Part shown: positions 1 through 55,867 of the stretch, in pieces
How the letters are laid out: the number at the start of each line of letters is the position of its first letter
How positions within the stretch are numbered: the stretch's first letter is position 1
Virus record (IMG/VR): IMGVR_UViG_3300033149_001784
Span: 1-55,867 of that record
From: a virus
Strand: one strand, 5' to 3'
Length of the DNA: 55,867 nucleotides
Notes under the pieces: generated by a model
What the model saw: only the letters and a program-made list of their open reading frames with translations
What the model was told of the DNA's origin: nothing
Database searches by the model: none
Program-made: the position numbers and the translations under genes

Positions 1-2
1 TA

Positions 3-275
3 CTCAATCATCAGATATGGGGTGAGAGGCTTGGTATAGAATACGCAAAAAGTGATGCTTGGGATATTACCATAAGAAAAGGTGTGCTATACAGTAGCAC
101 TTCTATGGACAATTTTGATATGGGAGCATTTATGGAAAAACTTGGTGTTGAGAACGTAGTATGGGGTGATGGGATTCAACCTACTGCCGAGACCGATGAT
201 TTAGAATGTGACTTAATGTGTAATGAATGTCAAATGAGGTTTATATGCTATACTAATAGAGGTGAAAAAAGATGA
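3..275 (+). CDS. Cys3 mini-protein family (5'-truncated)
   Basis: The reading frame is open from the window edge, so the N terminus is missing; a GTG at 84 is the first possible internal start. The C terminus carries CNECQMRFICYT, a C-x2-C-x2-RF-x-C-YT signature repeated in about 17 proteins of this window, with an extra upstream cysteine (LEC). It is probably a metal or Fe-S site. The function is unknown. The stop overlaps the ATG of the next gene (ATGA), which indicates translational coupling in a plus-strand operon. Confidence 0.7.
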   Translation, partial: LNHQIWGERLGIEYAKSDAWDITIRKGVLYSSTSMDNFDMGAFMEKLGVENVVWGDGIQPTAETDDLECDLMCNECQMRFICYTNRGEKR

Positions 276-514
276 AAATTAGAAGTGGTTTTGTAAGTAA
301 TTCTTCTTCCTGTTCCTTTGTCCTTGATAAAGATGGTATGACAAAAGAACAGATGATAGATTTTCGGTTTGTTTATCATGAAGCTGAGGCAAAAAGCGGT
401 GATACCTATATCTATGAAAGTGAGAAACATTTTCATGGTAATCTAAGTATGCACGATAAGCTAATACCAGCGTTTTTGGAAAAGCATAACTTACAAGCAG
501 ATATGACCATGTAA
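272..514 (+). CDS. Small protein with GFVSNSSS N-terminal motif
   Basis: An 80-residue protein starting MKIRSGFVSNSSSCSF. The same N-terminal block starts three other genes nearby (754, 1315, 1624), whose remaining sequences are unrelated to each other, so the block behaves like a detachable tag. The rest is acidic and histidine-containing with no recognised fold. It overlaps the preceding gene by 4 nt. The motif is common at the start of hypothetical phage and bacterial proteins, to my knowledge without an assigned role. Confidence 0.75.
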   Translation: MKIRSGFVSNSSSCSFVLDKDGMTKEQMIDFRFVYHEAEAKSGDTYIYESEKHFHGNLSMHDKLIPAFLEKHNLQADMTM

Positions 515-515
515 T

Positions 516-731
516 ATGGGCAAATATAGAAGGTGGATAAGTATGCAGGGATTTCCTACTGTTAGGTGTAATGGAAAGTGTACTAAATGTCCTATTAAAT
601 TTCATTGCTATACTACAGAAGGGTCGGAATATTTAGAAGTAACTCCTGAAGAAAGGTTTACAACTACCCAAAAGGTGTATGGTAATTGGGGTAAAATGAA
701 AGATAAGGTCGAAATATCACTAGGAAAATGA
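516..731 (+). CDS. Cys3 mini-protein family
   Basis: A 71-residue protein containing CTKCPIKFHCYT at about residues 22-33, plus a further cysteine four residues upstream. It is one of the few family members with K instead of R at the RF position. The C-terminal tail is charged. It lies 1 nt after the GFVSNSSS gene and before another, so the two families alternate in one operon. The function is unknown. Confidence 0.7.
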   Translation: MGKYRRWISMQGFPTVRCNGKCTKCPIKFHCYTTEGSEYLEVTPEERFTTTQKVYGNWGKMKDKVEISLGK

Positions 732-753
732 AAAGTTCTGGTAAGGAAACAAC

Positions 754-1305
754 GTGAAGATACGTACAGGTTTTGTAAGTAATAGTTCTAGCTCTATGTT
801 TGTGGTGGCTTTTCCACGTGAACCAAAGAGCATCAAAGATGTGCATGAAATGATGTTTAATGGTCATCCATTTCTGGGCAATCCTTATGATGATGGCAAA
901 ACTGAAACGAAGAAGATTGCACAGACAGTGTGGGGGGATATAAAACCACAAAAACGGTGGAAGCACACAACAATGCTAAATAGAGTTAATGATGCTGTCA
1001 GGGGTGGTTGGTTGAGCGGACAACCAAATTACGATGATTTCAAGATAATACCACATCACATTACCGAGCTAGAATATGATAACAAAACTATTATTACAGC
1101 TAGAGTTAGAGAGCAGACCGATTGGAAAGCATACTCTAAAGCTTGTGATAAACACACACAGGTAGTCGTGGACGAGTTACTAAAAGAATTTAAAGGGCAG
1201 AAAATTTACATATTTAGATATGGAGATGATAGAGATTATTTCTCTGTGCTAGAACATGGGGGGATATTCAATAATCTTCCCCACAAACAAATAAGCTGTC
1301 ATTAG
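754..1305 (+). CDS. GFVSNSSS-motif protein, 183 aa
   Basis: A GTG start gives MKIRTGFVSNSSSSMF. The body of about 165 residues has alternating helix and strand character and ends with a serine/histidine-containing tail; I recognise no domain. The start is fixed by the conserved MKxRxGFxSNSSS block shared with the genes at 272, 1315 and 1624. It sits in the plus-strand small-gene operon. Confidence 0.75.
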   Translation: MKIRTGFVSNSSSSMFVVAFPREPKSIKDVHEMMFNGHPFLGNPYDDGKTETKKIAQTVWGDIKPQKRWKHTTMLNRVNDAVRGGWLSGQPNYDDFKIIPHHITELEYDNKTIITARVREQTDWKAYSKACDKHTQVVVDELLKEFKGQKIYIFRYGDDRDYFSVLEHGGIFNNLPHKQISCH

Positions 1306-1314
1306 GAGGATGAA

Positions 1315-1614
1315 GTGAAAGTAAGAATAGGGTTTGTTAGTAATAGTTCCTCAGAAAGTTTTTTGCTTTATGGTATTCAAGTGGAGAAGGCAGACATTAC
1401 TGAGGAAATTGAGCAAAAGATACGCAATGCTGACCTCATCATTGAATACGCACCAGATTTGGATGAGCAAAGGTATGTTGGGAGGAGTTGGGACGCTATT
1501 CTGGATGACGAAACTGGTCGAGAGTTTAGGGAAACTATAAGACGCAATCTTATTGAGATATTTGGGACAGATGTAGTGTGTAACACACACTCACAAGCTT
1601 GGTACAATGGATAA
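1315..1614 (+). CDS. GFVSNSSS-motif protein, 99 aa
   Basis: A GTG start, preceded by GGAGG about 5 nt upstream, gives MKVRIGFVSNSSSESF. The rest is acidic (many Asp and Glu) with no cysteine pair. The conserved N terminus marks it as the third member of the tag family in this operon. The function is unknown. Confidence 0.75.
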   Translation: MKVRIGFVSNSSSESFLLYGIQVEKADITEEIEQKIRNADLIIEYAPDLDEQRYVGRSWDAILDDETGREFRETIRRNLIEIFGTDVVCNTHSQAWYNG

Positions 1615-1623
1615 GGAGAGAAG

Positions 1624-2031
1624 ATGAAAATAAGAAAAGGATTTATCAGTAACAGCAGTTCAACTTCCTTTATCTGTGAGGTCTGTGCGGAGACTGTATC
1701 TGGTTGGGATGTTGGGTTAGAGGAAGCAGAAATGTATAAGTGTGAAAATGGTCATATATTCTGTAAAGACCACGCTATCAATGGGGAAGAACTTGAGGAA
1801 ATGTTAAACAAACTGGCAGAGGGTAGCGAAGATACCGATGACTACTGTGATGCAATCCATGAAATACTTGCGAAGCATTGCCCTTGTTGCACCTTTACTA
1901 CTGTCAGTCCTTATGACCTCACTGATTATCTCTTGAAGAAAGTGGGAATGGATACGGAAGCCGTTGCTAAAGAGCTTCGAGATAAGTTTATAGATTTTGG
2001 AGCTTTTCGAGATTACATAGAAAAGGAATAA
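1624..2031 (+). CDS. GFVSNSSS-motif protein with zinc-finger-like region
   Basis: A 135-residue protein, ATG preceded by AGGAGAGA. The N terminus is MKIRKGFISNSSSTSF. Residues of about 20-90 carry CEVC, CENGHIFC with following H, and CPCC, a spacing reminiscent of a RING or treble-clef zinc fold, though I cannot assign a family. The C-terminal third is helical and acidic. It is the last of four tag-family genes in a row. Confidence 0.75.
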   Translation: MKIRKGFISNSSSTSFICEVCAETVSGWDVGLEEAEMYKCENGHIFCKDHAINGEELEEMLNKLAEGSEDTDDYCDAIHEILAKHCPCCTFTTVSPYDLTDYLLKKVGMDTEAVAKELRDKFIDFGAFRDYIEKE

Positions 2032-2032
2032 A

Positions 2033-2407
2033 ATGAGTACCAAAGGAACTTTAACGTGGGTCGCACCAAATTGGAAAGGAAGACTCACGAAATTATCCAG
2101 AAAAGTAATGTGGATGGATGGCTATGATGCTTGGTTATGTGTCTTTCGTGGTGTTGGTAGTGAAGTTGGGTGGGGTCATCGAGAATTCAAACCAACATCT
2201 TATGGATTTACTTATGTCCAACCTCAAAAGTTACTGAAATTAAGCCCAAAATATGATGATGAGTTCGCTCGTGAGCATGTTAGGGAACGAACATTAAACC
2301 GTCATAAGGACAGTGCTGGACAACTTATCAATGATGGTTTTATTTTCGCTTGGTTAACACCAGAGGAACACTACCAGTTGAAGGAACACTACTTGTCCAG
2401 CCAATAA
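2033..2407 (+). CDS. Hypothetical protein, 124 aa
   Basis: Begins 1 nt after the previous stop. The protein is rich in Trp, Tyr and basic residues and has no motif I recognise. Its stop lies just before the promoter at 2414-2442, so it closes the first plus-strand transcription unit seen here. Confidence 0.6.
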   Translation: MSTKGTLTWVAPNWKGRLTKLSRKVMWMDGYDAWLCVFRGVGSEVGWGHREFKPTSYGFTYVQPQKLLKLSPKYDDEFAREHVRERTLNRHKDSAGQLINDGFIFAWLTPEEHYQLKEHYLSSQ

Positions 2408-2413
2408 CTAGGC

Positions 2414-2442
2414 TTGACATTCCAAATGGCATATGATATAAT
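2414..2442 (+). promoter_or_regulatory. Sigma70-type promoter P1 (leaderless)
   Basis: TTGACA at 2414-2419, a 17-nt spacer and TATAAT at 2437-2442, preceded by GGC as in the other promoters of the window. Six nucleotides separate the -10 box from the GTG at 2449, so the expected transcription start is the first base of the start codon. Confidence 0.85.
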
Positions 2443-2448
2443 GGTACT

Positions 2449-2682
2449 GTGAGTAAATTAGAGTTCAATTGGGATGGAAAAGAGCTTGTTATAAAGCAAT
2501 GCGACAAAATAAAAACCGCACCACAAAGTTGCAATGCTTGTAAGTATAGGTTTCAATGTTTTACTGAACGCATTAAAACGAATGATGCAAGGGTGTCTTC
2601 GGCTGAAGTTACTAAACTAAGTGATATATTAAAAGATATACAGGTAAAATTTGATGAACCAGACGGAATTACCAATAATTGA
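2449..2682 (+). CDS. Cys3 mini-protein, apparently leaderless
   Basis: A GTG start placed exactly where transcription from P1 should begin; there is no room for a ribosome binding site. The 77-residue product carries CNACKYRFQCFT at about residues 25-36 with an upstream cysteine (KQCDK). The tail is helical and charged. It overlaps the next family member in another frame. Confidence 0.72.
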   Translation: MSKLEFNWDGKELVIKQCDKIKTAPQSCNACKYRFQCFTERIKTNDARVSSAEVTKLSDILKDIQVKFDEPDGITNN

Positions 2683-2836
2683 GGTTGATTATGATGTAGC
2701 CCATAGATTAGATGAAGAAAAGTGTAACAAGTGTGACAAGCGTTTTAGATGTTGGGCAAGTAGAGGTGGAGCGAGGATGCGGATTTCTATGGGACAGCAT
2801 AGTAGTGAGTCAAGATATACACTTAGAAGTAAATAA
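2654..2836 (+). CDS. Cys3 mini-protein family
   Basis: ATG at 2654 (a TTG at 2651 is also possible). It overlaps the end of the preceding family member by 29 nt. The motif is CNKCDKRFRCWASR, a variant with WA in place of YT. The product is about 60 residues, basic at the C terminus. The function is unknown. Confidence 0.65.
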   Translation: MNQTELPIIEVDYDVAHRLDEEKCNKCDKRFRCWASRGGARMRISMGQHSSESRYTLRSK

Positions 2837-2892
2837 ATCAACGCAAATAATTTTAAAAGGGTATTTGTTCAGAACCACTATAGGAGAGGAAA

Positions 2893-3237
2893 ATGAAAGA
2901 CAGGGCTATTTATTATGTGGATGGGCGGACTACAGTTTGCTTACTTCAAGAAGATGGTGACATCGTAGCAAGGGGAATTTCTGTATGCTCAAGGTTAGAT
3001 TCCCTTAGCAAAGCAGAAGGTCGAAGATATGCTCGCAATCGTGCTCTTGAAGCGAAAGGTAGGCAACAGGATTGTGCAGAAATTAGACTTGACCACCCTA
3101 GAAGTATCTGGTTTGACAAGGCTCATCTATCCCTAGCGAGAGATAGGTTTGGTGATTACAAGGGATATTATATGCCCGAACTAACACCAACGGAGAAGCT
3201 GATTTTTGAGCTAAAGAATGGAAACCATTCCCTATGA
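2893..3237 (+). CDS. Conserved phage small protein, 114 aa
   Basis: ATG with AGGAGAGG upstream. The centre reads ARGISVCSRLDSLSKAEGRR, a pattern I associate with conserved hypothetical phage proteins (ARG-x-CS...EGR...ARNRAL). The role is unknown. The N-terminal half looks like a small beta sheet, the middle like a basic helix. Confidence 0.7.
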   Translation: MKDRAIYYVDGRTTVCLLQEDGDIVARGISVCSRLDSLSKAEGRRYARNRALEAKGRQQDCAEIRLDHPRSIWFDKAHLSLARDRFGDYKGYYMPELTPTEKLIFELKNGNHSL

Positions 3238-3292
3238 TTTTAGGCAATTGATGTTTGCTACAAATTAGTGAAGACTTATTAGAGGAAATGGT

Positions 3293-3739
3293 ATGAAGAC
3301 AAGTAAAAAAGTCAAGAAGGCGATGGAGAAGGCTGAGAGGGAAGTACGAAAGGAAGCTTTGAAACCAAAGAAGAAACGGAAGATGAAGAGTACTGAACAG
3401 CAAGCAAGTCCATCGGGCAGGTGGATTAATGATGAGTGGGGAAATCAGGAGCGAGTTTTCTTTAATAGTGACAGGTATTGGGGGACATTTATTGAACCAG
3501 GTGAAACACCTGGTGTTTTGGATATAGTATCAAGGTATTGGAGTGCTAAAAAATGGGAAGAACGAAAGAAGCAAGAGAACACCGCACCGATCTTAGAAAC
3601 TATGGGGATGGAAAAACCATTGTCCTCTACACTGAGGATAACGAAGTCTACCAAAAGCTCAAAAAGAGTGCTGAATGGGAAGTTCCCTACGAAATCTGGA
3701 AAAACTGCGACCCCCGTAAAGCAAAGAAAGTGGCGGTAG
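3293..3739 (+). CDS. Hypothetical basic protein; C terminus overlapped
   Basis: The N-terminal 40 residues are a lysine-rich helix; residues of about 45-100 look like a folded domain rich in Trp and Tyr. The last 60 residues are low complexity (Ser, Thr, Lys) and overlap the better-looking frame at 3553-3813, so the natural C terminus may lie near 3590 and the tail may be a read-out after a lost stop or frameshift. Confidence 0.55.
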   Translation: MKTSKKVKKAMEKAEREVRKEALKPKKKRKMKSTEQQASPSGRWINDEWGNQERVFFNSDRYWGTFIEPGETPGVLDIVSRYWSAKKWEERKKQENTAPILETMGMEKPLSSTLRITKSTKSSKRVLNGKFPTKSGKTATPVKQRKWR

Positions 3740-3813
3740 ACCTTTACTTTCCTAAAAGGAAAAAAGAGTCAATAAATAAGCGTATTTTACGCATACAAAA
3801 AAGAAATGATTAG
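3553..3813 (+). CDS. Conserved phage small protein, 86 aa
   Basis: Overlaps the preceding gene by 187 nt in another frame. The segment DGKTIVLYTEDNEVYQKLKK followed by AVDLYFPKR resembles a recurrent small phage protein with one beta-rich domain. The real start may be later than 3553 because the first 20 residues are low complexity. The function is unknown. Confidence 0.6.
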   Translation: MGRTKEAREHRTDLRNYGDGKTIVLYTEDNEVYQKLKKSAEWEVPYEIWKNCDPRKAKKVAVDLYFPKRKKESINKRILRIQKRND

Positions 3814-3818
3814 AGCAG

Positions 3819-4232
3819 ATGAGGTTGGACGACCTCAATCTATATATACTGACCCTAAAACATAGGCATAAAGGATTAGCAACCCAAATAGTAAATTATC
3901 TTATAGAGAAGGTATTATTGGAGACCAAGCTAGACGAAATATTTGCAATTACGTGTCCTGATACCGATGCAGATAAGATATTTATTAAGCGTGGTTGGAA
4001 GCAATATAATAAAGGGGTTGGAGACCAAATGAAAATAGATAAATTTGACAGCAACCAAAAAATAGGAAGAGTTCCCTTGGTGAAGGGCGGCGGTAGTAAT
4101 GGAGAGAAGTTCGTTCTGTCAGTTTTAGCTGATGGTAGCGGGGTTGTGCTTGAATTTGAGGATGATGAAGCTTACTTCTTATCAACACAGGAATTGGTAA
4201 AGGAACTCTTGAGCGGGAGAGAAAAGAAATGA
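3819..4232 (+). CDS. GNAT-like fragment joined to a small C-terminal domain
   Basis: Residues of about 14-60 (KHRHKGLATQIVNYLIEK then FIKRGWKQY) match the acetyl-CoA-binding half of a GNAT acetyltransferase, but the N-terminal beta strands of the fold are missing. From an internal ATG at 4029 the frame continues into an acidic domain of about 67 residues that could be a separate gene. It is likely a truncated acetyltransferase fused to its neighbour; activity is doubtful. It overlaps the next gene by 4 nt. Confidence 0.55.
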   Translation: MRLDDLNLYILTLKHRHKGLATQIVNYLIEKVLLETKLDEIFAITCPDTDADKIFIKRGWKQYNKGVGDQMKIDKFDSNQKIGRVPLVKGGGSNGEKFVLSVLADGSGVVLEFEDDEAYFLSTQELVKELLSGREKK

Positions 4233-4867
4233 ACAACGACTGGCAACTTAGAGGATTTCCTCTGATGAAGGATATTATACCTGAAGGTAAGTCAGGTAAG
4301 TTTGCTATTGAACATTATGATATTCCCAAAGACAAAGCACGACTAGCAGTAACAATGGCTACATACAATCGTGACTATCTTGGTAGAGAAATATTCGCAG
4401 GCAGTTTTTGTAAGCTTACACATAATGGCAGTATAATAATGTCAGACTCAGGTGGTGAACGATATTCTAATACGGAAATTCTAAGAGAAGCACATGGTAA
4501 TATCCTAATCGCTGGCTTAGGATTAGGTATGATTCTTTGTAGCATTTTACCTAAACCAGAAGTGGAAAGTGTTACTGTAGTAGAAATCTCACACGATGTG
4601 TGCCATCTTGTCCTCCCACACTTGGCAAAACATCTCGGTAGCTACATCAACAAATTAAGGGTTGATGAAGATGATATTTATAGTTATACACCAGACCGCA
4701 AATACAACATAATTTACTTTGATATTTGGGGCAATTACTCTGGGGATGAATATGAAGACACCAAAAAATTACACAGGAAATTTAGTAGATACCTTGACAG
4801 GTCAAACAATCCTTTTATGGGTAGCTGGATGCGGTGGCACATGAGGGAGTTACATTTTGAGAGGTAG
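4229..4867 (+). CDS. SAM-dependent methyltransferase-like (spermidine-synthase fold)
   Basis: A 212-residue protein. Motif I is ILIAGLGLGMIL (about residues 91-102), followed by VTVVEIS with the acidic ribose-binding Glu, an acidic VDEDDI segment, and NIIYFDIW, in the order expected for class I Rossmann methyltransferases of the spermidine synthase type. The target is unknown. It is translationally coupled (ATGA) to the upstream gene. Confidence 0.65.
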   Translation: MNNDWQLRGFPLMKDIIPEGKSGKFAIEHYDIPKDKARLAVTMATYNRDYLGREIFAGSFCKLTHNGSIIMSDSGGERYSNTEILREAHGNILIAGLGLGMILCSILPKPEVESVTVVEISHDVCHLVLPHLAKHLGSYINKLRVDEDDIYSYTPDRKYNIIYFDIWGNYSGDEYEDTKKLHRKFSRYLDRSNNPFMGSWMRWHMRELHFER

Positions 4868-4876
4868 TTATGGGTT

Positions 4877-5020
4877 ATGGTGGTACATGGTTTTATATCT
4901 GAGGCTACCCAGAGAATATCCTTAGCAGAATCATACGTATCTGAAGCTGGACAAATAGGTAGGAGATTATACTGGTGCTCCCGTAAGGCAGCATCCTCAA
5001 TACAATGGATAAAAAAATAG
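4877..5020 (+). CDS. Small ORF, 47 aa
   Basis: An ATG-initiated frame in the gap after the methyltransferase, ending inside the first codons of the holin-like gene. It is helical and basic at the end, with no recognised motif. It is supported only by filling the intergenic gap and by its overlap with the next start. Confidence 0.35.
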   Translation: MVVHGFISEATQRISLAESYVSEAGQIGRRLYWCSRKAASSIQWIKK

Positions 5021-5241
5021 AAACATATAATTTGGAGAACAGTAAGGTGCAAAGGACTAGTGACTTAGAGTTCTGGAAGGGAATGGTTAGACCTTACCTT
5101 ATAGTATTCTCATGGACACTATTAGGTATTATGTGGCTATGTGAAGTGGATGTTCCCTTACAGCTACAGGCAGTAGCAACTGCTATTGTAGTAGAATACT
5201 TTGGTGAAAGAGCAGCAAAGAGGTTTAAGGAAAAGAAGTAA
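5005..5241 (+). CDS. Holin-like membrane protein, 78 aa
   Basis: The N-terminal 25 residues are soluble; YLIVFSWTLLGIMWLCEV is a clear transmembrane helix, followed by a second hydrophobic stretch and YFGERAAKRFKEKK. This layout and the FGERA ending resemble small phage holin-like or inner-membrane proteins. No lysin is visible beside it, so a lysis role is an inference. The reading frame stays open after its TAA (see 5242-5418). Confidence 0.5.
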   Translation: MDKKIETYNLENSKVQRTSDLEFWKGMVRPYLIVFSWTLLGIMWLCEVDVPLQLQAVATAIVVEYFGERAAKRFKEKK

Positions 5242-5418
5242 TGCAGGATAGCATACCCAGACCCTACACTAAAAGAATTTACTAAAGACCCCGATTACTG
5301 TTGGCGAAGATTAAGGGAGTATGAAGCTACACCTTATTGGTGTCACCACTTTGGGATTCCTAAGTGTATGGTTCGTCTTTTCAAGAGTAAAATGGCAGAT
5401 AATAAAGGTTTGACTTAA
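5242..5418 (+). pseudogene. In-frame extension after TAA, 58 codons
   Basis: Directly after the TAA of the holin-like gene the same frame runs for 58 codons with protein-like composition (CRIAYPDPTLKEFTKDPDY, then WCHHFGIPKC) and no early start codon. An ATG at 5242-5243 region begins in a different frame and stops after 14 codons. Either one base was lost near the start of a separate gene or the TAA is occasionally read through. Its last codons (ggt ttg act taa) lie inside promoter P2. Confidence 0.4.
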
Positions 5419-5438
5419 TCTGTGGCATGTGGTATAAT
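5410..5438 (+). promoter_or_regulatory. Sigma70-type promoter P2
   Basis: TTGACT, a 17-nt spacer ending in ATGTGG, and TATAAT at 5433-5438. It is the same consensus as the other promoters of the window. It reads toward the small genes at 5578 and 5672. Confidence 0.8.
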
Positions 5439-5577
5439 TAAGGTGGAGCTTATAGGAGAACAGAAAAGGGCAGAAAAAATTTAAGTTTCTCACGCAAAAA
5501 CAAGCAGAGCATAAAAGAAAATTATCATTGCACAAGAAACACGGTTGTTATCGTATACTAAGCTCTATGCTGTAGGT

Positions 5578-5652
5578 ATGGTGGAATTAAAGTTTGAACC
5601 AAGTAATTGTCAATGGATTACATTGTCAGCCAACACTAAAAAAGACTTATAA
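5578..5652 (+). CDS. Very small ORF, 24 aa
   Basis: An ATG frame encoding MVELKFEPSN followed by CQWITLSANT, just upstream of the 83-residue gene. The composition is protein-like but evidence is limited to codon usage. The stretch 5439-5577 also contains an open frame (KKFKFLTQKQAEHKRK) that lacks a start codon, possibly a decayed gene. Confidence 0.3.
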   Translation: MVELKFEPSNCQWITLSANTKKDL

Positions 5653-5671
5653 AAATTCTTGGAGGTAAATA

Positions 5672-5923
5672 GTGAGCTTTTCAGATGTGGACAAGAAATA
5701 CGACAAGAAGAAGGTTTTTGAACTCTTAGATGTTATTGGAGAAATCCAGAAGAACAAGTTCTCCAAGGTTAGAGTTGCCAAGGTAAAATGTTGGGGAGCA
5801 GAGTTCATACAAATTCAAGTGTGGAAGACCGAGAACGATAAGAAATTTGCGGCAAAAGGACAAAATATTATAGTCAAATCAGAAGTTGCGAATAGTATTG
5901 GTAAATTATTAATAAATGTATAG
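5672..5923 (+). CDS. Hypothetical protein, 83 aa
   Basis: A GTG start with GGAGG 8 nt upstream. The sequence pattern (amphipathic helix, then VRVAKVKCWGAEFIQIQVW as beta strands, then a charged tail) suggests a small alpha/beta domain. No family is recognised. It is probably transcribed from P2. Confidence 0.6.
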   Translation: MSFSDVDKKYDKKKVFELLDVIGEIQKNKFSKVRVAKVKCWGAEFIQIQVWKTENDKKFAAKGQNIIVKSEVANSIGKLLINV

Positions 5924-5935
5924 GTAGATTAGAAC

Positions 5936-6063
5936 ATGCCAAAACTAGGTTATAAACAAACAAGTGAACACATTTAAGTGAAGCACATAAAGGAGAAGTT
6001 GGTAGTCGCAAGCATCCGATGGCGGACGTGTTTCAAGGCTTTATCGAATCTGGTCAGGGGTAA
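5936..6063 (+). pseudogene. Decayed NUMOD3-type homing endonuclease fragment
   Basis: ATG gives MPKLGYKQTSEHI then a stop; in the +1 frame the text continues LSEAHKGE, which is the NUMOD3 DNA-binding motif of GIY-YIG/HNH homing endonucleases, ending at TAA 6061. A frameshift separates the two halves and no nuclease domain follows. Confidence 0.45.
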
Positions 6064-6141
6064 CTTCAACGATGCTTTGATAGTAATTACTAGACGTATG
6101 ATTTGTTACAAGACTGATAGAGTAGGATTGTTGGAGTTGGT

Positions 6142-6489
6142 GTGTTAAGGTTACCTAAGTTACAACTTGATATGATTAAGAAAGACAGTGACTACTATAT
6201 AGATAAAACCACACCCGAATGGAGGTTTGAACAGTGCAGAATAAAAGAAAGAGAAGTTGACCACAGGCATTGTAGCAAATGTGACCAAAGATTTCAATGC
6301 TGGACTGCTGGTAGACCGCAATCAATGAGTGTCTTCGAAGATACCCATATAGGACTACAGAAGCTACAGCAATGTATGAAAGCACAAATGATTACAGTGG
6401 ATGAGGCATCAAAGGCTTTTACGAATTTAACTTATCAGATGTGCAAAGCAATGACAAAGAAATTTGATGACGAAGCGATAAATGTTTGA
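6142..6489 (+). CDS. Cys3 mini-protein family, 115 aa
   Basis: A GTG start. CSKCDQRFQCWT lies at about residues 50-61 with another cysteine upstream (EQCRIK). The C-terminal half is a long amphipathic helix. Its end overlaps the ATG of the next gene, another family member. The function is unknown. Confidence 0.7.
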   Translation: MLRLPKLQLDMIKKDSDYYIDKTTPEWRFEQCRIKEREVDHRHCSKCDQRFQCWTAGRPQSMSVFEDTHIGLQKLQQCMKAQMITVDEASKAFTNLTYQMCKAMTKKFDDEAINV

Positions 6490-6886
6490 CTTCTTAAAAA
6501 GAAAACGTAGAATAATTGACACGGAAAAGATGCCAGCAGAGGAACTAGCTTGTCTGAACTGCGGTAGTAAAAAGTTCTACGAGGATCGTCTAAGCGGTGG
6601 ACTAATCGTTAATGTGAAGTGTGCGGGTTGCGGATTGTGGTGGAACAATACTCCTTTTGGGCTTGACTTCATTGGTATAAAAGGAAATATTGGTGAGCAG
6701 AAGAAGATAGTATGGTATTGTCCTACTTGTGATATTTCTATATACAACATGGGTGAAGTTAGAAAGTATCCCACCTGCTCAACGTGTGGTAATCCATTTA
6801 AGGTTTGTTGGAGCTATGGAAAGTTCCCTACAGAACACTGTGAGAAGTGTGATGCACGATTTAAGTGTTATACGACAAGAAGGTAA
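6482..6886 (+). CDS. Cys3 family with two additional zinc ribbons
   Basis: A 134-residue protein. Three cysteine-pair groups precede the signature: CLNCGSKKF with CAGCGLWW (a zinc ribbon), CPTC with CSTCGNPF (a second ribbon), and finally CEKCDARFKCYT at the very C terminus. It shows the signature as a module that can be appended to ordinary zinc ribbons. It overlaps the preceding gene by 8 nt. Confidence 0.72.
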   Translation: MFDFLKRKRRIIDTEKMPAEELACLNCGSKKFYEDRLSGGLIVNVKCAGCGLWWNNTPFGLDFIGIKGNIGEQKKIVWYCPTCDISIYNMGEVRKYPTCSTCGNPFKVCWSYGKFPTEHCEKCDARFKCYTTRR

Positions 6887-6892
6887 TTTTGA

Positions 6893-7012
6893 ATGAATCA
6901 CTATGATGTGGTAATAGTTGGTGCTGGACTAAACCACGCTCTATTTTTTCAGATGACGACCTATAGCATCACCGACTTGCCCTTGAGAGAGTACAACAAT
7001 GTGCGAAAATGA
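6893..7012 (+). pseudogene. Truncated FAD/NAD(P)-binding N terminus
   Basis: A 39-codon ORF beginning MNHYDVVIVGAGL, the classic first beta strand and glycine loop (GxGxxG start) of flavin-dependent oxidoreductases such as geranylgeranyl-reductase-like enzymes. The frame then loses similarity and ends at 7012, overlapping the next ATG. It is almost certainly the stub of a deleted gene. Confidence 0.5.
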
Positions 7013-7247
7013 GGATATGATTAAAGCACTACGACAAGCTATACCAGTATCAACAGCTTGGAGGAGGCTACCTAGTAATCCGCAAATGAACGCTGAGGAC
7101 TTATCACTCATTGATTTTATCCAAGAGTGTAGAGAACGAACTGCCGCTATGAAAGATAGGGAAAAATGTGAGTACTGTAAACTTCGCTTCCGATGCTATA
7201 CTGAAATAAAAGTTAAACGAGAGAGAAAGACAAAATTTGAGAAGTAA
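6999..7247 (+). CDS. Cys3 mini-protein family, 82 aa
   Basis: ATG at 6999. The N-terminal 55 residues are helical; CEYCKLRFRCYT is near residue 60 with an upstream cysteine (QECRER). The tail is lysine/arginine rich. It is one more family member in the same operon, with two nucleotides to the next gene. Confidence 0.7.
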   Translation: MCENEDMIKALRQAIPVSTAWRRLPSNPQMNAEDLSLIDFIQECRERTAAMKDREKCEYCKLRFRCYTEIKVKRERKTKFEK

Positions 7248-7249
7248 AT

Positions 7250-7627
7250 GTGCCAAAATTGGGCTTAACTCCAATAATTGAAGAGCTTTCGAAAGTACGG
7301 AGAATGAAAAGAGTTGAATCAAAGATAGAAACAACTTCCATAGCCATCGTCACTTGTGATTTTTGTGGCAAAGAAGACCAGTGGAGATGCACTGGAATTA
7401 AACAATGTAAAATTTGCAAGGAAGATGTTTGTTGGGAATGTTCGGAACATGTAGATATTGAATGCAACTTGCTAGAACCCTATTTCCATTCTGATTACCC
7501 TGAGTATATCTGTAAACCTTGTTGGGAGAAAGGGAAAGAAATCAGAAAGAGAATTATGAAAATCAGGGATGAGGCAGAAGAAAAAGAATGTGAATTGTGG
7601 GAACAATGGAAAAAGATAAAAGCGTAA
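7250..7627 (+). CDS. Zinc-finger protein, 125 aa
   Basis: A GTG start. CDFCGKED, CKICKEDVCWEC, C and CKPC form two interleaved zinc sites like a B-box or FYVE-type treble clef (about residues 35-90), followed by a highly charged helix. It probably binds nucleic acid or protein; the function is unknown. Confidence 0.65.
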   Translation: MPKLGLTPIIEELSKVRRMKRVESKIETTSIAIVTCDFCGKEDQWRCTGIKQCKICKEDVCWECSEHVDIECNLLEPYFHSDYPEYICKPCWEKGKEIRKRIMKIRDEAEEKECELWEQWKKIKA

Positions 7628-7908
7628 TACCGAAGGGAATGTATTGCTACACAGTATTTGACACTGGTGATGTAAGAGTGTGTCCTTATTGGAAAACAGA
7701 CAAGCGTCACCACAAGCACGAGAACGGGTACTGTGCCTACTTAGAAAAGGGTGACTGGGACTTAAATAAAGAACCAAGCATTCCTTGGATAGTGTATGAT
7801 GGTAAGAGAGAAAACTTTAATCCCCCCAAGTCCTCCGCAGAACTAGGACTTATGAGTTCTCTACTTTGGGATCAGTGTAAATGTGGAGACTGCCCTAAAT
7901 ATGAATAA
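7606..7908 (+). CDS. Cysteine-rich small protein, about 100 aa
   Basis: ATG at 7606, overlapping the previous gene by 22 nt. The N-terminal half reads like a compact domain with CPYWK...HHKHENGYCAYL; the C terminus has CKCGDCPKY. It resembles short phage proteins with a single zinc site. No function is assigned. Confidence 0.6.
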   Translation: MEKDKSVIPKGMYCYTVFDTGDVRVCPYWKTDKRHHKHENGYCAYLEKGDWDLNKEPSIPWIVYDGKRENFNPPKSSAELGLMSSLLWDQCKCGDCPKYE

Positions 7909-7928
7909 TTATTATACATATACATAAT

Positions 7929-8024
7929 ATGTTAAAGAGAAATAAAAGAATCTATCCTGAGCAACTTACTGCATTTAAAAAAGAAGGATGGAAGCTTGGA
8001 TTTAGAGATAAACGGTATGGGTGA
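7929..8024 (+). CDS. Short ORF, 31 aa, possibly a truncated DNA-binding module
   Basis: ATG frame RNKRIYPEQLTAFKKEGW then KLGFRDK. It resembles a piece of a NUMOD-like helix-turn-helix. It overlaps the next short ORF. Small size makes this tentative. Confidence 0.3.
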   Translation: MLKRNKRIYPEQLTAFKKEGWKLGFRDKRYG

Positions 8025-8121
8025 AAGAGAATTAATCAAGAAAATAGCTAAAAAATTCAACAAAGCTGGTTTTGAGTTATGGGAAGTGGGTAGTGATGCC
8101 ATTTTGAGGGATATGAAATGA
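8017..8121 (+). pseudogene. N-terminal relic of a second CCA-adding enzyme
   Basis: 34 codons reading IKKIAKKFNKAGFELWEVG and then AILRDMK. This parallels the first strand and nucleotide-binding loop of the intact CCA-adding enzyme at 8778 (IVKRIATKFAKNNAELYLVGG...VRD) but lacks the glycine pair and everything downstream. The stop overlaps the next ATG. Confidence 0.45.
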
Positions 8122-8417
8122 ATAAAAAATACAACATAATATATGCCGACCCACCGTGGCAATTCTCTAGTAAGCAATTGCAAAAGTATGATGGTGAACG
8201 TTTTGCTTCCTTAGATAGTCGAGAGTATTCCACCATGACTATAAAGGATATTTGTGGCTTACCAGTAATGAGTATTGCTCATGATGATTGTGCCTTATTT
8301 CTTTGGGATGTTAGAGAGAACGGTGATTTAACAGAGAATTGGTGGGTTACTTTACCGAAAGCAATGCAAGATACTATTGACCAAATGTTAGAAGCAAGGC
8401 GGAAGGTAAAGAAATGA
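8118..8417 (+). pseudogene. Truncated MT-A70-family adenine methyltransferase
   Basis: Begins NIIYADPPWQF with the DPPW catalytic motif, then STMTIKDICGLPV and DDCALFLW, the conserved order of MT-A70 adenine methyltransferases. After FLWDV the similarity stops and an unrelated helical tail of about 35 residues follows, giving 99 residues against roughly 180 or more for the family. The SAM-binding C-terminal part is missing, so it is probably inactive. Confidence 0.6.
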
Positions 8418-8569
8418 CTGATGAAGAGAAAGTTGAATTGTTGAAATTGATTACTGATTTGTGTAGAGAAATAAGAGGAGTGTGTGGCGAAGAGGAAATA
8501 TGGTATCAGGCAAATCGCCTATGGTGGGCTATTGATGAGCTAGAAACCAAAGGAGAAGATAATGACTGA
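8414..8569 (+). CDS. Small acidic protein, 51 aa
   Basis: ATG overlaps the preceding stop (ATGA). The frame encodes a helical acidic protein with a Trp-rich centre (NRLWWAIDELE). No family is recognised. Confidence 0.5.
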   Translation: MTDEEKVELLKLITDLCREIRGVCGEEEIWYQANRLWWAIDELETKGEDND

Positions 8570-8777
8570 CAGATGGAATCACTGTCTGTAAAAAATGGTA
8601 TTGTTTTGCTAGTTTCCTACAGGATATGTCTATTTTAGAAGGATGGGATGAGGTTAAATTTAATGAGGATTCAATTTAGACAAAGATAAAAAAACAAATA
8701 ATAGGACAAAAAATTTATGCACCAGAATTTTGTTGCTGGTTGTCTATGAAAGAAAACGCTAATATTAGAGGTTAATT
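8570..8777 (+). other. Intergenic stretch with decayed coding text
   Basis: Two open stretches without start codons (VCKKWYCFASFLQDM..., QIIGQKIYAPEFCCWLSMK) suggest remains of one or two genes disrupted by indels. No RNA structure or promoter is evident. Confidence 0.3.
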
Positions 8778-10175
8778 GTGGAAGATATTGTAAAAAGAAT
8801 AGCAACCAAGTTTGCTAAAAATAATGCCGAGTTGTATCTAGTGGGTGGTACTGTTCGTGATATTATTCTTAATAGAGAATCACACGATATTGATATGGCA
8901 ACTAATATTCATCCAGATAAGATAAAAGAACTATTGGATGAGTTTGGTAGCATTTATTCTATTGGAGAAGCTTTTGGAACAATTGGTCTCAATACAGCAA
9001 GCATAACCATTGAGGTAACTACATACAGAGGGGAAAAATACACTTCTGATTCTCGTAATCCAACAGTGACATTTAGTGATAACATATATGATGATTTGAG
9101 TCGGCGGGACTTTAATATTAATGCTATGGCTATTGATTTGATAAGGTCTATTAACCATGGTGTAGACACCATTATAGACCCGTTTAATGGGCAAGAAGAT
9201 ATTAAAAATAAAGTTATTAGATGCGTGGGAGATTTCAACGAGAGATTTTCATCCGACCCGCTAAGAATGTTAAGAGCCATTAGGTTTGCTTGCCAATTTG
9301 GATTCTCTCTAGGTATAAGAATTGAGCATCCAGAACGACTGGAAATTATCTCTAAGGAAAGAATACGTGACGAGTTTACCAAAATTATTCTTTCATATAG
9401 AGCTTCTTTTGGTGTCAGAAAACTATGTCAGACTGGATTGATGTATTATGTAGCACCTGAGTTTATGGATCTAAGGTATATACCACAGGGAAAAAATCAC
9501 ACGAAAGATGCTTACGAACATTCATTGTTAGTTCTACACAAAGGTAGTAAAGTAGATGCTGGCAATAGAAATCTAATCTTCCGTCTTGCTTGTATCTTCC
9601 ACGATATTGGAAAACCAGAGACAAAGATAGAAGATGATGACGGTGTTCACTTCTATGGACACCACAATGTGGGTGCTAGAAAGACTAGAAAGATTCTACG
9701 TAGATTACGTTACAATAACGAAATCGTAAACAGCGTATGCCACTTGATAAAGTATCATATGACTCCTATTGTTTTGCAAAGGGAAATTCGAAATGGTAGA
9801 ATTAGGAAGCGAATCATCATGCGGTTGGTGAGGAAGGTCGGGGAGGATAATATTTATCTGCTATTAGATTTAGTGAGGTGTGATATTCGTTCTTCAAAGA
9901 ACCCACGTTACAAGTTTATAACTATCTTAACAAGATTAGTAAATAAGTGTATGAAGGAACAACCAGAAACTTTAACATCACCTATTAGTGGTGTGGAGAT
10001 TATGGAAGCGTTTAACCTTAAACCTAGTAAAGCTATTGGTGATATAAAGAATTATTTAACTAGCTTGGTTATAGATGGAAAATTAAATAAAGATGATAGA
10101 GAATCAGCGTTTGCCAAAGCTAGAGAGTATATTAAGCATAAAAATGAAATTAATGACATGTACAAAATGCAATAA
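8778..10175 (+). CDS. cca: CCA-adding tRNA nucleotidyltransferase
   Basis: A GTG start gives 465 residues. The class II nucleotidyltransferase head is complete: LVGGTVRD (21-28), the metal-binding pair in HDIDMAT (D37, D39), RRDFNINAMA, then DPLRMLRAIRFACQFGF and ERIRDEF of the neck. An HD phosphohydrolase-like domain follows (HDIGKPE near 277). It adds or repairs the 3' CCA of tRNAs. That fits the window: 22 tRNA genes lie downstream and eight of them lack an encoded CCA. Confidence 0.93.
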   Translation: MEDIVKRIATKFAKNNAELYLVGGTVRDIILNRESHDIDMATNIHPDKIKELLDEFGSIYSIGEAFGTIGLNTASITIEVTTYRGEKYTSDSRNPTVTFSDNIYDDLSRRDFNINAMAIDLIRSINHGVDTIIDPFNGQEDIKNKVIRCVGDFNERFSSDPLRMLRAIRFACQFGFSLGIRIEHPERLEIISKERIRDEFTKIILSYRASFGVRKLCQTGLMYYVAPEFMDLRYIPQGKNHTKDAYEHSLLVLHKGSKVDAGNRNLIFRLACIFHDIGKPETKIEDDDGVHFYGHHNVGARKTRKILRRLRYNNEIVNSVCHLIKYHMTPIVLQREIRNGRIRKRIIMRLVRKVGEDNIYLLLDLVRCDIRSSKNPRYKFITILTRLVNKCMKEQPETLTSPISGVEIMEAFNLKPSKAIGDIKNYLTSLVIDGKLNKDDRESAFAKAREYIKHKNEINDMYKMQ

Positions 10176-10386
10176 GCAAAGAGAACACCACGCAAATGGA
10201 TTGTGTAAATCTTGTTATAGCAAGATATGGAATGCTCTTAATAAAGACAAAGTAAGTTTGTGGTGTCAGTGTTATAGGGAGCAACACAAAGAGTATTTGG
10301 CAAATAAGAAAATTGCTTACCATCTCAGAAAACCTCTTATGACCACATGGGTAAACATGAAGCGTAGATGCTATAATCCTAGTTAA
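10144..10386 (+). pseudogene. Truncated HNH-type homing endonuclease
   Basis: ATG at 10144 overlaps the end of cca. CTKCNKQREHHANGLCKSCY is the N-terminal zinc knuckle seen in phage HNH/AP2-type homing endonucleases; the frame ends at TWVNMKRRCYNPS, where such proteins normally continue into the nuclease core. It is therefore a stub. The first 17 codons seen in a longer frame belong to cca. Confidence 0.5.
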
Positions 10387-10411
10387 AAGGTAACTGTGCA
10401 AAGGAGTATGA

Positions 10412-10618
10412 ATGAGCGAAGAAAAGGAATTGGAGCAATTTAAGGAGCAATTTATCAAAGGTTATATTAACCTCTATTTAGATAGATTGCTAGACCTAAG
10501 AAATGCTCTCCGAAGTGCTAAGAGTTTTGATGAAGTTCATATCCTAATGAAGAAAGAACAAGAATTCATCAGAGCAGAATTTGGAAAAGAGGAAGAAGAT
10601 GCCACAACCACCAAGTAA
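10412..10618 (+). CDS. Small helical protein, 68 aa
   Basis: ATG with AAAGGAG 7 nt upstream. It is entirely helical and charged (YLDRLLDLRNAL) and ends with acidic and threonine residues. It overlaps the next ORF by 20 nt. No family is recognised. Confidence 0.6.
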   Translation: MSEEKELEQFKEQFIKGYINLYLDRLLDLRNALRSAKSFDEVHILMKKEQEFIRAEFGKEEEDATTTK

Positions 10619-10751
10619 AAGAATTCAACCTCTAGGTAGTCCACCAAAACCACAAATACCAGAACAACCAGTAGTATCACCAGAGGAAGTGGAGGTCTTA
10701 AGGAAAAGGGGTAAACGTGAAAATAAAAAGCTGAGGATAGTTAATGCCTAG
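10599..10751 (+). CDS. Proline-rich small protein, 50 aa
   Basis: ATG follows GAGGAAGAAG inside the end of the preceding gene. The first half is proline-rich (MPQPPSKRIQPLGSPPKPQ), the second a lysine/arginine helix. It overlaps the next gene's ATG by 8 nt. It may be an unstructured linker-like protein. Confidence 0.5.
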   Translation: MPQPPSKRIQPLGSPPKPQIPEQPVVSPEEVEVLRKRGKRENKKLRIVNA

Positions 10752-11097
10752 GTGTGAAGAGTGTGAGTATCGTTTTATATGTTTTACCCTAGCAAATAAC
10801 GAGAGACCAAAACGGGTGAAAGTAAATTGGAAAATTCAGAACACTTGTGGTAAGTGTCAGAACGCCAAATTTGACATGAAAGCACAGGGATACAGAACAA
10901 TTCAACGTCCTGTAGGTTTTTGTGAGGTTACAGGGATGCTTGTACACAAAGATTCTGCCGCTTGTGAGGAAAACTACAAACCCCGAAGAATGTCACAAGT
11001 TGATAAAATTTATAAGGAGATAAACGAGGTACTTAGTTTAAAGAATAGAAAAACTAAACTTCCTAAATATTGCGTAATAGAGGAGAATGTTTTTTAA
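10744..11097 (+). CDS. Cys3 family with C-terminal zinc ribbon, 117 aa
   Basis: The signature is at the extreme N terminus (MPRCEECEYRFICFT). A second site follows: CGKCQNAKF, then CEVTG and CEENY, a ribbon typical of small phage proteins describing a CxxC...C...C domain. It is the last gene of the plus-strand arm and is followed by the convergent terminator. Confidence 0.7.
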   Translation: MPRCEECEYRFICFTLANNERPKRVKVNWKIQNTCGKCQNAKFDMKAQGYRTIQRPVGFCEVTGMLVHKDSAACEENYKPRRMSQVDKIYKEINEVLSLKNRKTKLPKYCVIEENVF

Positions 11098-11172
11098 GAA
11101 TGGCAGATGATAGAGAGAGATGACTATTGACGACATAGAATTTTTCGGATTTGTTTTTAGAGATTAGTAGGC

Positions 11173-11210
11173 AAAAAAGAAGGCTCAGGTTAATCCTTGA
11201 GCCTTCTTTA
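11173..11210. terminator. Bidirectional rho-independent terminator
   Basis: An inverted repeat: AAGAAGGCTCAGG, a 5-nt loop and CCTTGAGCCTTCTT (one bulged T), flanked by an A-run on the left and a T-run on the right. It lies between the convergent plus-strand arm and the minus-strand operons and can stop transcription from both sides. Confidence 0.9.
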
Positions 11211-11267
11211 TGCCCTTGGGAGAGAGGATGATTACCTGACTTACCAAGTTCGTAGATATACCCTACC

Positions 11268-11447
11268 CTAATATTCTTTCCCGTTTCTATTCCACCTTTG
11301 TAGCTCTGTTCCAGCTTCCTTATCAAAAAGGATTAGCGTACCACAATCAAAATCATAACACTTGTATAGTATTGTTCCATCAACCTCAGTTACCATTCGC
11401 ATATCTTTTTTACAAGCGGGACACTTTCTCTTACAGTAAGTTGCCAT
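11268..11447 (-). CDS. Zinc-ribbon protein, 59 aa
   Basis: ATG gives MATYCKRKCPACKKDMRMV, then KCYDFDCGTLILFD. Two CxxC-like pairs form a zinc ribbon; the tail is charged. It is the last gene of the minus-strand tRNA region before the convergent terminator. Confidence 0.6.
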   Translation of the reverse strand: MATYCKRKCPACKKDMRMVTEVDGTILYKCYDFDCGTLILFDKEAGTELQRWNRNGKEY

Positions 11448-11477
11448 TTTAGCCTCGTCATTTAAACCACCAAACCA

Positions 11478-12017
11478 TTACGGCAAAACATCTTTTAATA
11501 AACTCCCTTGCAGAACTTGATGTAGAATCTTGCTAGTCTTAAAATCTTCGGGTAATGGAACGATACCTTGTGGAAGAACTGGAATCTTGTTTTCCCAAAA
11601 AGCTTCTGCAATCGCTTCGGAGCAAATCATCATCTTATCACGAACATAGTGGGAAGGTATTGGTAAGAATGGGAATTTCTCTTTAAGTATTCTCGGAATA
11701 CAAGAATAAACAACCGCAAAATAATCGTAATAAGCACCATCTCTACTGGCTATTTCAATCGCTTTGGCTATAACTCTACGTTTAGCTTCCTGCCCAAGAG
11801 TGGAACGCATAACCAAAACTTGTTTACCTGTTTGGTGTGTTAAGTTTTGAATTACCACCCCTCGACCATCACTCTCGTAAACCATAGGGATGTCATGGAA
11901 TTTTCCAATGTACATAAGAACATGGTCATATTTTCCTGCTATGACTCTGTTTAATCTTGACCATGCATCAGTCCTATCATTGACGCATATAAGGATATCA
12001 CCTAACTCTAATTTAAT
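11478..12017 (-). CDS. C92/YiiX-like permuted papain-fold hydrolase
   Basis: The segment LELGDILICVND then RVIAGKYDHVLMYIG matches the N-terminal part of YiiX/YebB-like (peptidase C92, NlpC/P60 superfamily) proteins, with the H of YDHV as the likely catalytic histidine and CSEAIAEAF providing the cysteine. The start is unclear: the frame is open back into tRNA-Phe, no ATG fits, and an ATT at 12015-12017 follows AAGGGGG at good spacing. It is possibly an endolysin-like or signalling hydrolase; the role is not known. Confidence 0.6.
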   Translation of the reverse strand: MKLELGDILICVNDRTDAWSRLNRVIAGKYDHVLMYIGKFHDIPMVYESDGRGVVIQNLTHQTGKQVLVMRSTLGQEAKRRVIAKAIEIASRDGAYYDYFAVVYSCIPRILKEKFPFLPIPSHYVRDKMMICSEAIAEAFWENKIPVLPQGIVPLPEDFKTSKILHQVLQGSLLKDVLP

Positions 12018-12048
12018 AGCAACCCCCTTGATACAGCAGTCAACCCAT

Positions 12049-12125
12049 TGGTTGCCGAGGGTGGATTCGAACCACCAACGCACAGGGTTTCAACCTATCG
12101 CTCTACCATTAGAGCTGTCTCGGCA
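12049..12125 (-). tRNA. tRNA-Phe(GAA)
   Basis: Acceptor TGCCGAG/CTCGGCA, anticodon loop TTGAAAC, T-arm GGTGG-TTCGAAT-CCACC, discriminator A and encoded CCA. It is the last of the array in transcription order. Confidence 0.93.
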
Positions 12126-12129
12126 AATA

Positions 12130-12311
12130 ACCTGAGCTTTCGGCAGACTGTCTACCTTCCACAGAGTCTAGATTAACAGCAGGGTGGCTGTACCACCTAA
12201 TCCAATAACTCTGGTTAGATTTTCCCCGTTCTGCCTTGTGGAGTTAAACTCAAAGAGTTAAGGGCAAGTCCACACAGGCTAGTTAGACAATACCTACTTA
12301 TTAACTCAGGT
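12130..12311 (-). ncRNA. Candidate structured RNA between gene and tRNA-Phe
   Basis: About 182 nt with no open frame. The ends pair (ACCTGAG at 12311-12305 with CTCAGGT at 12136-12130); inside are a long-range GGCAGA/TCTGCC helix (12235-12230 with 12147-12142), hairpins AACTC-ttt-GAGTT and GGTGG-tacag-CCACC, and GACT...AGTC. No known RNA family is recognised. Confidence 0.5.
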
Positions 12312-12313
12312 TT

Positions 12314-12529
12314 TTAAATAGGAAAAATGCTTTCCCCAGTCTCAACCTTTGAGACAGCTATAGACCGCTCGCTCTTCCTCTTGGTAGCTTCTCTTTCAGC
12401 TTTTAAGCGTGCAATGTTCTGCTTTGTTGCTTCATCATTCCTAGCATCCTCAGCTCTAATCTTAGCAATTTGTCTCTCATAGGCTAGAATATCCTTATTA
12501 CAAACCAATCCAAATTTTTCAGTAGTCAT
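12314..12529 (-). CDS. Small coiled-coil protein, about 71 aa
   Basis: Start chosen at ATGACTACTGAA (12529), about 9 nt after AAAGGAAGG; an ATG 9 nt earlier is too close to the SD. The product is a charged helix (KIRAEDARNDEATKQNIARL) ending in GESIFPI. It is transcribed from P3, whose predicted start lies about 40 nt upstream. The function is unknown. Confidence 0.6.
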   Translation of the reverse strand: MTTEKFGLVCNKDILAYERQIAKIRAEDARNDEATKQNIARLKAEREATKRKSERSIAVSKVETGESIFPI

Positions 12530-12574
12530 TTTTTCCATTCCTTCCTTTATTTGGAGTTCCCCAACTCTATTATT

Positions 12575-12603
12575 ATTATACCACATGCCAAAGTAGATGT
12601 CAA
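12575..12603 (-). promoter_or_regulatory. Sigma70-type promoter P3
   Basis: On the minus strand TTGACA (12603-12598), a 17-nt spacer ending TGTGG and TATAAT (12580-12575). The TGA in the -35 box is also the stop codon of the membrane protein gene 12600-12830. Confidence 0.88.
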
Positions 12604-12830
12604 GCCTTTTTCGTGGTTCGAATGGCACTTACTAAACCATATATGGCAACACCCATACCTATAGAATTAATAATTATTATTGCTGGAAGGGATAATAGCA
12701 TACCATATGTGAAAAATCCTATAGCCCCCGCTAACAAAAAAGCTTTAATAACAACAAGTCTTTTTGCAGCCATTGCTCCAAAAACAAGAGCACCAGCAGT
12801 TATCCCAATAGCCTCTATTCCCCAACTCAC
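12600..12830 (-). CDS. Small membrane protein, two TM helices
   Basis: A GTG start after AGGAGGGG. 76 residues with two hydrophobic helices (about 8-24 and 32-65, the second interrupted by SLPA) and a basic tail ending TTKKA. The stop lies inside the -35 box of P3. It could be a holin-like or signalling membrane peptide; nothing proves either. Confidence 0.6.
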   Translation of the reverse strand: MSWGIEAIGITAGALVFGAMAAKRLVVIKAFLLAGAIGFFTYGMLLSLPAIIIINSIGMGVAIYGLVSAIRTTKKA

Positions 12831-12844
12831 ATTACCCCTCCTTG

Positions 12845-12919
12845 TGCTCGTGATAGGAGTCGAACCTACACTAAATGGAGTTTAAATCCATCACCTCTAC
12901 CTTATTGGGCTACACGAGC
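12845..12919 (-). tRNA. tRNA-Leu(TAA), short variable loop
   Basis: Acceptor GCTCGTG/CACGAGC, 3-bp D stem with loop CAATAAGGTAGA, anticodon stem ATGGA/TCCAT with loop TTTAAAC, T-arm with TTCGACT. The variable loop is only about 5 nt, unlike normal long-arm tRNA-Leu. CCA is not encoded. Confidence 0.8.
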
Positions 12920-12969
12920 TTAATACATTCCTTACAACGGTCTCGTCTGCGTATATTTGGTGCCCCCTC

Positions 12970-13299
12970 TTAATCCAACCATCCTTTCAACCATCTTAAC
13001 TTTCGGTGATTCCAATGTATTTCATCATACTGTGAATCAGCACTAAGATGTTGCCTAACTTCTTTTATTGGTAAATATCCCCAATGCCGTCTAGGATTTC
13101 CACACATATAACAAGAACATGGAACTTTAGTTTTGCGGTAAATTCCTAACATTCTTTGTATTTCGTCTTCTGTCCACCTTAATCTGCCACAGTAACCATG
13201 CCACCCCGATTGTTTTTTATTACGTGGTGAAAATCCCTCATAATTTCTGAAAGTCTTTTCGGCTTTATACCGAGCAACAATTAATCTAGCTCCACGCAT
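12970..13299 (-). CDS. Conserved phage Cys-rich protein (CSCxMCGNPR)
   Basis: The core VPCSCYMCGNPRRHWGYLP is a recurrent signature of small proteins found in phages and next to phage tRNAs, with unknown function. The N terminus contains basic residues, the C terminus HWNHRKLRWLK. Start taken at ATG 13299 (AGGAG six bases upstream); ATG 13305 is also possible. Confidence 0.65.
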   Translation of the reverse strand: MRGARLIVARYKAEKTFRNYEGFSPRNKKQSGWHGYCGRLRWTEDEIQRMLGIYRKTKVPCSCYMCGNPRRHWGYLPIKEVRQHLSADSQYDEIHWNHRKLRWLKGWLD

Positions 13300-13308
13300 A
13301 CACATCTC

Positions 13309-13554
13309 CTAATTATTATCTAATTGTAACCTTGCCTCTAGATCCATAAGAGACTCCAATTCGAAAGCATAAACCCAATCTATGCTATACAAATAGAGTA
13401 CTGAACGTTCCACCACCCATGCTGAATATTCCTTTTGCTCAATCATGCGGGAGTACGTACTTTTAGTAGAGAAACCTCTAGCACATGCCTCATTACAAAA
13501 TCTACCAGAAGCATAAGCACCTGAATACTCTTTATTACAATACTCACATATCAT
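13309..13554 (-). CDS. Small treble-clef zinc protein, 81 aa
   Basis: MICEYCNKEYSGAYASGRFC then EACARGFSTKS is the N-terminal zinc motif (CxxC, then GSGRFCS-x2-CARGFSTK) common in phage homing-nuclease-associated proteins. No nuclease domain follows. The ATG overlaps the last base of the encoded CCA of tRNA-Leu(CAA), so there is no space for a ribosome binding site outside the tRNA. Confidence 0.65.
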   Translation of the reverse strand: MICEYCNKEYSGAYASGRFCNEACARGFSTKSTYSRMIEQKEYSAWVVERSVLYLYSIDWVYAFELESLMDLEARLQLDNN

Positions 13555-13632
13555 GGTGTCCGATACTGGGTTCGAACCAGCATAAAGAAAGATTTGAGTT
13601 TTCTATGTCTACCATTTTTGCATCACTCAGAC
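13554..13632 (-). tRNA. tRNA-Leu(CAA), short variable loop
   Basis: Acceptor near-perfect, 3-bp D stem with CAAAAATGGTAGA loop, anticodon loop CTCAAAT, T-arm GCTGG-TTCGAAC-CCAGT and encoded CCA. The variable loop is short. The 5' base overlaps the stop codon of the upstream gene. Confidence 0.75.
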
Positions 13633-13988
13633 TATTTCTCAGCTAAACAATCACCATCAGTGTTATAGAGGTCATTTCTGAGGTTACAATCTCTGATACA
13701 ACTATCACATGTTATATAATGACCACAAGTGGGACAAGTTTCGCCAAGTTTACGTGCTACATCCTTCTTTTCTATTCGATAACACCAAGGACATAAAGTC
13801 TCTTGGTTGCCTGCGAACAACCCCACTCTAGCACGAGTCATCGGGTCTAAATAGGATTGTCCTTTTAAGTGGAGAGTATTACCATCTTTCCTGTGTGTCC
13901 AGCAAACATACCGCATCGGACAATTATCACATTGCTCGTTGCACTTATAACGGTAGATTGTATCTTCTTGGTCTATTACTATGTCCAC
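13632..13988 (-). CDS. Cys3 family protein, apparently leaderless
   Basis: GTG at 13988 is 6 nt after the -10 box of P4, so transcription should start on the first base of the codon. The longer frame beginning TTG 14006 would start inside the promoter. CDNCPMRYVCWT sits near residue 20 with an upstream cysteine pair; further CPWC, CPTC and CDSC/C groups form additional zinc ribbons. The stop overlaps tRNA-Leu(CAA). Confidence 0.72.
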   Translation of the reverse strand: MDIVIDQEDTIYRYKCNEQCDNCPMRYVCWTHRKDGNTLHLKGQSYLDPMTRARVGLFAGNQETLCPWCYRIEKKDVARKLGETCPTCGHYITCDSCIRDCNLRNDLYNTDGDCLAEK

Positions 13989-13994
13989 ACTATT

Positions 13995-14023
13995 ATAATA
14001 CCACAAGCCACGTTAAAAGTCAA
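13995..14023 (-). promoter_or_regulatory. Sigma70-type promoter P4 (leaderless)
   Basis: TTGACT (14023-14018), 17-nt spacer ending TTGTGG, TATTAT (14000-13995). The predicted start coincides with GTG 13988. Confidence 0.8.
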
Positions 14024-14030
14024 GCCTCTG

Positions 14031-14552
14031 CTAACCTCCGCCACAATGCAATACTTGGGTGCAACTACAGGCTTTGAATCTCCCATCAAATTCATCAGCA
14101 AAAACTCCTGAGATAATAGGTTTATTATTGATTTTAGTTAGCTTTGAACGGTTAACAAGAACTGCTACACCTAGAATGTGAACTTTATCGAATAATTCCC
14201 TAATAGTTGCTCCAGTAGTCAACACATCATCTATTATAATAGCATCCCAATTTTTCATACAGGGAGCAAGGTGGTATTTTGAGTCACCATATCTAAGTTT
14301 ATAGTGCCTACCAAAATCATACATCAATCTCTCTCCACCAGTAGGAATACCCACAATAAGGACATCTCTACCTTCTATAAATTTTAAGATTTCCCTGTGC
14401 CAAGGTCTGAGGTAAAACAATCTCTCGTGTAAAGCATAATCAGAATAAAGCTTTTCAATATCCCACTTTACATTACTCTTCGCACCAGAATGTAAAGTGA
14501 AATCACCTTCTATTCTGCAACCTAAAGCTTCTATGTTATCTCTTAGATTCAT
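14031..14552 (-). CDS. Orotate-phosphoribosyltransferase-like PRTase
   Basis: 173 residues with FTLHSGAKSNVKWDIEKL near the N terminus (the OPRT FxLxSGxxS signature) and the PRPP-binding loop AIIIDDVLTTGATI (about 108-121). Similar PRTases are seen in phage nucleotide-salvage modules. The C terminus adds CSC and C. ATG overlaps the encoded CCA of tRNA-His. Confidence 0.75.
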   Translation of the reverse strand: MNLRDNIEALGCRIEGDFTLHSGAKSNVKWDIEKLYSDYALHERLFYLRPWHREILKFIEGRDVLIVGIPTGGERLMYDFGRHYKLRYGDSKYHLAPCMKNWDAIIIDDVLTTGATIRELFDKVHILGVAVLVNRSKLTKINNKPIISGVFADEFDGRFKACSCTQVLHCGGG

Positions 14553-14626
14553 GGGGTGACGGGAGGGATTCGAACCCTACATTACCTCGGTCACAGCGAG
14601 GCTTCCTACCATTGAATGACCGTCAC
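14552..14626 (-). tRNA. tRNA-His(GTG)
   Basis: Acceptor GTGACGG/CCGTCAC preceded by G-1 opposite discriminator C73, the histidine hallmark. Anticodon loop CTGTGAC, TTCGAAT T-loop, encoded CCA whose last base is the A of the next ATG. Confidence 0.93.
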
Positions 14627-14796
14627 CATACGCAATTCTTTAACTTCTCTTGCGTCTTATCACCTAAGTCTAAACCTCTCTTGACATAACCATTTGTATC
14701 TATTTCATAAATACTGATACTAAAACACCTTCTGCACCATCTAGGTTTGACTCTATAATAGATATAACTACAATACAAACAAGCGTATCTTTTCAT
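14623..14796 (-). CDS. Small zinc-ribbon protein, 57 aa
   Basis: ATG frame MKRYACLYCSYIYYRVKPRW followed by CRRCF: a CxxC...CxxC zinc ribbon with a helical tail. The stop (TGA) lies in the first bases of tRNA-His, so the tRNA 5' end and the coding end share 4 nt. Confidence 0.6.
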   Translation of the reverse strand: MKRYACLYCSYIYYRVKPRWCRRCFSISIYEIDTNGYVKRGLDLGDKTQEKLKNCVW

Positions 14797-14867
14797 TCAA
14801 CAAAGTATTACTACAGTATTTTAAGTTCCTCATCTATCCTACCTTGCCGATACACCTTATTTTCCTG

Positions 14868-14939
14868 TTCTCCTGTCAGGATTCGAACCTGAAATAGCTG
14901 GTTCAGAACCAACCGTCCTACCTATTAGACTACAGGAGA
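14868..14939 (-). tRNA. tRNA-Gln(CTG)
   Basis: Acceptor TCTCCTG/CAGGAGA, anticodon stem-loop GTTGG-TTCTGAA-CCAGC, TTCGAAT T-loop, discriminator A, CCA not encoded. Confidence 0.9.
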
Positions 14940-14941
14940 AT

Positions 14942-15313
14942 CTATAATCTTGAAGAGTGTAAAATGGTATATGGTACATATTTTGCGTGCTTTGGTAATA
15001 TTGCTAACATATTTTGAACTCCCGCAAAGTTTAAACTATGCACAATAATTTCTTTACCTTTAATGTCATGCTCTGCCATGTATTTAACTACTTGATAACC
15101 AGTATTAGGGTCTTCTGAATCAACATAAATCTTCCCACCCAAATCATGGTCTAAAAACATAATATCAAATTCCTTATGTTCTTCAAATACCTTGACAGCA
15201 TTACTAAAACTATCTGCAACTATACAATGTGAATCACCACCGTATATTTTAGACATAGCACAAGATAAAAATTGTTGTCTATTAAGCATATCATCTAATA
15301 TAAATATTTTCAT
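14942..15313 (-). CDS. Cyclic-phosphate-processing receiver (cREC) protein
   Basis: 123 residues. IFILDDM (start), MFLDHDLGG in the middle with the acidic DHDLGG, and EIIVHSLNFAGVQNM near the C terminus match the cREC family, a receiver-like domain thought to act on cyclic phosphates in tRNA-repair-like contexts. Its position inside a phage tRNA array fits an RNA end-processing role; this is inference. ATG overlaps the encoded CCA of tRNA-Met. Confidence 0.7.
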   Translation of the reverse strand: MKIFILDDMLNRQQFLSCAMSKIYGGDSHCIVADSFSNAVKVFEEHKEFDIMFLDHDLGGKIYVDSEDPNTGYQVVKYMAEHDIKGKEIIVHSLNFAGVQNMLAILPKHAKYVPYTILHSSRL

Positions 15314-15387
15314 GGTGGCGGAGGTGGGAATTGAACCCACGTAGTTAGCTTTATGAGAGCTAACGGATAACCAACAATCTCCCCGCT
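15313..15387 (-). tRNA. tRNA-Met/Ile2(CAT)
   Basis: Anticodon stem TAGCT/AGCTA with loop CTCATAA; acceptor AGCGGGG/CTCCGCC with an A-C mismatch at the first pair; TTCAATT T-loop; encoded CCA. No initiator-type GGG/CCC anticodon stem, so elongator Met or lysidine-dependent Ile2. Confidence 0.85.
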
Positions 15388-15397
15388 ATTCTTATTA

Positions 15398-15504
15398 TCA
15401 TATTCTTTTGTGACGATTCGGACACACTGCCAATAAGTTATTTATATCATTAATAATTCTTATTAGAACATCATCAGCAATCTCATGAACTAGTTTAATA
15501 TGAG
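15398..15504 (-). pseudogene. HNH-nuclease C-terminal fragment
   Basis: Directly 3' of tRNA-Glu, the frame AHIKLVHEIADDVLIRIIND followed by NNLLAVCPNRHKRI reads like the end of an HNH nuclease, with no start codon. Probably a remnant. Confidence 0.35.
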
Positions 15505-15576
15505 CAGGGGTAGGGAGAATCGAACTCCCGTTTTCAGGGTGAAAACCTGAGTGCCTAGCCACTAGCAGATACCCCC
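15505..15576 (-). tRNA. tRNA-Glu(TTC)
   Basis: Acceptor GGGGGTA/TACCCCT, anticodon loop TTTTCAC in stem TCAGG/CCTGA, T-arm GGGAG-TTCGATT-CTCCC, discriminator G, CCA not encoded. Confidence 0.9.
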
Positions 15577-15580
15577 ATTT

Positions 15581-15656
15581 TGGCTCTGATGGTTGGATTC
15601 GAACCAACATATGCTCGGTTAACAGCCGATTCTACTACCAATTGTAGTACACCAGA
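15581..15656 (-). tRNA. tRNA-Asn(GTT)
   Basis: Acceptor TCTGGTG/CATCAGA, D stem CTAC/GTAG, anticodon loop CTGTTAA, TTCGAAT T-loop, discriminator G, encoded CCA. Confidence 0.9.
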
Positions 15657-15684
15657 AATTATATTTCATAATCTTTAGCCCAAG

Positions 15685-15854
15685 TCATCCACCTCTATGG
15701 TACTCAGAACTGACCGTTTTGAACACGATTGCTCCATTCCTTAAACGACCAGTCTTACACTGTATCCTTTTAAACGCACCATCTTTATCTATTACTAAAT
15801 CATACCTATCATTATCACGTGGGACTAAAAACAGTATATCCTTTGGAAAGTAAT
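15685..15854 (-). pseudogene. Remnant of I-Ssp6803I-like PD-(D/E)XK homing nuclease
   Basis: Two frames joined by a shift: LLSKGYTVF and then RYDLVIDKDGAFKRIQCKTG followed by RLRNGAIVFKT. The D...QCKTGR core is the PD-(D/E)XK active-site block of the I-Ssp6803I-like group I intron endonucleases. A stop at 15685-15687 cuts off the rest. The matching C-terminal half is found separately at 22505-22720. Confidence 0.6.
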
Positions 15855-15986
15855 TTAACCTCTATGCCAAGGATGGGCAGGCAATTTCTCCCCGCACCTT
15901 GGGCAGATACTGCCCTCTACATATTGAGTTGGCGTCTGACAATGCCCATATATCTTACAAAGCAATTTGTTTATCTTATTTTTCAT
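15855..15986 (-). CDS. Small zinc-binding protein, 43 aa
   Basis: ATG frame MKNKINKLLCKIYGHC, then ICPRCGEKLPAHPWH. A C...C...CPRCG...H arrangement suggests one zinc site. A 15-codon ORF (16002-16049) lies between it and the DnaJ-like gene. Confidence 0.5.
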   Translation of the reverse strand: MKNKINKLLCKIYGHCQTPTQYVEGSICPRCGEKLPAHPWHRG

Positions 15987-16038
15987 ATCTTTACCACCTG
16001 TTCACCAGTAAAGTCTATTGAATATATCACCAATTTGT

Positions 16039-16557
16039 TTAGTACTCATCTTTCAATGTATTTCTCAAATTTTCCAGACTCTTTTTCTGTTCCTCGCTCA
16101 ACGACCTTGGTAAATTTGGTTGCAAAGTAAAATAGTTATCAACACCATAAACTTTAATGTAAATTGTTTGCCCTGCTTGAGATAGTGGGGGAGCTTTCAA
16201 TGTAATTCTTTCCCCATCCAAATTAACAACAATCTCACCACCTAAAATCATGGTTAACCAATCAACAGATAAGCTTATCCTTCTTGTTCTAATTACATTA
16301 ATATTTTGACCACTGAAGATGCCACCAAAAGAACTAAACTCTCTGAAGAAAACATCGAACGGGTCAAATGTACCATTCAGCGTTCTCTTTGATGTTAAAG
16401 ATTCGTAAGCTTCATTTATTTCTTTAAATTTCGCTTCTGCTTCTGGAGATTTATTTACATCAGGATGCCATTGTTTCGCTAGTCTCCTATATGCCCTTTT
16501 TATCTCCTCTGGAGAAGCGTCCCTAGCCACACCTAAAATCTTATAATAATCTTTCAT
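16039..16557 (-). CDS. DnaJ/CbpA-like J-domain co-chaperone
   Basis: 172 residues. Residues 1-60 are a J domain with the HPD triad at 31-33 and flanking helices II and III. There follows a short glycine/phenylalanine-like linker (about 65-85) and a small C-terminal beta domain related to the CbpA/DnaJ substrate-binding domain. Shorter than bacterial DnaJ (about 300-370), lacking the zinc domain. It should recruit host DnaK, plausible for replication or capsid folding. SD AAGGAG lies in the overlap with the 3' end of tRNA-Cys. Confidence 0.88.
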
Positions 16558-16567
16558 TTATCTCCTT

Positions 16568-16643
16568 TGGAAGCACTGGTGGGAATCGAACCCACTTAAA
16601 ATCGCTTTGCAGGCGACCACCTTTGCCAATTAGCTACAGTGCC
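16568..16643 (-). tRNA. tRNA-Cys(GCA)
   Basis: Acceptor GGCACTG/CAGTGCT, anticodon loop CTGCAAA, TTCGATT T-loop, discriminator U (typical of Cys), encoded CCA that runs straight into the SD of the DnaJ-like gene. Confidence 0.92.
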
Positions 16644-16655
16644 ATTTTATATATG

Positions 16656-16729
16656 CCCTCTGTACGGGAATCGAACCCGTCTCTTCTGCTCGACAGGCAG
16701 GTATTCTAATTCCGATGAACTAACAGAGG
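16656..16729 (-). tRNA. tRNA-Asp(GTC)
   Basis: Acceptor CCTCTGT/ACAGAGG, anticodon loop CTGTCGA, T-arm ACGGG-TTCGATT-CCCGT, discriminator G, CCA not encoded. Confidence 0.9.
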
Positions 16730-16752
16730 ATTAACCACTTCCCAATCCATAT

Positions 16753-16890
16753 TTAAATATGCCATACACCAATGGATACCCTTATGACGCACAGCACAAA
16801 CTCTGACATACTCATCCTTAACTCAGTACGTTTCCTTCTATAATAATCTCTAGAATATTGTCGCCTTTTACTAGCATCTTTTATTGGCAT
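16753..16890 (-). pseudogene. Frameshifted small gene with RDYYRR N terminus
   Basis: ATG frame MPIKDASKRRQYSRDYYRRK resembles N termini of phage HNH-type proteins (compare MPYKDLEQRKQYHRDYY at 41032). After about 25 codons the protein-like text continues in another frame (KDEYVRVCAVRHKG, HWCMAYLNMDWEV) into tRNA-Asp. A single-base indel explains it. Confidence 0.4.
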
Positions 16891-16918
16891 CGTGCTCACC
16901 ATTAACACCTATAGACCA

Positions 16919-17308
16919 TTATCTCATTGTACCAGTTATAAACAGAGTAACTGGAAACTTCACCCACGCACGTTCTATATCAATATATTCATCTTCTTCT
17001 TCAATTATTGCTCCTAGTTTGAATCCATCACCGAAATTTTGTCTGTAACTCCTACTCCAAAAACCACAATCCGCTATTTGTTTATAGAGTCCAAGTCTTA
17101 AACACTTTGGTAAATGGAATTCCGCTTTGAATCTATCACACTGTTGGTAAAGGTGAGGTATCTCTGTAATATCCACCTTCACAAGTTTAATATGGATTCT
17201 ATTACTAGTAAAGCATTCAAACCTATATTGACACCCATCACACTCTCTCCCACCAAAATGCCAGTGTCTTTTCATCGTTCTATTGTCAGTTGTCGTGTAT
17301 AAATACAT
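16919..17308 (-). CDS. Cys3 family protein, about 129 aa
   Basis: ATG at 17308, immediately after tRNA-Leu(TAG); the longer frame runs into the tRNA. CDGCQYRFECFTSN lies near residue 22. The long C-terminal region of about 95 residues has beta character and two isolated cysteines. The function is unknown. Confidence 0.68.
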   Translation of the reverse strand: MYLYTTTDNRTMKRHWHFGGRECDGCQYRFECFTSNRIHIKLVKVDITEIPHLYQQCDRFKAEFHLPKCLRLGLYKQIADCGFWSRSYRQNFGDGFKLGAIIEEEDEYIDIERAWVKFPVTLFITGTMR

Positions 17309-17320
17309 CTTATTCTCTTT

Positions 17321-17398
17321 TGGTACTGGTGGAGAGATTCGGACTCTCACTGAACAGCTTCTAAGGCTGTTGCCTCTACCTTATTGGGCTACACCAGC
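17321..17398 (-). tRNA. tRNA-Leu(TAG), short variable loop
   Basis: D arm nearly identical to tRNA-Leu(TAA) (GCC/GGC stem, CAATAAGGTAGA loop). Anticodon stem ACAGC/GCTGT with loop CTTAGAA, T-loop TCCGAAT, encoded CCA. The variable loop is only about 5 nt. Confidence 0.8.
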
Positions 17399-17694
17399 AA
17401 AACATTTCCCCAAGAACCTTTTCTATGACAATTCTCACATTTATCTATTTCCTCTTTTATACGTTCAATAGACCAACCTGCTTGCTTGAGCTTTCATCAT
17501 CCAAATGATGATAAAACATTGGATGTGGCTATCATGGTTAAACATGATTCTCTCCACATTCATGACAAAATAGCGTACTCTTATATTCTTTATACCATTA
17601 TCTTGTCTTTGCGTCTATTCCTGCAAGCTCTAGCTTGCTTCTTATGATTATGATACCAATTCCTTTGGTATTCTCTCTTTTCTAAATCATTCAT
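17399..17694 (-). pseudogene. Degenerate HNH homing endonuclease
   Basis: Pieces in two frames preserve the layout of a small HNH nuclease: LEKREYQRNWYHNHKK (N-terminal helix), KEYKSTLFCHECGENHV (first zinc pair), HHLDDESS (HH active site), IERIKEEIDKCENCHRKG (last zinc pair). At least four stops and two frameshifts interrupt it. Confidence 0.6.
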
Positions 17695-17728
17695 TATGAC
17701 TTGCCTAATTCGACTACACTAGCATACG

Positions 17729-17809
17729 ACTCGCTGATGGGACTCGAACCCACAGTTACAGTTCCGATTTACGGATAACGGTTTAGGAAACCGCCCCGAC
17801 TACAGCGAG
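17729..17809 (-). tRNA. Unusual tRNA, anticodon CCT, reduced D arm
   Basis: Perfect acceptor CTCGCTG/CAGCGAG and T-arm GTGGG-TTCGAGT-CCCAT. Anticodon stem GCGGT/ACCGT with loop TTCCTAA gives CCT (Arg AGG codon). A long variable arm (TCCG-taaat-CGGA) and a shortened D region make it look like a serine-type body. CCA not encoded. Identity uncertain; possibly decayed. Confidence 0.5.
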
Positions 17810-17816
17810 ATAAAGG

Positions 17817-17970
17817 GTACTTAGGATAAAGGCTATCGGTTTTTCCTCTGTGCCTAGCTAATAGTTCTCGGTATTCCACACTATTAGCTTTTCTATCAAA
17901 GTGCTTTTGACGTTATTTCAGCTAATACCTATCAGTTTTCACCTTGTAAACGCTACCGCATCCTAAGTAC
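17817..17970 (-). ncRNA. Candidate structured RNA between two tRNAs
   Basis: The ends form a perfect 11-bp helix (ATCCTAAGTAC at 17827-17817 with GTACTTAGGAT at 17970-17960). Inside is a 10-bp hairpin AGCTAATAGT/ACTATTAGCT. It fits exactly between the odd tRNA and tRNA-Arg(TCT) and has no long ORF. Confidence 0.55.
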
Positions 17971-17972
17971 TC

Positions 17973-18048
17973 TGGCACCCCTGCCGAGATTTGAACTCGG
18001 ACTATTAGCTTAGAAGACTAATGTGTTCTCCATTTACACTACAGGGGC
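17973..18048 (-). tRNA. tRNA-Arg(TCT)
   Basis: Acceptor GCCCCTG/CAGGGGT, anticodon loop CTTCTAA, TTCAAAT T-loop, discriminator G, encoded CCA. The first 15 bases overlap the end of the gene 18034-18270. Confidence 0.9.
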
Positions 18049-18270
18049 AATTTTCACTCTAAAATGAGTATAACAATAAAATCTTACAAGACATTTATCG
18101 CATTCTTCAAGGTCGTTCCAATGAGAACAAAGACAACCTGACACAAGAAAACTATTATCTAAATGAGGATTATTCTGAACAACCTTAGTTATTTGTTGTC
18201 TTAATGGTACTACCTTCTCCATTCGTAAACCTATTTCGGTGGGTGAGTAAGCTCTTTTGTTTATTGTCAT
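18034..18270 (-). CDS. Cys3 mini-protein family, 78 aa
   Basis: ATG at 18270. A helical N-terminal half is followed by GCLCSH, then CDKCLVRFYCYTHF near the C terminus. Its last five codons and stop are read from the acceptor and D-arm start of tRNA-Arg(TCT), so the mRNA and tRNA cannot both be matured intact from one transcript. Confidence 0.7.
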   Translation of the reverse strand: MTINKRAYSPTEIGLRMEKVVPLRQQITKVVQNNPHLDNSFLVSGCLCSHWNDLEECDKCLVRFYCYTHFRVKIAPVV

Positions 18271-18406
18271 ACAATTAAGCGAACGCTTACTTCAACAGCA
18301 AGGCTGTCGTATGATAGTTTCGTAACATCAATGTACACTCTGTACACGGCTTCTCATACTCCCTACACGTATAGTGAGACTACTCACACCCCCGAAATGG
18401 GTTTAC
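18271..18406 (-). ncRNA. Leader with several hairpins
   Basis: 136 nt between tRNA-Arg(ACG) and the next ATG, with no ORF. Hairpins: GTGAG-tagt-CTCAC, ACAGC-ctt-GCTGT, TAAGCG-tt-CGCTTA, and a GTATGA/TCATAC helix. Possibly a structured 5' leader. Confidence 0.35.
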
Positions 18407-18483
18407 TGGACCCCCTAGCGAGATTCGAACTCGCAACTGTGGGTTCGTAGCCCACCGTTTTAATTCCATTAGACTATAGGGGG
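18407..18483 (-). tRNA. tRNA-Arg(ACG)
   Basis: Acceptor CCCCCTA/TAGGGGG, anticodon stem GTGGG/CCCAC with loop CTACGAA, TTCGAAT T-loop, encoded CCA. The A34 would need host TadA for wobble. Confidence 0.92.
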
Positions 18484-18484
18484 A

Positions 18485-18558
18485 TGGTAGGAACGGTAGG
18501 ATTTGAACCTACAACCTTTGGCATATAAGACCACTGCTCCACGTTGAGCTACGTTCCC
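18485..18558 (-). tRNA. tRNA-Ile(TAT)
   Basis: Acceptor GGGAACG/CGTTCCT, anticodon loop CTTATAT, T-arm GTAGG-TTCAAAT-CCTAC, discriminator A, encoded CCA. Confidence 0.88.
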
Positions 18559-18634
18559 CACCTATAAAAGCTTCATACCCATCATTTCTTGTTATTTACA
18601 CCAAAGTAACTAAATAGTTTCATCACATAACCTC

Positions 18635-18844
18635 CTAATGAAGTTTCGCACTAATCTTTTGTAAATCATACGCTTTCCACGCTTTTTCATTAGCTTTTGT
18701 TATAAATTCTTGACTCAGACAAAGTGTAGATTTGCATTTTGGACAAGTACTTAGAAAATTACCTATCCAAGTCGTGCCACAATGGGGGCATACCCACCCA
18801 TACACAACTCGTTTAATCTTATCTCCATAAATGTATACCCACAT
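18635..18844 (-). CDS. Zinc-ribbon protein, 69 aa
   Basis: GWVCPHCGTTW then STCPKCKSTLC forms a standard rubredoxin-like zinc ribbon, followed by a helix. The ATG overlaps the encoded CCA of tRNA-Glu(CTC) (CCATG). The function is unknown. Confidence 0.65.
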   Translation of the reverse strand: MWVYIYGDKIKRVVYGWVCPHCGTTWIGNFLSTCPKCKSTLCLSQEFITKANEKAWKAYDLQKISAKLH

Positions 18845-18919
18845 GGTAGGGGTAGGGAGAATCGAACTCCCGTTACCAGTCTGAGAAACTGGTGTCCTAA
18901 ACCCCTAGACGATACTCCC
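18844..18919 (-). tRNA. tRNA-Glu(CTC)
   Basis: Acceptor GGGAGTA/TACCCCT (one A-C mismatch), anticodon stem CCAGT/ACTGG with loop TTCTCAG, T-arm identical to tRNA-Glu(TTC), encoded CCA. Confidence 0.9.
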
Positions 18920-18921
18920 AC

Positions 18922-20883
18922 TTACCTAAGCATAGTTAATATGGTATCCTTTTCAAGCGTTTCTGGTGATAAGTCTATATCTGCTTCATCCCTGTCACCA
19001 ACAAGTTTAGCACCAGCTTTAGTAAGAACATCACTTAACATAATAGTGTTTTCATAAAAGTCTAGTAGATACTTTCTGCTTCGTGTGGCAAATTCAGTAC
19101 CACTTGATGTTATTGACCTGCCTATATTTGCCTCAACAAAATAAAACTTGCTTCCTGTTGTTGTAACGATTAGCAACCCCAGTATTTTTTGCTTCTGGTC
19201 AATTTTTGATTCGGTAATTGCTACAACATTATTAGGGTCAACCATATAATTTTTTCTAAGATTCTTAGTAGCCTCATGTGCAACTAATATCTTGAACGGT
19301 ACTTTTATAGCCTCGTCAAAATTATAGTAATTAACGAATATTATAAACGATTTCTTAGTCTGCTTCTTAACATAGAAAAGTTCCGATGCTCCGTTACAAG
19401 CATCAGTCATATCACCAGAGAATAGCACATCACCTTCTTCTGTTCTATAAGAAGAATCCCAACCAATTTTACCTGTAACTGATAATAAAGACAGGTCAAG
19501 GTCAATCCTATTGTGTTTAACGTTATGCCAATTGATACCAGCAATCATATTATCAGTTAGTGACACACAAGTTCCTGATGGGAAATTACCAGTAAACTGC
19601 TTCTCAGTTGCGGGTAGACTATAATTTATATGCTCTGGAATGTATATTTTCTTGTCCTTTACATTCTTACTAACATCACGGGCAATTGAGTCTAATACAA
19701 TGTCCAATACTCTTTGAGCTTCAGTCTGATTGCCGAAGGTGAACTCAGTAGCATATCCCTTACCATTCCTTATCCTATATAAAATAGAATCCACGTCTTT
19801 TGTCCTAAATTTTAGTGCATAAGCTAATCGTATCTTCCTGAAGACATTTACTCTCCTCAGTTCAGATTGTAATTTACCTTGGGTTATCTTCTCACTATTT
19901 CCTACCCTAGCTGTAACAGTGTTAAGGAAATCTTCTGGAAGAGGTTTGTGGTATCTCACAGCAAGTCTTCTTATCCTATTAACTACTACCTTGAGTCTTT
20001 CATTTGTTCTAAAAGCTAAGAAAAGTGGTTTGAACCTATTAAATATCTCAGCTAACCTTTCTAATCCATATTTCTTTTCGTAGTCATCAAATAGTTTAAT
20101 TACATTCAAGTTATTGCTTTCCCTAATCGCTTGAATCAAATTATAATCTTTTATCAAAAGCGTTTTACTTGCTGCTTTGAAAACAATAAACCTTAAAAAC
20201 GCAACTGGATTTTCTGGAAAAAGACCTAAGTAGTCATACAAGGCGGTATTTACTTCCTTGTTCTTAACCTTTTCAATATCTTTGTCATCAACTCCGACAA
20301 ACGTGGCTACCTCTACAACAGCTTGTATCGTATCTTCCCCCAAAGCAACTCCAAGTCCTAACAAAGCAAGCAGCTTGCCCTTTAGTTCAGCTTTTGTGTA
20401 TCCTTTGATTACGATAAGTTTAATCGTATCCAACTCTACATCTGGTATGTCAAGTACCTCGTTAGGGATATAAACATAGTTAGCATCTTGGACTTTATCT
20501 AATTCTATGTCATCTAGATTTGACACCTTATCAGAAAGGTCATCAACACCCCACTGTACACCCTTTTCAATCAGATATGCTTCAGGGTTCTCTTTGCCAT
20601 AGGTAGTCAGATAGTGTGCTATCTGTTCTACTACTAATTGTTCCATACCTGTGTTTCTAACCTTAGCCCAAGCCTTGTGGAACGAACTATTCATTTGCTC
20701 AGAGCTTACCCCAACTAATCTTTCAACTTTTTCAATCAATTCATCATAGTTAGAATAGTTAGCAACAATCTCTGGTGCAAATACAAAGCCATGCTTAATG
20801 GTTGCTTCCATCAATTTTTCATCAAACTTCTTTTCCTTAGTTGTTATTGGTAGTGCTCTAAATAATTTAATTGTTGACTCCAT
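18922..20883 (-). CDS. TerD-like domain protein, 653 aa
   Basis: The N-terminal 430 residues are mostly helical with conserved-looking blocks (FHKAWAKV, EQIAHYLTTYG, VIKGYTKAELKGKL); this arrangement recurs in phage proteins of unknown role. Residues of about 435-545 (RIDLDLSLLS, DVLFSGDMTDACNGASELF, then IIFVNYYN) follow the pattern of TerD-type beta-sandwich domains, known from tellurite/phage-inhibition operons and often Ca-binding. It is the only long gene in the tRNA array. SD AGGGAAGGG; two RNA elements precede it. Confidence 0.6.
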   Translation of the reverse strand: MESTIKLFRALPITTKEKKFDEKLMEATIKHGFVFAPEIVANYSNYDELIEKVERLVGVSSEQMNSSFHKAWAKVRNTGMEQLVVEQIAHYLTTYGKENPEAYLIEKGVQWGVDDLSDKVSNLDDIELDKVQDANYVYIPNEVLDIPDVELDTIKLIVIKGYTKAELKGKLLALLGLGVALGEDTIQAVVEVATFVGVDDKDIEKVKNKEVNTALYDYLGLFPENPVAFLRFIVFKAASKTLLIKDYNLIQAIRESNNLNVIKLFDDYEKKYGLERLAEIFNRFKPLFLAFRTNERLKVVVNRIRRLAVRYHKPLPEDFLNTVTARVGNSEKITQGKLQSELRRVNVFRKIRLAYALKFRTKDVDSILYRIRNGKGYATEFTFGNQTEAQRVLDIVLDSIARDVSKNVKDKKIYIPEHINYSLPATEKQFTGNFPSGTCVSLTDNMIAGINWHNVKHNRIDLDLSLLSVTGKIGWDSSYRTEEGDVLFSGDMTDACNGASELFYVKKQTKKSFIIFVNYYNFDEAIKVPFKILVAHEATKNLRKNYMVDPNNVVAITESKIDQKQKILGLLIVTTTGSKFYFVEANIGRSITSSGTEFATRSRKYLLDFYENTIMLSDVLTKAGAKLVGDRDEADIDLSPETLEKDTILTMLR

Positions 20884-20898
20884 GCTTTCCCTTCCCTA

Positions 20899-20955
20899 AA
20901 TGGCGAGCAGTAAATTTGTTCAATCAACTTTTTAATAGGAACTGCTTATGCCATT
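20899..20955 (-). promoter_or_regulatory. Conserved RNA element, copy B
   Basis: AATGGC-ATAA-GCAGT-TCCTATTAAA ... ACTGC-TC-GCCATT: a two-helix element with fixed ATAA and TC internal-loop strands and a fixed TCCTATTAAA segment. It ends 15 nt upstream of the ATG at 20883, next to the SD, so it could control translation of the TerD-like gene. Confidence 0.6.
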
Positions 20956-20968
20956 ATACCGATTATTT

Positions 20969-21051
20969 AAAGGACGAGTAGTACTTTTTCAATACAGAAG
21001 CCTACCGAAGTAGACCTCTGTGTTATTTAATAGGAACTACTTATGTCCTTT
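20969..21051 (-). promoter_or_regulatory. Conserved RNA element, copy A
   Basis: AAAGGAC-ATAA-GTAGT-TCCTATTAAA ... ACTAC-TC-GTCCTTT, with an extra hairpin ACAGAgGtCTAC-ttcg-GTAGgCtTCTGT in the variable loop. Base changes relative to copy B are compensated in both helices. Its first base overlaps the encoded CCA of tRNA-Lys(CTT). Confidence 0.6.
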
Positions 21052-21127
21052 GGTGGGTGTGAAGGGGCTCGAACCCTTAATGTCTGGTTTAAGAGACCAG
21101 TGCCTTAACCAATTTAGCTACACACCC
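21051..21127 (-). tRNA. tRNA-Lys(CTT)
   Basis: Acceptor GGGTGTG/CACACCC, anticodon stem CTGGT/ACCAG with loop CTCTTAA, T-loop TTCGAGC, encoded CCA. Confidence 0.93.
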
Positions 21128-21130
21128 AAT

Positions 21131-21463
21131 CTAATCATCTATTCTCTTTTTAATTTTATTCTTTAAATCAATTGGAAATCTAACTGACACATACTCATAA
21201 GCTATACGTTTATCTCGTCTCCGCAACCTAATATCACTTAATGTTATATCAACAAAATCAACCTTCCCCAAGAACTTAACAAAATCCTTCTTGGAGTCAA
21301 ACATTAACCATATGTTACCATCAATCTCTTGGCAACTCATGCCAGTCATAATTTTTTGTCGCCACAAAGACTGCACAAGATCAACGATACCCTCATCAAC
21401 ATAACCATAGTAATTGTACGGAGGTATTTTAATTTTTACTTGTTTATGTTTGTATTCATCCAT
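21131..21463 (-). CDS. Hypothetical protein, about 110 aa
   Basis: ATG at 21463, three bases after tRNA-Lys(TTT); the longer frame is read through the tRNA. It contains IVDLVQSLWRQKIMTGMSCQ and FVKFLGKVDFVD, an alpha/beta pattern seen in small phage proteins that resolve to a single domain. No confident family. Confidence 0.6.
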   Translation of the reverse strand: MDEYKHKQVKIKIPPYNYYGYVDEGIVDLVQSLWRQKIMTGMSCQEIDGNIWLMFDSKKDFVKFLGKVDFVDITLSDIRLRRRDKRIAYEYVSVRFPIDLKNKIKKRIDD

Positions 21464-21465
21464 CG

Positions 21466-21540
21466 TGGATGTGATGGGACTCGAACCCACACCGTTCGGT
21501 TTAAAAGACCGAGGCTCTACCAAAATCGAGCTACACATCC
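21466..21540 (-). tRNA. tRNA-Lys(TTT)
   Basis: Acceptor GGATGTG/CACATCC, anticodon stem TCGGT/ACCGA with loop CTTTTAA, TTCGAGT T-loop, discriminator A, CCA not encoded. The 5' ten bases are also the last codons of 21531-21887. Confidence 0.92.
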
Positions 21541-21887
21541 TCTTTTATAACATCCTCGGATTCAAATCTTACTGTCGTTAACCCCACTAAGATAGAGGGT
21601 ATTTCCTTTATCCTAATAGTAGCACAAGTGAACCTAAAATTACACTTCTTACACTTTCTAGCAAACCCAGGTGGTTTTTGGTATTTACTCAAGATACAAA
21701 CACCACAAAGACCTCCACACTTATCACATTTCTCAACAGCCCACCACTTCTTTGCTTCTACTACACTATCTGTAACTCTGTAGACCTGAATATTTCTACA
21801 TTTAACACAACAACCAAGTACCCAATGCTTATACTTAGACTTTCTATTAAGATATTCGCTGCTGACAGTTACCCACTTCTCTTCCAT
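21531..21887 (-). CDS. Cys3 family with extra zinc ribbons, about 118 aa
   Basis: Contains CCVKC, CDKCGGLCGVC and then CKKCNFRFTCATIR, the signature variant with AT after the third cysteine. The only ATG (21887) lies within the -10 box of P5, so a transcript from P5 would begin after it and the true start is unclear. The stop codon TAG is inside tRNA-Lys(TTT). Confidence 0.62.
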   Translation of the reverse strand: MEEKWVTVSSEYLNRKSKYKHWVLGCCVKCRNIQVYRVTDSVVEAKKWWAVEKCDKCGGLCGVCILSKYQKPPGFARKCKKCNFRFTCATIRIKEIPSILVGLTTVRFESEDVIKEDV

Positions 21888-21914
21888 TATATCATAAGCC
21901 TTTAAGCAAGTCAA
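21886..21914 (-). promoter_or_regulatory. Sigma70-type promoter P5
   Basis: TTGACT (21914-21909), 17-nt spacer ending TATGA, TATAAT (21891-21886), just downstream of tRNA-Ser. It overlaps the start of the Cys3 gene. Confidence 0.8.
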
Positions 21915-21924
21915 GCCTTTTATG

Positions 21925-22012
21925 TGGCGGAGTAGATAAGATTCGAACTTACGGGACATTTACGCCCAACGGTTTAGCAAACCGTCCCCTTAAACCACTC
22001 AGGCACTACTCC
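21925..22012 (-). tRNA. tRNA-Ser(GCT)
   Basis: Class II tRNA: acceptor GGAGTAG/CTACTCC, anticodon stem ACGGT/ACCGT with loop TTGCTAA, long variable arm, TTCGAAT T-loop, discriminator G, encoded CCA. Confidence 0.93.
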
Positions 22013-22257
22013 AATACTGCCCAATTTTCTTTATATTTAGAATACTTAGATTTAGAATCAATCATGTCAAGAAAGAGACGAACATTGTGCTTACTACCAA
22101 GGTCTTCAATTGGAATTATATACCAAACATCTAGAGGTATTATGCAACAAAGAACAAAATCTACTTTCCTAGAGGTTGAGGTTGGTACAGACACCACCTG
22201 TACAAATCCGTAGCTATTGGTGAGAATGCCCTGGATGTGACTTACCTCAACCTTGGG
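22006..22257 (-). pseudogene. PD-(D/E)XK nuclease C-terminal fragment
   Basis: The frame KVDFVLCCIIPLDVWYIIPI followed by YSKYKENWAVL resembles the C-terminal part of PD-(D/E)XK restriction/homing nucleases (vWYviP and a terminal YxexW). The frame is open up to tRNA-Val but no start codon or catalytic half is present; a GTG at about 22197 is the first possible start. Confidence 0.45.
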
Positions 22258-22329
22258 TAGAGGCGAGGAGATTCGAACTCCTTTTTCGTTGGGTGTAAAC
22301 CAACTGCTTTACCTGTTAGCTACGCCTCT
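22258..22329 (-). tRNA. tRNA-Val(TAC)
   Basis: Acceptor AGAGGCG/CGCCTCT, anticodon stem GTTGG/CCAAC with loop TTTACAC, T-arm AGGAG-TTCGAAT-CTCCT, discriminator A, CCA not encoded. Confidence 0.9.
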
Positions 22330-22423
22330 TAATGTTTTATTATCTTTACAGTGCATTTCGTAGTCTCTCAACCTACATTTTGCATTCGTAATATCACTTA
22401 AAATAAGAAGTCACCACTTTAAT

Positions 22424-22497
22424 TGGTAGGGATGGGAGGTTTTGATCCTCCTACAGCAACTTATCAGATTGCTATGTTACCATTACACCACACCCCC
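22424..22497 (-). tRNA. tRNA-Ile(GAT)
   Basis: Acceptor GGGGGTG/CATCCCT, anticodon stem GCAAT/GTTGC with loop CTGATAA, T-stem GGAGG/CCTCC with atypical T-loop ATCAAAA, encoded CCA. Confidence 0.8.
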
Positions 22498-22504
22498 AAA
22501 ACCT

Positions 22505-22720
22505 TTAAATTCGTAGTCGTGTGCCCCCTTTAATGCCCTTATCCTGATTATTTTTTGTTGCTTCCACCCGAAGCGTACTTGTTGCCTCTTTTACAGATAT
22601 TAGGAAAATCCTACCCAAATCTGTACAATATACCATGAAGTAATCTATCTCATTAGGAGCATACTTTCTTTTCAACTCCTTGCCATTTTTAGTAGTATTG
22701 CTTGTAACATTAAACCGCAC
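22505..22720 (-). pseudogene. C-terminal half of I-Ssp6803I-like nuclease
   Basis: 71 codons: IDYFMVYCTDLGRIFLISVK then LRVEATKNNQDKGI. This is the VDYFxVYCP...vYLvP...LRxxPxxNNQ ending of the same PD-(D/E)XK homing nuclease family whose catalytic half is at 15685. The active-site region is absent here, so it is a fragment. Confidence 0.5.
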
Positions 22721-22775
22721 GGCAGATGCATAAACAAACAGCGACTCTGAACCCTCTCTAATAATTCTATCATAC

Positions 22776-22910
22776 CTACTTTATAGTCCAACATACAAAC
22801 CTACTAGGACACCTATCGCACTCTTTACATGCTGTCTTAGTTTGTCGTTCCTTACACTTTCTGTAAAATTCCGCTTTTGTTAGTGGTACAGGAGGGGGAG
22901 TATAAGCCAT
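22776..22910 (-). CDS. Cys3 mini-protein family, 44 aa
   Basis: The smallest clear family member: a short N-terminal part (MAYTPPPVPLTKAEFYRKC), then CKECDRCPSRFVCWTIK and stop. It sits directly behind P6 with an 11-nt leader containing GAGG. This shows that the signature alone is enough to make a retained gene. Confidence 0.72.
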   Translation of the reverse strand: MAYTPPPVPLTKAEFYRKCKERQTKTACKECDRCPSRFVCWTIK

Positions 22911-22927
22911 CTTAATCCTCTACTTGT

Positions 22928-22956
22928 ATTATAGCATATAAAACAAGAATTGTCAA
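22928..22956 (-). promoter_or_regulatory. Sigma70-type promoter P6
   Basis: TTGACA (22956-22951), 17-nt spacer, TATAAT (22933-22928), driving the 44-residue Cys3 gene with a predicted leader of about 11 nt. Confidence 0.85.
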
Positions 22957-22984
22957 GCCTTTTTTAAGGTTTTTTCAATATTTT

Positions 22985-23443
22985 TTAAGACATTTCCCCA
23001 CCAACTAGAATTACCCTCACTCCAGGTAGGATTTTTCTTAATGTTGCGACTAAAATTGGACTATTATCAAAATGAACAGCTATCCTTTGTTCCTTTATAA
23101 CTATTGACTTTAACCTTGCAGACTCTTTTGCTGCTTCGTCATACGACCCCCAATTTATACAATCATCGGGGTCAACAAAATAGGTAGGTAAGTTAATACC
23201 GTACATCTTCAACCATGCACAAGTCACTGCCTGTGCTTTCGGTTTACGTGCCGTAACAATAATAGCCTCATCATCGGACGCTAAGAACAAGTGAGGATGA
23301 TACTTTAAAGGACGAGATGAATAATATTCCAACTCTGCATACTCAGCTCGCTCTCGGTCAATCCCTCTAATTGGTTCTAGAATACTGAAGAACCAATGAT
23401 GCCCGTCAGCTATAACACCATCTAAGTCAAAAGAAATTCTCAC
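22985..23443 (-). CDS. HAD-superfamily phosphatase (5'-nucleotidase-like)
   Basis: 152 residues. SFDLDGVIADG gives the DxD nucleophile/acid pair (D6, D8), AIIVTARKP is motif II (T), and AVHFDNSP near 125 is motif IV. The small cap and size fit phage HAD phosphatases such as 5'(3')-deoxyribonucleotidase-like proteins. GTG start overlaps the upstream TAG (TAGTG). Confidence 0.75.
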   Translation of the reverse strand: MRISFDLDGVIADGHHWFFSILEPIRGIDRERAEYAELEYYSSRPLKYHPHLFLASDDEAIIVTARKPKAQAVTCAWLKMYGINLPTYFVDPDDCINWGSYDEAAKESARLKSIVIKEQRIAVHFDNSPILVATLRKILPGVRVILVGGEMS

Positions 23444-23613
23444 TAGTTCTTATCCCCTTTCTTTCTAATGACAATAGGTCTTTTAGTTTGAGGGTCTTTA
23501 GTTACATCATAATCAGGTTTTTTCTCGACAATCTTAATCTTGTACTTATCACTAGGATTTCTTTTACGGGGGGCAAAATCTCTCTTTATTTCTTTTCCAG
23601 TCTGGTCTTTCAT
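23443..23613 (-). CDS. Small basic protein, 56 aa
   Basis: ATG at 23613, stop shared with the HAD start (TAGTG). The product is lysine/arginine-rich (KIKIVEKKPDYDVTKDPQTK) with no hydrophobic core; probably a small nucleic-acid-binding or structural peptide. The function is unknown. Confidence 0.55.
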   Translation of the reverse strand: MKDQTGKEIKRDFAPRKRNPSDKYKIKIVEKKPDYDVTKDPQTKRPIVIRKKGDKN

Positions 23614-23846
23614 TATTTTGTACCTAAAAAATATTCCGTAAAGTCCTCTTTAGTATCGGGGTCTTTTATTTTAATGCTCTCAAAAGGTTTCTGTTCATCA
23701 ACAAAAGCCATTACACCCCGCTCTGAATTGACTACCATTTTGAATGCTTTCTTGTTCCTACTTAATGAACCGTCAGGATAGAACTTAACAGCATAAATTC
23801 CACTTATTTCATACACATTCCTCTCCTTGTAAATATTCGATTGCAT
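23613..23846 (-). CDS. Hypothetical protein, 77 aa
   Basis: ATG at 23846, within the end of the endonuclease VII-like gene. Beta-rich pattern (ISGIYAVKFYPDGSLSRNKK, ...). No family recognised. The stop overlaps the next ATG region. Confidence 0.55.
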   Translation of the reverse strand: MQSNIYKERNVYEISGIYAVKFYPDGSLSRNKKAFKMVVNSERGVMAFVDEQKPFESIKIKDPDTKEDFTEYFLGTK

Positions 23847-23976
23847 GTTTTAGTAAATCGGCGGAATGCCTAAGATGTCCAATTCCAACATTGCAAGAAC
23901 CGCACAGCAGTCCTCTAACCTCACCTGTCTCACTATCATGGTCTACACAATCTTGTTTTACTGTTTTGCATCCCAT
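23809..23976 (-). CDS. Endonuclease VII-fold fragment, 55 aa
   Basis: CVDHDSETGEVRGLLCGSCN followed by VGIGHL is the core of recombination endonuclease VII-type His-Me nucleases (DH...GxvRGLLC-x2-CN). The first zinc pair and N-terminal helix are absent or shifted out of frame, so it may be a truncated homing endonuclease. Confidence 0.55.
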   Translation of the reverse strand: MGCKTVKQDCVDHDSETGEVRGLLCGSCNVGIGHLRHSADLLKHAIEYLQGEECV

Positions 23977-23987
23977 CAATCACTGTA

Positions 23988-24299
23988 TCATTCGGGTCTT
24001 TGACACTCCTTATCACCGAAAGCAGGTTGTCTACATCCTCGTCTACTTCTTCCCTTATTTCCCGTTTTATATAAGGTATCTTTCCTCTCCTTTCTAATCC
24101 TTCGAAGCATCGCTTCTCTCTTTTTCCTACGTCTTTTTAGAGATGGTTTCTCATAAGATTCGTGCTTTTTCAAATCTTTAAATATTCCCGAAGCCTGAAT
24201 TTGATGATGAAACCTAGCAAGCATAGAGCTTATCGCCCCCATCTTGTCTCCCCTGCGGCACAAATCTTCTTCTAATTTGTTTATCTTAACGTAAACCAT
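23988..24299 (-). CDS. rpsU: Ribosomal protein bS21 homologue
   Basis: The first 70 residues follow bS21: VKINKLEEDL, a central RFHHQIQASGIFKDLKK, and YEKPSLKRRRKKREAMLRR. bS21 binds the 30S platform near the anti-Shine-Dalgarno and influences mRNA selection; phage-encoded copies are known in large phages. The frame extends 30 residues beyond the usual end, and the overlapping +1 frame (KIPYIKREIREEVDEDV) looks like another phage gene without an ATG, so the tail may reflect an indel. Confidence 0.78.
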   Translation of the reverse strand: MVYVKINKLEEDLCRRGDKMGAISSMLARFHHQIQASGIFKDLKKHESYEKPSLKRRRKKREAMLRRIRKERKDTLYKTGNKGRSRRGCRQPAFGDKECQRPE

Positions 24300-24311
24300 T
24301 TCTTAAACCTT

Positions 24312-24749
24312 TCATAGTTGCACTACTACAAACCTATCATCTAAATACTTCTCGTAGAGCGGTTTTACATCAAACCAATTAAGACTACCATTTCCACACC
24401 CCGCTCTTGGCAAATAAAACTTACCATGCTTTCGTGGTGGAATGTCCGCCCAAGCAACAAGCTGTTGCAAGGATTTCTCAATAAGACCAAGATCTGCTTT
24501 TCCTCTCCAATGGTGCTTAACAGGTAGAGTAATTATTTTCAAATCATCAAAGACATAAACCTTATTTCCACTAGCTTTTAATGCGTTACCAAGCCTATAT
24601 GGTAAATTGGGAAACCTTTCAGCTGCTTGTTTTGCAATACCACGTCCCATAATACAAGCTCCATCTTTTCTGACATCACTATTAGTAGTGATAATTGCCC
24701 ATCTTCCAAGTTTATGCTGTTCCCAAATATCTCCTCTAATTTCTTGCAC
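24312..24749 (-). CDS. Macro domain protein
   Basis: 145 residues. TTNSDVRKDGACIMGRGIAK is the ADP-ribose-binding loop region (N, G-x-x-x-x-M-G-x-G-I-A), followed by ...LPVKHHWRGKADLGLIEKSL and LPRAGCGNGSLNW, the second phosphate loop. These match Appr-1''-p phosphatase type macro domains. Such enzymes process tRNA-splicing-like 1''-phosphate ADP-ribose or remove ADP-ribose; in a phage with cREC and many tRNAs a role in RNA-repair by-products is plausible. Confidence 0.82.
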   Translation of the reverse strand: MQEIRGDIWEQHKLGRWAIITTNSDVRKDGACIMGRGIAKQAAERFPNLPYRLGNALKASGNKVYVFDDLKIITLPVKHHWRGKADLGLIEKSLQQLVAWADIPPRKHGKFYLPRAGCGNGSLNWFDVKPLYEKYLDDRFVVVQL

Positions 24750-25581
24750 TTTTAAATGCCTCCACTCTTTTTATCGCTATATCAAAATAGCCTTTATCTA
24801 TTTCATAACCGATACAATTACGCCCCAAAATCTCACAAGCAATTGCTGTAGTTCCTGAACCTAAGAACGGGTCTAGAATGATACCACCTTCACAACTGCC
24901 TAATGTTATTAAGTAAGACATTAGCTTGACGGGTTTTACACAAGGATGCTGGTTTATTCGGGGAGTTGACCTTGCTTTGTATGGAACATTTCTAACATCT
25001 TGCCCTTCATCTCTCCCCATTATTGGCTGAGGTTCATAATCCAATCCCCTATTCTTCTCACTTTTACTAGCCTTACTTATCGCAGCAAAGGGATAGGTTC
25101 GTTGTTGGCTCTTAGGTAGTAGTTTTATCCTCTCTTCCCACCACTTATCTAAATCAAAGTAGCGGGAAAATGAGCCTGAGTCAGCAATTCTTATTACCTT
25201 CCTATTTGGGCTTGCTCCGAACGTGCTTACTCGGCTTTCCACATTGTCAATAGTATCCCTTGAATTGCTCTTTCTATCTTGCCCATCGTTCAATACATCA
25301 TCACTTACTAATAGATTAGCTGGGAAACGACCTACTGTATTTGGTGTATCAGGTCTGCCCTCTATTTTGAAACCATAGGGTTGGTCACCACCCATCTTGG
25401 CATTCTTCCTGCCACCCATATTCGGGGTTTCACCACCGTACGGTATCCTACAATCATCCAGCCAAGTAGAACCTAGCCCCTGTTTTGTGAGTTGCCCTAG
25501 TGGCGGTATTTTGAACTTACCATTAGGTAAGCGTTCAATCTCTATCCCCTTGCCTTGATATGTAATTTTATACTTTTCCAT
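24736..25581 (-). CDS. DNA methyltransferase, C-terminal part (split gene)
   Basis: Carries the target-recognition region (TWLDDCRIPY, VGRFPANLLVSDDVLN) and the SAM-binding end ILDPFLGSGTTAIACEILG with GYEIDKGYFDIA. It is the second half of an N6-adenine/N4-cytosine methyltransferase whose DPPY half is at 26374-26679. An HNH gene (25568-26110) interrupts the coding order. The local ATG adds about 35 residues not expected in the family. Confidence 0.72.
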   Translation of the reverse strand: MEKYKITYQGKGIEIERLPNGKFKIPPLGQLTKQGLGSTWLDDCRIPYGGETPNMGGRKNAKMGGDQPYGFKIEGRPDTPNTVGRFPANLLVSDDVLNDGQDRKSNSRDTIDNVESRVSTFGASPNRKVIRIADSGSFSRYFDLDKWWEERIKLLPKSQQRTYPFAAISKASKSEKNRGLDYEPQPIMGRDEGQDVRNVPYKARSTPRINQHPCVKPVKLMSYLITLGSCEGGIILDPFLGSGTTAIACEILGRNCIGYEIDKGYFDIAIKRVEAFKSARN

Positions 25582-26110
25582 AATGCACCTTTTTGTGGCA
25601 ATCCTTACATAGGGTCAACCCATTATCAACATCAAGCAATAGTTCGGGATAATCCTTTCGTTCTTTGATATGGTGGGCAACCAATGTCCCACTTTGGTGA
25701 CTCCCGCATTCTCGGCAGGTGTAGTTATCTCTCTTAAATATCGACCTTCGCCAATCCTTATAGCCATCATACAAGCTATCACGGCTTTGCTTTTCTGTGA
25801 TACCACCTTGCCAATTCCAGTGGTTTTCTGCCCCAAGTCTATCTTTGTAATCCTCAGCCATACACTTATGATTGCAATAAGGTCTATCGGCAAATGCAGG
25901 GGAAACCATTTTAGACTTACCACAATATCGGCATATCCTCTCAACTTGCTGGTTATTATGAACCCTCCTACCAGTCCAATACTCAGCCAAGAAAGCCATC
26001 TTGCATTTGTTAGAACAAAATCTTTGCCTTGTAAATGATGATGGCTTTTGGGTCGGCTTCTTATAGAATAACCGATTACATTTAGGGCATATCTTCCCAC
26101 TCAACATCAC
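25568..26110 (-). CDS. HNH homing endonuclease inserted in methyltransferase
   Basis: 180 residues. Two N-terminal zinc knuckles (CPKCNRLFYKK..., CRYCGKSK...CNHKC), the motif HWNWQGGI, then the HNH nuclease: CRECGSHQSGTLVAHHIKER, DNGLTLCKDCHKKVH. Inserted between the target-recognition and upstream parts of the methyltransferase, typical of mobile homing genes. I see no clear group I intron core in the short flanks. Confidence 0.85.
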   Translation of the reverse strand: MMLSGKICPKCNRLFYKKPTQKPSSFTRQRFCSNKCKMAFLAEYWTGRRVHNNQQVERICRYCGKSKMVSPAFADRPYCNHKCMAEDYKDRLGAENHWNWQGGITEKQSRDSLYDGYKDWRRSIFKRDNYTCRECGSHQSGTLVAHHIKERKDYPELLLDVDNGLTLCKDCHKKVHYGKV

Positions 26111-26399
26111 CTATATTATAACACCTTTTCAATTCAGTTGCAAGCCCACATAATACCGCTTGCCGTTCCTCATACCAAAGCAATGCTTGGTCTACATAAG
26201 TTTTAGCAGTTTTAGGTTTCTGGGCTATAATAATCACCTCAACGGCGGGTTTCACTTGCATTCCTCCATAACTGCCATCTAGGGCTTTGGCTTGGGGAGT
26301 GGTGGGTACTGTGATACAATTATCATTGTAATCTTTGGGTGATTCATTCCAACTGAGAGAGCCACTACCTGTATTATGCCTTTGGAAATCCTGACGCAT
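26082..26399 (-). CDS. DNA methyltransferase, middle part (frameshifted)
   Basis: Contains GMQVKPAVEVIIIAQKPKTA followed by KTYVDQAL, the KPAxEvIIvA-K-P-x-x-x-KTYVDQAL block common in phage adenine methyltransferases. It continues the N-terminal half in the +1 frame, and after VDQAL the sequence diverges into the HNH insertion. The listed ATG is probably not a true start. Confidence 0.65.
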   Translation of the reverse strand: MRQDFQRHNTGSGSLSWNESPKDYNDNCITVPTTPQAKALDGSYGGMQVKPAVEVIIIAQKPKTAKTYVDQALLWYEERQAVLCGLATELKRCYNIGDVEWEDMP

Positions 26400-26679
26400 A
26401 AGCCCAATATATCGGACTGAAGTCTACCCTAAATCCAGCATCCTCTAGGCTGATAATCATCCTGCTCAGACAGTCGCTTCTTGGTATGCTCATTACAAAG
26501 GCAAAAGCTCCAGGTTTTAACACCCTCAGACACTCAGCCCATATCTCTTTATCAGGTAACGCTTTGTCCCAATTCTTACCCATAAATCCTATGCCATAAG
26601 GTGGGTCTGTGGCTACTAAGTCAACACTGTTATCATTAAGAGTTTTTATTCCTTTTAAACAATCACAATTATAAAGCAT
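26374..26679 (-). CDS. DNA methyltransferase, N-terminal part
   Basis: DLVATDPPYGIGFMGKNWDK includes the DPPY catalytic motif; VLKPGAFAFVMS and IYWAYASGFPKA follow as in phage adenine methyltransferases. The frame ends at TAA right after SGFPKA, and the similarity resumes in the +1 frame (26082-26399). The whole enzyme is therefore broken at two places. Confidence 0.78.
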   Translation of the reverse strand: MLYNCDCLKGIKTLNDNSVDLVATDPPYGIGFMGKNWDKALPDKEIWAECLRVLKPGAFAFVMSIPRSDCLSRMIISLEDAGFRVDFSPIYWAYASGFPKA

Positions 26680-26952
26680 TTATTCCCTTGTCATAGTAGT
26701 CCCACATTTAGGGCATTTCTTTTGATTACAAGGAGTATTTACAGTATGTGCAACCTTTGCTCCACAATCGGGACAAACACACTTGCCACCAGGACCCGCC
26801 CCTGGTTTATCTCCTTGATTTTTGCCTGTACCTTGAGAGAAGGAACACCTCGGCATACCAAATTGGTCTACCCCTTGTAACATAGCCATTTGTCCTCTGC
26901 CAATCCCAAATGTTCTCCTAAACCATCTATTTCTCATTTTTAATCTCCTCAA
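26680..26952 (-). CDS. Gly-rich double zinc-ribbon protein
   Basis: About 90 residues (true start maybe the second ATG, RNRW...). After a glycine/glutamine-rich linker, CVCPDCGAKVAHTVNTPC and KCPKCGTTM form two zinc ribbons separated by a PC loop, a layout common in small metagenomic proteins. The function is unknown. Confidence 0.6.
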   Translation of the reverse strand: MRRLKMRNRWFRRTFGIGRGQMAMLQGVDQFGMPRCSFSQGTGKNQGDKPGAGPGGKCVCPDCGAKVAHTVNTPCNQKKCPKCGTTMTRE

Positions 26953-27925
26953 GTTTATTGAAAAACTCCAAATCTATCTCTGAATAGGGTTTTTTCTCTT
27001 GCCTATATTTACAAAAATCTAAAACCAAATTAGCTTTGTCTAATTTAGCAGATAAATGAGGTATTATTTGTTGAAGCAAATCTGCTACATTATTAGTCTT
27101 ATTTAACACCCATTCGTTAATAGGTTTATTCTTGTACGACCTCTGCCTCGTTCTCCAAGTGCCATTAGGATAGATTGATGACACTTTATCAACTAAATTT
27201 TTGCTAGTGTTTGTTATAGTTATTACTGGACTAATAAATGTTCTACCTTTTCTGTTTAACTTAGACAACCCAATACTACCTTCCCCATCTATAATACCAG
27301 CCAAATAAGCAGAATCAATGTCAGATAAAATTACCTTCTTACCATTCCGCAGTCCACCACTGGAGCTAAAAACCCCCTTTGGCACATACTTATATATTGT
27401 TGCTGTACTTCTGCCAAATTCTAATGATACCTCATCAATAGTTTTTCCAACACTAGCTCTATCAATCCATAAATCTATTTCATCTTGTTTTACAGGTTTG
27501 CCATTCATATCTACCTCTAATAATTCATAACCTACTCTACCATCCTCAATCGCTTTCCTCGTACTAATTTGGCGTTTGTTTGGTTTACCTTTACCAGTTT
27601 TAACTTCAACAAATTTAATACTATCTACTTCATCCTTAGACAACCCCTCGAAAACAACGTAATCAAGGGGTGATGCTAGAAATCTGGCTTCTGAAGGAAC
27701 ATATTTCCACTCAGGGAAATGCGGTACAAGTTGTTCTGCCACTTGCCCCTCGATTACTGAACGACTCCTCTTAACCGCATCTGTTCGTTGCTCTCTTATG
27801 TCAATCCGATGTTCTTGCTCAATAGTTCTTACCTTCGCAACTTCACGAATATACTTAATTGCAAAATAAGCAACTAACCCAAACGCTAAACAGAGAACTG
27901 TTATTGTACCTATTGCCCCGAACAT
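26927..27925 (-). CDS. Holliday-junction-resolvase-related protein fused to LAGLIDADG nuclease
   Basis: 332 residues: an N-terminal transmembrane helix (about 5-25), then EQHRIDIREQRTDAVKRSR...EQLVPHFPEW..., DYVVFEGL, FVEVKTGKGKPNKRQ, the signature of the Endonuc_Holl family (E-V-K catalytic core). A short helix-turn-helix (about 160-185) leads into a LAGLIDADG domain with AGIIDGEGSIGL (about 208-219). The fusion suggests that a homing endonuclease settled at the end of the host gene. Confidence 0.75.
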   Translation of the reverse strand: MFGAIGTITVLCLAFGLVAYFAIKYIREVAKVRTIEQEHRIDIREQRTDAVKRSRSVIEGQVAEQLVPHFPEWKYVPSEARFLASPLDYVVFEGLSKDEVDSIKFVEVKTGKGKPNKRQISTRKAIEDGRVGYELLEVDMNGKPVKQDEIDLWIDRASVGKTIDEVSLEFGRSTATIYKYVPKGVFSSSGGLRNGKKVILSDIDSAYLAGIIDGEGSIGLSKLNRKGRTFISPVITITNTSKNLVDKVSSIYPNGTWRTRQRSYKNKPINEWVLNKTNNVADLLQQIIPHLSAKLDKANLVLDFCKYRQEKKPYSEIDLEFFNKLEEIKNEK

Positions 27926-28113
27926 ACCCTCTCCTTACTCTTCCCCCTTCGCTTAGGTACTTCCTCAATCGTTGCCTCTATTGACCAATATGAAGCAGAT
28001 TCATCATCATCTGCCTCTATCACCAAAACACTTCGTATAACGTAATCCTCACCGATCCCAAAAAAGTTAAGAAGTTCCTTATTAGTATAATGGTAACCAA
28101 TTATTTTTCTCAC
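27910..28113 (-). CDS. Hypothetical protein, about 67 aa
   Basis: GTG at 28113 with GAGAGGAGAGG upstream is preferred over the upstream ATG, which lies inside the Mom-like gene. The product has an acidic centre (VLVIEADDDESASYW) and a basic end. It overlaps both neighbours slightly. No family recognised. Confidence 0.5.
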   Translation of the reverse strand: MRKIIGYHYTNKELLNFFGIGEDYVIRSVLVIEADDDESASYWSIEATIEEVPKRRGKSKERVCSGQ

Positions 28114-28888
28114 GTCCTCTCCTCTCCTTCCTATGCCTATTGACATTGTTAGCATTAACATTAACTACATCTAATGCAAATTGTGGAATTTCAGGTAATA
28201 CCACATACTTATTTTTTGCTACTTGTTCTCTCCACACCAATGAGCCATCTTTAGGATACTCCCTATTCCATCCTCTTGCCTCTACTTCTTTTCTAATTTT
28301 CTTATTAAGAGGATAAACATAACGATACATCTTTCCTCTTATCCTTCTTATCCCCTTCACCTGCATATACTCAGGAGTTAACCAGAACACCATATCCTTA
28401 CCCACAAATTCAGCATTTTCTTTACATAATTGTCTTGCGGATCTAGGATGAATCTTTTCGCCATCTACCCCGATATAAACATCAGTCCAAAAGAACCCAC
28501 CATAATAGAAATTACTAGCTTGATAAACATATCCTACCTTTCCAACAACCCCATCAGCTAACGTGTAAAGCAATTTCTTATCGGTGTTATCTTTCAACCA
28601 TTTAATCAGAAGTGAAATATACTGACTTTCTGTATTGCGTGGCATTTTATCGTGAACACATAGTTTGCCAAGCTCATAGTAATCTTTAGTAGTGTAACCA
28701 GGAAATAGCTTATTAATAGTAGCTAATGGTTGAGTCCCCCATCCTAACGTAACAACCCCCACAAGCTCCTCACCATTGAACAAACCTAAATAGTGTTTAG
28801 TTAACTTTGGCATTACTTTTGAATAATGATGAGCCTGAACAAAATCAATACACTCAACTTTATCATGCTCTCTTATGCTAAGAACCAT
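28082..28888 (-). CDS. Mom-family DNA adenine modification protein
   Basis: 268 residues with a GNAT-like layout: AHHYSKVMPKLTKHYLGLF, a beta strand LVGVVTLGWG, then YELGKLCVHDKMPRNTESQ, LLYTLADGVVGKVGYVYQAS and FYYGGF. This order matches Mom-type proteins that convert adenine to a modified base and protect phage DNA from restriction. The C-terminal 70 residues are basic. Its neighbours are two DruA-like proteins and a split methyltransferase, which supports a DNA-modification module. Confidence 0.72.
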   Translation of the reverse strand: MVLSIREHDKVECIDFVQAHHYSKVMPKLTKHYLGLFNGEELVGVVTLGWGTQPLATINKLFPGYTTKDYYELGKLCVHDKMPRNTESQYISLLIKWLKDNTDKKLLYTLADGVVGKVGYVYQASNFYYGGFFWTDVYIGVDGEKIHPRSARQLCKENAEFVGKDMVFWLTPEYMQVKGIRRIRGKMYRYVYPLNKKIRKEVEARGWNREYPKDGSLVWREQVAKNKYVVLPEIPQFALDVVNVNANNVNRHRKERRGREKNNWLPLY

Positions 28889-29099
28889 CCAAATATTCCT
28901 TTATAACATCTCCATGACAAGCTTGTGGTTTACAAACGAGAAACCATAAGTGCAAACATCGGGTCTTCAAGTTTACCCTTAAAGTAACTCCTATACTTCT
29001 CTATGACTTCTCCTCTTGTCCCATCTTTGCCAACAACAAGTGGGTTACCAAAAGGAGAACCACACCCTATGTAAATATAATTTGTCCTTACATTTGTAT
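28878..29099 (-). pseudogene. DUF4326 protein, frameshifted
   Basis: IYIGCGSPFGNPLVVGKDGT, then EVIEKYRSYFKGKL is the DUF4326 core; the expected ending CKPQACHGDVIKEYL is present but in the +1 frame after a stop. No ATG at the expected beginning. Either a decayed gene or an assembly indel. Confidence 0.6.
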
Positions 29100-29106
29100 A
29101 TATTAA

Positions 29107-29295
29107 CTACTTCCGTTCCGTTGCACATACAAACCTTCTCTTACAATCCTTACAAAAATCGTAGAAACCACATCTATGAGGTTCGTCAATAACCGTATAT
29201 CTGATAGACTGCTTTTCAGCTTCACCAAAGGTGGTAATCTCAACTTCTTCCTTGCTACAATTATAACACACTTTAACCTGATTGTCAAGCCCCAT
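29107..29295 (-). CDS. Cys3 mini-protein family
   Basis: A CYNC pair near the N terminus and CKDCKRRFVCATERK at the end, with FYDFC upstream. The ATG at 29295 lies within the -35 region of P7, so if P7 is used the start must be downstream (an ATT after AAGGAAGAAG fits). The function is unknown. Confidence 0.6.
   Translation of the reverse strand: MGLDNQVKVCYNCSKEEVEITTFGEAEKQSIRYTVIDEPHRCGFYDFCKDCKRRFVCATERK
29260..29288 (-). promoter_or_regulatory. Sigma70-type promoter P7
   Basis: TTGACA (29288-29283), 17-nt spacer, TATAAT (29265-29260), located within the 5' part of the Cys3 gene. Confidence 0.8.
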
Positions 29296-29300
29296 TTAAG

Positions 29301-29462
29301 TTAAGCCATCTTTAATCCTTTGAATTCGTGGTAAACAACATAAGAAAGAACTGTACTATGTTGTCTGCCAAAGAGGTTACCTATCTTCCTGGCAGATAAA
29401 CCCTCATCTGCTTTTTGTTGCCACAACTTAACTTCGTTTTCTGTAACTTTAGTTCCGTTCAT
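29301..29462 (-). CDS. Helix-turn-helix protein, 53 aa
   Basis: ATG overlaps the stop of the DruA-like gene (ATGA). LWQQKADEGLSARKIGNLFG then RQHSTVLSYV is a helix-turn-helix of the Hin/homeodomain type (x-S-x-R-K-I-G-x2-F-x5-STV). It may be a small regulator or the DNA-binding remnant of a recombinase or homing nuclease. Confidence 0.65.
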   Translation of the reverse strand: MNGTKVTENEVKLWQQKADEGLSARKIGNLFGRQHSTVLSYVVYHEFKGLKMA

Positions 29463-31408
29463 ATCTCACCATTAACTATTCTTTGGTATCGTGGTAGCAT
29501 CCATCTATCTTTCCAATAAATAAATAATTCTTCAAATGTTTTATAGTCATAAGAATCTAACTTATCAGTTTCTTCTCGTAGGAATTCTTTATAGTTAAAC
29601 GATAGAGGAATAACGTATACCCCACGAAAATTCTCTACGCTTTGAACCTTCCCATACTTAGAAAGTTTTTGGAAAGAGTTTCCGCACCAGCAAATTTTGT
29701 CTTTTCTTCTTACTAAGATCACATGATTAGGTACTTCTATACAGTAAACATTACCACTGTATTGTACTACTTTTCTATGATTTGGAAATACTTTACAATT
29801 TTTATAGTGATGAGAAAAACCAACCCTATGAGATGGTAACCTATAGGTATCAACCGTTTGATTGGTAGTTGCCATTCCCAATTTAATAGCAATCTCTTGA
29901 ACATCCTCTGCTAATTTTATAGAAGATGAAGCATAACTTTGAAATGTACCCCACCTTTTTTCACCATCACCACCACATAAAGAATTCCACAAAATAGAAA
30001 GCTGTCTCTTAGACAAACTTTTTAATTCTTTGGGAATAAACTTATCTTCGGATTTTCCAAACTGTTTTAAATAGCTACAAAGCTGCTTAGAATTGACACC
30101 AATACATTTTTTACCTTTACCATTCCACCATTTAAACCCCAATCGTTCTATAGAAAAGATTATTTTATTTTTTGCATCCTCATCTTTTTGTGATATTAAT
30201 ACACCATAACCATCTGGTCTTGGACAACCCTCACTTATGTACCAACCAAAAAACTCTAACCAATCGTCCATTTTTAATTTCTTAGTGGGTTTAGTAGATG
30301 AACCCATCTTGTTCAACCTAGTAAGTTCTGGTAAGACAAAAAATTCCTTCTCTTCTCCCACCCAGTTAGAAACACTTCTACTCATTACATAGGTATGTTC
30401 TAAAGAAAGATTTGAGGCTTCTACTAGTTCAAGATTTTTCTTACCGTAATAAAAAGCGTGATGATGCTGTGTCAAAAGATTGTGATTTGGTGTTACTAGT
30501 AAATTTATACGGGGAGCATTTATTTCTATCATTTCTCCATTGTAGTCATATTTAAATAGGCTAATTGGTTGCTGATATTCCAATGTATCAGAAGATAAAT
30601 TTATTGTGGCAACAAAGTCTTCCTTTGTAGTATCTTTAAACAACTTCCACCCATCCTCAGTAAGTACTTCTGTATCATCTGAGTAACACTTAACAACTCC
30701 ATACTTCTCTTTAATTGTACCATCTTCATTGTAATAGATTTCTGAATATTTACCTTTTTCTCGTTTATAATCATCCCGCATTTGTTGTTTTACTTCAAGG
30801 GGAATAAGTATAGATGAATAACCTTTTGTTGTCCCAAGATACTCAAACCCTTCTAATCTATTATACATAGAACTCTTACCAAACAAGGAAGTTACCGTCA
30901 TCATAGCAAGAGGGTGACTATATTTTTGTTCAAAATAACCTTGTACTTCACTACTCAAAACAGATAGGGCACACAATTTGCCAGTTAAATAATTGCTTAG
31001 TTCTGGAGTTGCCACGCAATGTTGGACATTCATTAGATAATTCATACGTTTACCCTTCCACTTGTTATCATTTGTCCAACCAATATATTTATCTCTAATA
31101 GGGATAGTTAAATCAGAGGCTAACCCAACAACCCCAAGGATAAATCCTGTTTTCTTATCACGAACAAGATAATGAATACGCCTACCCACCTCACCAGACA
31201 ATGGGGCACTACTTACAGATACTCTACCATACCACCACAAATCATTATTAGTACAAAACTCAATATACGGCTCTAATGCCTCGACTTTGGGGACAGCGGA
31301 CTGAACCTTATCCCAAATAGGTTTTATCTTGACCAATCTGTCCGCATTTTTATCTACGTACTGCCCCTTGGCAACCAGTAATTTTTCTCGCAATTTATCC
31401 TTATTCAT
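29459..31408 (-). CDS. DruA-like (DUF4338) protein interrupted by an intein
   Basis: 649 residues as read; about 312 after removal of the intein at residues 241-577. The extein has RRIHYLVRDKKTGFILGVVG, DKYIGWTND, MNVQHCVATPELSNYLTGKL and YLGTTKGYSSILIPLE, the order seen in DUF4338 proteins such as DruA of the Druantia anti-phage system. These are related to the GNAT/Mom-like fold. As a phage gene it is more likely a DNA-modification or anti-defence protein than a defence system. Confidence 0.72.
   Translation of the reverse strand: MNKDKLREKLLVAKGQYVDKNADRLVKIKPIWDKVQSAVPKVEALEPYIEFCTNNDLWWYGRVSVSSAPLSGEVGRRIHYLVRDKKTGFILGVVGLASDLTIPIRDKYIGWTNDNKWKGKRMNYLMNVQHCVATPELSNYLTGKLCALSVLSSEVQGYFEQKYSHPLAMMTVTSLFGKSSMYNRLEGFEYLGTTKGYSSILIPLEVKQQMRDDYKREKGKYSEIYYNEDGTIKEKYGVVKCYSDDTEVLTEDGWKLFKDTTKEDFVATINLSSDTLEYQQPISLFKYDYNGEMIEINAPRINLLVTPNHNLLTQHHHAFYYGKKNLELVEASNLSLEHTYVMSRSVSNWVGEEKEFFVLPELTRLNKMGSSTKPTKKLKMDDWLEFFGWYISEGCPRPDGYGVLISQKDEDAKNKIIFSIERLGFKWWNGKGKKCIGVNSKQLCSYLKQFGKSEDKFIPKELKSLSKRQLSILWNSLCGGDGEKRWGTFQSYASSSIKLAEDVQEIAIKLGMATTNQTVDTYRLPSHRVGFSHHYKNCKVFPNHRKVVQYSGNVYCIEVPNHVILVRRKDKICWCGNSFQKLSKYGKVQSVENFRGVYVIPLSFNYKEFLREETDKLDSYDYKTFEELFIYWKDRWMLPRYQRIVNGEI
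29678..30688 (-). mobile_element. Intein with LAGLIDADG homing endonuclease
   Basis: Protein-level element of about 337 residues: C1 at CYSDDTEVLTEDGW (block A), TPNH in block B, two DOD endonuclease helices (LEFFGWYISEG and LWNSLCGGDG), block F near YSGNVYCIEVPNH and the C-terminal asparagine in CWCGN followed by serine +1. The penultimate residue is Gly instead of the usual His. Confidence 0.85.
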
Positions 31409-31665
31409 TCATTTGTTCTACAGTACTTCCTGGCAATAATTATCTGTGTTTCATGGTCAAGTGGGTCATAATGTTTGATACCCTTTTTCATACAATCTGC
31501 ACAAATTGTCTTATGACCATCTCTGGTACGTGACTTATCATTACTAAAATGGTCAAAAGTTAGAAGTCTTTGGCATACTAAACATACCTTTGCATCTGCA
31601 ACCACTTTAAATAATGCTTGGTCATAGTTTTTATTTTTGGTTTCCAAAAGTTCCATCATTTCCAT
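31405..31665 (-). CDS. Zinc-knuckle protein, 86 aa
   Basis: CLVCQRLLTFDHFSNDKSRTRDG then CADCMKKGIKHY is the zinc knuckle often found ahead of HNH nucleases; here it stands alone. ATG after AAAGGAAAGG, driven by P8, and overlapping the DruA-like start by 4 nt. Confidence 0.65.
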   Translation of the reverse strand: MEMMELLETKNKNYDQALFKVVADAKVCLVCQRLLTFDHFSNDKSRTRDGHKTICADCMKKGIKHYDPLDHETQIIIARKYCRTNE

Positions 31666-31703
31666 TCCTTTCCTTTATTTTAGAATACTCTAATTCTACC
31701 TTT

Positions 31704-31732
31704 ATTATACCACAAGCCAAGCAGGATGTCAA
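31704..31732 (-). promoter_or_regulatory. Sigma70-type promoter P8
   Basis: TTGACA (31732-31727), 17-nt spacer ending TGTGG, TATAAT (31709-31704), about 35 nt of leader with an SD before the zinc-knuckle gene and the DruA-like operon. The stretch 31733-31880 holds only an unstarted open frame. Confidence 0.87.
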
Positions 31733-31880
31733 GCCTAATCACGGGCACATATTGGTTACTTACAACAAACTATCTAAGGTTTCTGTGCTTCAATTAACTT
31801 CTCTCGTAGCATACTTGTGAAGGCTTTTGAGCTTTTTATATTCTTCCTTAGCCTCTAGTAATTCTTGCTTTTTACACTTC

Positions 31881-32495
31881 TCACTTTGATAGCGTTGTTA
31901 TAAAAATTAATTTTTTATTCTCACCCGTAGGTTTTACAAACAAAGTCTTTAGTTCCTTCGCTGAATTCCATTTCATCGAGCTACTTTTGTGAGGAGGAAG
32001 TCCAGATGTTTGTCCAATAAAGCTCCAATTATCAGCTCTATAGACAGCACCATTATGTCCACCACCAACAAAAGTTGTTAAATATTTCAAATCATTCCCA
32101 TACTTCTTTTTCCACTCTATGGGTGCAAGTCTTCTTAGTTTCTTTAGTATAACTGTTCCAATATTCTTTATTTGTTTAATTAAACAAAATCTCCAATTAT
32201 TAGCAATAGTATTAAATAAATTTCTATATTCAGACTTGGACACATTTAAATAAGCTAATAAATCCTTTGATGGTGGGTAAGTAGATGACCCAATTCCTAT
32301 CATTCCTATAATCTCATTATCATATAAAATAAGCCAATCAATCCTTCTACCAACTGACTTATATGTTGGAATGTAAGAATGATAATTCTCAATAATTGAC
32401 TTAACTAATTTACGTTGAACATCACCTTCTACTAAAACTAGACTTACCTTCCATTTATCCAACACACTTCTCTCGTTCCTCTGATGGTAAATCAC
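31881..32495 (-). CDS. DruA/Mom-like (DUF4338-type) protein, 204 aa
   Basis: Contains SVGRRIDWLILYDNEIIGMI, then NNWRFCLIKQIKN, LKRLA-type helix (KKLRRLAPIEWKKKYGNDLK) and TFVGGGHNGAVYRADNWSF with GQTSG. The last block is the ETFVD...GtxYRaaNWxxlGqTxGRG motif of DUF4338 proteins. It is a second, shorter member beside the intein-containing one. A role in DNA base modification or nuclease-like activity is possible. Confidence 0.68.
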   Translation of the reverse strand: MIYHQRNERSVLDKWKVSLVLVEGDVQRKLVKSIIENYHSYIPTYKSVGRRIDWLILYDNEIIGMIGIGSSTYPPSKDLLAYLNVSKSEYRNLFNTIANNWRFCLIKQIKNIGTVILKKLRRLAPIEWKKKYGNDLKYLTTFVGGGHNGAVYRADNWSFIGQTSGLPPHKSSSMKWNSAKELKTLFVKPTGENKKLIFITTLSK

Positions 32496-32718
32496 TCACA
32501 TTTCCAACTCTTATGTTCGGTCTACGCTTTCTACCAGTTATACCCCTAGCTTCTGTGGTAGCAAACCCAGAACCTCTGTAGATAGCAGTTGGAACAGACC
32601 ATTTTTGCCTCAGTTTACTTCTTTTGCAGAATGGGCAACGACCCAATGGTTTAAATTCAGTCACTCTCTCCTCAAACTCTTTACCACACCCACTACAAAT
32701 GTACTCATAAATAGGCAT
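32455..32718 (-). CDS. FmdB-like zinc-ribbon protein
   Basis: MPIYEYICSGCGKEFEERV then CPFCKRSKLRQ is the FmdB/CxxC_CxxC_SSSS zinc ribbon. The basic C-terminal tail suggests nucleic acid binding. It overlaps the DruA-like gene downstream by 41 nt. Confidence 0.78.
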   Translation of the reverse strand: MPIYEYICSGCGKEFEERVTEFKPLGRCPFCKRSKLRQKWSVPTAIYRGSGFATTEARGITGRKRRPNIRVGNVSDLPSEEREKCVG

Positions 32719-32724
32719 TACAAT

Positions 32725-33141
32725 TTACCACTCTTTCTTAGCCTTTGGAAACCACTTCTCGAATTTCTCTTGCTGTTTACGTTCTTCCTCTTTCCAACTT
32801 TGCCTACAAGGGTCATTGTCATCAATTACTTTTATATTGTTAAAAAATTCATCAACTTTGCGTCTGTTGAACCAAAGCCTATCCCAAAACCACCATTGTA
32901 GCTCACACCAGACTTCCTCAGCCCATATACCCATTCTATCCTTTAGTATATAGCGGATACGAACAAAGCGTGCTACATCACGCTCAGTAGCATCAGACCA
33001 AGAAAAATGAGGGCAAACTTTAGTTCTCCCATTGCCAAGACAGAAAGATGAGGGAACACTCCTACCACATGGGTTATTCCCGTTTTTATCCTGTTCTCCA
33101 AAACAATGACCTTCAACGCAAACATTAGACCAGTATTTCAC
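32725..33141 (-). CDS. Hypothetical Cys/Trp-rich protein, 138 aa
   Basis: N terminus with VCVEGHCFGEQDKNGNNPCG and C...C suggests a metal-binding loop; the middle is Trp-rich (VWCELQWWFWDRLWFN); the C terminus is a charged helix. No family recognised. It overlaps the gene upstream by 4 nt. Confidence 0.6.
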   Translation of the reverse strand: MKYWSNVCVEGHCFGEQDKNGNNPCGRSVPSSFCLGNGRTKVCPHFSWSDATERDVARFVRIRYILKDRMGIWAEEVWCELQWWFWDRLWFNRRKVDEFFNNIKVIDDNDPCRQSWKEEERKQQEKFEKWFPKAKKEW

Positions 33142-33470
33142 TCTTTACTCCTAAAATAATATGGGTCATCCATTCCCATCATTCCTTGGAATTGTCCAAT
33201 TAAATCACTACGAGAACCTATTTCACATCCCCATTTATCAAAACAGATAATGTTGGGGAAATCTTCGGGGTAGTAATATTTCCTTCCATGGTTTTCTATA
33301 ATCTTGGTGATTGTACCTTTTTCCACCAGAACATGACCACCCTCACGTAGAAGAACAGCATACCTATCCAAACCATAATCGGGAACAGCGTCTCCTACTC
33401 GTTTGACTTCCATCTCGCTAGACCAAAGTTTTACTTGACTACCTTTTGGTAACATATCATAAACACCCAT
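33138..33470 (-). CDS. Conserved phage protein starting MGVYDMLP
   Basis: Start chosen at ATG 33470, because many phage proteins of this type begin MGmfD/MGvYD; the longer frame overlaps the zinc-ribbon gene. About 110 residues, beta-rich, ending GMDDPYYFRSKE. The function is unknown. Confidence 0.62.
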   Translation of the reverse strand: MGVYDMLPKGSQVKLWSSEMEVKRVGDAVPDYGLDRYAVLLREGGHVLVEKGTITKIIENHGRKYYYPEDFPNIICFDKWGCEIGSRSDLIGQFQGMMGMDDPYYFRSKE

Positions 33471-33477
33471 AATTATC

Positions 33478-33798
33478 TTACCCCCAAGTATGGTCACTAG
33501 ATGGTTTGTCATCTATATCCTCACTTTCATCTATATCCTTGCTCCCACATTTGGGACATTTAACAAATGCTCCAGGAAGTGATAGCAAAGCACCAGGTGA
33601 TTTCACTTTTTGTGAACTACTAAAAAACTCACCACAATTATTACATTTATAAAAATACTGCTCAGATACAACACTCATAGCTTCCACCATCCACCAATAA
33701 GAACAATCTGCCTTACTAATTTGGCACTTAAAACAATTCCCAGGTTCGGGACAAATACTCTTATCTATTTCATACTGTTCGCAAGGTTTCTTGACCAT
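33478..33798 (-). CDS. Zinc-ribbon protein, 106 aa
   Basis: Two metal-binding regions: CPEPGNCFKCQISKADC near the N terminus and CNNCGEFF...CPKCGSKDI in the centre, then an acidic tail. Probably a zinc-binding accessory protein. It overlaps the IF3-like gene by 29 nt. Confidence 0.62.
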   Translation of the reverse strand: MVKKPCEQYEIDKSICPEPGNCFKCQISKADCSYWWMVEAMSVVSEQYFYKCNNCGEFFSSSQKVKSPGALLSLPGAFVKCPKCGSKDIDESEDIDDKPSSDHTWG

Positions 33799-34054
33799 TG
33801 GACACCAAAATAATAAAAAATCGGTTGTCCTTCTCGTGCCTTGCCTTTACCTTAGCGATATCCCTAGTCTCTTCGATAACTCTACGCAATAGATTAATTC
33901 CAATTTCGAGGTGAGTAAATTCCCTGCCACGAAAGAAAATTTGAACTTTAACCTCGCTCCTGGTCAAAATTCTTCTTATTGCACGAAGCTTAGTTTGGAA
34001 GTCATGTTCCGCTATTTTAGGTCGAATTTGGATTTCTTTCAACCTTTTAACCAC
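33770..34054 (-). CDS. Translation initiation factor IF3 C-terminal-domain protein
   Basis: 94 residues. KEIQIRPKIAEHDFQTKLRA, then FFRGREFTHLEIGINLLRRV and a final FFIILV follow the IF3-C domain closely (KEIkLRPKIdEHDyqtKlk..., RGREmaHpelG...). The IF3 N-terminal domain is absent, unlike the host factor of about 170 residues. IF3-C alone binds 30S and controls initiation fidelity and leaderless mRNAs. GTG start overlaps the upstream stop. Confidence 0.85.
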   Translation of the reverse strand: MVKRLKEIQIRPKIAEHDFQTKLRAIRRILTRSEVKVQIFFRGREFTHLEIGINLLRRVIEETRDIAKVKARHEKDNRFFIILVSNGQETLRTV

Positions 34055-34526
34055 TTAAACTCTTTACCATCCTATCATATAAGACACAAGTCAACGCCTC
34101 TTGAGCATATAGAGCGACATCCTCATGCGGATATGAAATAGTTACAACTTTATCTTTTTTTGTAACTACAGGTAAACCAGTTACCATTGAATCCGCACCA
34201 AAGAAATAAATTACATCTCCTTGTGGATGATTAAAATTATGGAGAAATTCATACTTGATATCTCCTGGAATTATTCCTCTGTGCTCCACAAAAACCCTTG
34301 TTGCTTGGGGATAAGTAATTGATGCTTCTTCTAATTTTTGCATCCAACTGACAACAACTGCACCAGATTGTACTAACCCAAGTGTTTTTGCTCCCTCAGC
34401 TCCAATTAGAAGCAATGCATCTAGCCCAAAGGCATACAACTGATTAACCCAACGTCCAAAATCCGCTATTCGACCAGAAAAGGGACTTCGCTCATTTGAC
34501 TCCCAATAACCTACTGCTCCAATCAT
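34047..34526 (-). CDS. SPOUT-like protein (possible RNA methyltransferase)
   Basis: 159 residues. The C-terminal part GDVIYFFGADSMVTGLPVVT..VVTISYPHEDVALYAQEALTC resembles the knot region of SPOUT/TrmH methyltransferases (fGxE..Gl, IPm, lN.a.A). The N-terminal half is alpha/beta. Located beside tRNA-Gly and IF3-like genes, which fits an RNA-modification role, but the assignment is tentative. Confidence 0.45.
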   Translation of the reverse strand: MIGAVGYWESNERSPFSGRIADFGRWVNQLYAFGLDALLLIGAEGAKTLGLVQSGAVVVSWMQKLEEASITYPQATRVFVEHRGIIPGDIKYEFLHNFNHPQGDVIYFFGADSMVTGLPVVTKKDKVVTISYPHEDVALYAQEALTCVLYDRMVKSLSG

Positions 34527-34530
34527 TTCG

Positions 34531-34606
34531 AGCGTCTACAGAGATTCGAACTCTGACTATCACGTTGGAAGCGTGATGTGCTAAAACCATTAAACACTAT
34601 AGACGC
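34531..34606 (-). tRNA. tRNA-Gly(TCC)
   Basis: Acceptor GCGTCTA/TAGACGC, anticodon stem TCACG/CGTGA with loop CTTCCAA, T-arm CAGAG-TTCGAAT-CTCTG, CCA not encoded. It is isolated from the main array by 12 kb. Confidence 0.92.
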
Positions 34607-34618
34607 ATTGAACCTACT

Positions 34619-34771
34619 GTGGAAAGAAGAGAGATTCTCGCTAAACACGAATACACAACCTCAATTGATGACACACATACACGAGAAATCCGTCTGCTTC
34701 GTCTCCTTACTGCTGGACTAAACAATGGATATAAATATCGTACACAACTGTATACAATTGCAAAAATCTAG
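34619..34771 (+). CDS. Lone plus-strand ORF, 50 aa
   Basis: A GTG frame of helical, basic composition (REILAKHEYTT, then EIRLLRLLTAGLNNGYKYRT) between minus-strand genes, the only plausible plus-strand gene in the right 44 kb. The minus strand of the same stretch has no coding frame. No SD is obvious. Confidence 0.4.
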   Translation: MERREILAKHEYTTSIDDTHTREIRLLRLLTAGLNNGYKYRTQLYTIAKI

Positions 34772-34805
34772 TTCCCCCATCAGTAGGCTGGTAGAGAAGT
34801 AGACT

Positions 34806-35084
34806 TTAGATCCACTCCCCCAGTTCCACAAGGTCCTTTACATCAAGACCAATACAGTCCAACTCAAGGTTTGTTCTCGAAATTGCCTGCCCAAGCTTTG
34901 TGTGCAAACGGGACAGTTTCTTGATAGTCTTATGGTTCAGGTCGAAATCAAAATTGGGTTTCATTTCGGCATCAGGTGTCTCTAATGACCTGTATGACCA
35001 TGCTTTTTGGGTCTCTAATCCTCTCAAGTGCGAAATCTCTGCATTGAGAGCTTTTTGTGCTTGTAATGCCTGACTAATTTTCAC
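34806..35084 (-). CDS. Small helical protein (DIP1984-like?)
   Basis: 92 residues: MKISQALQAQKALNAEISHL then LSRLHTKLGQAISRTNLE. The K-x-SxAL...L...I.rtN pattern is like the DIP1984 family but similarity is weak. ATG overlaps the stop of the HNH gene upstream. Confidence 0.5.
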   Translation of the reverse strand: MKISQALQAQKALNAEISHLRGLETQKAWSYRSLETPDAEMKPNFDFDLNHKTIKKLSRLHTKLGQAISRTNLELDCIGLDVKDLVELGEWI

Positions 35085-35530
35085 TTATTGTACCTCTTAC
35101 CAAAATTATTTGGTGGAATCCGATTTGCTTTGGGATGATGCCCCAAATTATGAATGACAGCATGACCACCATTATCTGTCAATTCAAAGTTAGCCACTCT
35201 ATTATCCTTCCGTAGCTCATTATCATGGTGAACCTTCTCATCTGGTCTCAATGGTCTACCAATAGACTCAGCCAGTAATAAACGATGCTCCATAACATAG
35301 GGAAATGATTCTGATTTTACCATACAATAAAACCTATCTTCAGGATAAACCCTAATCATAGTATAACCATCGTGTTCAATACGTCCACCCCTCCAATTAG
35401 GGTTACTCTCACCAAACATCGCTTTCAATTCGTTTGAACATTTACAACATCTTTCATGAACAGGTTTACCATTCCTAATTCTTACCAACCTCTCCACACC
35501 ACAATCTATACATTTTACTAATTTCTTCAT
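35081..35530 (-). CDS. HNH homing endonuclease
   Basis: 149 residues. N-terminal zinc pairs (CIDCGVERL, CCKCSNEL), then NPNWRGGRIEHDGYTMIRVY, VMEHRLLLAESIGRPLRPDE, KVHHDNELRKDNRVANFELT: the HNH_3-type homing nuclease with the VHH...N...N core. Transcribed from P9 with a leader of only about 5 nt. Confidence 0.88.
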   Translation of the reverse strand: MKKLVKCIDCGVERLVRIRNGKPVHERCCKCSNELKAMFGESNPNWRGGRIEHDGYTMIRVYPEDRFYCMVKSESFPYVMEHRLLLAESIGRPLRPDEKVHHDNELRKDNRVANFELTDNGGHAVIHNLGHHPKANRIPPNNFGKRYNK

Positions 35531-35541
35531 TCTCTACTTAT

Positions 35542-35570
35542 ATTATACCACATAAAAGACTAGTTGTCAA
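35542..35570 (-). promoter_or_regulatory. Sigma70-type promoter P9
   Basis: TTGACA (35570-35565), 17-nt spacer ending TGTGG, TATAAT (35547-35542). Its TTGAC includes the TGA stop of gene 35567-35824. Confidence 0.87.
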
Positions 35571-35824
35571 GCCTTTTTAGCAAAGAAAGGGCATTCCCAA
35601 ACTGGTAGAACCATATCACATTCTTTACATACAGCAAACACTAGATTAGCAGTCACACAAATTTTTTCTGCGGGTTTAAACCTCTCGCAACTATGACAAA
35701 GACAATAATCTCTATGCTTACCTTTTAAGTCCTTTCTAACCCAAACAACACTTCCATGATGTTCGTATTGTTCATATAATTTATTAGTCAAAACCCTATA
35801 TGCATTCTTAATATTATTAAACAT
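35567..35824 (-). CDS. Conserved phage Cys-rich protein, 85 aa
   Basis: VWVRKDLKGKHRDYCLCHSC, then F, C, C, and VWECPFFAKKA. The KGKHRdxCLCxxC...VWECP pattern recurs in small phage proteins with unknown function; four or more cysteines and histidines probably bind zinc. Its stop is inside the -35 box of P9. Confidence 0.68.
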   Translation of the reverse strand: MFNNIKNAYRVLTNKLYEQYEHHGSVVWVRKDLKGKHRDYCLCHSCERFKPAEKICVTANLVFAVCKECDMVLPVWECPFFAKKA

Positions 35825-35841
35825 TTACCACTTCTCCTACT

Positions 35842-35870
35842 ATTGTATCATAAGCCAATCAATAAGTCAA
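35842..35870 (-). promoter_or_regulatory. Sigma70-type promoter P10
   Basis: TTGACT (35870-35865), 17-nt spacer ending TATGA, TACAAT (35847-35842). Contains the TGA stop of the Cys3 gene 35867-36103. Confidence 0.8.
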
Positions 35871-36103
35871 GCCTTTTTTGTGGCATCGTTTGTGTAACAT
35901 AAGAAACGGAATCTGCAATCGTTACATTCGTCAGTGAGGTCTCTATAACAAATATGGATAGAATAAAAATCCATCACAGTATCGCAGTTCTTACACTTGT
36001 AAAGTTTATTACTGTCCAAAACTTCAACAAGTACAGGAATCTTCTCTGGATTCGGTAAGATTATATAATGACAACTGGAGCACTCTATAAATAATCTCTT
36101 CAC
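35867..36103 (-). CDS. Cys3 mini-protein family, 78 aa
   Basis: An N-terminal ECSSCHY and CKNCDTVMDF zinc-ribbon-like pair, then CYRDLTDECNDCRFRFLCYT. Ends in TKKA with its stop in the P10 promoter. The function is unknown. It is coupled to the upstream gene by a 4-nt overlap. Confidence 0.7.
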   Translation of the reverse strand: MKRLFIECSSCHYIILPNPEKIPVLVEVLDSNKLYKCKNCDTVMDFYSIHICYRDLTDECNDCRFRFLCYTNDATKKA

Positions 36104-36297
36104 CTTTTATAGCACTCCACACAAATGAATTTCGAAGGTTTAATCTTCTTGCCTTCTTTATCCCTCACTCTACGTAAGGTAAATTGAGTTTCCCCGCACT
36201 CAGAACAACAAATAACTCTATGCATGAATACATTTAATGTTATGCTACTAAGGTCTATGTCTGTCTTTCTTAGTTTTTCAAGTTTATCTACTGGCAT
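36100..36297 (-). CDS. Zinc-ribbon protein, 65 aa
   Basis: ICCSECGETQFTLRRV then FICVECYKR forms one zinc ribbon; the N-terminal helix is charged. ATG after GGAGAGG. A degenerate promoter (TTGACA with a poor -10) may lie about 40 nt upstream near 36335. Confidence 0.6.
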   Translation of the reverse strand: MPVDKLEKLRKTDIDLSSITLNVFMHRVICCSECGETQFTLRRVRDKEGKKIKPSKFICVECYKR

Positions 36298-36344
36298 TAT
36301 TCCTCTCCTTTAACAACAATCTCTGTTTCCCTCGGTGTCAAGCT

Positions 36345-36497
36345 TTAACTACAATGCCTGACTGGACAATCCGTACACATAATTTGTGTGCTACTAGAGC
36401 ACATCTCATCTTCCCGCTCCAATTGTCTGTAGAACACTAAGAACTGCTCCGCCACGGTATTAGGTCTTACATGACACTTTGTGATAGTCCCTAGCAT
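36345..36497 (-). CDS. Divergent Cys3-type mini-protein, 50 aa
   Basis: ATG frame ending in IMCTDCPVRHCS, a C-x2-C-x4-C variant of the signature that lacks the phenylalanine and the final YT. The N-terminal part (VAEQFLVFYRQLERED) is helical, as in other members. It overlaps a kinase-like remnant in another frame. Confidence 0.5.
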   Translation of the reverse strand: MLGTITKCHVRPNTVAEQFLVFYRQLEREDEMCSSSTQIMCTDCPVRHCS

Positions 36498-36601
36498 ACT
36501 CATGAATCAGTGCTGGAATATATCCTTTAAGGTTTAGTCTAGCCGATACCATCTTTGCTAGTGTTGTTTTCCCCGAATGTAAATGCTGTTCTAATTATCA
36601 T
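36460..36601 (-). pseudogene. Remnant of a P-loop nucleotide kinase
   Basis: The start MIIRTAFT and, one frame over, HSGKTTLAKMVSARLNLKG with IHEYARDYHKV correspond to the Walker A and following helix of AAA_28/NadR-type phage kinases. A frameshift sits inside the P-loop and the gene ends after about 45 codons. Confidence 0.5.
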
Positions 36602-36615
36602 TATATAATTGTTCC

Positions 36616-37431
36616 TTATACTCTAATAAACTTCTTTCCCTTCTTCAACACTACCTCTAAATTTCTCAAATCTCTACCTTGAAAATACGCAACTGCATGA
36701 CCTCTATGAATCATTGGTAGTGATATTACGAAGGTTTTAAGATGAAATCTCAGTTTGTATCTATGAATATGCCCACAAATATAAATCTTGGGGACGAGAT
36801 AATTTAACATCTCTTCAAGAACAGCTTCACCTACTCCTCCAAATAGACCTGTTGGTGGTTGATGCGTAACCAATATGTCAATATCGTTCAAGTGTGATAA
36901 GTAAAGAACTTCACGAAATGAAATATTATTTAATTGTTCCTTGAGGAACGTTCGTGACTTTAGCATCCCATTTAATGCTGCTACTTGTACCCCATTTATA
37001 GTTTGCACAATCTCAAGGGGTTTGAAGAATTCCACATCATCATGATTACCACGAACAAAGTACCCATTTTGCCACTTCTCAATTAGTGAAATGTTTTGTG
37101 GAGTTACGTCATTTAGAGAACCAACATCACCTACCGAAATGAAAAAGTCAAATGGTTCTTCAGCAGTCAGAACAGCGTCTAATTTCTCGAAATTGCCATG
37201 ACAATCTCCAACCAACACAATCTTATTACGTCGTAAAAGTTTTGTGCATAGTTGTTTTGTTTCCTCTAGATTATCAAATGCCCACTTTAAACATTCCGTA
37301 CAGAAGGTAATATAGCAATTATCAGTGTCAGCAGTAAGGTCAAACTTACAGAGAACCAAACCTTCAAACTTCTTCCCGCACCTTTTACAAACCCACCTAT
37401 CCCTTTGCTTTATCCTTTCCTCTCTTTGCAT
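36616..37431 (-). CDS. Metallophosphoesterase with N-terminal zinc region
   Basis: 271 residues. The first about 65 residues have CKRCGKKFEGLVLC and CTEC, an HNH-like or zinc-ribbon region. The phosphoesterase follows: LVGDCHGN (D-x-H), SVGDVGS (GD), VRGNHDD (GNHD), VTHQPPTG and CGHIH (GHxH). All five metal-binding motifs are present. It acts on phosphodiesters or protein phosphates; the substrate is unknown. Confidence 0.82.
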   Translation of the reverse strand: MQREERIKQRDRWVCKRCGKKFEGLVLCKFDLTADTDNCYITFCTECLKWAFDNLEETKQLCTKLLRRNKIVLVGDCHGNFEKLDAVLTAEEPFDFFISVGDVGSLNDVTPQNISLIEKWQNGYFVRGNHDDVEFFKPLEIVQTINGVQVAALNGMLKSRTFLKEQLNNISFREVLYLSHLNDIDILVTHQPPTGLFGGVGEAVLEEMLNYLVPKIYICGHIHRYKLRFHLKTFVISLPMIHRGHAVAYFQGRDLRNLEVVLKKGKKFIRV

Positions 37432-37831
37432 ACTTCCTAGCCTTAAAGTTAAAAATGTTTATCCCCTTTATTGGACGACCAGCCCGAATAATTTTCCAAC
37501 AAAATTTTTCTTCGTCAGGGGTAAGTGCTCGACCTAATCTAAATTCAACTTCTTTTAAAATCTTTTCATCTTGGTATTCAGCACCTAAATAATCAGCAAT
37601 TTTCTTAGCAATCTTATTAATCTTAGCATTAACAGCACTCTTTTGCCGCCCCACAACTCTAGAAATACCACTATGATGAACTTGCTCGATAGTAAGCTTA
37701 AGGATGATACGCTCATCTTCACTAAACTTGCCACTATCAATAAGAGCTTTTATTGCCATATCTAAGTCAAGTTTAGAGCTATCATCTATATTATAGTAAT
37801 TCCGTAATAACTCTTTAACAAGGGTTGACAT
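37397..37831 (-). CDS. Sigma-region-4-like DNA-binding protein
   Basis: 144 residues. FSEDERIILKLTIEQVHHSG then ISRVVGRQKSAVNAKINKIA looks like a region-4 helix-turn-helix (E-R-x-I-L...G.S.vVG...sav...i..i). It is preceded by an acidic helix and followed by a conserved-looking block. It could act as a transcription regulator; direct evidence is lacking. Confidence 0.5.
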   Translation of the reverse strand: MSTLVKELLRNYYNIDDSSKLDLDMAIKALIDSGKFSEDERIILKLTIEQVHHSGISRVVGRQKSAVNAKINKIAKKIADYLGAEYQDEKILKEVEFRLGRALTPDEEKFCWKIIRAGRPIKGINIFNFKARKYAKRGKDKAKG

Positions 37832-37835
37832 AATC

Positions 37836-38579
37836 TTATGCCCAACTTCTCCCAATTTTCCTCTCCTTGCCTAGACAGTGTTCAATAAAATAACAATTAG
37901 CACACCCCCTACCTAAATTCCTAACAAATATTTTACCTTTCAATCTTCTCTCAACCTTATCAACTTCTTCCTTGACAAGCTCAAAATCTTCTTCAGTACG
38001 TTTTGTTTTCATATCTTTCATAGTACCAAGATGCCTCAAAACAAGACCACTTTCTTCTCGGTCAAACAGTTGTCTATAAGCATAGCTGTAAATTGTAAAC
38101 TGTAAATCAAGGTCTAACTTCGCTTGTGTTGGTTTAATACCAGTTTTATAATCAATAATTCTACTCCTGGCATCTATTTGGTCGAGGACTCCTATGATAA
38201 CATGCTTTCCAAGCTTTACAGCTTTATCTCTCCCAAAAAAGTATTCTAACATTTGGGGCGGTTTTTTTTCTTTCTTTACAAATGTATCATAATAATCTAA
38301 AAGAAGTTGTTGCCCATCCTTGAACTTCTTCAGATATTCGTTCTCATTATAAAAAGCTATATCTTTGCTTGATGTTAAAACTACCCATTCATGTTTAAAT
38401 ACCTTTGCCCAGTCATCTCTAGCTAGATTATTCTCATATCCTGTATGTATAGCTCTGTGAACAGCAGTCCCATAAACTGAAGCTGACGACTCCCTAATAG
38501 GAACTCTCTCAACATATCTCAAGTAGTAACTGTATTCACATTCCATTAAAGAATGGAGCATAGTATAACTTATTTCCAT
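37836..38579 (-). CDS. Cas4/RecB-like PD-(D/E)XK nuclease with Fe-S cysteines
   Basis: 247 residues. An early cysteine (LMECEYSYYLRY), YGTAVHRAIHTGYE (the H of motif I), VIIGVLDQIDARSRIIDYKTG (D and DYK active site), QFTIYSYAYRQLF, and at the end CANCYFIEHC. One N-terminal plus three C-terminal cysteines in C-x2-C-x5-C spacing match the 4Fe-4S site of Cas4/AddB nucleases. Probably recombination or end processing together with RecA. Confidence 0.82.
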   Translation of the reverse strand: MEISYTMLHSLMECEYSYYLRYVERVPIRESSASVYGTAVHRAIHTGYENNLARDDWAKVFKHEWVVLTSSKDIAFYNENEYLKKFKDGQQLLLDYYDTFVKKEKKPPQMLEYFFGRDKAVKLGKHVIIGVLDQIDARSRIIDYKTGIKPTQAKLDLDLQFTIYSYAYRQLFDREESGLVLRHLGTMKDMKTKRTEEDFELVKEEVDKVERRLKGKIFVRNLGRGCANCYFIEHCLGKERKIGRSWA

Positions 38580-38586
38580 AAATGTC

Positions 38587-38952
38587 TTACCCCTCTTCTG
38601 AAAAGAAACTCTTATCAGGTTTACCAGTAATCTGATGATAACTGTCAGTCCTATATAGCTCCTTCTTCGCTTTCCATGCCTCTATTTTCCCCCATAACAT
38701 CCTTACCGCTTTTTTCCTGTCATGAATTGAATTCATCAAACCATCCATAACTTTTTGCTCTTCCTCGGTATTACCGAGAACTTTTACACAATCAAGCTCC
38801 CTAGTTTTTGCACCACGTTCCATAGCACTACGAACATTAGTAGCAACTTTCTTACTATATTGATATTCCAGCTTGTTTAATTCATCTTGTATATCTGCAA
38901 GGTCGTCAACAAGCTTTATAAACTCTTCAATGTTCGGTCTTTCTGGTAACAT
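38587..38952 (-). CDS. Coiled-coil protein, 121 aa
   Basis: Long helices (ADIQDELNKLEYQYSKKV, AVRMLWGKIEAWKAKKEL) with a conserved-looking ending DSYHQITGKPDKSF. Between RecA and nuclease genes, so perhaps a recombination accessory factor; unproven. It overlaps the gene upstream by 1 nt. Confidence 0.55.
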   Translation of the reverse strand: MLPERPNIEEFIKLVDDLADIQDELNKLEYQYSKKVATNVRSAMERGAKTRELDCVKVLGNTEEEQKVMDGLMNSIHDRKKAVRMLWGKIEAWKAKKELYRTDSYHQITGKPDKSFFSEEG

Positions 38953-39131
38953 TATTTTACCTCACCATAAACTTTGCGACCATCTGTTTTGCCCCCATTA
39001 ACTCTACGCATATACATAAATTTAAAAGCATCCCATAACGTGGCTTCACTACGTATATAAGGTCTATCTTTAGATAAACACCGAAGTTCTTCACAAGCTT
39101 TAACCCAAAGGTCACTAAGATTATTTATCAT
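38952..39131 (-). CDS. Small protein, 59 aa
   Basis: ATG at 39131 overlaps the end of recA. WVKACEELRCLSKDRPYIRS then WDAFKFMYMRRV. No family recognised; positioned in the recombination operon. Confidence 0.5.
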   Translation of the reverse strand: MINNLSDLWVKACEELRCLSKDRPYIRSEATLWDAFKFMYMRRVNGGKTDGRKVYGEVK

Positions 39132-40131
39132 CTTCATTCTCCTCAGTCACTTCGACCTCTACTTGTGACTGGGTAGCCTTATTATAAAGTTCCTCTCGAA
39201 GTGCTAAGTTATTTTCTAACTCATCTGCAAATTTGGCTATCCCTTGGAACTTATACTCCTGCTTCCCATCATCGTAATTATACCAAGAACCGCTCTTCTT
39301 AATTATACCTACCTTCTCACAGATAGTAATAATATCATGGTTAACACTAATCCCTTTACCGTGTTCTATATACAAAGTAGTAGCACCCCAAGGAACGACA
39401 TCCCATTCTTTACCTTTGTTGACGGTCACTTTACTCTCAATGATTCCTGTAGACCTATCCTTACTACCCCACATTGAAATCTTAACATCCGTGTAGTATT
39501 GTAAAGCCATTCCACCAGAAGGCTTTAATCCCGAAGTAAATTTACCAATATTAGACCTAAGCTGATTTACTGTGACAAAAAGACCGTGTTTTCTTCTAAT
39601 GGGGTGTTGTAGTTGTTCCACAAAATAACCAACAGTTCGGGCTTTTGCCCCAAGACTTGGACCTTTGTCCATAGCATCAGTAGGTTGCTTTTTTTCAATA
39701 TTAGCTTTAGGTATAGCCGCAGTGATGGAATCCATAACTACTACCTTTAAGTCATAGTTCCGTAATCCCTCAATACACATATTGAATACCTCTTCAGCAA
39801 AGTCCCCCGAAACAGGGTGAAATTTATCACTATCTACATCAACTCCGCATGCTTTGGCATATTGCTCACTATACCCTTCCAAACCAATGTATAATGTGGG
39901 ATACCCCAACTTAACCGCTTGTCCCGCAACATGATAAGCAAGTGTTGTCTTTCCTGCTTCTTCTGGACCATAAATCTGAACAATTGCTCCACCAGGAAAT
40001 CCACCACCAAGAATACGGTCTAGTGATGGGATGCCCATAGGCAATCTCCAAGTCGTTTTACCTTCAGGAACAAATATTTTGTCTGTTTTCTTTAAGATTA
40101 GGTCAACAAGTTCCTTAATATCCTTAGCCAC
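39121..40131 (-). CDS. recA: RecA recombinase
   Basis: 336 residues. GPEEAGKTT (Walker A, about 55-63), VVVMDSITA (Walker B), TVNQLRSNIGKF...PSGGMALQYYTDVKI (L2 and following, as in RecA) and a C-terminal helix with an acidic tail. It catalyses strand exchange. Lies between the Cas4-like nuclease and dCMP deaminase in a replication-recombination operon. Confidence 0.93.
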   Translation of the reverse strand: MAKDIKELVDLILKKTDKIFVPEGKTTWRLPMGIPSLDRILGGGFPGGAIVQIYGPEEAGKTTLAYHVAGQAVKLGYPTLYIGLEGYSEQYAKACGVDVDSDKFHPVSGDFAEEVFNMCIEGLRNYDLKVVVMDSITAAIPKANIEKKQPTDAMDKGPSLGAKARTVGYFVEQLQHPIRRKHGLFVTVNQLRSNIGKFTSGLKPSGGMALQYYTDVKISMWGSKDRSTGIIESKVTVNKGKEWDVVPWGATTLYIEHGKGISVNHDIITICEKVGIIKKSGSWYNYDDGKQEYKFQGIAKFADELENNLALREELYNKATQSQVEVEVTEENEDDK

Positions 40132-41032
40132 TATTTACCTCCCCATACCCCAATTTGAATGCAGTATCGCTAATCTTTTGTTCATCTATCTTTCTAAGCA
40201 CTACACCACATTTATTGAATAAGTCAATAGATTTAATACCATCTTGTTGATATTCAACAATGTCAGTAACAACAACTTCTTTTATGCCCGATTGGATTAT
40301 TTTTAATGTACAATCACGACAAGGAGTTGGACAGCTACAGTACACAGTACCACCATCTACTGCTTTACCTTCTCTAGCGGCAAACAATATAGCATTTGCT
40401 TCAGCATGAACCGCAGGGCAATGTTGTGTTCCATCCCCACTTTTGTATCCCATTAATTGTCTGGGACATATTGGTTCACTGTTAGGATTTCGGGTATCAC
40501 AATGTGGATAGCCGATTGGGGGTCCATTCCTTCCACAACTCACAATATACGGAACTCCAAATTCGTCTTTTTTAACGATTACGGCACCTATTTTACGGCT
40601 AAAACAATTAGCATCACGACCATAAAAAGATGCAACACGCATAAAATGAGAATCCCAATGTTCAGGAGTAATATTTGCTGTACCACCAAGTATGGTTATT
40701 TCCGTATGACAATTAGCACACATTGTTCTCAAGTTAGAAGCACTAACAAATGGTTTTACAAGTTCGTGCATTTCAAGAATTATGATATTAGGATTGCCAC
40801 AAATTGAACATGAAAAATTATCACGTTCAAAAGCAATTAATCCCTCTCTCCCATATTTCTTTTGTATTCGTCTTAATTTATAATCAAGTAGTAAATCTTC
40901 TTTCCAATCATTAACTTGCTTTTCTCGTTTTGTACTTGAAGCATCACGATAACTTCTACCCTTAGTCTTCATATATTCACGGTAGTAATCCCTATGATAC
41001 TGTTTCCTCTGTTCTAAATCTTTATAAGGCAT
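40124..41032 (-). CDS. HNH-like domain fused to dCMP deaminase
   Basis: ATG at 41032 (MPYKDLEQRKQYHRDYYRE). Residues of about 70-120 carry CSICGNPNIIILEMHELVK and CANCHTEI, an HNH-type zinc module. The C-terminal 190 residues are a zinc deaminase: HAEANAILFAARE and CPTPCRDCTLKIIQSG, plus an extra HCDTR...CP insert as in phage dCMP deaminases. It makes dUMP for ThyX. The fusion is unusual and may come from homing-gene insertion. Confidence 0.82.
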   Translation of the reverse strand: MPYKDLEQRKQYHRDYYREYMKTKGRSYRDASSTKREKQVNDWKEDLLLDYKLRRIQKKYGREGLIAFERDNFSCSICGNPNIIILEMHELVKPFVSASNLRTMCANCHTEITILGGTANITPEHWDSHFMRVASFYGRDANCFSRKIGAVIVKKDEFGVPYIVSCGRNGPPIGYPHCDTRNPNSEPICPRQLMGYKSGDGTQHCPAVHAEANAILFAAREGKAVDGGTVYCSCPTPCRDCTLKIIQSGIKEVVVTDIVEYQQDGIKSIDLFNKCGVVLRKIDEQKISDTAFKLGYGEVNSG

Positions 41033-41069
41033 TATCCCTCTCCTTACTTGTTCCCATGATACATGACTT

Positions 41070-41177
41070 CTATCTAGAAGCACACAAAAACCTAAATTCA
41101 CATTTCTCGCACTCCTCCTCCAATCCTGACAATTCTTCATTATGCGGGTATCTTTCTAGTATATTTGTAGATGACAG
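41070..41177 (-). CDS. Cys3 mini-protein, start unclear
   Basis: The frame ends LEEECEKCEFRFLCASR and stop. Upstream it is protein-like (NILERYPHNEELSGLE) but has no ATG; CTG 41177 or TTG codons are possible and two stops lie further up. A degenerate or unusually started member of the family, between the polymerase and deaminase genes. Confidence 0.5.
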   Translation of the reverse strand: MSSTNILERYPHNEELSGLEEECEKCEFRFLCASR

Positions 41178-41230
41178 CTTGCCAACAAGTGCGGTATATC
41201 ACTACAATACAAATAATAGCATCATCAACT

Positions 41231-41896
41231 TTACTGCCCGTTACCATCCAATCCATACCTTTGTGGCATTAACCACAATTGTTGCCCACTTTCATCGTCA
41301 GGTACATCGTCACTTACCCGCCAAGAATCTCTTATTTTAACATCTACTAGAACAGGAACTTTGTGTAAGAACTGCTCTCCTGCATGAATCATTCTCTCTT
41401 TTACTATATGAGCCACCTCTATAGTATGCTTAATTGGTGTCTCAATGCAAAGTTCGTCATGAATGGTATTGACTAATTTAGATGTAAAGTGCAACAAAGG
41501 AAAATAAAGCAGAACAATAGACGTCTTGGTCATATCAGCAGATGTCCCCTGAACAGGGTGATTCCTTCCTACTCGCTTGAAAAAGTCAACCATATTATTA
41601 AATTCTCGCTTCGTCTCAAAATCTTTCTCATTTAATGTGGGAAACCACCTGATTCTACCACCAATTGTTCTAGTCCAACCTCTCTTATATGCAGCATCAC
41701 CCTCATCTTTTAACCATTCCATCAAAATAGAATATGTCTCATTATACCTTCGTAGGTGACCGTCTGCCTCAGTGGAAGAACAATTAAGACGCTCTGCAAG
41801 TGTCTTTATCATCATCCCATAAATAATACCAAAATTCAAGGTTTTAGCCGCTCTCCTCAATACCGTAGAAACGCTGTCATATGAAACTTTGTACAT
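41231..41896 (-). CDS. polA: DNA polymerase I family, C-terminal part
   Basis: Begins (as an ORF) just before motif B, RRAAKTLNFGIIYGM, and includes NTIHDELCIE (motif C). The 13 codons between this ATG and the upstream TAA read DPKGDIHRATASQ, which is the expected polymerase sequence in the same frame. So this is not a separate gene start but the continuation of 41936-43219 beyond an in-frame TAA. Confidence 0.88.
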   Translation of the reverse strand: MYKVSYDSVSTVLRRAAKTLNFGIIYGMMIKTLAERLNCSSTEADGHLRRYNETYSILMEWLKDEGDAAYKRGWTRTIGGRIRWFPTLNEKDFETKREFNNMVDFFKRVGRNHPVQGTSADMTKTSIVLLYFPLLHFTSKLVNTIHDELCIETPIKHTIEVAHIVKERMIHAGEQFLHKVPVLVDVKIRDSWRVSDDVPDDESGQQLWLMPQRYGLDGNGQ

Positions 41897-41935
41897 TTGA
41901 GATGCAGTAGCCCGATGAATGTCCCCTTTCGGGTC

Positions 41936-43219
41936 TTAAAGCATAGCCAACATTACAGGGTCACCACTCAACTCCGCAACTATTCTTAATTCAATTTGAC
42001 TATAATCAGCAATGACAAATTTATAACCTGGTGCTGGAACAAAACAAGACCTTAATATCTCTCCTTCCTTGCCCTTCTTCTGAATATTTTGAAGGTTTGG
42101 GGCAGAGCTACTAAACCGCCCACTTTCAGTTCCATTCTGATGAAATCTCGCATGGATTCTTCCATCATCTCTAATACAATTAATAAGATTATCACCAAAA
42201 GTTTTCTTGACCTGATTAAGTCCCCTATATTTTATTAGGTTTTTAAGCGTGGTAGCTTTCACAGAATCACTATTGTAGACACTTTGAGCGACTTTTATAG
42301 TTCCACTATTAGTTGGACCTTTCCTCGTCTTCTTATTGACCTCCCGTAAGTCTACACCAATTTCATTAAAAGCCTGTACAAGCTGTTGCCAACTATCGAG
42401 ATTAAGAACTGGTGGTGGTTTTGATTTGGGTGTATTGGCATATGGAGTACCATCCTTCTTCAATCTCACTAGTTTGGGAGGTGGTACTGGTGGATCTGGT
42501 AAAACCTGCCTCAATTCAGTACTTATTTTAAATAACTTCTTCTTAGTGTTATCTAAGCTTTTATTCCACATCTCAGAATCTAGAGTAATACCAGCAAGTT
42601 CCATTTCCGCCACTGATTCAACTAAAGCAAACTCCAATTCAGCAATTGGATTAAGCCTATACTGATTCAAATACATTTGTTGTCGTTTACGTATTCCTGG
42701 GAGAACAAGAACATCGCCAGCCGCATAGCGAAGTTGTTCCTCTGTAAACGGTGCATCATCAGGATGGTTAACAAATGTTAACACAATATCCTTATCCATC
42801 TTGTAGTCTAGGTACTTGAGTGAAAGATTATCAAGAGAATTTCCCCCTTTTCCTATTCCCATATGCAATAATGACTCCGCTATCTTAGTGTCAAAGACTC
42901 CACGAAGAGGAATTCCACGTAGCACTTTCAAAATTTTGTAATCATAGTTAGCGTTTTGGACAATTTTAATCCATCGCTTCCTGTTCATTAATAAGTCATT
43001 CAAAAGAGATATATCAACCTTTCGAGCATCAATAACATACGCTTTACCTTTTATCTCAAGCTGAACAAGAAGCAGCTTAACCCCTGGTGTAAGAATATCA
43101 AGTCCACCTTTATTCTCTGTATCAAGACTTATATACTTACATTGTTCCGCCTCTGCCAAGATTAGAGGTATTTCCGCATTTTTCTCAATGAGTTCATAAT
43201 TGTCTAAGTTTATTTGCAT
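41936..43219 (-). CDS. polA: DNA polymerase I family, exonuclease and palm part
   Basis: 427 residues. Exonuclease Exo I motif SLDTEN (D33, E35), ...NANYDYKIL, YAAGDVLVLPGI; polymerase motif A region ADYSQIELR near 405. The ORF ends in GDPVMLAML then TAA. Adding the skipped codons gives one polymerase of about 662 residues, the size of phage PolA enzymes without a 5' nuclease. The template-directed replicative polymerase of this phage. Confidence 0.9.
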   Translation of the reverse strand: MQINLDNYELIEKNAEIPLILAEAEQCKYISLDTENKGGLDILTPGVKLLLVQLEIKGKAYVIDARKVDISLLNDLLMNRKRWIKIVQNANYDYKILKVLRGIPLRGVFDTKIAESLLHMGIGKGGNSLDNLSLKYLDYKMDKDIVLTFVNHPDDAPFTEEQLRYAAGDVLVLPGIRKRQQMYLNQYRLNPIAELEFALVESVAEMELAGITLDSEMWNKSLDNTKKKLFKISTELRQVLPDPPVPPPKLVRLKKDGTPYANTPKSKPPPVLNLDSWQQLVQAFNEIGVDLREVNKKTRKGPTNSGTIKVAQSVYNSDSVKATTLKNLIKYRGLNQVKKTFGDNLINCIRDDGRIHARFHQNGTESGRFSSSAPNLQNIQKKGKEGEILRSCFVPAPGYKFVIADYSQIELRIVAELSGDPVMLAML

Positions 43220-43611
43220 AACCAGCTAACTTCCTTCCCATCGTGCATAGTATAATTCACCTGCACTTCTCCTTTGTCATTAACAGTATCAGAATACTCA
43301 GAAATCACTATCCAAGGTTGTACATCTGGTTGAATATTTGGTGTGATAGCTGGTGTTGTAGTTGGAAGTGGGTATATTGTACCATTTCCACCACCTATTT
43401 CGATAGGTCTATTCATCCTAAACTTAATTTCAGCCGTCACTTCGTCAAGAGCTTCCTCTCTAGATTTGCCTTGAGCCATCAATGCTTCAAATAACCCCTG
43501 ATATATGGGATCAGAGAACACTCGTTCCTCAGTAAAACAAACGAACCGTAAAGGACACTTTGGACAAAGACATTCCTTATCTAAGCTATGACTTTTATGT
43601 TTACTGCTCAT
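43210..43611 (-). CDS. Cys3 family protein, about 133 aa
   Basis: ATG at 43611, overlapping the end of the HNH gene. CLCPKCPLRFVCFTEE lies near residue 13. After a helical region comes a Pro/Thr-rich linker (PLPTTTPAITPNIQP) and a beta-rich ending. The only family member directly in the replication operon, next to the polymerase. Confidence 0.68.
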   Translation of the reverse strand: MSSKHKSHSLDKECLCPKCPLRFVCFTEERVFSDPIYQGLFEALMAQGKSREEALDEVTAEIKFRMNRPIEIGGGNGTIYPLPTTTPAITPNIQPDVQPWIVISEYSDTVNDKGEVQVNYTMHDGKEVSWLCK

Positions 43612-44206
43612 CGTATTTCTCCAAATATGAGATAACTTTGTTTGTCTTGTCAATATCATCACTAAGCAGACCAAGTAATAAATTACATTGACGACACAAT
43701 AAACCTCTTACTTTATTAGTAGCATGATTGTGGTCTACTACTAACTTATAGTTAGGTTTCTGCCCACACACGGCACACTTACCATCTTGTTGATACCATA
43801 AAATGTTGTAACCATCTTCAGACATATCAAAATCTTTTTTAAGATTAAGTATCCATTTGTTATGACGTACTCTATCCAAATTATTATGAACCCATTCTAA
43901 GTTCAATTTACTTTTACGTTCTTTATTCTTTTTTGCCCAACCATTACTATTTTCTCTTTGCTTACTAGCATAATCGGGGTTACTCTGTCTAAGATTCTTT
44001 TCATAGCAAGAACGGCACATTCCCAATGAATATATTTCTCGTTCTATGTGAGGACAATTTAAGATTGCTATTCTTCTTTTTAATAACCCAAGGTCTAATC
44101 TATAATGCTTAATAGTTGATGGGTGACAACCAACAAAAGTTGCAATCTCTTTATCGGTCTTTGTTTGGTAATTCTCCATTATGTACTTCACATTTTTGTC
44201 TTTCAT
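43601..44206 (-). CDS. Endonuclease VII-type homing endonuclease
   Basis: 201 residues. The N-terminal helix-turn-helix (KEIATFVGCHPSTIKHYRLD) is followed by a zinc knuckle and CAVCGQKPNYKLVVDHNHAT with NKVRGLLCRQCNLLLGL, the recombination endonuclease VII nuclease core. Inserted between the dNTP diphosphohydrolase and Cys3/polymerase genes. Confidence 0.85.
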   Translation of the reverse strand: MKDKNVKYIMENYQTKTDKEIATFVGCHPSTIKHYRLDLGLLKRRIAILNCPHIEREIYSLGMCRSCYEKNLRQSNPDYASKQRENSNGWAKKNKERKSKLNLEWVHNNLDRVRHNKWILNLKKDFDMSEDGYNILWYQQDGKCAVCGQKPNYKLVVDHNHATNKVRGLLCRQCNLLLGLLSDDIDKTNKVISYLEKYDEQ

Positions 44207-44597
44207 TTTCTATTACTCTTTTAGCATCTTCAATAGTATAAACCATATCATCTAGTTCTTTTGGTAGTTGCCCCTCGTCAATCATCTTCTTTGTCATCAT
44301 AAAAGAGAACATATTCCAAGATACGGCACTAATATGGTCTTCGTCAGTTAGTCCTTCTTTGACAGCACAAATATGTCTCTCCGCACTATCAAGATAACGA
44401 CTTAGTGGTTGCCCTAAGACCCAATTCCAATCACCATATTTTTTGCTACCATTTTGATAATGTATAGCTAATCTACGTAGTGGATACGCTGGGATAAGGT
44501 CAAAACGTCCCTTCCCGTCCCTAGTATCTCTTTTACTACCAGTTTCAAATTCTTGATGTTTGCCGCTATCTTTAACTTTGTCAAACTCTGCCATCAT
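44151..44597 (-). CDS. dATP/dGTP diphosphohydrolase N-terminal-like
   Basis: GSKRDTRDGKGRFDLIPAYP, LRRLAIHYQNGSKKYGDWNW and LSRYLDSAERHICAVKEG match the phage dATP/dGTP diphosphohydrolase (dGTP_diPhyd_N) family. About 149 residues; adjusts nucleotide pools. It overlaps the gene downstream by about 56 nt in another frame. Confidence 0.8.
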   Translation of the reverse strand: MMAEFDKVKDSGKHQEFETGSKRDTRDGKGRFDLIPAYPLRRLAIHYQNGSKKYGDWNWVLGQPLSRYLDSAERHICAVKEGLTDEDHISAVSWNMFSFMMTKKMIDEGQLPKELDDMVYTIEDAKRVIENERQKCEVHNGELPNKDR

Positions 44598-45019
44598 CCT
44601 CTCCTTGCCAATTTCTCCTTTTCTGTAACCGCTTGAGCTAACTCATTAGCTATTTCATTACTGAGTCTGCCATTCCAAACTATCTCCACCTTAAAAGACG
44701 CAGTTCGTATTAGCATAATAACCTCATTTCGTAAAATTCTAAGATGCTCAAAATTACATTTCCACCTTTTCACTACGTGACCGTGAACAAGGGCACTGTC
44801 TGTATATATTTTACAAGGTTCATTTGTAGTATTAATACCTTGCAAATACTCTAAAGCATATATCATAGCCGCATATTCTATTTGATTATTAGAAACATCT
44901 TCACCCCACAGTGAAGAGTATCTCCACACCTCAATACCATCGTGTTCTACGTAAACACCAACCCCACCAAAACCTGGGTTACCATTTCTTACAGACCCAT
45001 CTACCCACACTTCAAACAT
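44594..45019 (-). CDS. Ribonuclease HI-like
   Basis: 141 residues: VWVDGSVRNGNPGFGGVGVY (first Asp), NNQIEYAAMIYALEYL (Glu), CKIYTDSALV (second Asp) and SNEIANELAQ at the end, where the usual fourth Asp is replaced. RNase H1 fold; primer removal is the obvious role. Confidence 0.82.
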   Translation of the reverse strand: MFEVWVDGSVRNGNPGFGGVGVYVEHDGIEVWRYSSLWGEDVSNNQIEYAAMIYALEYLQGINTTNEPCKIYTDSALVHGHVVKRWKCNFEHLRILRNEVIMLIRTASFKVEIVWNGRLSNEIANELAQAVTEKEKLARRG

Positions 45020-45348
45020 TATTCTTCCTCAATAAAATTAGGTAACAATATAGTACCCAACCGTAGCTCAGGATGTCCCTCTTGCTTTATAATACCTTTC
45101 AACCACTGAACACCGTGAAGTATTTCTGTCATATAGAACAGCTTAGAATTGGTAAACTTACCATCGCTTACTATCATGTAAATACCAGTTAATAACATAC
45201 GGTCAAGAGTACCAAATACACCATCAACAACTGCAACACATTCTTCCTCTTGGTTTATCCTAAATTCACATTGTTCATAGGAAATTTGCTCACCATCTCT
45301 CCAAATTACAGTATGCTGATAACTACCATCACCCTCTATTCTATACAT
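45019..45348 (-). CDS. Hypothetical protein, 109 aa
   Basis: Beta-rich N-terminal half (GDGSYQHTVIWRDGEQISYE) and a helix near the end. The start and stop each share one or more bases with neighbours, showing strong coupling. No family recognised. Confidence 0.6.
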   Translation of the reverse strand: MYRIEGDGSYQHTVIWRDGEQISYEQCEFRINQEEECVAVVDGVFGTLDRMLLTGIYMIVSDGKFTNSKLFYMTEILHGVQWLKGIIKQEGHPELRLGTILLPNFIEEE

Positions 45349-46403
45349 TATATCTCCATCCTCACTCCTGTGAAGACATTTGGTGTATACCTCTCTGTTG
45401 GGAACACATACTCTCTAGTAAGATTAAAGTCAGTAACCCCATTTTTTTGAACCACAACAACATATCCATTAGTCTGAGGTTTACTATAAAACCCCATAAC
45501 AGCATAATCTGGAACTCTGCAAAGACATCCACTTTCCATTACCTTCAGATTACCACTTCTGTAAGTTGCACCTACCATATGAGTATGAGACTCTATTACA
45601 AGACGGAAGTCACGTAAACTTAACGTATCTTTCCATTCATCAAGGAAACTTCTAACATTCATTGCCGCCTTCAAATCAACTTTTGAGAAGAACTCTGCAT
45701 GAGCAAATACAGCATCATTTATCTGTAAAACAGGTGTCTCAGACACTATAATATTGGGGAAAGGTTTCGCTAACAGCTTCAGGATACTGCCTTTAACCAA
45801 CCACAGTAAGGATGGTGGAACACCTTTCATGAAAGCCTTATCTATCCTTTTGTCATGATTGCCCGATGTGACAATAACTAAGGGAAAGTTCTCACTCAGG
45901 GTTTCAAAATACCTAACCGCATTGTCTATCTCTACCTCAAAAGGAACGCTTAGATTCTTATTAAACCTTGAAATAGAGTAGCAATCAATGACTTCAGTTG
46001 TTAGTACAACATCCGCAGACGCATTTCTATTCATAGCAATCTGTATCTGGTCATCACACTGAAATGGGATATGGGGGTCACCAAGATGCAGAATTTTTAA
46101 GTTTTCCTTTGGTAGTTCTAGGTACATTTGATTCGGTTGAAGCTCAAGTACCTTATCTGGTTCATCCTCAATACCTTCTATGATGTCCTTGTAAGCGGAA
46201 TAGTATGGCATCCTATTTGGTATTGGTCTATCAAGAAGTGACCTCACACTAAGCCGCAAAATTTTATTATGAACAGCATCTCTAGAAAACTCTTCCCCGA
46301 ACTCTTCAGTCATTATCTTAGCTATTTGACTTTCGCTGTATCTTTCGGGGTCACAAACAAGTTCGGTCAAACGTCTTGACTTGTCAAAAATCCAATCAAT
46401 CAT
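45348..46403 (-). CDS. Metallophosphoesterase with GcrA-like helix-turn-helix
   Basis: ATG 46403 overlaps the stop of the small upstream ORF. Residues of about 10-45 (RYSESQIAKIMTEEFGEEFS then RDAVHNKILRL) resemble the GcrA-type DNA-binding helix-turn-helix. The phosphoesterase carries LHLGDPHIPF, VTSGNHDKR, FAHAEFF and ESHTHMVGA, plus a diverged GD motif (TTEVIDCY). Phosphodiesterase acting on DNA is plausible. Confidence 0.75.
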   Translation of the reverse strand: MIDWIFDKSRRLTELVCDPERYSESQIAKIMTEEFGEEFSRDAVHNKILRLSVRSLLDRPIPNRMPYYSAYKDIIEGIEDEPDKVLELQPNQMYLELPKENLKILHLGDPHIPFQCDDQIQIAMNRNASADVVLTTEVIDCYSISRFNKNLSVPFEVEIDNAVRYFETLSENFPLVIVTSGNHDKRIDKAFMKGVPPSLLWLVKGSILKLLAKPFPNIIVSETPVLQINDAVFAHAEFFSKVDLKAAMNVRSFLDEWKDTLSLRDFRLVIESHTHMVGATYRSGNLKVMESGCLCRVPDYAVMGFYSKPQTNGYVVVVQKNGVTDFNLTREYVFPTERYTPNVFTGVRMEI

Positions 46404-46576
46404 ACACTTTCTTCTCCTCTGTGTTTCGGGCATTTACGCCACAACCTATACGACTCCTGCCTACACCTACTCGCAACTCTCTTGTCACAAATAATTAAAT
46501 CAGCATAATAACAATTTACTGCTCTACGTTCCTCTTCTTCCTTTGTGAACAAATTATAGAAGCGATTTCTTCGCAT
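46400..46576 (-). CDS. Small basic Cys-containing protein, 58 aa
   Basis: ATG frame MRRNRFYNLFTKEEEERRAV then CDKRVASRCRQESYRLW and CPKHRG. Not homologous to the Cys3 family but with four cysteines. Stop overlaps the next ATG (ATGA). Confidence 0.55.
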   Translation of the reverse strand: MRRNRFYNLFTKEEEERRAVNCYYADLIICDKRVASRCRQESYRLWRKCPKHRGEESV

Positions 46577-46578
46577 TA

Positions 46579-47196
46579 TTATTCTAATACTCCCACATCT
46601 TCAAATAGAACGGGTAACTTCTTCCTGAACTCTAATAAAAGTATATACATAAGTTGCCGCATTTGCGGATGACAATTTGGTTGCGTTCTCAAACCAAGAA
46701 CATGTCTCCACTCTCTGATATTCATAGTAGTTGCAATTTCAGTCTTTAGGGAATTAGGTAATACGCTTCTAGCCTCTTGAGGTGTTGCTCCTAGCTTAAT
46801 TAGTTTATTGTATCTAATCTCAGCTTCCTGCATTGCTCTATACCACAGTCCCCATTCCAGTGAACCCTCGTCCCAAAAAAGAGGACGGATAAACATTACA
46901 CCCTTTTTACTGTAATTACAGTATCTCGTTGACTCTTGAGTATAAGAAGCTATACGATGTCTAACGAGTTCATGTGTCACACCTCTATCACATATAAACT
47001 TTACTGTGATATTAGTATGCTCTAAAACACTACCGTGTCCCGATTTAATTATACTACGAATAAACTTCTCCGCAGAACCTTTAGTAATTTTATCCTCTGA
47101 CTTATAAGCAGTCCTACCGCACAACTCAAGCTTGGTGATAATTTGCAACTCATTTATATCGTCAATAATCTCAACAGATGGTTCTATAATCTCCAT
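46579..47196 (-). CDS. thyX: Flavin-dependent thymidylate synthase
   Basis: 205 residues. The ThyX motif is RHRIASYTQESTR (about 79-91, RHRxxSxxxxSxR) with SGHGSVLEH before it and IREWRHVLGLRT after. It makes dTMP from dUMP using FAD and methylenetetrahydrofolate, and pairs with the dCMP deaminase in this operon. Confidence 0.95.
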   Translation of the reverse strand: MEIIEPSVEIIDDINELQIITKLELCGRTAYKSEDKITKGSAEKFIRSIIKSGHGSVLEHTNITVKFICDRGVTHELVRHRIASYTQESTRYCNYSKKGVMFIRPLFWDEGSLEWGLWYRAMQEAEIRYNKLIKLGATPQEARSVLPNSLKTEIATTMNIREWRHVLGLRTQPNCHPQMRQLMYILLLEFRKKLPVLFEDVGVLE

Positions 47197-47672
47197 TATT
47201 CGTCCTTCCTTGTTTTAATTCCTTTTTGCCACATAACCAACTCTCTTTTTAGCTCTTCTAATTCCTCATATACATTATTAGCCTCACGCAGAACTCTCTC
47301 CATTACTGGAAATGGGATTACGACCATCTTACTCATACCATTCTGTTGAGTGAACTTAAACTTAAAAGCAAAAGCGGGATAAAAATCTAAAGATTTCGCT
47401 TGTGTTATATGCTTATCAAACCATTTCCGTTCAATACGCATTGATTTTCTTTCTTGACCTTTATCACTATAACCATGCTTACACTCTAAGTGTATTTCTG
47501 AGTCAAGCCAAGGTAACATCCATCTAACATCCCCTGCCAACTCGGATATTCCCTCTGCTGTACCAATTGCTCCAGACCTCTCTATTCTTCTGCCATAAAT
47601 TTTCCCCTTGGGGGAAACACCCGCTAAAGCCGCAGTTTCACGTTCAAATACTTTACCCTTTTTAACTGCCAC
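47196..47672 (-). CDS. PD-(D/E)XK nuclease, Holliday-junction-resolvase-like
   Basis: GTG at 47672 with AAGGAGC upstream is the likely start; the longer frame overlaps the helicase. GKVFERETAALAGV, ...AGDVRWML, EIHLECKHGYSDKG (E-x-K active site) and HITQAKSLDFYPAFAFKFK fit phage resolvase-like nucleases. Between helicase and ThyX. Confidence 0.72.
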   Translation of the reverse strand: MAVKKGKVFERETAALAGVSPKGKIYGRRIERSGAIGTAEGISELAGDVRWMLPWLDSEIHLECKHGYSDKGQERKSMRIERKWFDKHITQAKSLDFYPAFAFKFKFTQQNGMSKMVVIPFPVMERVLREANNVYEELEELKRELVMWQKGIKTRKDE

Positions 47673-49215
47673 TACCTTGCTCCTTCTTAATCTGCTCTGC
47701 AACTGACTGTTCTGTTGGTCTACTCTCATCAGGTATACTATTATCATAGTCACCAATAAGTGTCCCCTGATCTTCTTTACCACTTTCTGGAATATCATTT
47801 TCAGTAAACTTGAGATAATCTTCCCAAAAAGTCAGGGCAACATTATCGGTAAGTGGACCGTGCCTATTTTTAGCTATTTTATACCACCCCTTATTTCTCT
47901 CACCATGTGTAGTTAGACTCAGCCTGTGCAATAAGATAACACAATCTGCCATGTTCTCGATGTCACCACTCTCCTTTAAATCTTCCTTCGTAGGCTCTCT
48001 ACTATCATCAAAACGCCTAAACTGACTTAATACTATAAATGCGATGTCATTATCCTTTGCAAAAGCACAGAACCTTCTCATTATGTCAGTAATAGCTCTC
48101 CTGGTATCTCCTACATAATCTAAATCTTGTAGGTAATCAACCACTACAACATCCACAATATGGTTTAATAAATGTTTCTTGATACTGCTCAAAATAAAAC
48201 TACAACTCTGATTTCCCCTATCTTCTACATAAAGATTTTGTGCTTTTTTAAGTAATTTATCCTGAATTACGCCATATCTAGTGTTATCCTCATCTGTAAT
48301 AGCACCATCGTTCCACCTCTCTATTGATACTTTTGCCTCTCCACACATCAACCTATCAATGTATTCTCTTCTATCAAGTTCGGGGGTGAACAATAGGAGT
48401 TTCACATCATCCAGTATCATCTTAGTTATTATATTGGACACAAGTACGCTTTTACCAATATTAGTACTAGCCCCTATGACAGTTACATGTTTCTTACTAA
48501 TTGCTCTATCCCTATTTAACCAGTAAAAACCAGTTTCCATCCCCTTATACTTTTGGGGGTTATTTCTCCTATCCATATAACGCTCATAAGCATCTGGTAT
48601 AAGAACACCCAAAGAAATAAGACCACCACGCTCAACGGCACGGTCACTTACGACTTGTTCCAAGTCAGACAAATCAGTAATAAGTGCAGATTCATCATAC
48701 TTTTTCTGACCACCAATCTTACGTGTTATCTCTTGAACCTTTGCTAACTTCCATTGCTTATGTATTATTTCAACATAACCTTGAGCAACGTTTAAATCAA
48801 TAACTGCTGGACAACACTCTATTATCTCAGACAACTTAGAAAGTCCACCCACAAAACTAAGAACGGTCTGACCATCTGGCATCGTCTCTCCCTCAAGTTT
48901 GTCAACAACAAAGTCATAAGTACAAGCACTTCTCTCAAGCCTAACATTATAAATTAAGGGAAATATAATCCTATTTTTACGCTTAGAAAAATGAGTTTCA
49001 TTTAAACCACTTTTAATTATGTACTCTGCAACATCATCATCTAGTATAAACATGGCAAGGAGAGCCTCTTCCGCATTCTCATAAGAAACTGGAAGCCTCC
49101 CATCATCAGCAGTTCTAATTACAGAAGCAGTATTACCAAATAGTATATCCTCATTCTCTGTTTTAAGGTCAATCTCGTCAATCTGCTCTTGAGTTAATTG
49201 TATCTCATTTACCAT
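47662..49215 (-). CDS. dnaB: Replicative DnaB-type helicase
   Basis: 517 residues. An N-terminal DnaB-N-like helical domain; GASTNIGKS (Walker A, 248-256), LFTPELDRREYIDR, VVVVDYLQDL (Walker B), IVLSQFRR (sensor) and the C-terminal RecA-like fold. It overlaps both neighbours by about 11 nt. Works with the primase and polymerase. Confidence 0.92.
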   Translation of the reverse strand: MVNEIQLTQEQIDEIDLKTENEDILFGNTASVIRTADDGRLPVSYENAEEALLAMFILDDDVAEYIIKSGLNETHFSKRKNRIIFPLIYNVRLERSACTYDFVVDKLEGETMPDGQTVLSFVGGLSKLSEIIECCPAVIDLNVAQGYVEIIHKQWKLAKVQEITRKIGGQKKYDESALITDLSDLEQVVSDRAVERGGLISLGVLIPDAYERYMDRRNNPQKYKGMETGFYWLNRDRAISKKHVTVIGASTNIGKSVLVSNIITKMILDDVKLLLFTPELDRREYIDRLMCGEAKVSIERWNDGAITDEDNTRYGVIQDKLLKKAQNLYVEDRGNQSCSFILSSIKKHLLNHIVDVVVVDYLQDLDYVGDTRRAITDIMRRFCAFAKDNDIAFIVLSQFRRFDDSREPTKEDLKESGDIENMADCVILLHRLSLTTHGERNKGWYKIAKNRHGPLTDNVALTFWEDYLKFTENDIPESGKEDQGTLIGDYDNSIPDESRPTEQSVAEQIKKEQGSGS

Positions 49216-50242
49216 ATTTCGTCCCCTCTCGCTTTAACCACCACCTGGCATCCACCGCACCTTCTATTGCTCTATTAAAAGTTTTCAAATGACCATTAGC
49301 TATCAACGAGTCAACATCAATTTTACCCTTCATGGTATAACTTGCAATTCTTAATATTGCCACCTTCAACTGTGGAATCTCCTTTAATAACATTTTAGTC
49401 ATCAGATAAGCAGGAGAATATATACCAAAAACTCTATCAAAATCTGCCGCTAAAATAACTTCTTTACCTTTAAACAATGATGACCACCTCTTCTGCCATC
49501 CAAAAACACCAGGAGTAGCCACAATAGGGAAACCATGTTGGTGGGCTACAATGGCTTTAAACTCTCCTTCAGTTATTATAATCCTATTACTCGTATCTAT
49601 TATATCATGATTAAAAAGAAAAGTTGCACCTCTTACCACATGACTACCAGACAAACTCGTATAAGTTGGAGTTCTTTCTTTATATTTGTAAGTATCAAGT
49701 ATTCGTCCCCTTAAATCAGTAACTTCCCCACAAACTAAGTATGGAATTGTAATTCTATTAGTTAATGCGGGATAATTATTATAAACAAGACCAGCATCCT
49801 CAGCCAACGGGTTGCTATATTCATCATAAAAATCAGTGGAACAGAACCCCAACTTAAAGTTATCAATTGTCTGTTGTGTTAAACCTCTAGACTTTAAGTA
49901 AGTTGAAGCAGATTGTACCCTGTCTTGATAGTATTTATTACCCAAAGAAGTATAAAGACTTCTCACTTCTTTGACATCAAGCACCTTTTCCTCAACTTCT
50001 ATAACTTCGTACCCCTCTTCAGGAATAATTATACCCCTAGCAGGACAATGTTGACATCTCCACACCAACTTTGCGGTATTAAAATTTGCATCATCACAAC
50101 CACAATGAGGACAAACTCCCAATATCTCATGTTCCCTACGCTGGCGAATCTTTAAATCATCAACCAAAGCAATACTAATGTTCAACGTTCTTTCCATTCC
50201 TGTGTCTCTGACAGGTTCTACATAAACCTGTTTTATTGTCAC
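49205..50242 (-). CDS. DNA primase (zinc finger and TOPRIM)
   Basis: 345 residues. CPHCGCDD...CQHC (C44, C47, C63, C66) is the CHC2-like zinc finger. The TOPRIM domain has IIITEGEFKAIVA (E-G-E at 224-226) and VILAADFD (D-x-D near 266). Synthesises primers for the helicase-polymerase pair. The overlap of 68 nt with the upstream gene makes ATG 50194 a possible alternative start. Confidence 0.87.
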   Translation of the reverse strand: MTIKQVYVEPVRDTGMERTLNISIALVDDLKIRQRREHEILGVCPHCGCDDANFNTAKLVWRCQHCPARGIIIPEEGYEVIEVEEKVLDVKEVRSLYTSLGNKYYQDRVQSASTYLKSRGLTQQTIDNFKLGFCSTDFYDEYSNPLAEDAGLVYNNYPALTNRITIPYLVCGEVTDLRGRILDTYKYKERTPTYTSLSGSHVVRGATFLFNHDIIDTSNRIIITEGEFKAIVAHQHGFPIVATPGVFGWQKRWSSLFKGKEVILAADFDRVFGIYSPAYLMTKMLLKEIPQLKVAILRIASYTMKGKIDVDSLIANGHLKTFNRAIEGAVDARWWLKREGTKYGK

Positions 50243-50687
50243 TACGTATTATATTTCCACATCCACAGCGTCTCCTCTTAAAGTTAAGAGGATTCCACCT
50301 TTCAACCGTCTTATCACTAGCGATTTTTATTGTCTTCGGTGGTTGTGGTGGTGGTTGCATATTAGACCTTATGATAGGATGCTGTGCCTTCCACGTATTA
50401 ATAACAACCACCTTCAAATAGGCAAGAACTTCCCACTTGCTCCTAGTCTTAGGTAATTTAGTTAATGACAACATCGCATCCCACACGGTAGGTGGGTCAG
50501 TCAACTTAATTAAACTCAGAATGTCCTTTTCAGAGATATTGAACTCAGCAATATCAATAAATGCCATATGAAGTTTCTTGATAAGTCCTCGCTTCATATC
50601 ACGTGGCATTGAGTTCCAATCATCACCCAAATTTAACTGTCCCCACCACCATGTTAAACTACGAGCGTTATCTTCAATATCGCCCAT
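50175..50687 (-). CDS. Replication-operon protein with zinc ribbon, possible helicase loader
   Basis: 170 residues: helical N-terminal two thirds (DIEDNARSLTWWWGQLN..., WDAMLSLTKLPK), a proline linker (PPPQPP) and CGCGNIIRSDNKTG...CRTCQRHR, a C-terminal zinc ribbon. Between SSB and primase genes, where phage helicase loaders often lie; that role is an inference. Confidence 0.55.
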   Translation of the reverse strand: MGDIEDNARSLTWWWGQLNLGDDWNSMPRDMKRGLIKKLHMAFIDIAEFNISEKDILSLIKLTDPPTVWDAMLSLTKLPKTRSKWEVLAYLKVVVINTWKAQHPIIRSNMQPPPQPPKTIKIASDKTVERWNPLNFKRRRCGCGNIIRSDNKTGLCRTCQRHRNGKNVEH

Positions 50688-50707
50688 ATTTAGTATCTCC
50701 AGTTAAA

Positions 50708-51478
50708 TTATAAGGTTGACTCCTCATCTTTCTTGGAACTCAGAACAGTGTAATAGTCTTCACCGTTAAGAATTCTCTCAATAGCATCAGCAGATAATGG
50801 TGCAGTAACTTGCTTAATGTCATATAACTTGTCCTTCCAATCTTCACCTACAGCTTCAACTATGTCAATCTCAGTCTTTTGCTTAGGAACACAAGTAGTC
50901 ATTGACTCACTGCCCTTACCCCTTGTATCCAATTTAATATCATAATTTTTAAGGTCACCCAATTCAGGTTCTTCCTCAAACGACTTAAACTGATCTACAA
51001 TTCTCTTACCCTTCTGCATAATTTGAATCTTATTACGAGGTGTTGCTTCTACTTTAGATAAATCTGCACCACACTCACATTCACTTGGGTAAGAACCGCC
51101 ACTCTCGTAATGTTCAGCTTCACAACTAGGACACAATGCAATAGATGTTCTATCAAGAACATTGAAGGTATATAGTTTACGAGCATTTAGAACATCCTTA
51201 GTTTTTGGGTCAGTCTTCTTTTGTCCTCGATTCCAAGCACAGATAGGACAATCATCCCACCCTGGGCACATAAAAGACATCCCCTTTCCCGCATTTGCAT
51301 TGGGGAAGGCGTGATGTCCTTTTGGTACAAAATGTGACCACTGTACTTCTGGTCGAATATCAAGCACTCTAATTACCGTTTGATGGTCACTCGTAACTTT
51401 AATAAAGTCAGAACCGTACCTTGCTCTTGTAGTTGTTCTCTTGCTACTTTCGTCTAAAATTTTGCCAAATTCACTCAT
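50708..51478 (-). CDS. gp32-like single-stranded DNA-binding protein
   Basis: 256 residues. A basic N terminus, then the zinc loop HHAFPNANAGKGMSFMC...DDCPIC embedded in an OB-like domain, as in T4 gp32-type proteins; a second CPSC...CECG ribbon follows; the C terminus is acidic (KKDEESTL). It is expressed first in the replication operon behind P11/P12, fitting an abundant SSB. Confidence 0.75.
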   Translation of the reverse strand: MSEFGKILDESSKRTTTRARYGSDFIKVTSDHQTVIRVLDIRPEVQWSHFVPKGHHAFPNANAGKGMSFMCPGWDDCPICAWNRGQKKTDPKTKDVLNARKLYTFNVLDRTSIALCPSCEAEHYESGGSYPSECECGADLSKVEATPRNKIQIMQKGKRIVDQFKSFEEEPELGDLKNYDIKLDTRGKGSESMTTCVPKQKTEIDIVEAVGEDWKDKLYDIKQVTAPLSADAIERILNGEDYYTVLSSKKDEESTL

Positions 51479-51591
51479 CAGACTCTCCTTTTACTTTTTA
51501 TTATACCACATAATTGGCTAGATGTCAAGCCTTTTCGTGGCTTAGGAATAAGTATTTTTTCTCCGTCTTCTCCCACCCATACCTTTGCCAT
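51478..51591 (-). CDS. Leader-like small protein, 37 aa, spanning promoter P11
   Basis: ATG frame MAKVWVGEDGEKILIPKPRK then GLTSSQLCGI, reading straight through promoter P11. Stop overlaps the SSB ATG (ATGA). From P12 its leader would be about 6 nt. Perhaps a coupling peptide. Confidence 0.5.
   Translation of the reverse strand: MAKVWVGEDGEKILIPKPRKGLTSSQLCGIIKSKRRV
51500..51528 (-). promoter_or_regulatory. Sigma70-type promoter P11
   Basis: TTGACA (51528-51523), 17-nt spacer ending TGTGG, TATAAT (51505-51500). Transcripts would carry SD AGGAG before the SSB gene. Confidence 0.88.
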
Positions 51592-51603
51592 TTCTCTATG
51601 TAT

Positions 51604-51632
51604 ATTATACCACACGATAGGTCAGTTGTCAA
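51604..51632 (-). promoter_or_regulatory. Sigma70-type promoter P12
   Basis: TTGACA (51632-51627), 17-nt spacer ending TGTGG, TATAAT (51609-51604). Tandem with P11, at the head of the replication operon. An AT-rich inverted repeat (TAATATTA twice, 51650-51675) just upstream may terminate the structural genes. Confidence 0.87.
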
Positions 51633-51677
51633 GCCCTAACCATAAGGTTTTATCCTAATATTATGCCAGTAATATTA

Positions 51678-52274
51678 TTAACCTACCCCATCAATTTTGG
51701 CAATACTTGCCCAAGGTACACCATCAACACCAGCAATCGAAGCCGCTAAAATTCTATTTAGTTTAGCAATATTTGGACCCCCATCGCCAGGAGGATTTCC
51801 AAGTTCCACAAAGTATAAGTCAAGGGAGGTATCAATAGCCCAGGAACTACCACTGTCATTAGACCAGACAAAGGCGCCATCACCATAACCTGCATTATTG
51901 TCTTGTCTGAAGTAGAACCAGTTAGGGGTGTCGTCAGCACCAGGAACTTTAACTACTATAGCATACATAGTTTCTGCTGATAATAAAGCCCCTTCTCCAA
52001 GGTCTATAGTTACTATCTCACCAGCGGTATCATCAGTAATTGCACTTCCATTAAAGCTGCCTGAAGCTATAGCACTATTGTCAGGCTTGCTATCAGTAGT
52101 GCCTTGAATCTCTACATTTACAGTACCAGGAGAACCAAGCCTGTAACACTTCAGCTTAACCTGAGTAACGGTATGCTCAATAGCCACAGTAAAGGTCTGT
52201 CCTCTATATCTAACACCACTACTGATATAGGTATAACTATTATCTACCTTATGATTCTGATATTCAGTAACCAT
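51678..52274 (-). CDS. Tail/virion beta-sandwich protein, 198 aa
   Basis: A beta-rich domain (about 20-150; RGQTFTVAIEHTVTQVKLKC, PGTVNVEIQGT, ETMYAIVVKV) like carbohydrate- or anchor-type beta sandwiches attached to virion proteins, and a C-terminal NIAKLNRILAASIAGVDG repeat-like tail. Last gene of the structural operon. Probably a host-surface-binding decoration. Confidence 0.6.
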   Translation of the reverse strand: MVTEYQNHKVDNSYTYISSGVRYRGQTFTVAIEHTVTQVKLKCYRLGSPGTVNVEIQGTTDSKPDNSAIASGSFNGSAITDDTAGEIVTIDLGEGALLSAETMYAIVVKVPGADDTPNWFYFRQDNNAGYGDGAFVWSNDSGSSWAIDTSLDLYFVELGNPPGDGGPNIAKLNRILAASIAGVDGVPWASIAKIDGVG

Positions 52275-52276
52275 AT

Positions 52277-53257
52277 TTAACTCCTCTCTATTACAGTACC
52301 ATCAGGATTAAACCAAATAGCATCAGAAGAATGAGCATAACCCACTCTACGAACAAACTCACCAGCATTACTCGGTGCAACTTGGGACATTTCCCCACTT
52401 ACAGTATGCACAAAAAGTCCACTAGCCACCACCCAACTCCAACTATCATCTCTTATGTAACCTAGAAGTAATAAAGTAATACTGTCATCCTCCACACCTG
52501 ACGCAACTACCAATGACAAATGTCCATCTGTTTGCCCTTCTACTGTTGCAATTGTTTTCTTCCACTTACTATCACTTGCATAATAAACTAATTCACCAAA
52601 TGCCAAGGTTTCACCAGCAATACCACTACACACTAATCCTGCCCAATCGTGGTCGCTTGTTAAGGTCTCTTCAATATTTATTCTTTTAATAAACTCAAGG
52701 GCGGATTCACCAGCATTTACGGCAACAAGTTTCTTAGACGAACCAGTAAAATTAGCAGGAGTATCTGTCAAACCAACAAATGCAGTAGGTGCAAATTCTA
52801 GAGCATCCTCACCAACATTTACCCTAGCAAACTTTCCACCTTGACCCCCATAGCTTGATGGTGTATCTATAAGCTCAAGAAATTCATCACGACCTGAAAC
52901 CACTATGATTTGCCCATCTTCAAATACAGTTATACCATTTAATCCCGAAATTGTAACCGCACCAGTTAAGCCATTCAAGCTGTCCACGTCAAGTATATCT
53001 TCACCAGAGACTACTATCACTTGACCATCTTCAGTTACAGTAACAAGACCTGCACCAGATATTGTTATAATATCAAATAATCCATTTAAAGATATTACTT
53101 GAGCACCAGTGCCACCGACAAAAACACCACCAGACGTTGCATCATCACCAATATACAATGCTTTGGTGTCCGTTGCCCATACTGGTTCACCACTTTCAGG
53201 AACAATACCTAGAATTTCGGTGCGTGTTCCTCTTCTTAAATATATTTTTGTTGCCAT
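52277..53257 (-). CDS. Tail fibre protein, 326 aa
   Basis: MATKIYLRRGTRTEILGIVP then GEPVWATDTKALYIGD is the N-terminal module (LRRGT...GEpgwaTDTk.LyiGdg) of phage fibres and tropism determinants. The middle has repeated SLNGLTGAVTI/FVGLTDTPANFTG blocks typical of trimeric fibre shafts. It follows the larger fibre gene by 10 nt. Confidence 0.78.
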   Translation of the reverse strand: MATKIYLRRGTRTEILGIVPESGEPVWATDTKALYIGDDATSGGVFVGGTGAQVISLNGLFDIITISGAGLVTVTEDGQVIVVSGEDILDVDSLNGLTGAVTISGLNGITVFEDGQIIVVSGRDEFLELIDTPSSYGGQGGKFARVNVGEDALEFAPTAFVGLTDTPANFTGSSKKLVAVNAGESALEFIKRINIEETLTSDHDWAGLVCSGIAGETLAFGELVYYASDSKWKKTIATVEGQTDGHLSLVVASGVEDDSITLLLLGYIRDDSWSWVVASGLFVHTVSGEMSQVAPSNAGEFVRRVGYAHSSDAIWFNPDGTVIERS

Positions 53258-53267
53258 TTTATTTCAC

Positions 53268-55232
53268 CTATTTAATAAGTTCTTGCCTACTACCAACAGT
53301 ATCTATTTCATAATGTAAATCTACCTCTAATAAATAAACACTCTTACCATTAAAAGTATCCAATGCGTCATCAGACCTACGTGTTAAACTACACAATAAC
53401 ATTGTTGATACATCATCTCCACTAGCGGGCATTTCACTTCCACTTATTGTAGCAATGTAGTGAAACTTATGCTGGTCTGCTATGGCGGGCATTGCTTGAA
53501 CAGTATTTACAGTAGTTGGATTTGGAACTATGCCATCCTTTTCTGCTATACTGTAAGTAAATTCCCAATAAACATCTCCAGCAGTATCGTCTTCTGGTAC
53601 AATGTGAACGTGAGGATAAAGTGTTGTTCCCAATTTATATGCGTGTGGCATTTGCCACGTGAAGTAAACTGTCTGATAATTTACTGCTTGGTCTTCAAAA
53701 GCTAACACTTGACCACCTTTATAATCAGTCCAAACAGGAGGTTTGGTGCTGTGGGTCTTGAGCATATTAGTAGGAGTCCGTAAATCTTCCCACACAGTAG
53801 ACTCACCAGCAAAACGATGAGTTCCATCCGCTTCAAACTCTGTATAATTTCCTTTTGATATTTGTTCCTTACTACCAATTCTTGTTTTTGGTCTGCCATA
53901 AATATCGTAGTAACCATTAGCTTCACCACCATCAAGAATGTTATTCATTGTAGCAGATTCAGCATCAACTACTTCTTCACCACACCTTACAGCAACCGCA
54001 CCTGAATAATCAGTATCAAATCTAGAATATATTATACTATCTGTCCAAGTAGCTCCATCAATAGTCCCGTCATTATCATTATCTGTCTCATCATAGACAG
54101 TAGCACCAGCACCTTCATCTATCTGCCACAGAGCTACTGTATTGGCATCCAGTGGGAATTTGCGACCTGCTCCGCCATTATAATTAGCAGTTATTTCAGC
54201 TTGAGTTCGAGCTACATTTGATATGCGGACTTGGGCTATCTTACCTTTTAAGTACTTGGCATTCCATGGATTATGACCAAGTAATAAGTTTACTGTAGAG
54301 TGGTCATTTATCACAGCATCAGAGAGAGTTTTGTCAGCTTGTGCTACGTTATTTATATAACACTTAACCGTAGTTCCTTCCTTTGTAACTACTACATAAG
54401 CATCAGTGCCAGCAAGACTATCGTGCGACCAACCTACACTTTCATAGCCACCATCCGACTTACCAATCGCAAAATCAGTGCTGCTAATCCTTACTCCAAA
54501 CCTAAATCCTTTATAACCACTATCGAATTTGTACACATTAGCAAAGGCACCAGTATTATCAGCATCGGGGTTTATCCATATCTCAATACTGAGGTCACCT
54601 ACTAGATTTAGACTGCCATCATGTCCACAATTTACTTCATCATCCCCATCAAAGCTGAGGGCATAACCAAGGAAAGGTACAACGCTATCACTATCATAAT
54701 AATCCACTGGTCTCCATTCTAAACCAGCCTCAGCCTCGGTAATAGTAGGAACTTGTGGGAATCTGTTTGTATAATTACTTGGAGTATCGGTCAAATCAAG
54801 GAAGGCAATAGCAACGATTTTATCATACAACTCATGTAGAACAGCTTCTACATCCTCTGACACAAATACATCAGGACTATCCTCAATACCAATTAGACTT
54901 GCACCAAGACCAGAAGCCGTAGCAAGAAGACCAGACATTGTAGGGACTAATGCTACACCATCAGTTCCTAACTGAACAGTACCACGTTCTGCGGTTGTCG
55001 CTATTCTTACTTTTGTTCCCCTAATATCAGCATTGGGGTGAACATGACGATTCCAAATAGCACCATCAGCAATAGGACCACCAGAAGTTTGAGTCCCAGA
55101 AATTGCCCCAACAGGAGATTTACTCAAATCTAATCTACCATCAGTAACGTAGGAAAAGTTACGCCTCGTTATCTCCCGAACAACCCAATCTACTATTTCT
55201 TTAGCTTCTCTCTTAGTTATCATATTATCCAC
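53268..55232 (-). CDS. Large tail fibre with LamG-like domain
   Basis: 654 residues. The N-terminal 175 residues contain shaft-type repeats (AIAFLDLTDTPSNYTNRFPQ). Residues of about 195-380 (ALSFDGDDEVNCGHDGSLNL, LSIEIWINPDA, KGKIAQVRISNVARTQAEI) form a laminin-G/concanavalin-like jelly roll, often carbohydrate-binding. The C-terminal domain (PHVHIVPEDD, YWEFTYSIAEKDG) is a second beta structure found at fibre tips. Likely the receptor-binding protein. Confidence 0.82.
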   Translation of the reverse strand: MDNMITKREAKEIVDWVVREITRRNFSYVTDGRLDLSKSPVGAISGTQTSGGPIADGAIWNRHVHPNADIRGTKVRIATTAERGTVQLGTDGVALVPTMSGLLATASGLGASLIGIEDSPDVFVSEDVEAVLHELYDKIVAIAFLDLTDTPSNYTNRFPQVPTITEAEAGLEWRPVDYYDSDSVVPFLGYALSFDGDDEVNCGHDGSLNLVGDLSIEIWINPDADNTGAFANVYKFDSGYKGFRFGVRISSTDFAIGKSDGGYESVGWSHDSLAGTDAYVVVTKEGTTVKCYINNVAQADKTLSDAVINDHSTVNLLLGHNPWNAKYLKGKIAQVRISNVARTQAEITANYNGGAGRKFPLDANTVALWQIDEGAGATVYDETDNDNDGTIDGATWTDSIIYSRFDTDYSGAVAVRCGEEVVDAESATMNNILDGGEANGYYDIYGRPKTRIGSKEQISKGNYTEFEADGTHRFAGESTVWEDLRTPTNMLKTHSTKPPVWTDYKGGQVLAFEDQAVNYQTVYFTWQMPHAYKLGTTLYPHVHIVPEDDTAGDVYWEFTYSIAEKDGIVPNPTTVNTVQAMPAIADQHKFHYIATISGSEMPASGDDVSTMLLCSLTRRSDDALDTFNGKSVYLLEVDLHYEIDTVGSRQELIK

Positions 55233-55867
55233 TCGGTACTATAAAATTTCCGCCTATTGCAACGCCCGCAACTGGAATGCTCTTCCATTCATGAACTGTT
55301 GCACCGAAGTCTACTGTTTTATATAATTTCTCACTTGTCCCAACAACTGCAACAGGAGTTACTGGGTCTACATCTATACATGATACAACTCCACTTATTG
55401 CTGCACCTTGAGCATAGTAAAAAATCTCTCCCTCCGCATAATCAAACTTGTAAAGAACCCCACTAGCCCCAATGAATGACTCTTGTTCATTTGAAGCATC
55501 AAATCCGACATCTCTGCCTGTTATTGGTTCATCTTCCATCTCATACCAAGTAACCCCAAAATCGGGGCTTCTATAACCTACCCCACCTTCAAAAATTGCT
55601 TGAATCTCATCACCACGATTAAATAAACCTTTAAACGCACGATACCAAATTGTATCAATACTTAGTGTTACTAACCAGCCTCCACCGCCCGTAGGACCAT
55701 ATCCATCGCAAACTATAGCATAAATGTTACCAGTTACATTAATTATATAAGGAGTCGAAACAGTACTCTTCCACTGGTCACTATCTATCTGTCCCCCGAT
55801 AATTCCATCAATACCTATGTAAATGGTGTGTATCTCCCCCGAAGGAGGTGAAGGGGTAGTTGTGGAT
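55225..55867 (-). CDS. Structural protein, 5' end beyond the window
   Basis: The frame stays open from the ATG at 55539 to the window edge (no stop for 214 codons), so the annotated start is only internal. Beta-rich text with YRSPDFGVTWYE and YKTVDFGATVHEW, resembling BNR/sialidase-type repeats used in phage tail spikes. It overlaps the fibre gene by 8 nt. Confidence 0.68.
   Translation of the reverse strand, partial: STTTPSPPSGEIHTIYIGIDGIIGGQIDSDQWKSTVSTPYIINVTGNIYAIVCDGYGPTGGGGWLVTLSIDTIWYRAFKGLFNRGDEIQAIFEGGVGYRSPDFGVTWYEMEDEPITGRDVGFDASNEQESFIGASGVLYKFDYAEGEIFYYAQGAAISGVVSCIDVDPVTPVAVVGTSEKLYKTVDFGATVHEWKSIPVAGVAIGGNFIVPSG

Follow-up and report, generated by a model that had tools for sequence, protein, structure and literature searches.

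A candidate family of small pseudoknotted noncoding RNAs in phage tRNA arrays, proposed from a conserved and covarying fold

RNAs without known function have been recognised in phage tRNA arrays since RNA C and RNA D of T4, which are 139 and 119 nt as annotated, respectively, and are described in the annotation as small stable RNAs without an assigned function. Both of these, as well as GOLLD and ROOL, have been supposed to act in trans during infection. GOLLD is a phage and prophage RNA of unknown function found near tRNA islands; many of its members are longer than 800 nt, and it forms a 14-mer cage (PMC12286853). ROOL, also a phage and prophage RNA of unknown function, often lies near tRNA islands, is pseudoknotted, and is a much larger, nanocage-forming RNA (PMC12286853).

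The DNA analysed here (the window, G000) was the IMG/VR record IMGVR_UViG_3300033149_001784, with a length of 55,867 nt. An earlier note had described a noncoding stretch at 12130-12311 in which the ends pair and local hairpins accompany a long-range helix, naming no strand, and all of these features were found on the minus strand, which is also the strand of the array tRNAs. When the minus strand was folded, the minimum free energy was -61.8 kcal/mol compared to -48.4 ± 4.2 kcal/mol for the shuffled sequences (z -3.16), and 0 of 200 dinucleotide shuffles folded as low. The fold of the plus strand was unremarkable (z -0.46), with 56 of 200 shuffles as low. No ORF of at least 40 aa spanned the minus strand of this stretch. 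Among the homologues described below, the fold z ranged from -0.65 to -2.9, with some values unremarkable (-0.65 and -0.92), so that fold energy by itself is weak evidence for the RNA. The decisive support is covariation among homologues.

The RNA was present in six phages on seven contigs (the window and five other phage genomes), in a single copy per phage. The copy in G001 (IMGVR_UViG_3300033145_000529), a phage nearly identical to that of the window, was 96% identical. A diverged phage, G002 (IMGVR_UViG_3300033149_001989), was reached through the RecA-type protein of G001, and BLAST of the RNA against it gave two short pieces only. These two pieces were made into a gapped pattern, and a scan of IMG/VR with this pattern gave three further phages: G003 (3300027917_001949, 152.8 kb; locus L060), G004 (3300017963_000316; loci L051 and L075), and one phage assembled twice, as G005 (3300022540_000650) and G006 (3300022542_000836; loci L053 and L056), with at least 99.97% identity where compared. 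A first sequence pattern had given, besides the known copy, only chance matches in coding sequence, and the four matches of a genome-contig scan were likewise all due to chance and in coding sequence. No phage or plasmid record matched the RNA by BLASTN, and when the neighbouring protein and the primase served as queries, one near-identical phage was all that was found. The terminase (PF03237) and portal (PF05133) models had no match in the RNA-bearing records, so that IMG/VR and the phage-type genes for replication and tails are the grounds for regarding these records as viral.

A covariance model made from six sequences gave one match per record in the seven records, with E values from 1e-24 to 1e-40; since the members themselves went into the model, these values are not independent evidence, while covariation is. 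The model found no copy in 15 other phage contigs encoding relatives of the marker protein, nor in the regions of the cyanophages S-CRM01 and S-CBWM1, the gut phage Phass-1 and T4 that were searched. The length of the RNA was about 135-182 nt across members, and identity of the core fell to 55-65% between distant members. G002 and G003 are the closer phages, yet their cores were 64-65% identical to that of the window and the core of G005/G006 was 75% identical, a hint that the RNA has been transferred horizontally.

The six sequences shared one architecture, in which P1 is the closing stem, P2 a second stem, hairpin A is short, and hairpin B is long and ends in an H-type pseudoknot (Table 1). 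In the window, P1 (ACCUGAGUU/AGCUCAGGU) closes 12311..12130, and the limits given by the earlier note were exact to the base. By hand alignment, P1 was CAGGGUU/AACCCUG in G002 and AACCUGA/UCAGGUU in G003, and P2a was GUAGG/UCUGC in the window and GCAGA/UCUGC, CUUG/CAAG and AGGG/CCCU in homologues. P2b carried two compensatory changes in G002 and one C.A mismatch each in G002 and G003; it is the weakest helix, and UCUAACC could alternatively pair with GGUAGA. The loop of hairpin A had 9-10 nt in most members and 41 nt with an additional hairpin in the window lineage. The pseudoknot makes up the tip of hairpin B; of its two stems, GGUG/CACC (GGAG/CUCC and GAGG/CCUU in homologues) is interleaved with ACAGC/GCUGU (UUAGC/GCUAG, UCAGC/GUUGA and ACGGC/GCUGU in homologues). 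The junction strands CUAACUAGCC, GGCAG, GGGAAAAUCUAACC and GUGGAAGGUAGA were identical in all six distinct sequences, each of which shows the combination that defines the family, P1-P2-hairpin A-hairpin B/pseudoknot together with the first, third and fourth of these strands. An antisense role for the invariant 14-mer was considered and rejected, as its exact complement was found only within the RNA itself in each phage record.

Table 1. Positions of the RNA, its structural elements and neighbouring features (window coordinates unless a locus is named)
Feature	Position	Strand	Basis or remark
Structured RNA, core P1 to P1'	12130..12311	-	fold z -3.16; CM match 146 bits; covariation
P1 5' strand ACCUGAGUU	12303..12311	-	pairs with 12130-12138
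P1 3' strand AGCUCAGGU	12130..12138	-	pairs with 12303-12311
P2a 5' strand GUAGG	12293..12297	-	pairs with 12143-12147
P2b 5' strand UUGUCUA	12284..12290	-	pairs with 12148-12154
P2b and P2a 3' strands UAGACAG UCUGC	12143..12154	-	hand alignment, covariation
Hairpin A, invariant GCC/GGC stem	12233..12279	-	alignment
Invariant junction strand GGGAAAAUCUAACC	12213..12226	-	identical in 6/6 sequences
Hairpin B, stems CAGAGU/ACUCUG and UUGGAUUA/UAAUCUAG	12163..12213	-	compensatory changes in L053 and G003
H-type pseudoknot, GGUG/CACC with ACAGC/GCUGU	12176..12197	-	both stems covary
Invariant junction strand GUGGAAGG	12155..12162	-	identical in 6/6 sequences
tRNA-Phe(GAA)	12053..12124	-	Rfam RF00005, 44.2 bits; 5 nt downstream of P1'
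Small ORF, coiled-coil-like, between promoter and RNA	12314..12538	-	ORF list
Sigma-70 promoter TTGACA-N17-TATAAT, 12/12, extended -10	12575..12603	-	consensus scan
12/12 sigma-70 sites	51632, 51528, 35570, 31732, 29288, 22956, 12603	-	consensus scan of window
RNase P RNA (G003)	L060:2869-3272		RF00010; ends 2 nt before tRNA-His
RNase P RNA (G002)	L048:4979-5353	-	RF00010
RNase P RNA (G004)	G004:C1:32834-33193	-	RF00010

Covariation was assessed on a structure-blind MAFFT alignment. With the proposed structure, 91.7% of the cells were paired, compared to 34-45% when the partners were slid by 1-3 columns. Two-sided compensatory changes occurred in 12 of 37 pairs, a count reached in 0 of 500 shuffles (mean 4.0, sd 1.5), and were seen in every helix drawn by hand (P1, P2a, P2b, B1, B2, S1 and PK); significance of the R-scape type is limited by there being only six distinct sequences, two of them nearly identical. 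Covarying homologues, the lack of which the earlier note had named as a refutation, were found. In a search of window 12040-12420 with Rfam (E<=10, permissive filters), no family matched inside the stretch and only the neighbouring tRNA-Phe was reported, together with one chance match overlapping that tRNA on the other strand. No tRNA or tmRNA match was obtained with ARAGORN or RF00005 inside 12130-12311. RNase P RNA was rejected as the identity of the RNA, there being no RF00010 match in the window. No description of the family was found in a literature search that most subscription journals lay outside. Covarying homologues and the lack of an Rfam family bear out the proposal of a new structured RNA candidate within a phage tRNA array, and the comparison indicates that the RNA is a real, new family of small structured noncoding phage RNA.

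The array around the RNA lies on the minus strand and contained 19 tRNAs by Rfam, in the order marker ORF (window 12970-13305), tRNA-Leu(UAA), RNA, tRNA-Phe. ARAGORN did not call the tRNA-Phe. The gap between the 3' end of the RNA and tRNA-Phe was 4-5 nt in G000, G001, G003 and G004; in G002, no tRNA-Phe followed the RNA and tRNA-Tyr came next instead. The carriers were mostly phages with large tRNA arrays, and as far as the aligned members show, the RNA has a conserved fold, an invariant core, a single copy, and a fixed site between tRNA-Leu(UAA) and tRNA-Phe in arrays. In the phage of G005/G006, no tRNA gene was found in the 40 kb of contig scanned; the RNA was nevertheless there and retained all invariant strands, which favours a role apart from tRNA maturation.

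Several other features of these loci were recorded. Compared to G001, a block of Ala, Pro, Pro, Thr and Thr tRNAs was missing at the window tRNA-Phe, the 3' part of which was one base shorter, and this gene looks like a recombination product. Noncoding sequence that folds strongly surrounds the RNA in G005/G006 over about 450 nt (L053:4570-5022; z -3.6) and is possibly a larger multi-domain RNA; a long hairpin follows the RNA (z -5.4 for the 82 nt folded), and an element that resembles tRNA-Leu by eye precedes it. ARAGORN and Rfam had no match in this stretch and did not support the tRNA-like flanks, plausible by eye, at this locus. Beside the window array, on the opposite strand, positions 8778-10175 encode a tRNA nucleotidyltransferase of the CCA-adding enzyme type (PHROG 2244, E 8e-69). 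Inside the array, a 653-aa protein without PHROG match (18922-20883) had relatives 25-30% identical in the tRNA-rich phages S-CRM01, S-CBWM1 and Phass-1. Near its start, a 649-aa ORF at 29459-31408 contained CYSDDTEVLTEDGW, a stretch that looks intein-like when the translation is read by eye.

A 12/12 sigma-70 promoter with an extended -10 was found upstream of the RNA, on the same strand, in G000, G001, G004 and G003. In G003 it occupied -37 to -8 of P1, with a predicted start 2 nt before P1, and no other 12/12 site was present within the 13-kb locus. In the window, G001 and G004, the promoters lay 263-456 nt upstream of the RNA, behind a small ORF, and represent one inherited event. No promoter of the TTGACA-N17-TATAAT type was found near the RNA in G002. 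The minus strand of the window held seven perfect sites with a 17-nt spacer, an unusually clean set, suggesting that the phage relies on the housekeeping sigma factor of its host; because perfect sites are not rare in the window phage, the distant promoters are no more than suggestive, and that of G003 is the stronger hint by its exact placement and by being the only such site in its locus. A related small ORF was present in G004, while G003 and G002 had no intervening ORF, and it is probably not part of the function of the RNA. No terminator was found in a search near the RNA.

Our preferred reading, which we hold to be rather probable, is that the new family is a primary transcript that RNase P releases by cutting at tRNA-Phe and that acts in trans by binding a partner. 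A strong sigma-70 promoter would drive its transcription, which in G003 would begin 2 nt before P1. RNase P cleaves tRNA 5' ends, and its cut at the 5' end of tRNA-Phe would leave the RNA with a 3' tail of 4-5 nt. P1 and P2 would shield the ends, the invariant three-way junction may bind a protein, a tRNA or a small ligand, and the RNA would act in trans during infection. More tentatively, the RNA may be a horizontally moving class with its own promoter, the pseudoknotted three-way junction of which binds a specific partner or switches folds independently of the array; that partner may be a host or phage protein, a tRNA or a small molecule. An unlikely alternative to trans action is a cis-acting leader of tRNA-Phe without separate existence, the fold of which would either shield or time the processing by RNase P or make the tRNA transcript more stable. 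Such a leader fits the promoter common to both RNAs and the fact that four of the five phages with arrays have the RNA 4-5 nt before tRNA-Phe, but the invariant strands are kept in G002 and in G005/G006 as described above, and in the window the RNA is intact beside a recombinant-looking tRNA-Phe with a shortened 3' part. As two phages retain the RNA without tRNA-Phe, a purely cis role for this tRNA is less likely.

The other alternatives are weaker still. Pairing of UAGA with either UGUCUA (P2b) or UCUAACC is possible in every homologue, and the junction strands resemble those of riboswitch aptamers in being invariant, as expected of a ligand-sensing regulatory RNA or conformational switch in which a junction ligand shifts the balance; however, the downstream protein gene is not consistent, no terminator was found nearby, and invariant bases cannot tell the two pairings apart, so that we consider a switch improbable. 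A catalytic RNA embedded in the array, self-cleaving or tRNA-processing, might be read from the compact pseudoknotted fold and the long invariant single strands, but seems very improbable, given that no Rfam ribozyme family matches and that three carrier phages have their own RNase P RNA and need no replacement there. That a functionless fold arose by chance in a tRNA spacer, as the unremarkable z of some homologues might suggest, is hardly credible: the covariation test contradicts it, with compensatory changes and invariant unpaired strands across records, and the RNA occurs in distantly related phages.

The RNase P RNA of these carriers is of class A (RF00010, 176-196 bits) and was found in or beside the tRNA array of G002, G003 and G004, and in neither the window nor G001. 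It resembles the new RNA in being encoded in or beside the same arrays and differs in being a separate gene in these three phages. A limited literature search turned up no earlier mention of a phage encoding RNase P RNA; phages apparently carrying both RNAs are now added.

Among described phage RNAs, GOLLD and ROOL are like the new RNA in setting (phage, near tRNAs), and to that extent the likeness drawn by the earlier note stood; it did not extend to sequence or structure. Neither Rfam model matched window 12040-12420 (E<=10) or the L053 region, in agreement with the view, also put forward earlier, that the RNA is distinct from both. It shares a pseudoknot with ROOL and is much smaller, and its 135-182 nt fall short of the more than 800 nt of many GOLLD members. 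By setting and size, T4 RNA C and RNA D are the nearer precedent: they too are phage RNAs of similar size, encoded among clustered tRNA genes and on the same strand as these, whereas the covariance model of the new family, run on the T4 cluster, had no match at E values up to 10. GOLLD and ROOL are still unexplained, and the new RNA would be a further, unrelated family of phage tRNA-array RNA. GOLLD is several times larger; the new RNA, with its defined fold, invariant candidate binding core, and predicted start and processing site, makes the question of what such phage RNAs do testable by ordinary probing and pull-down.
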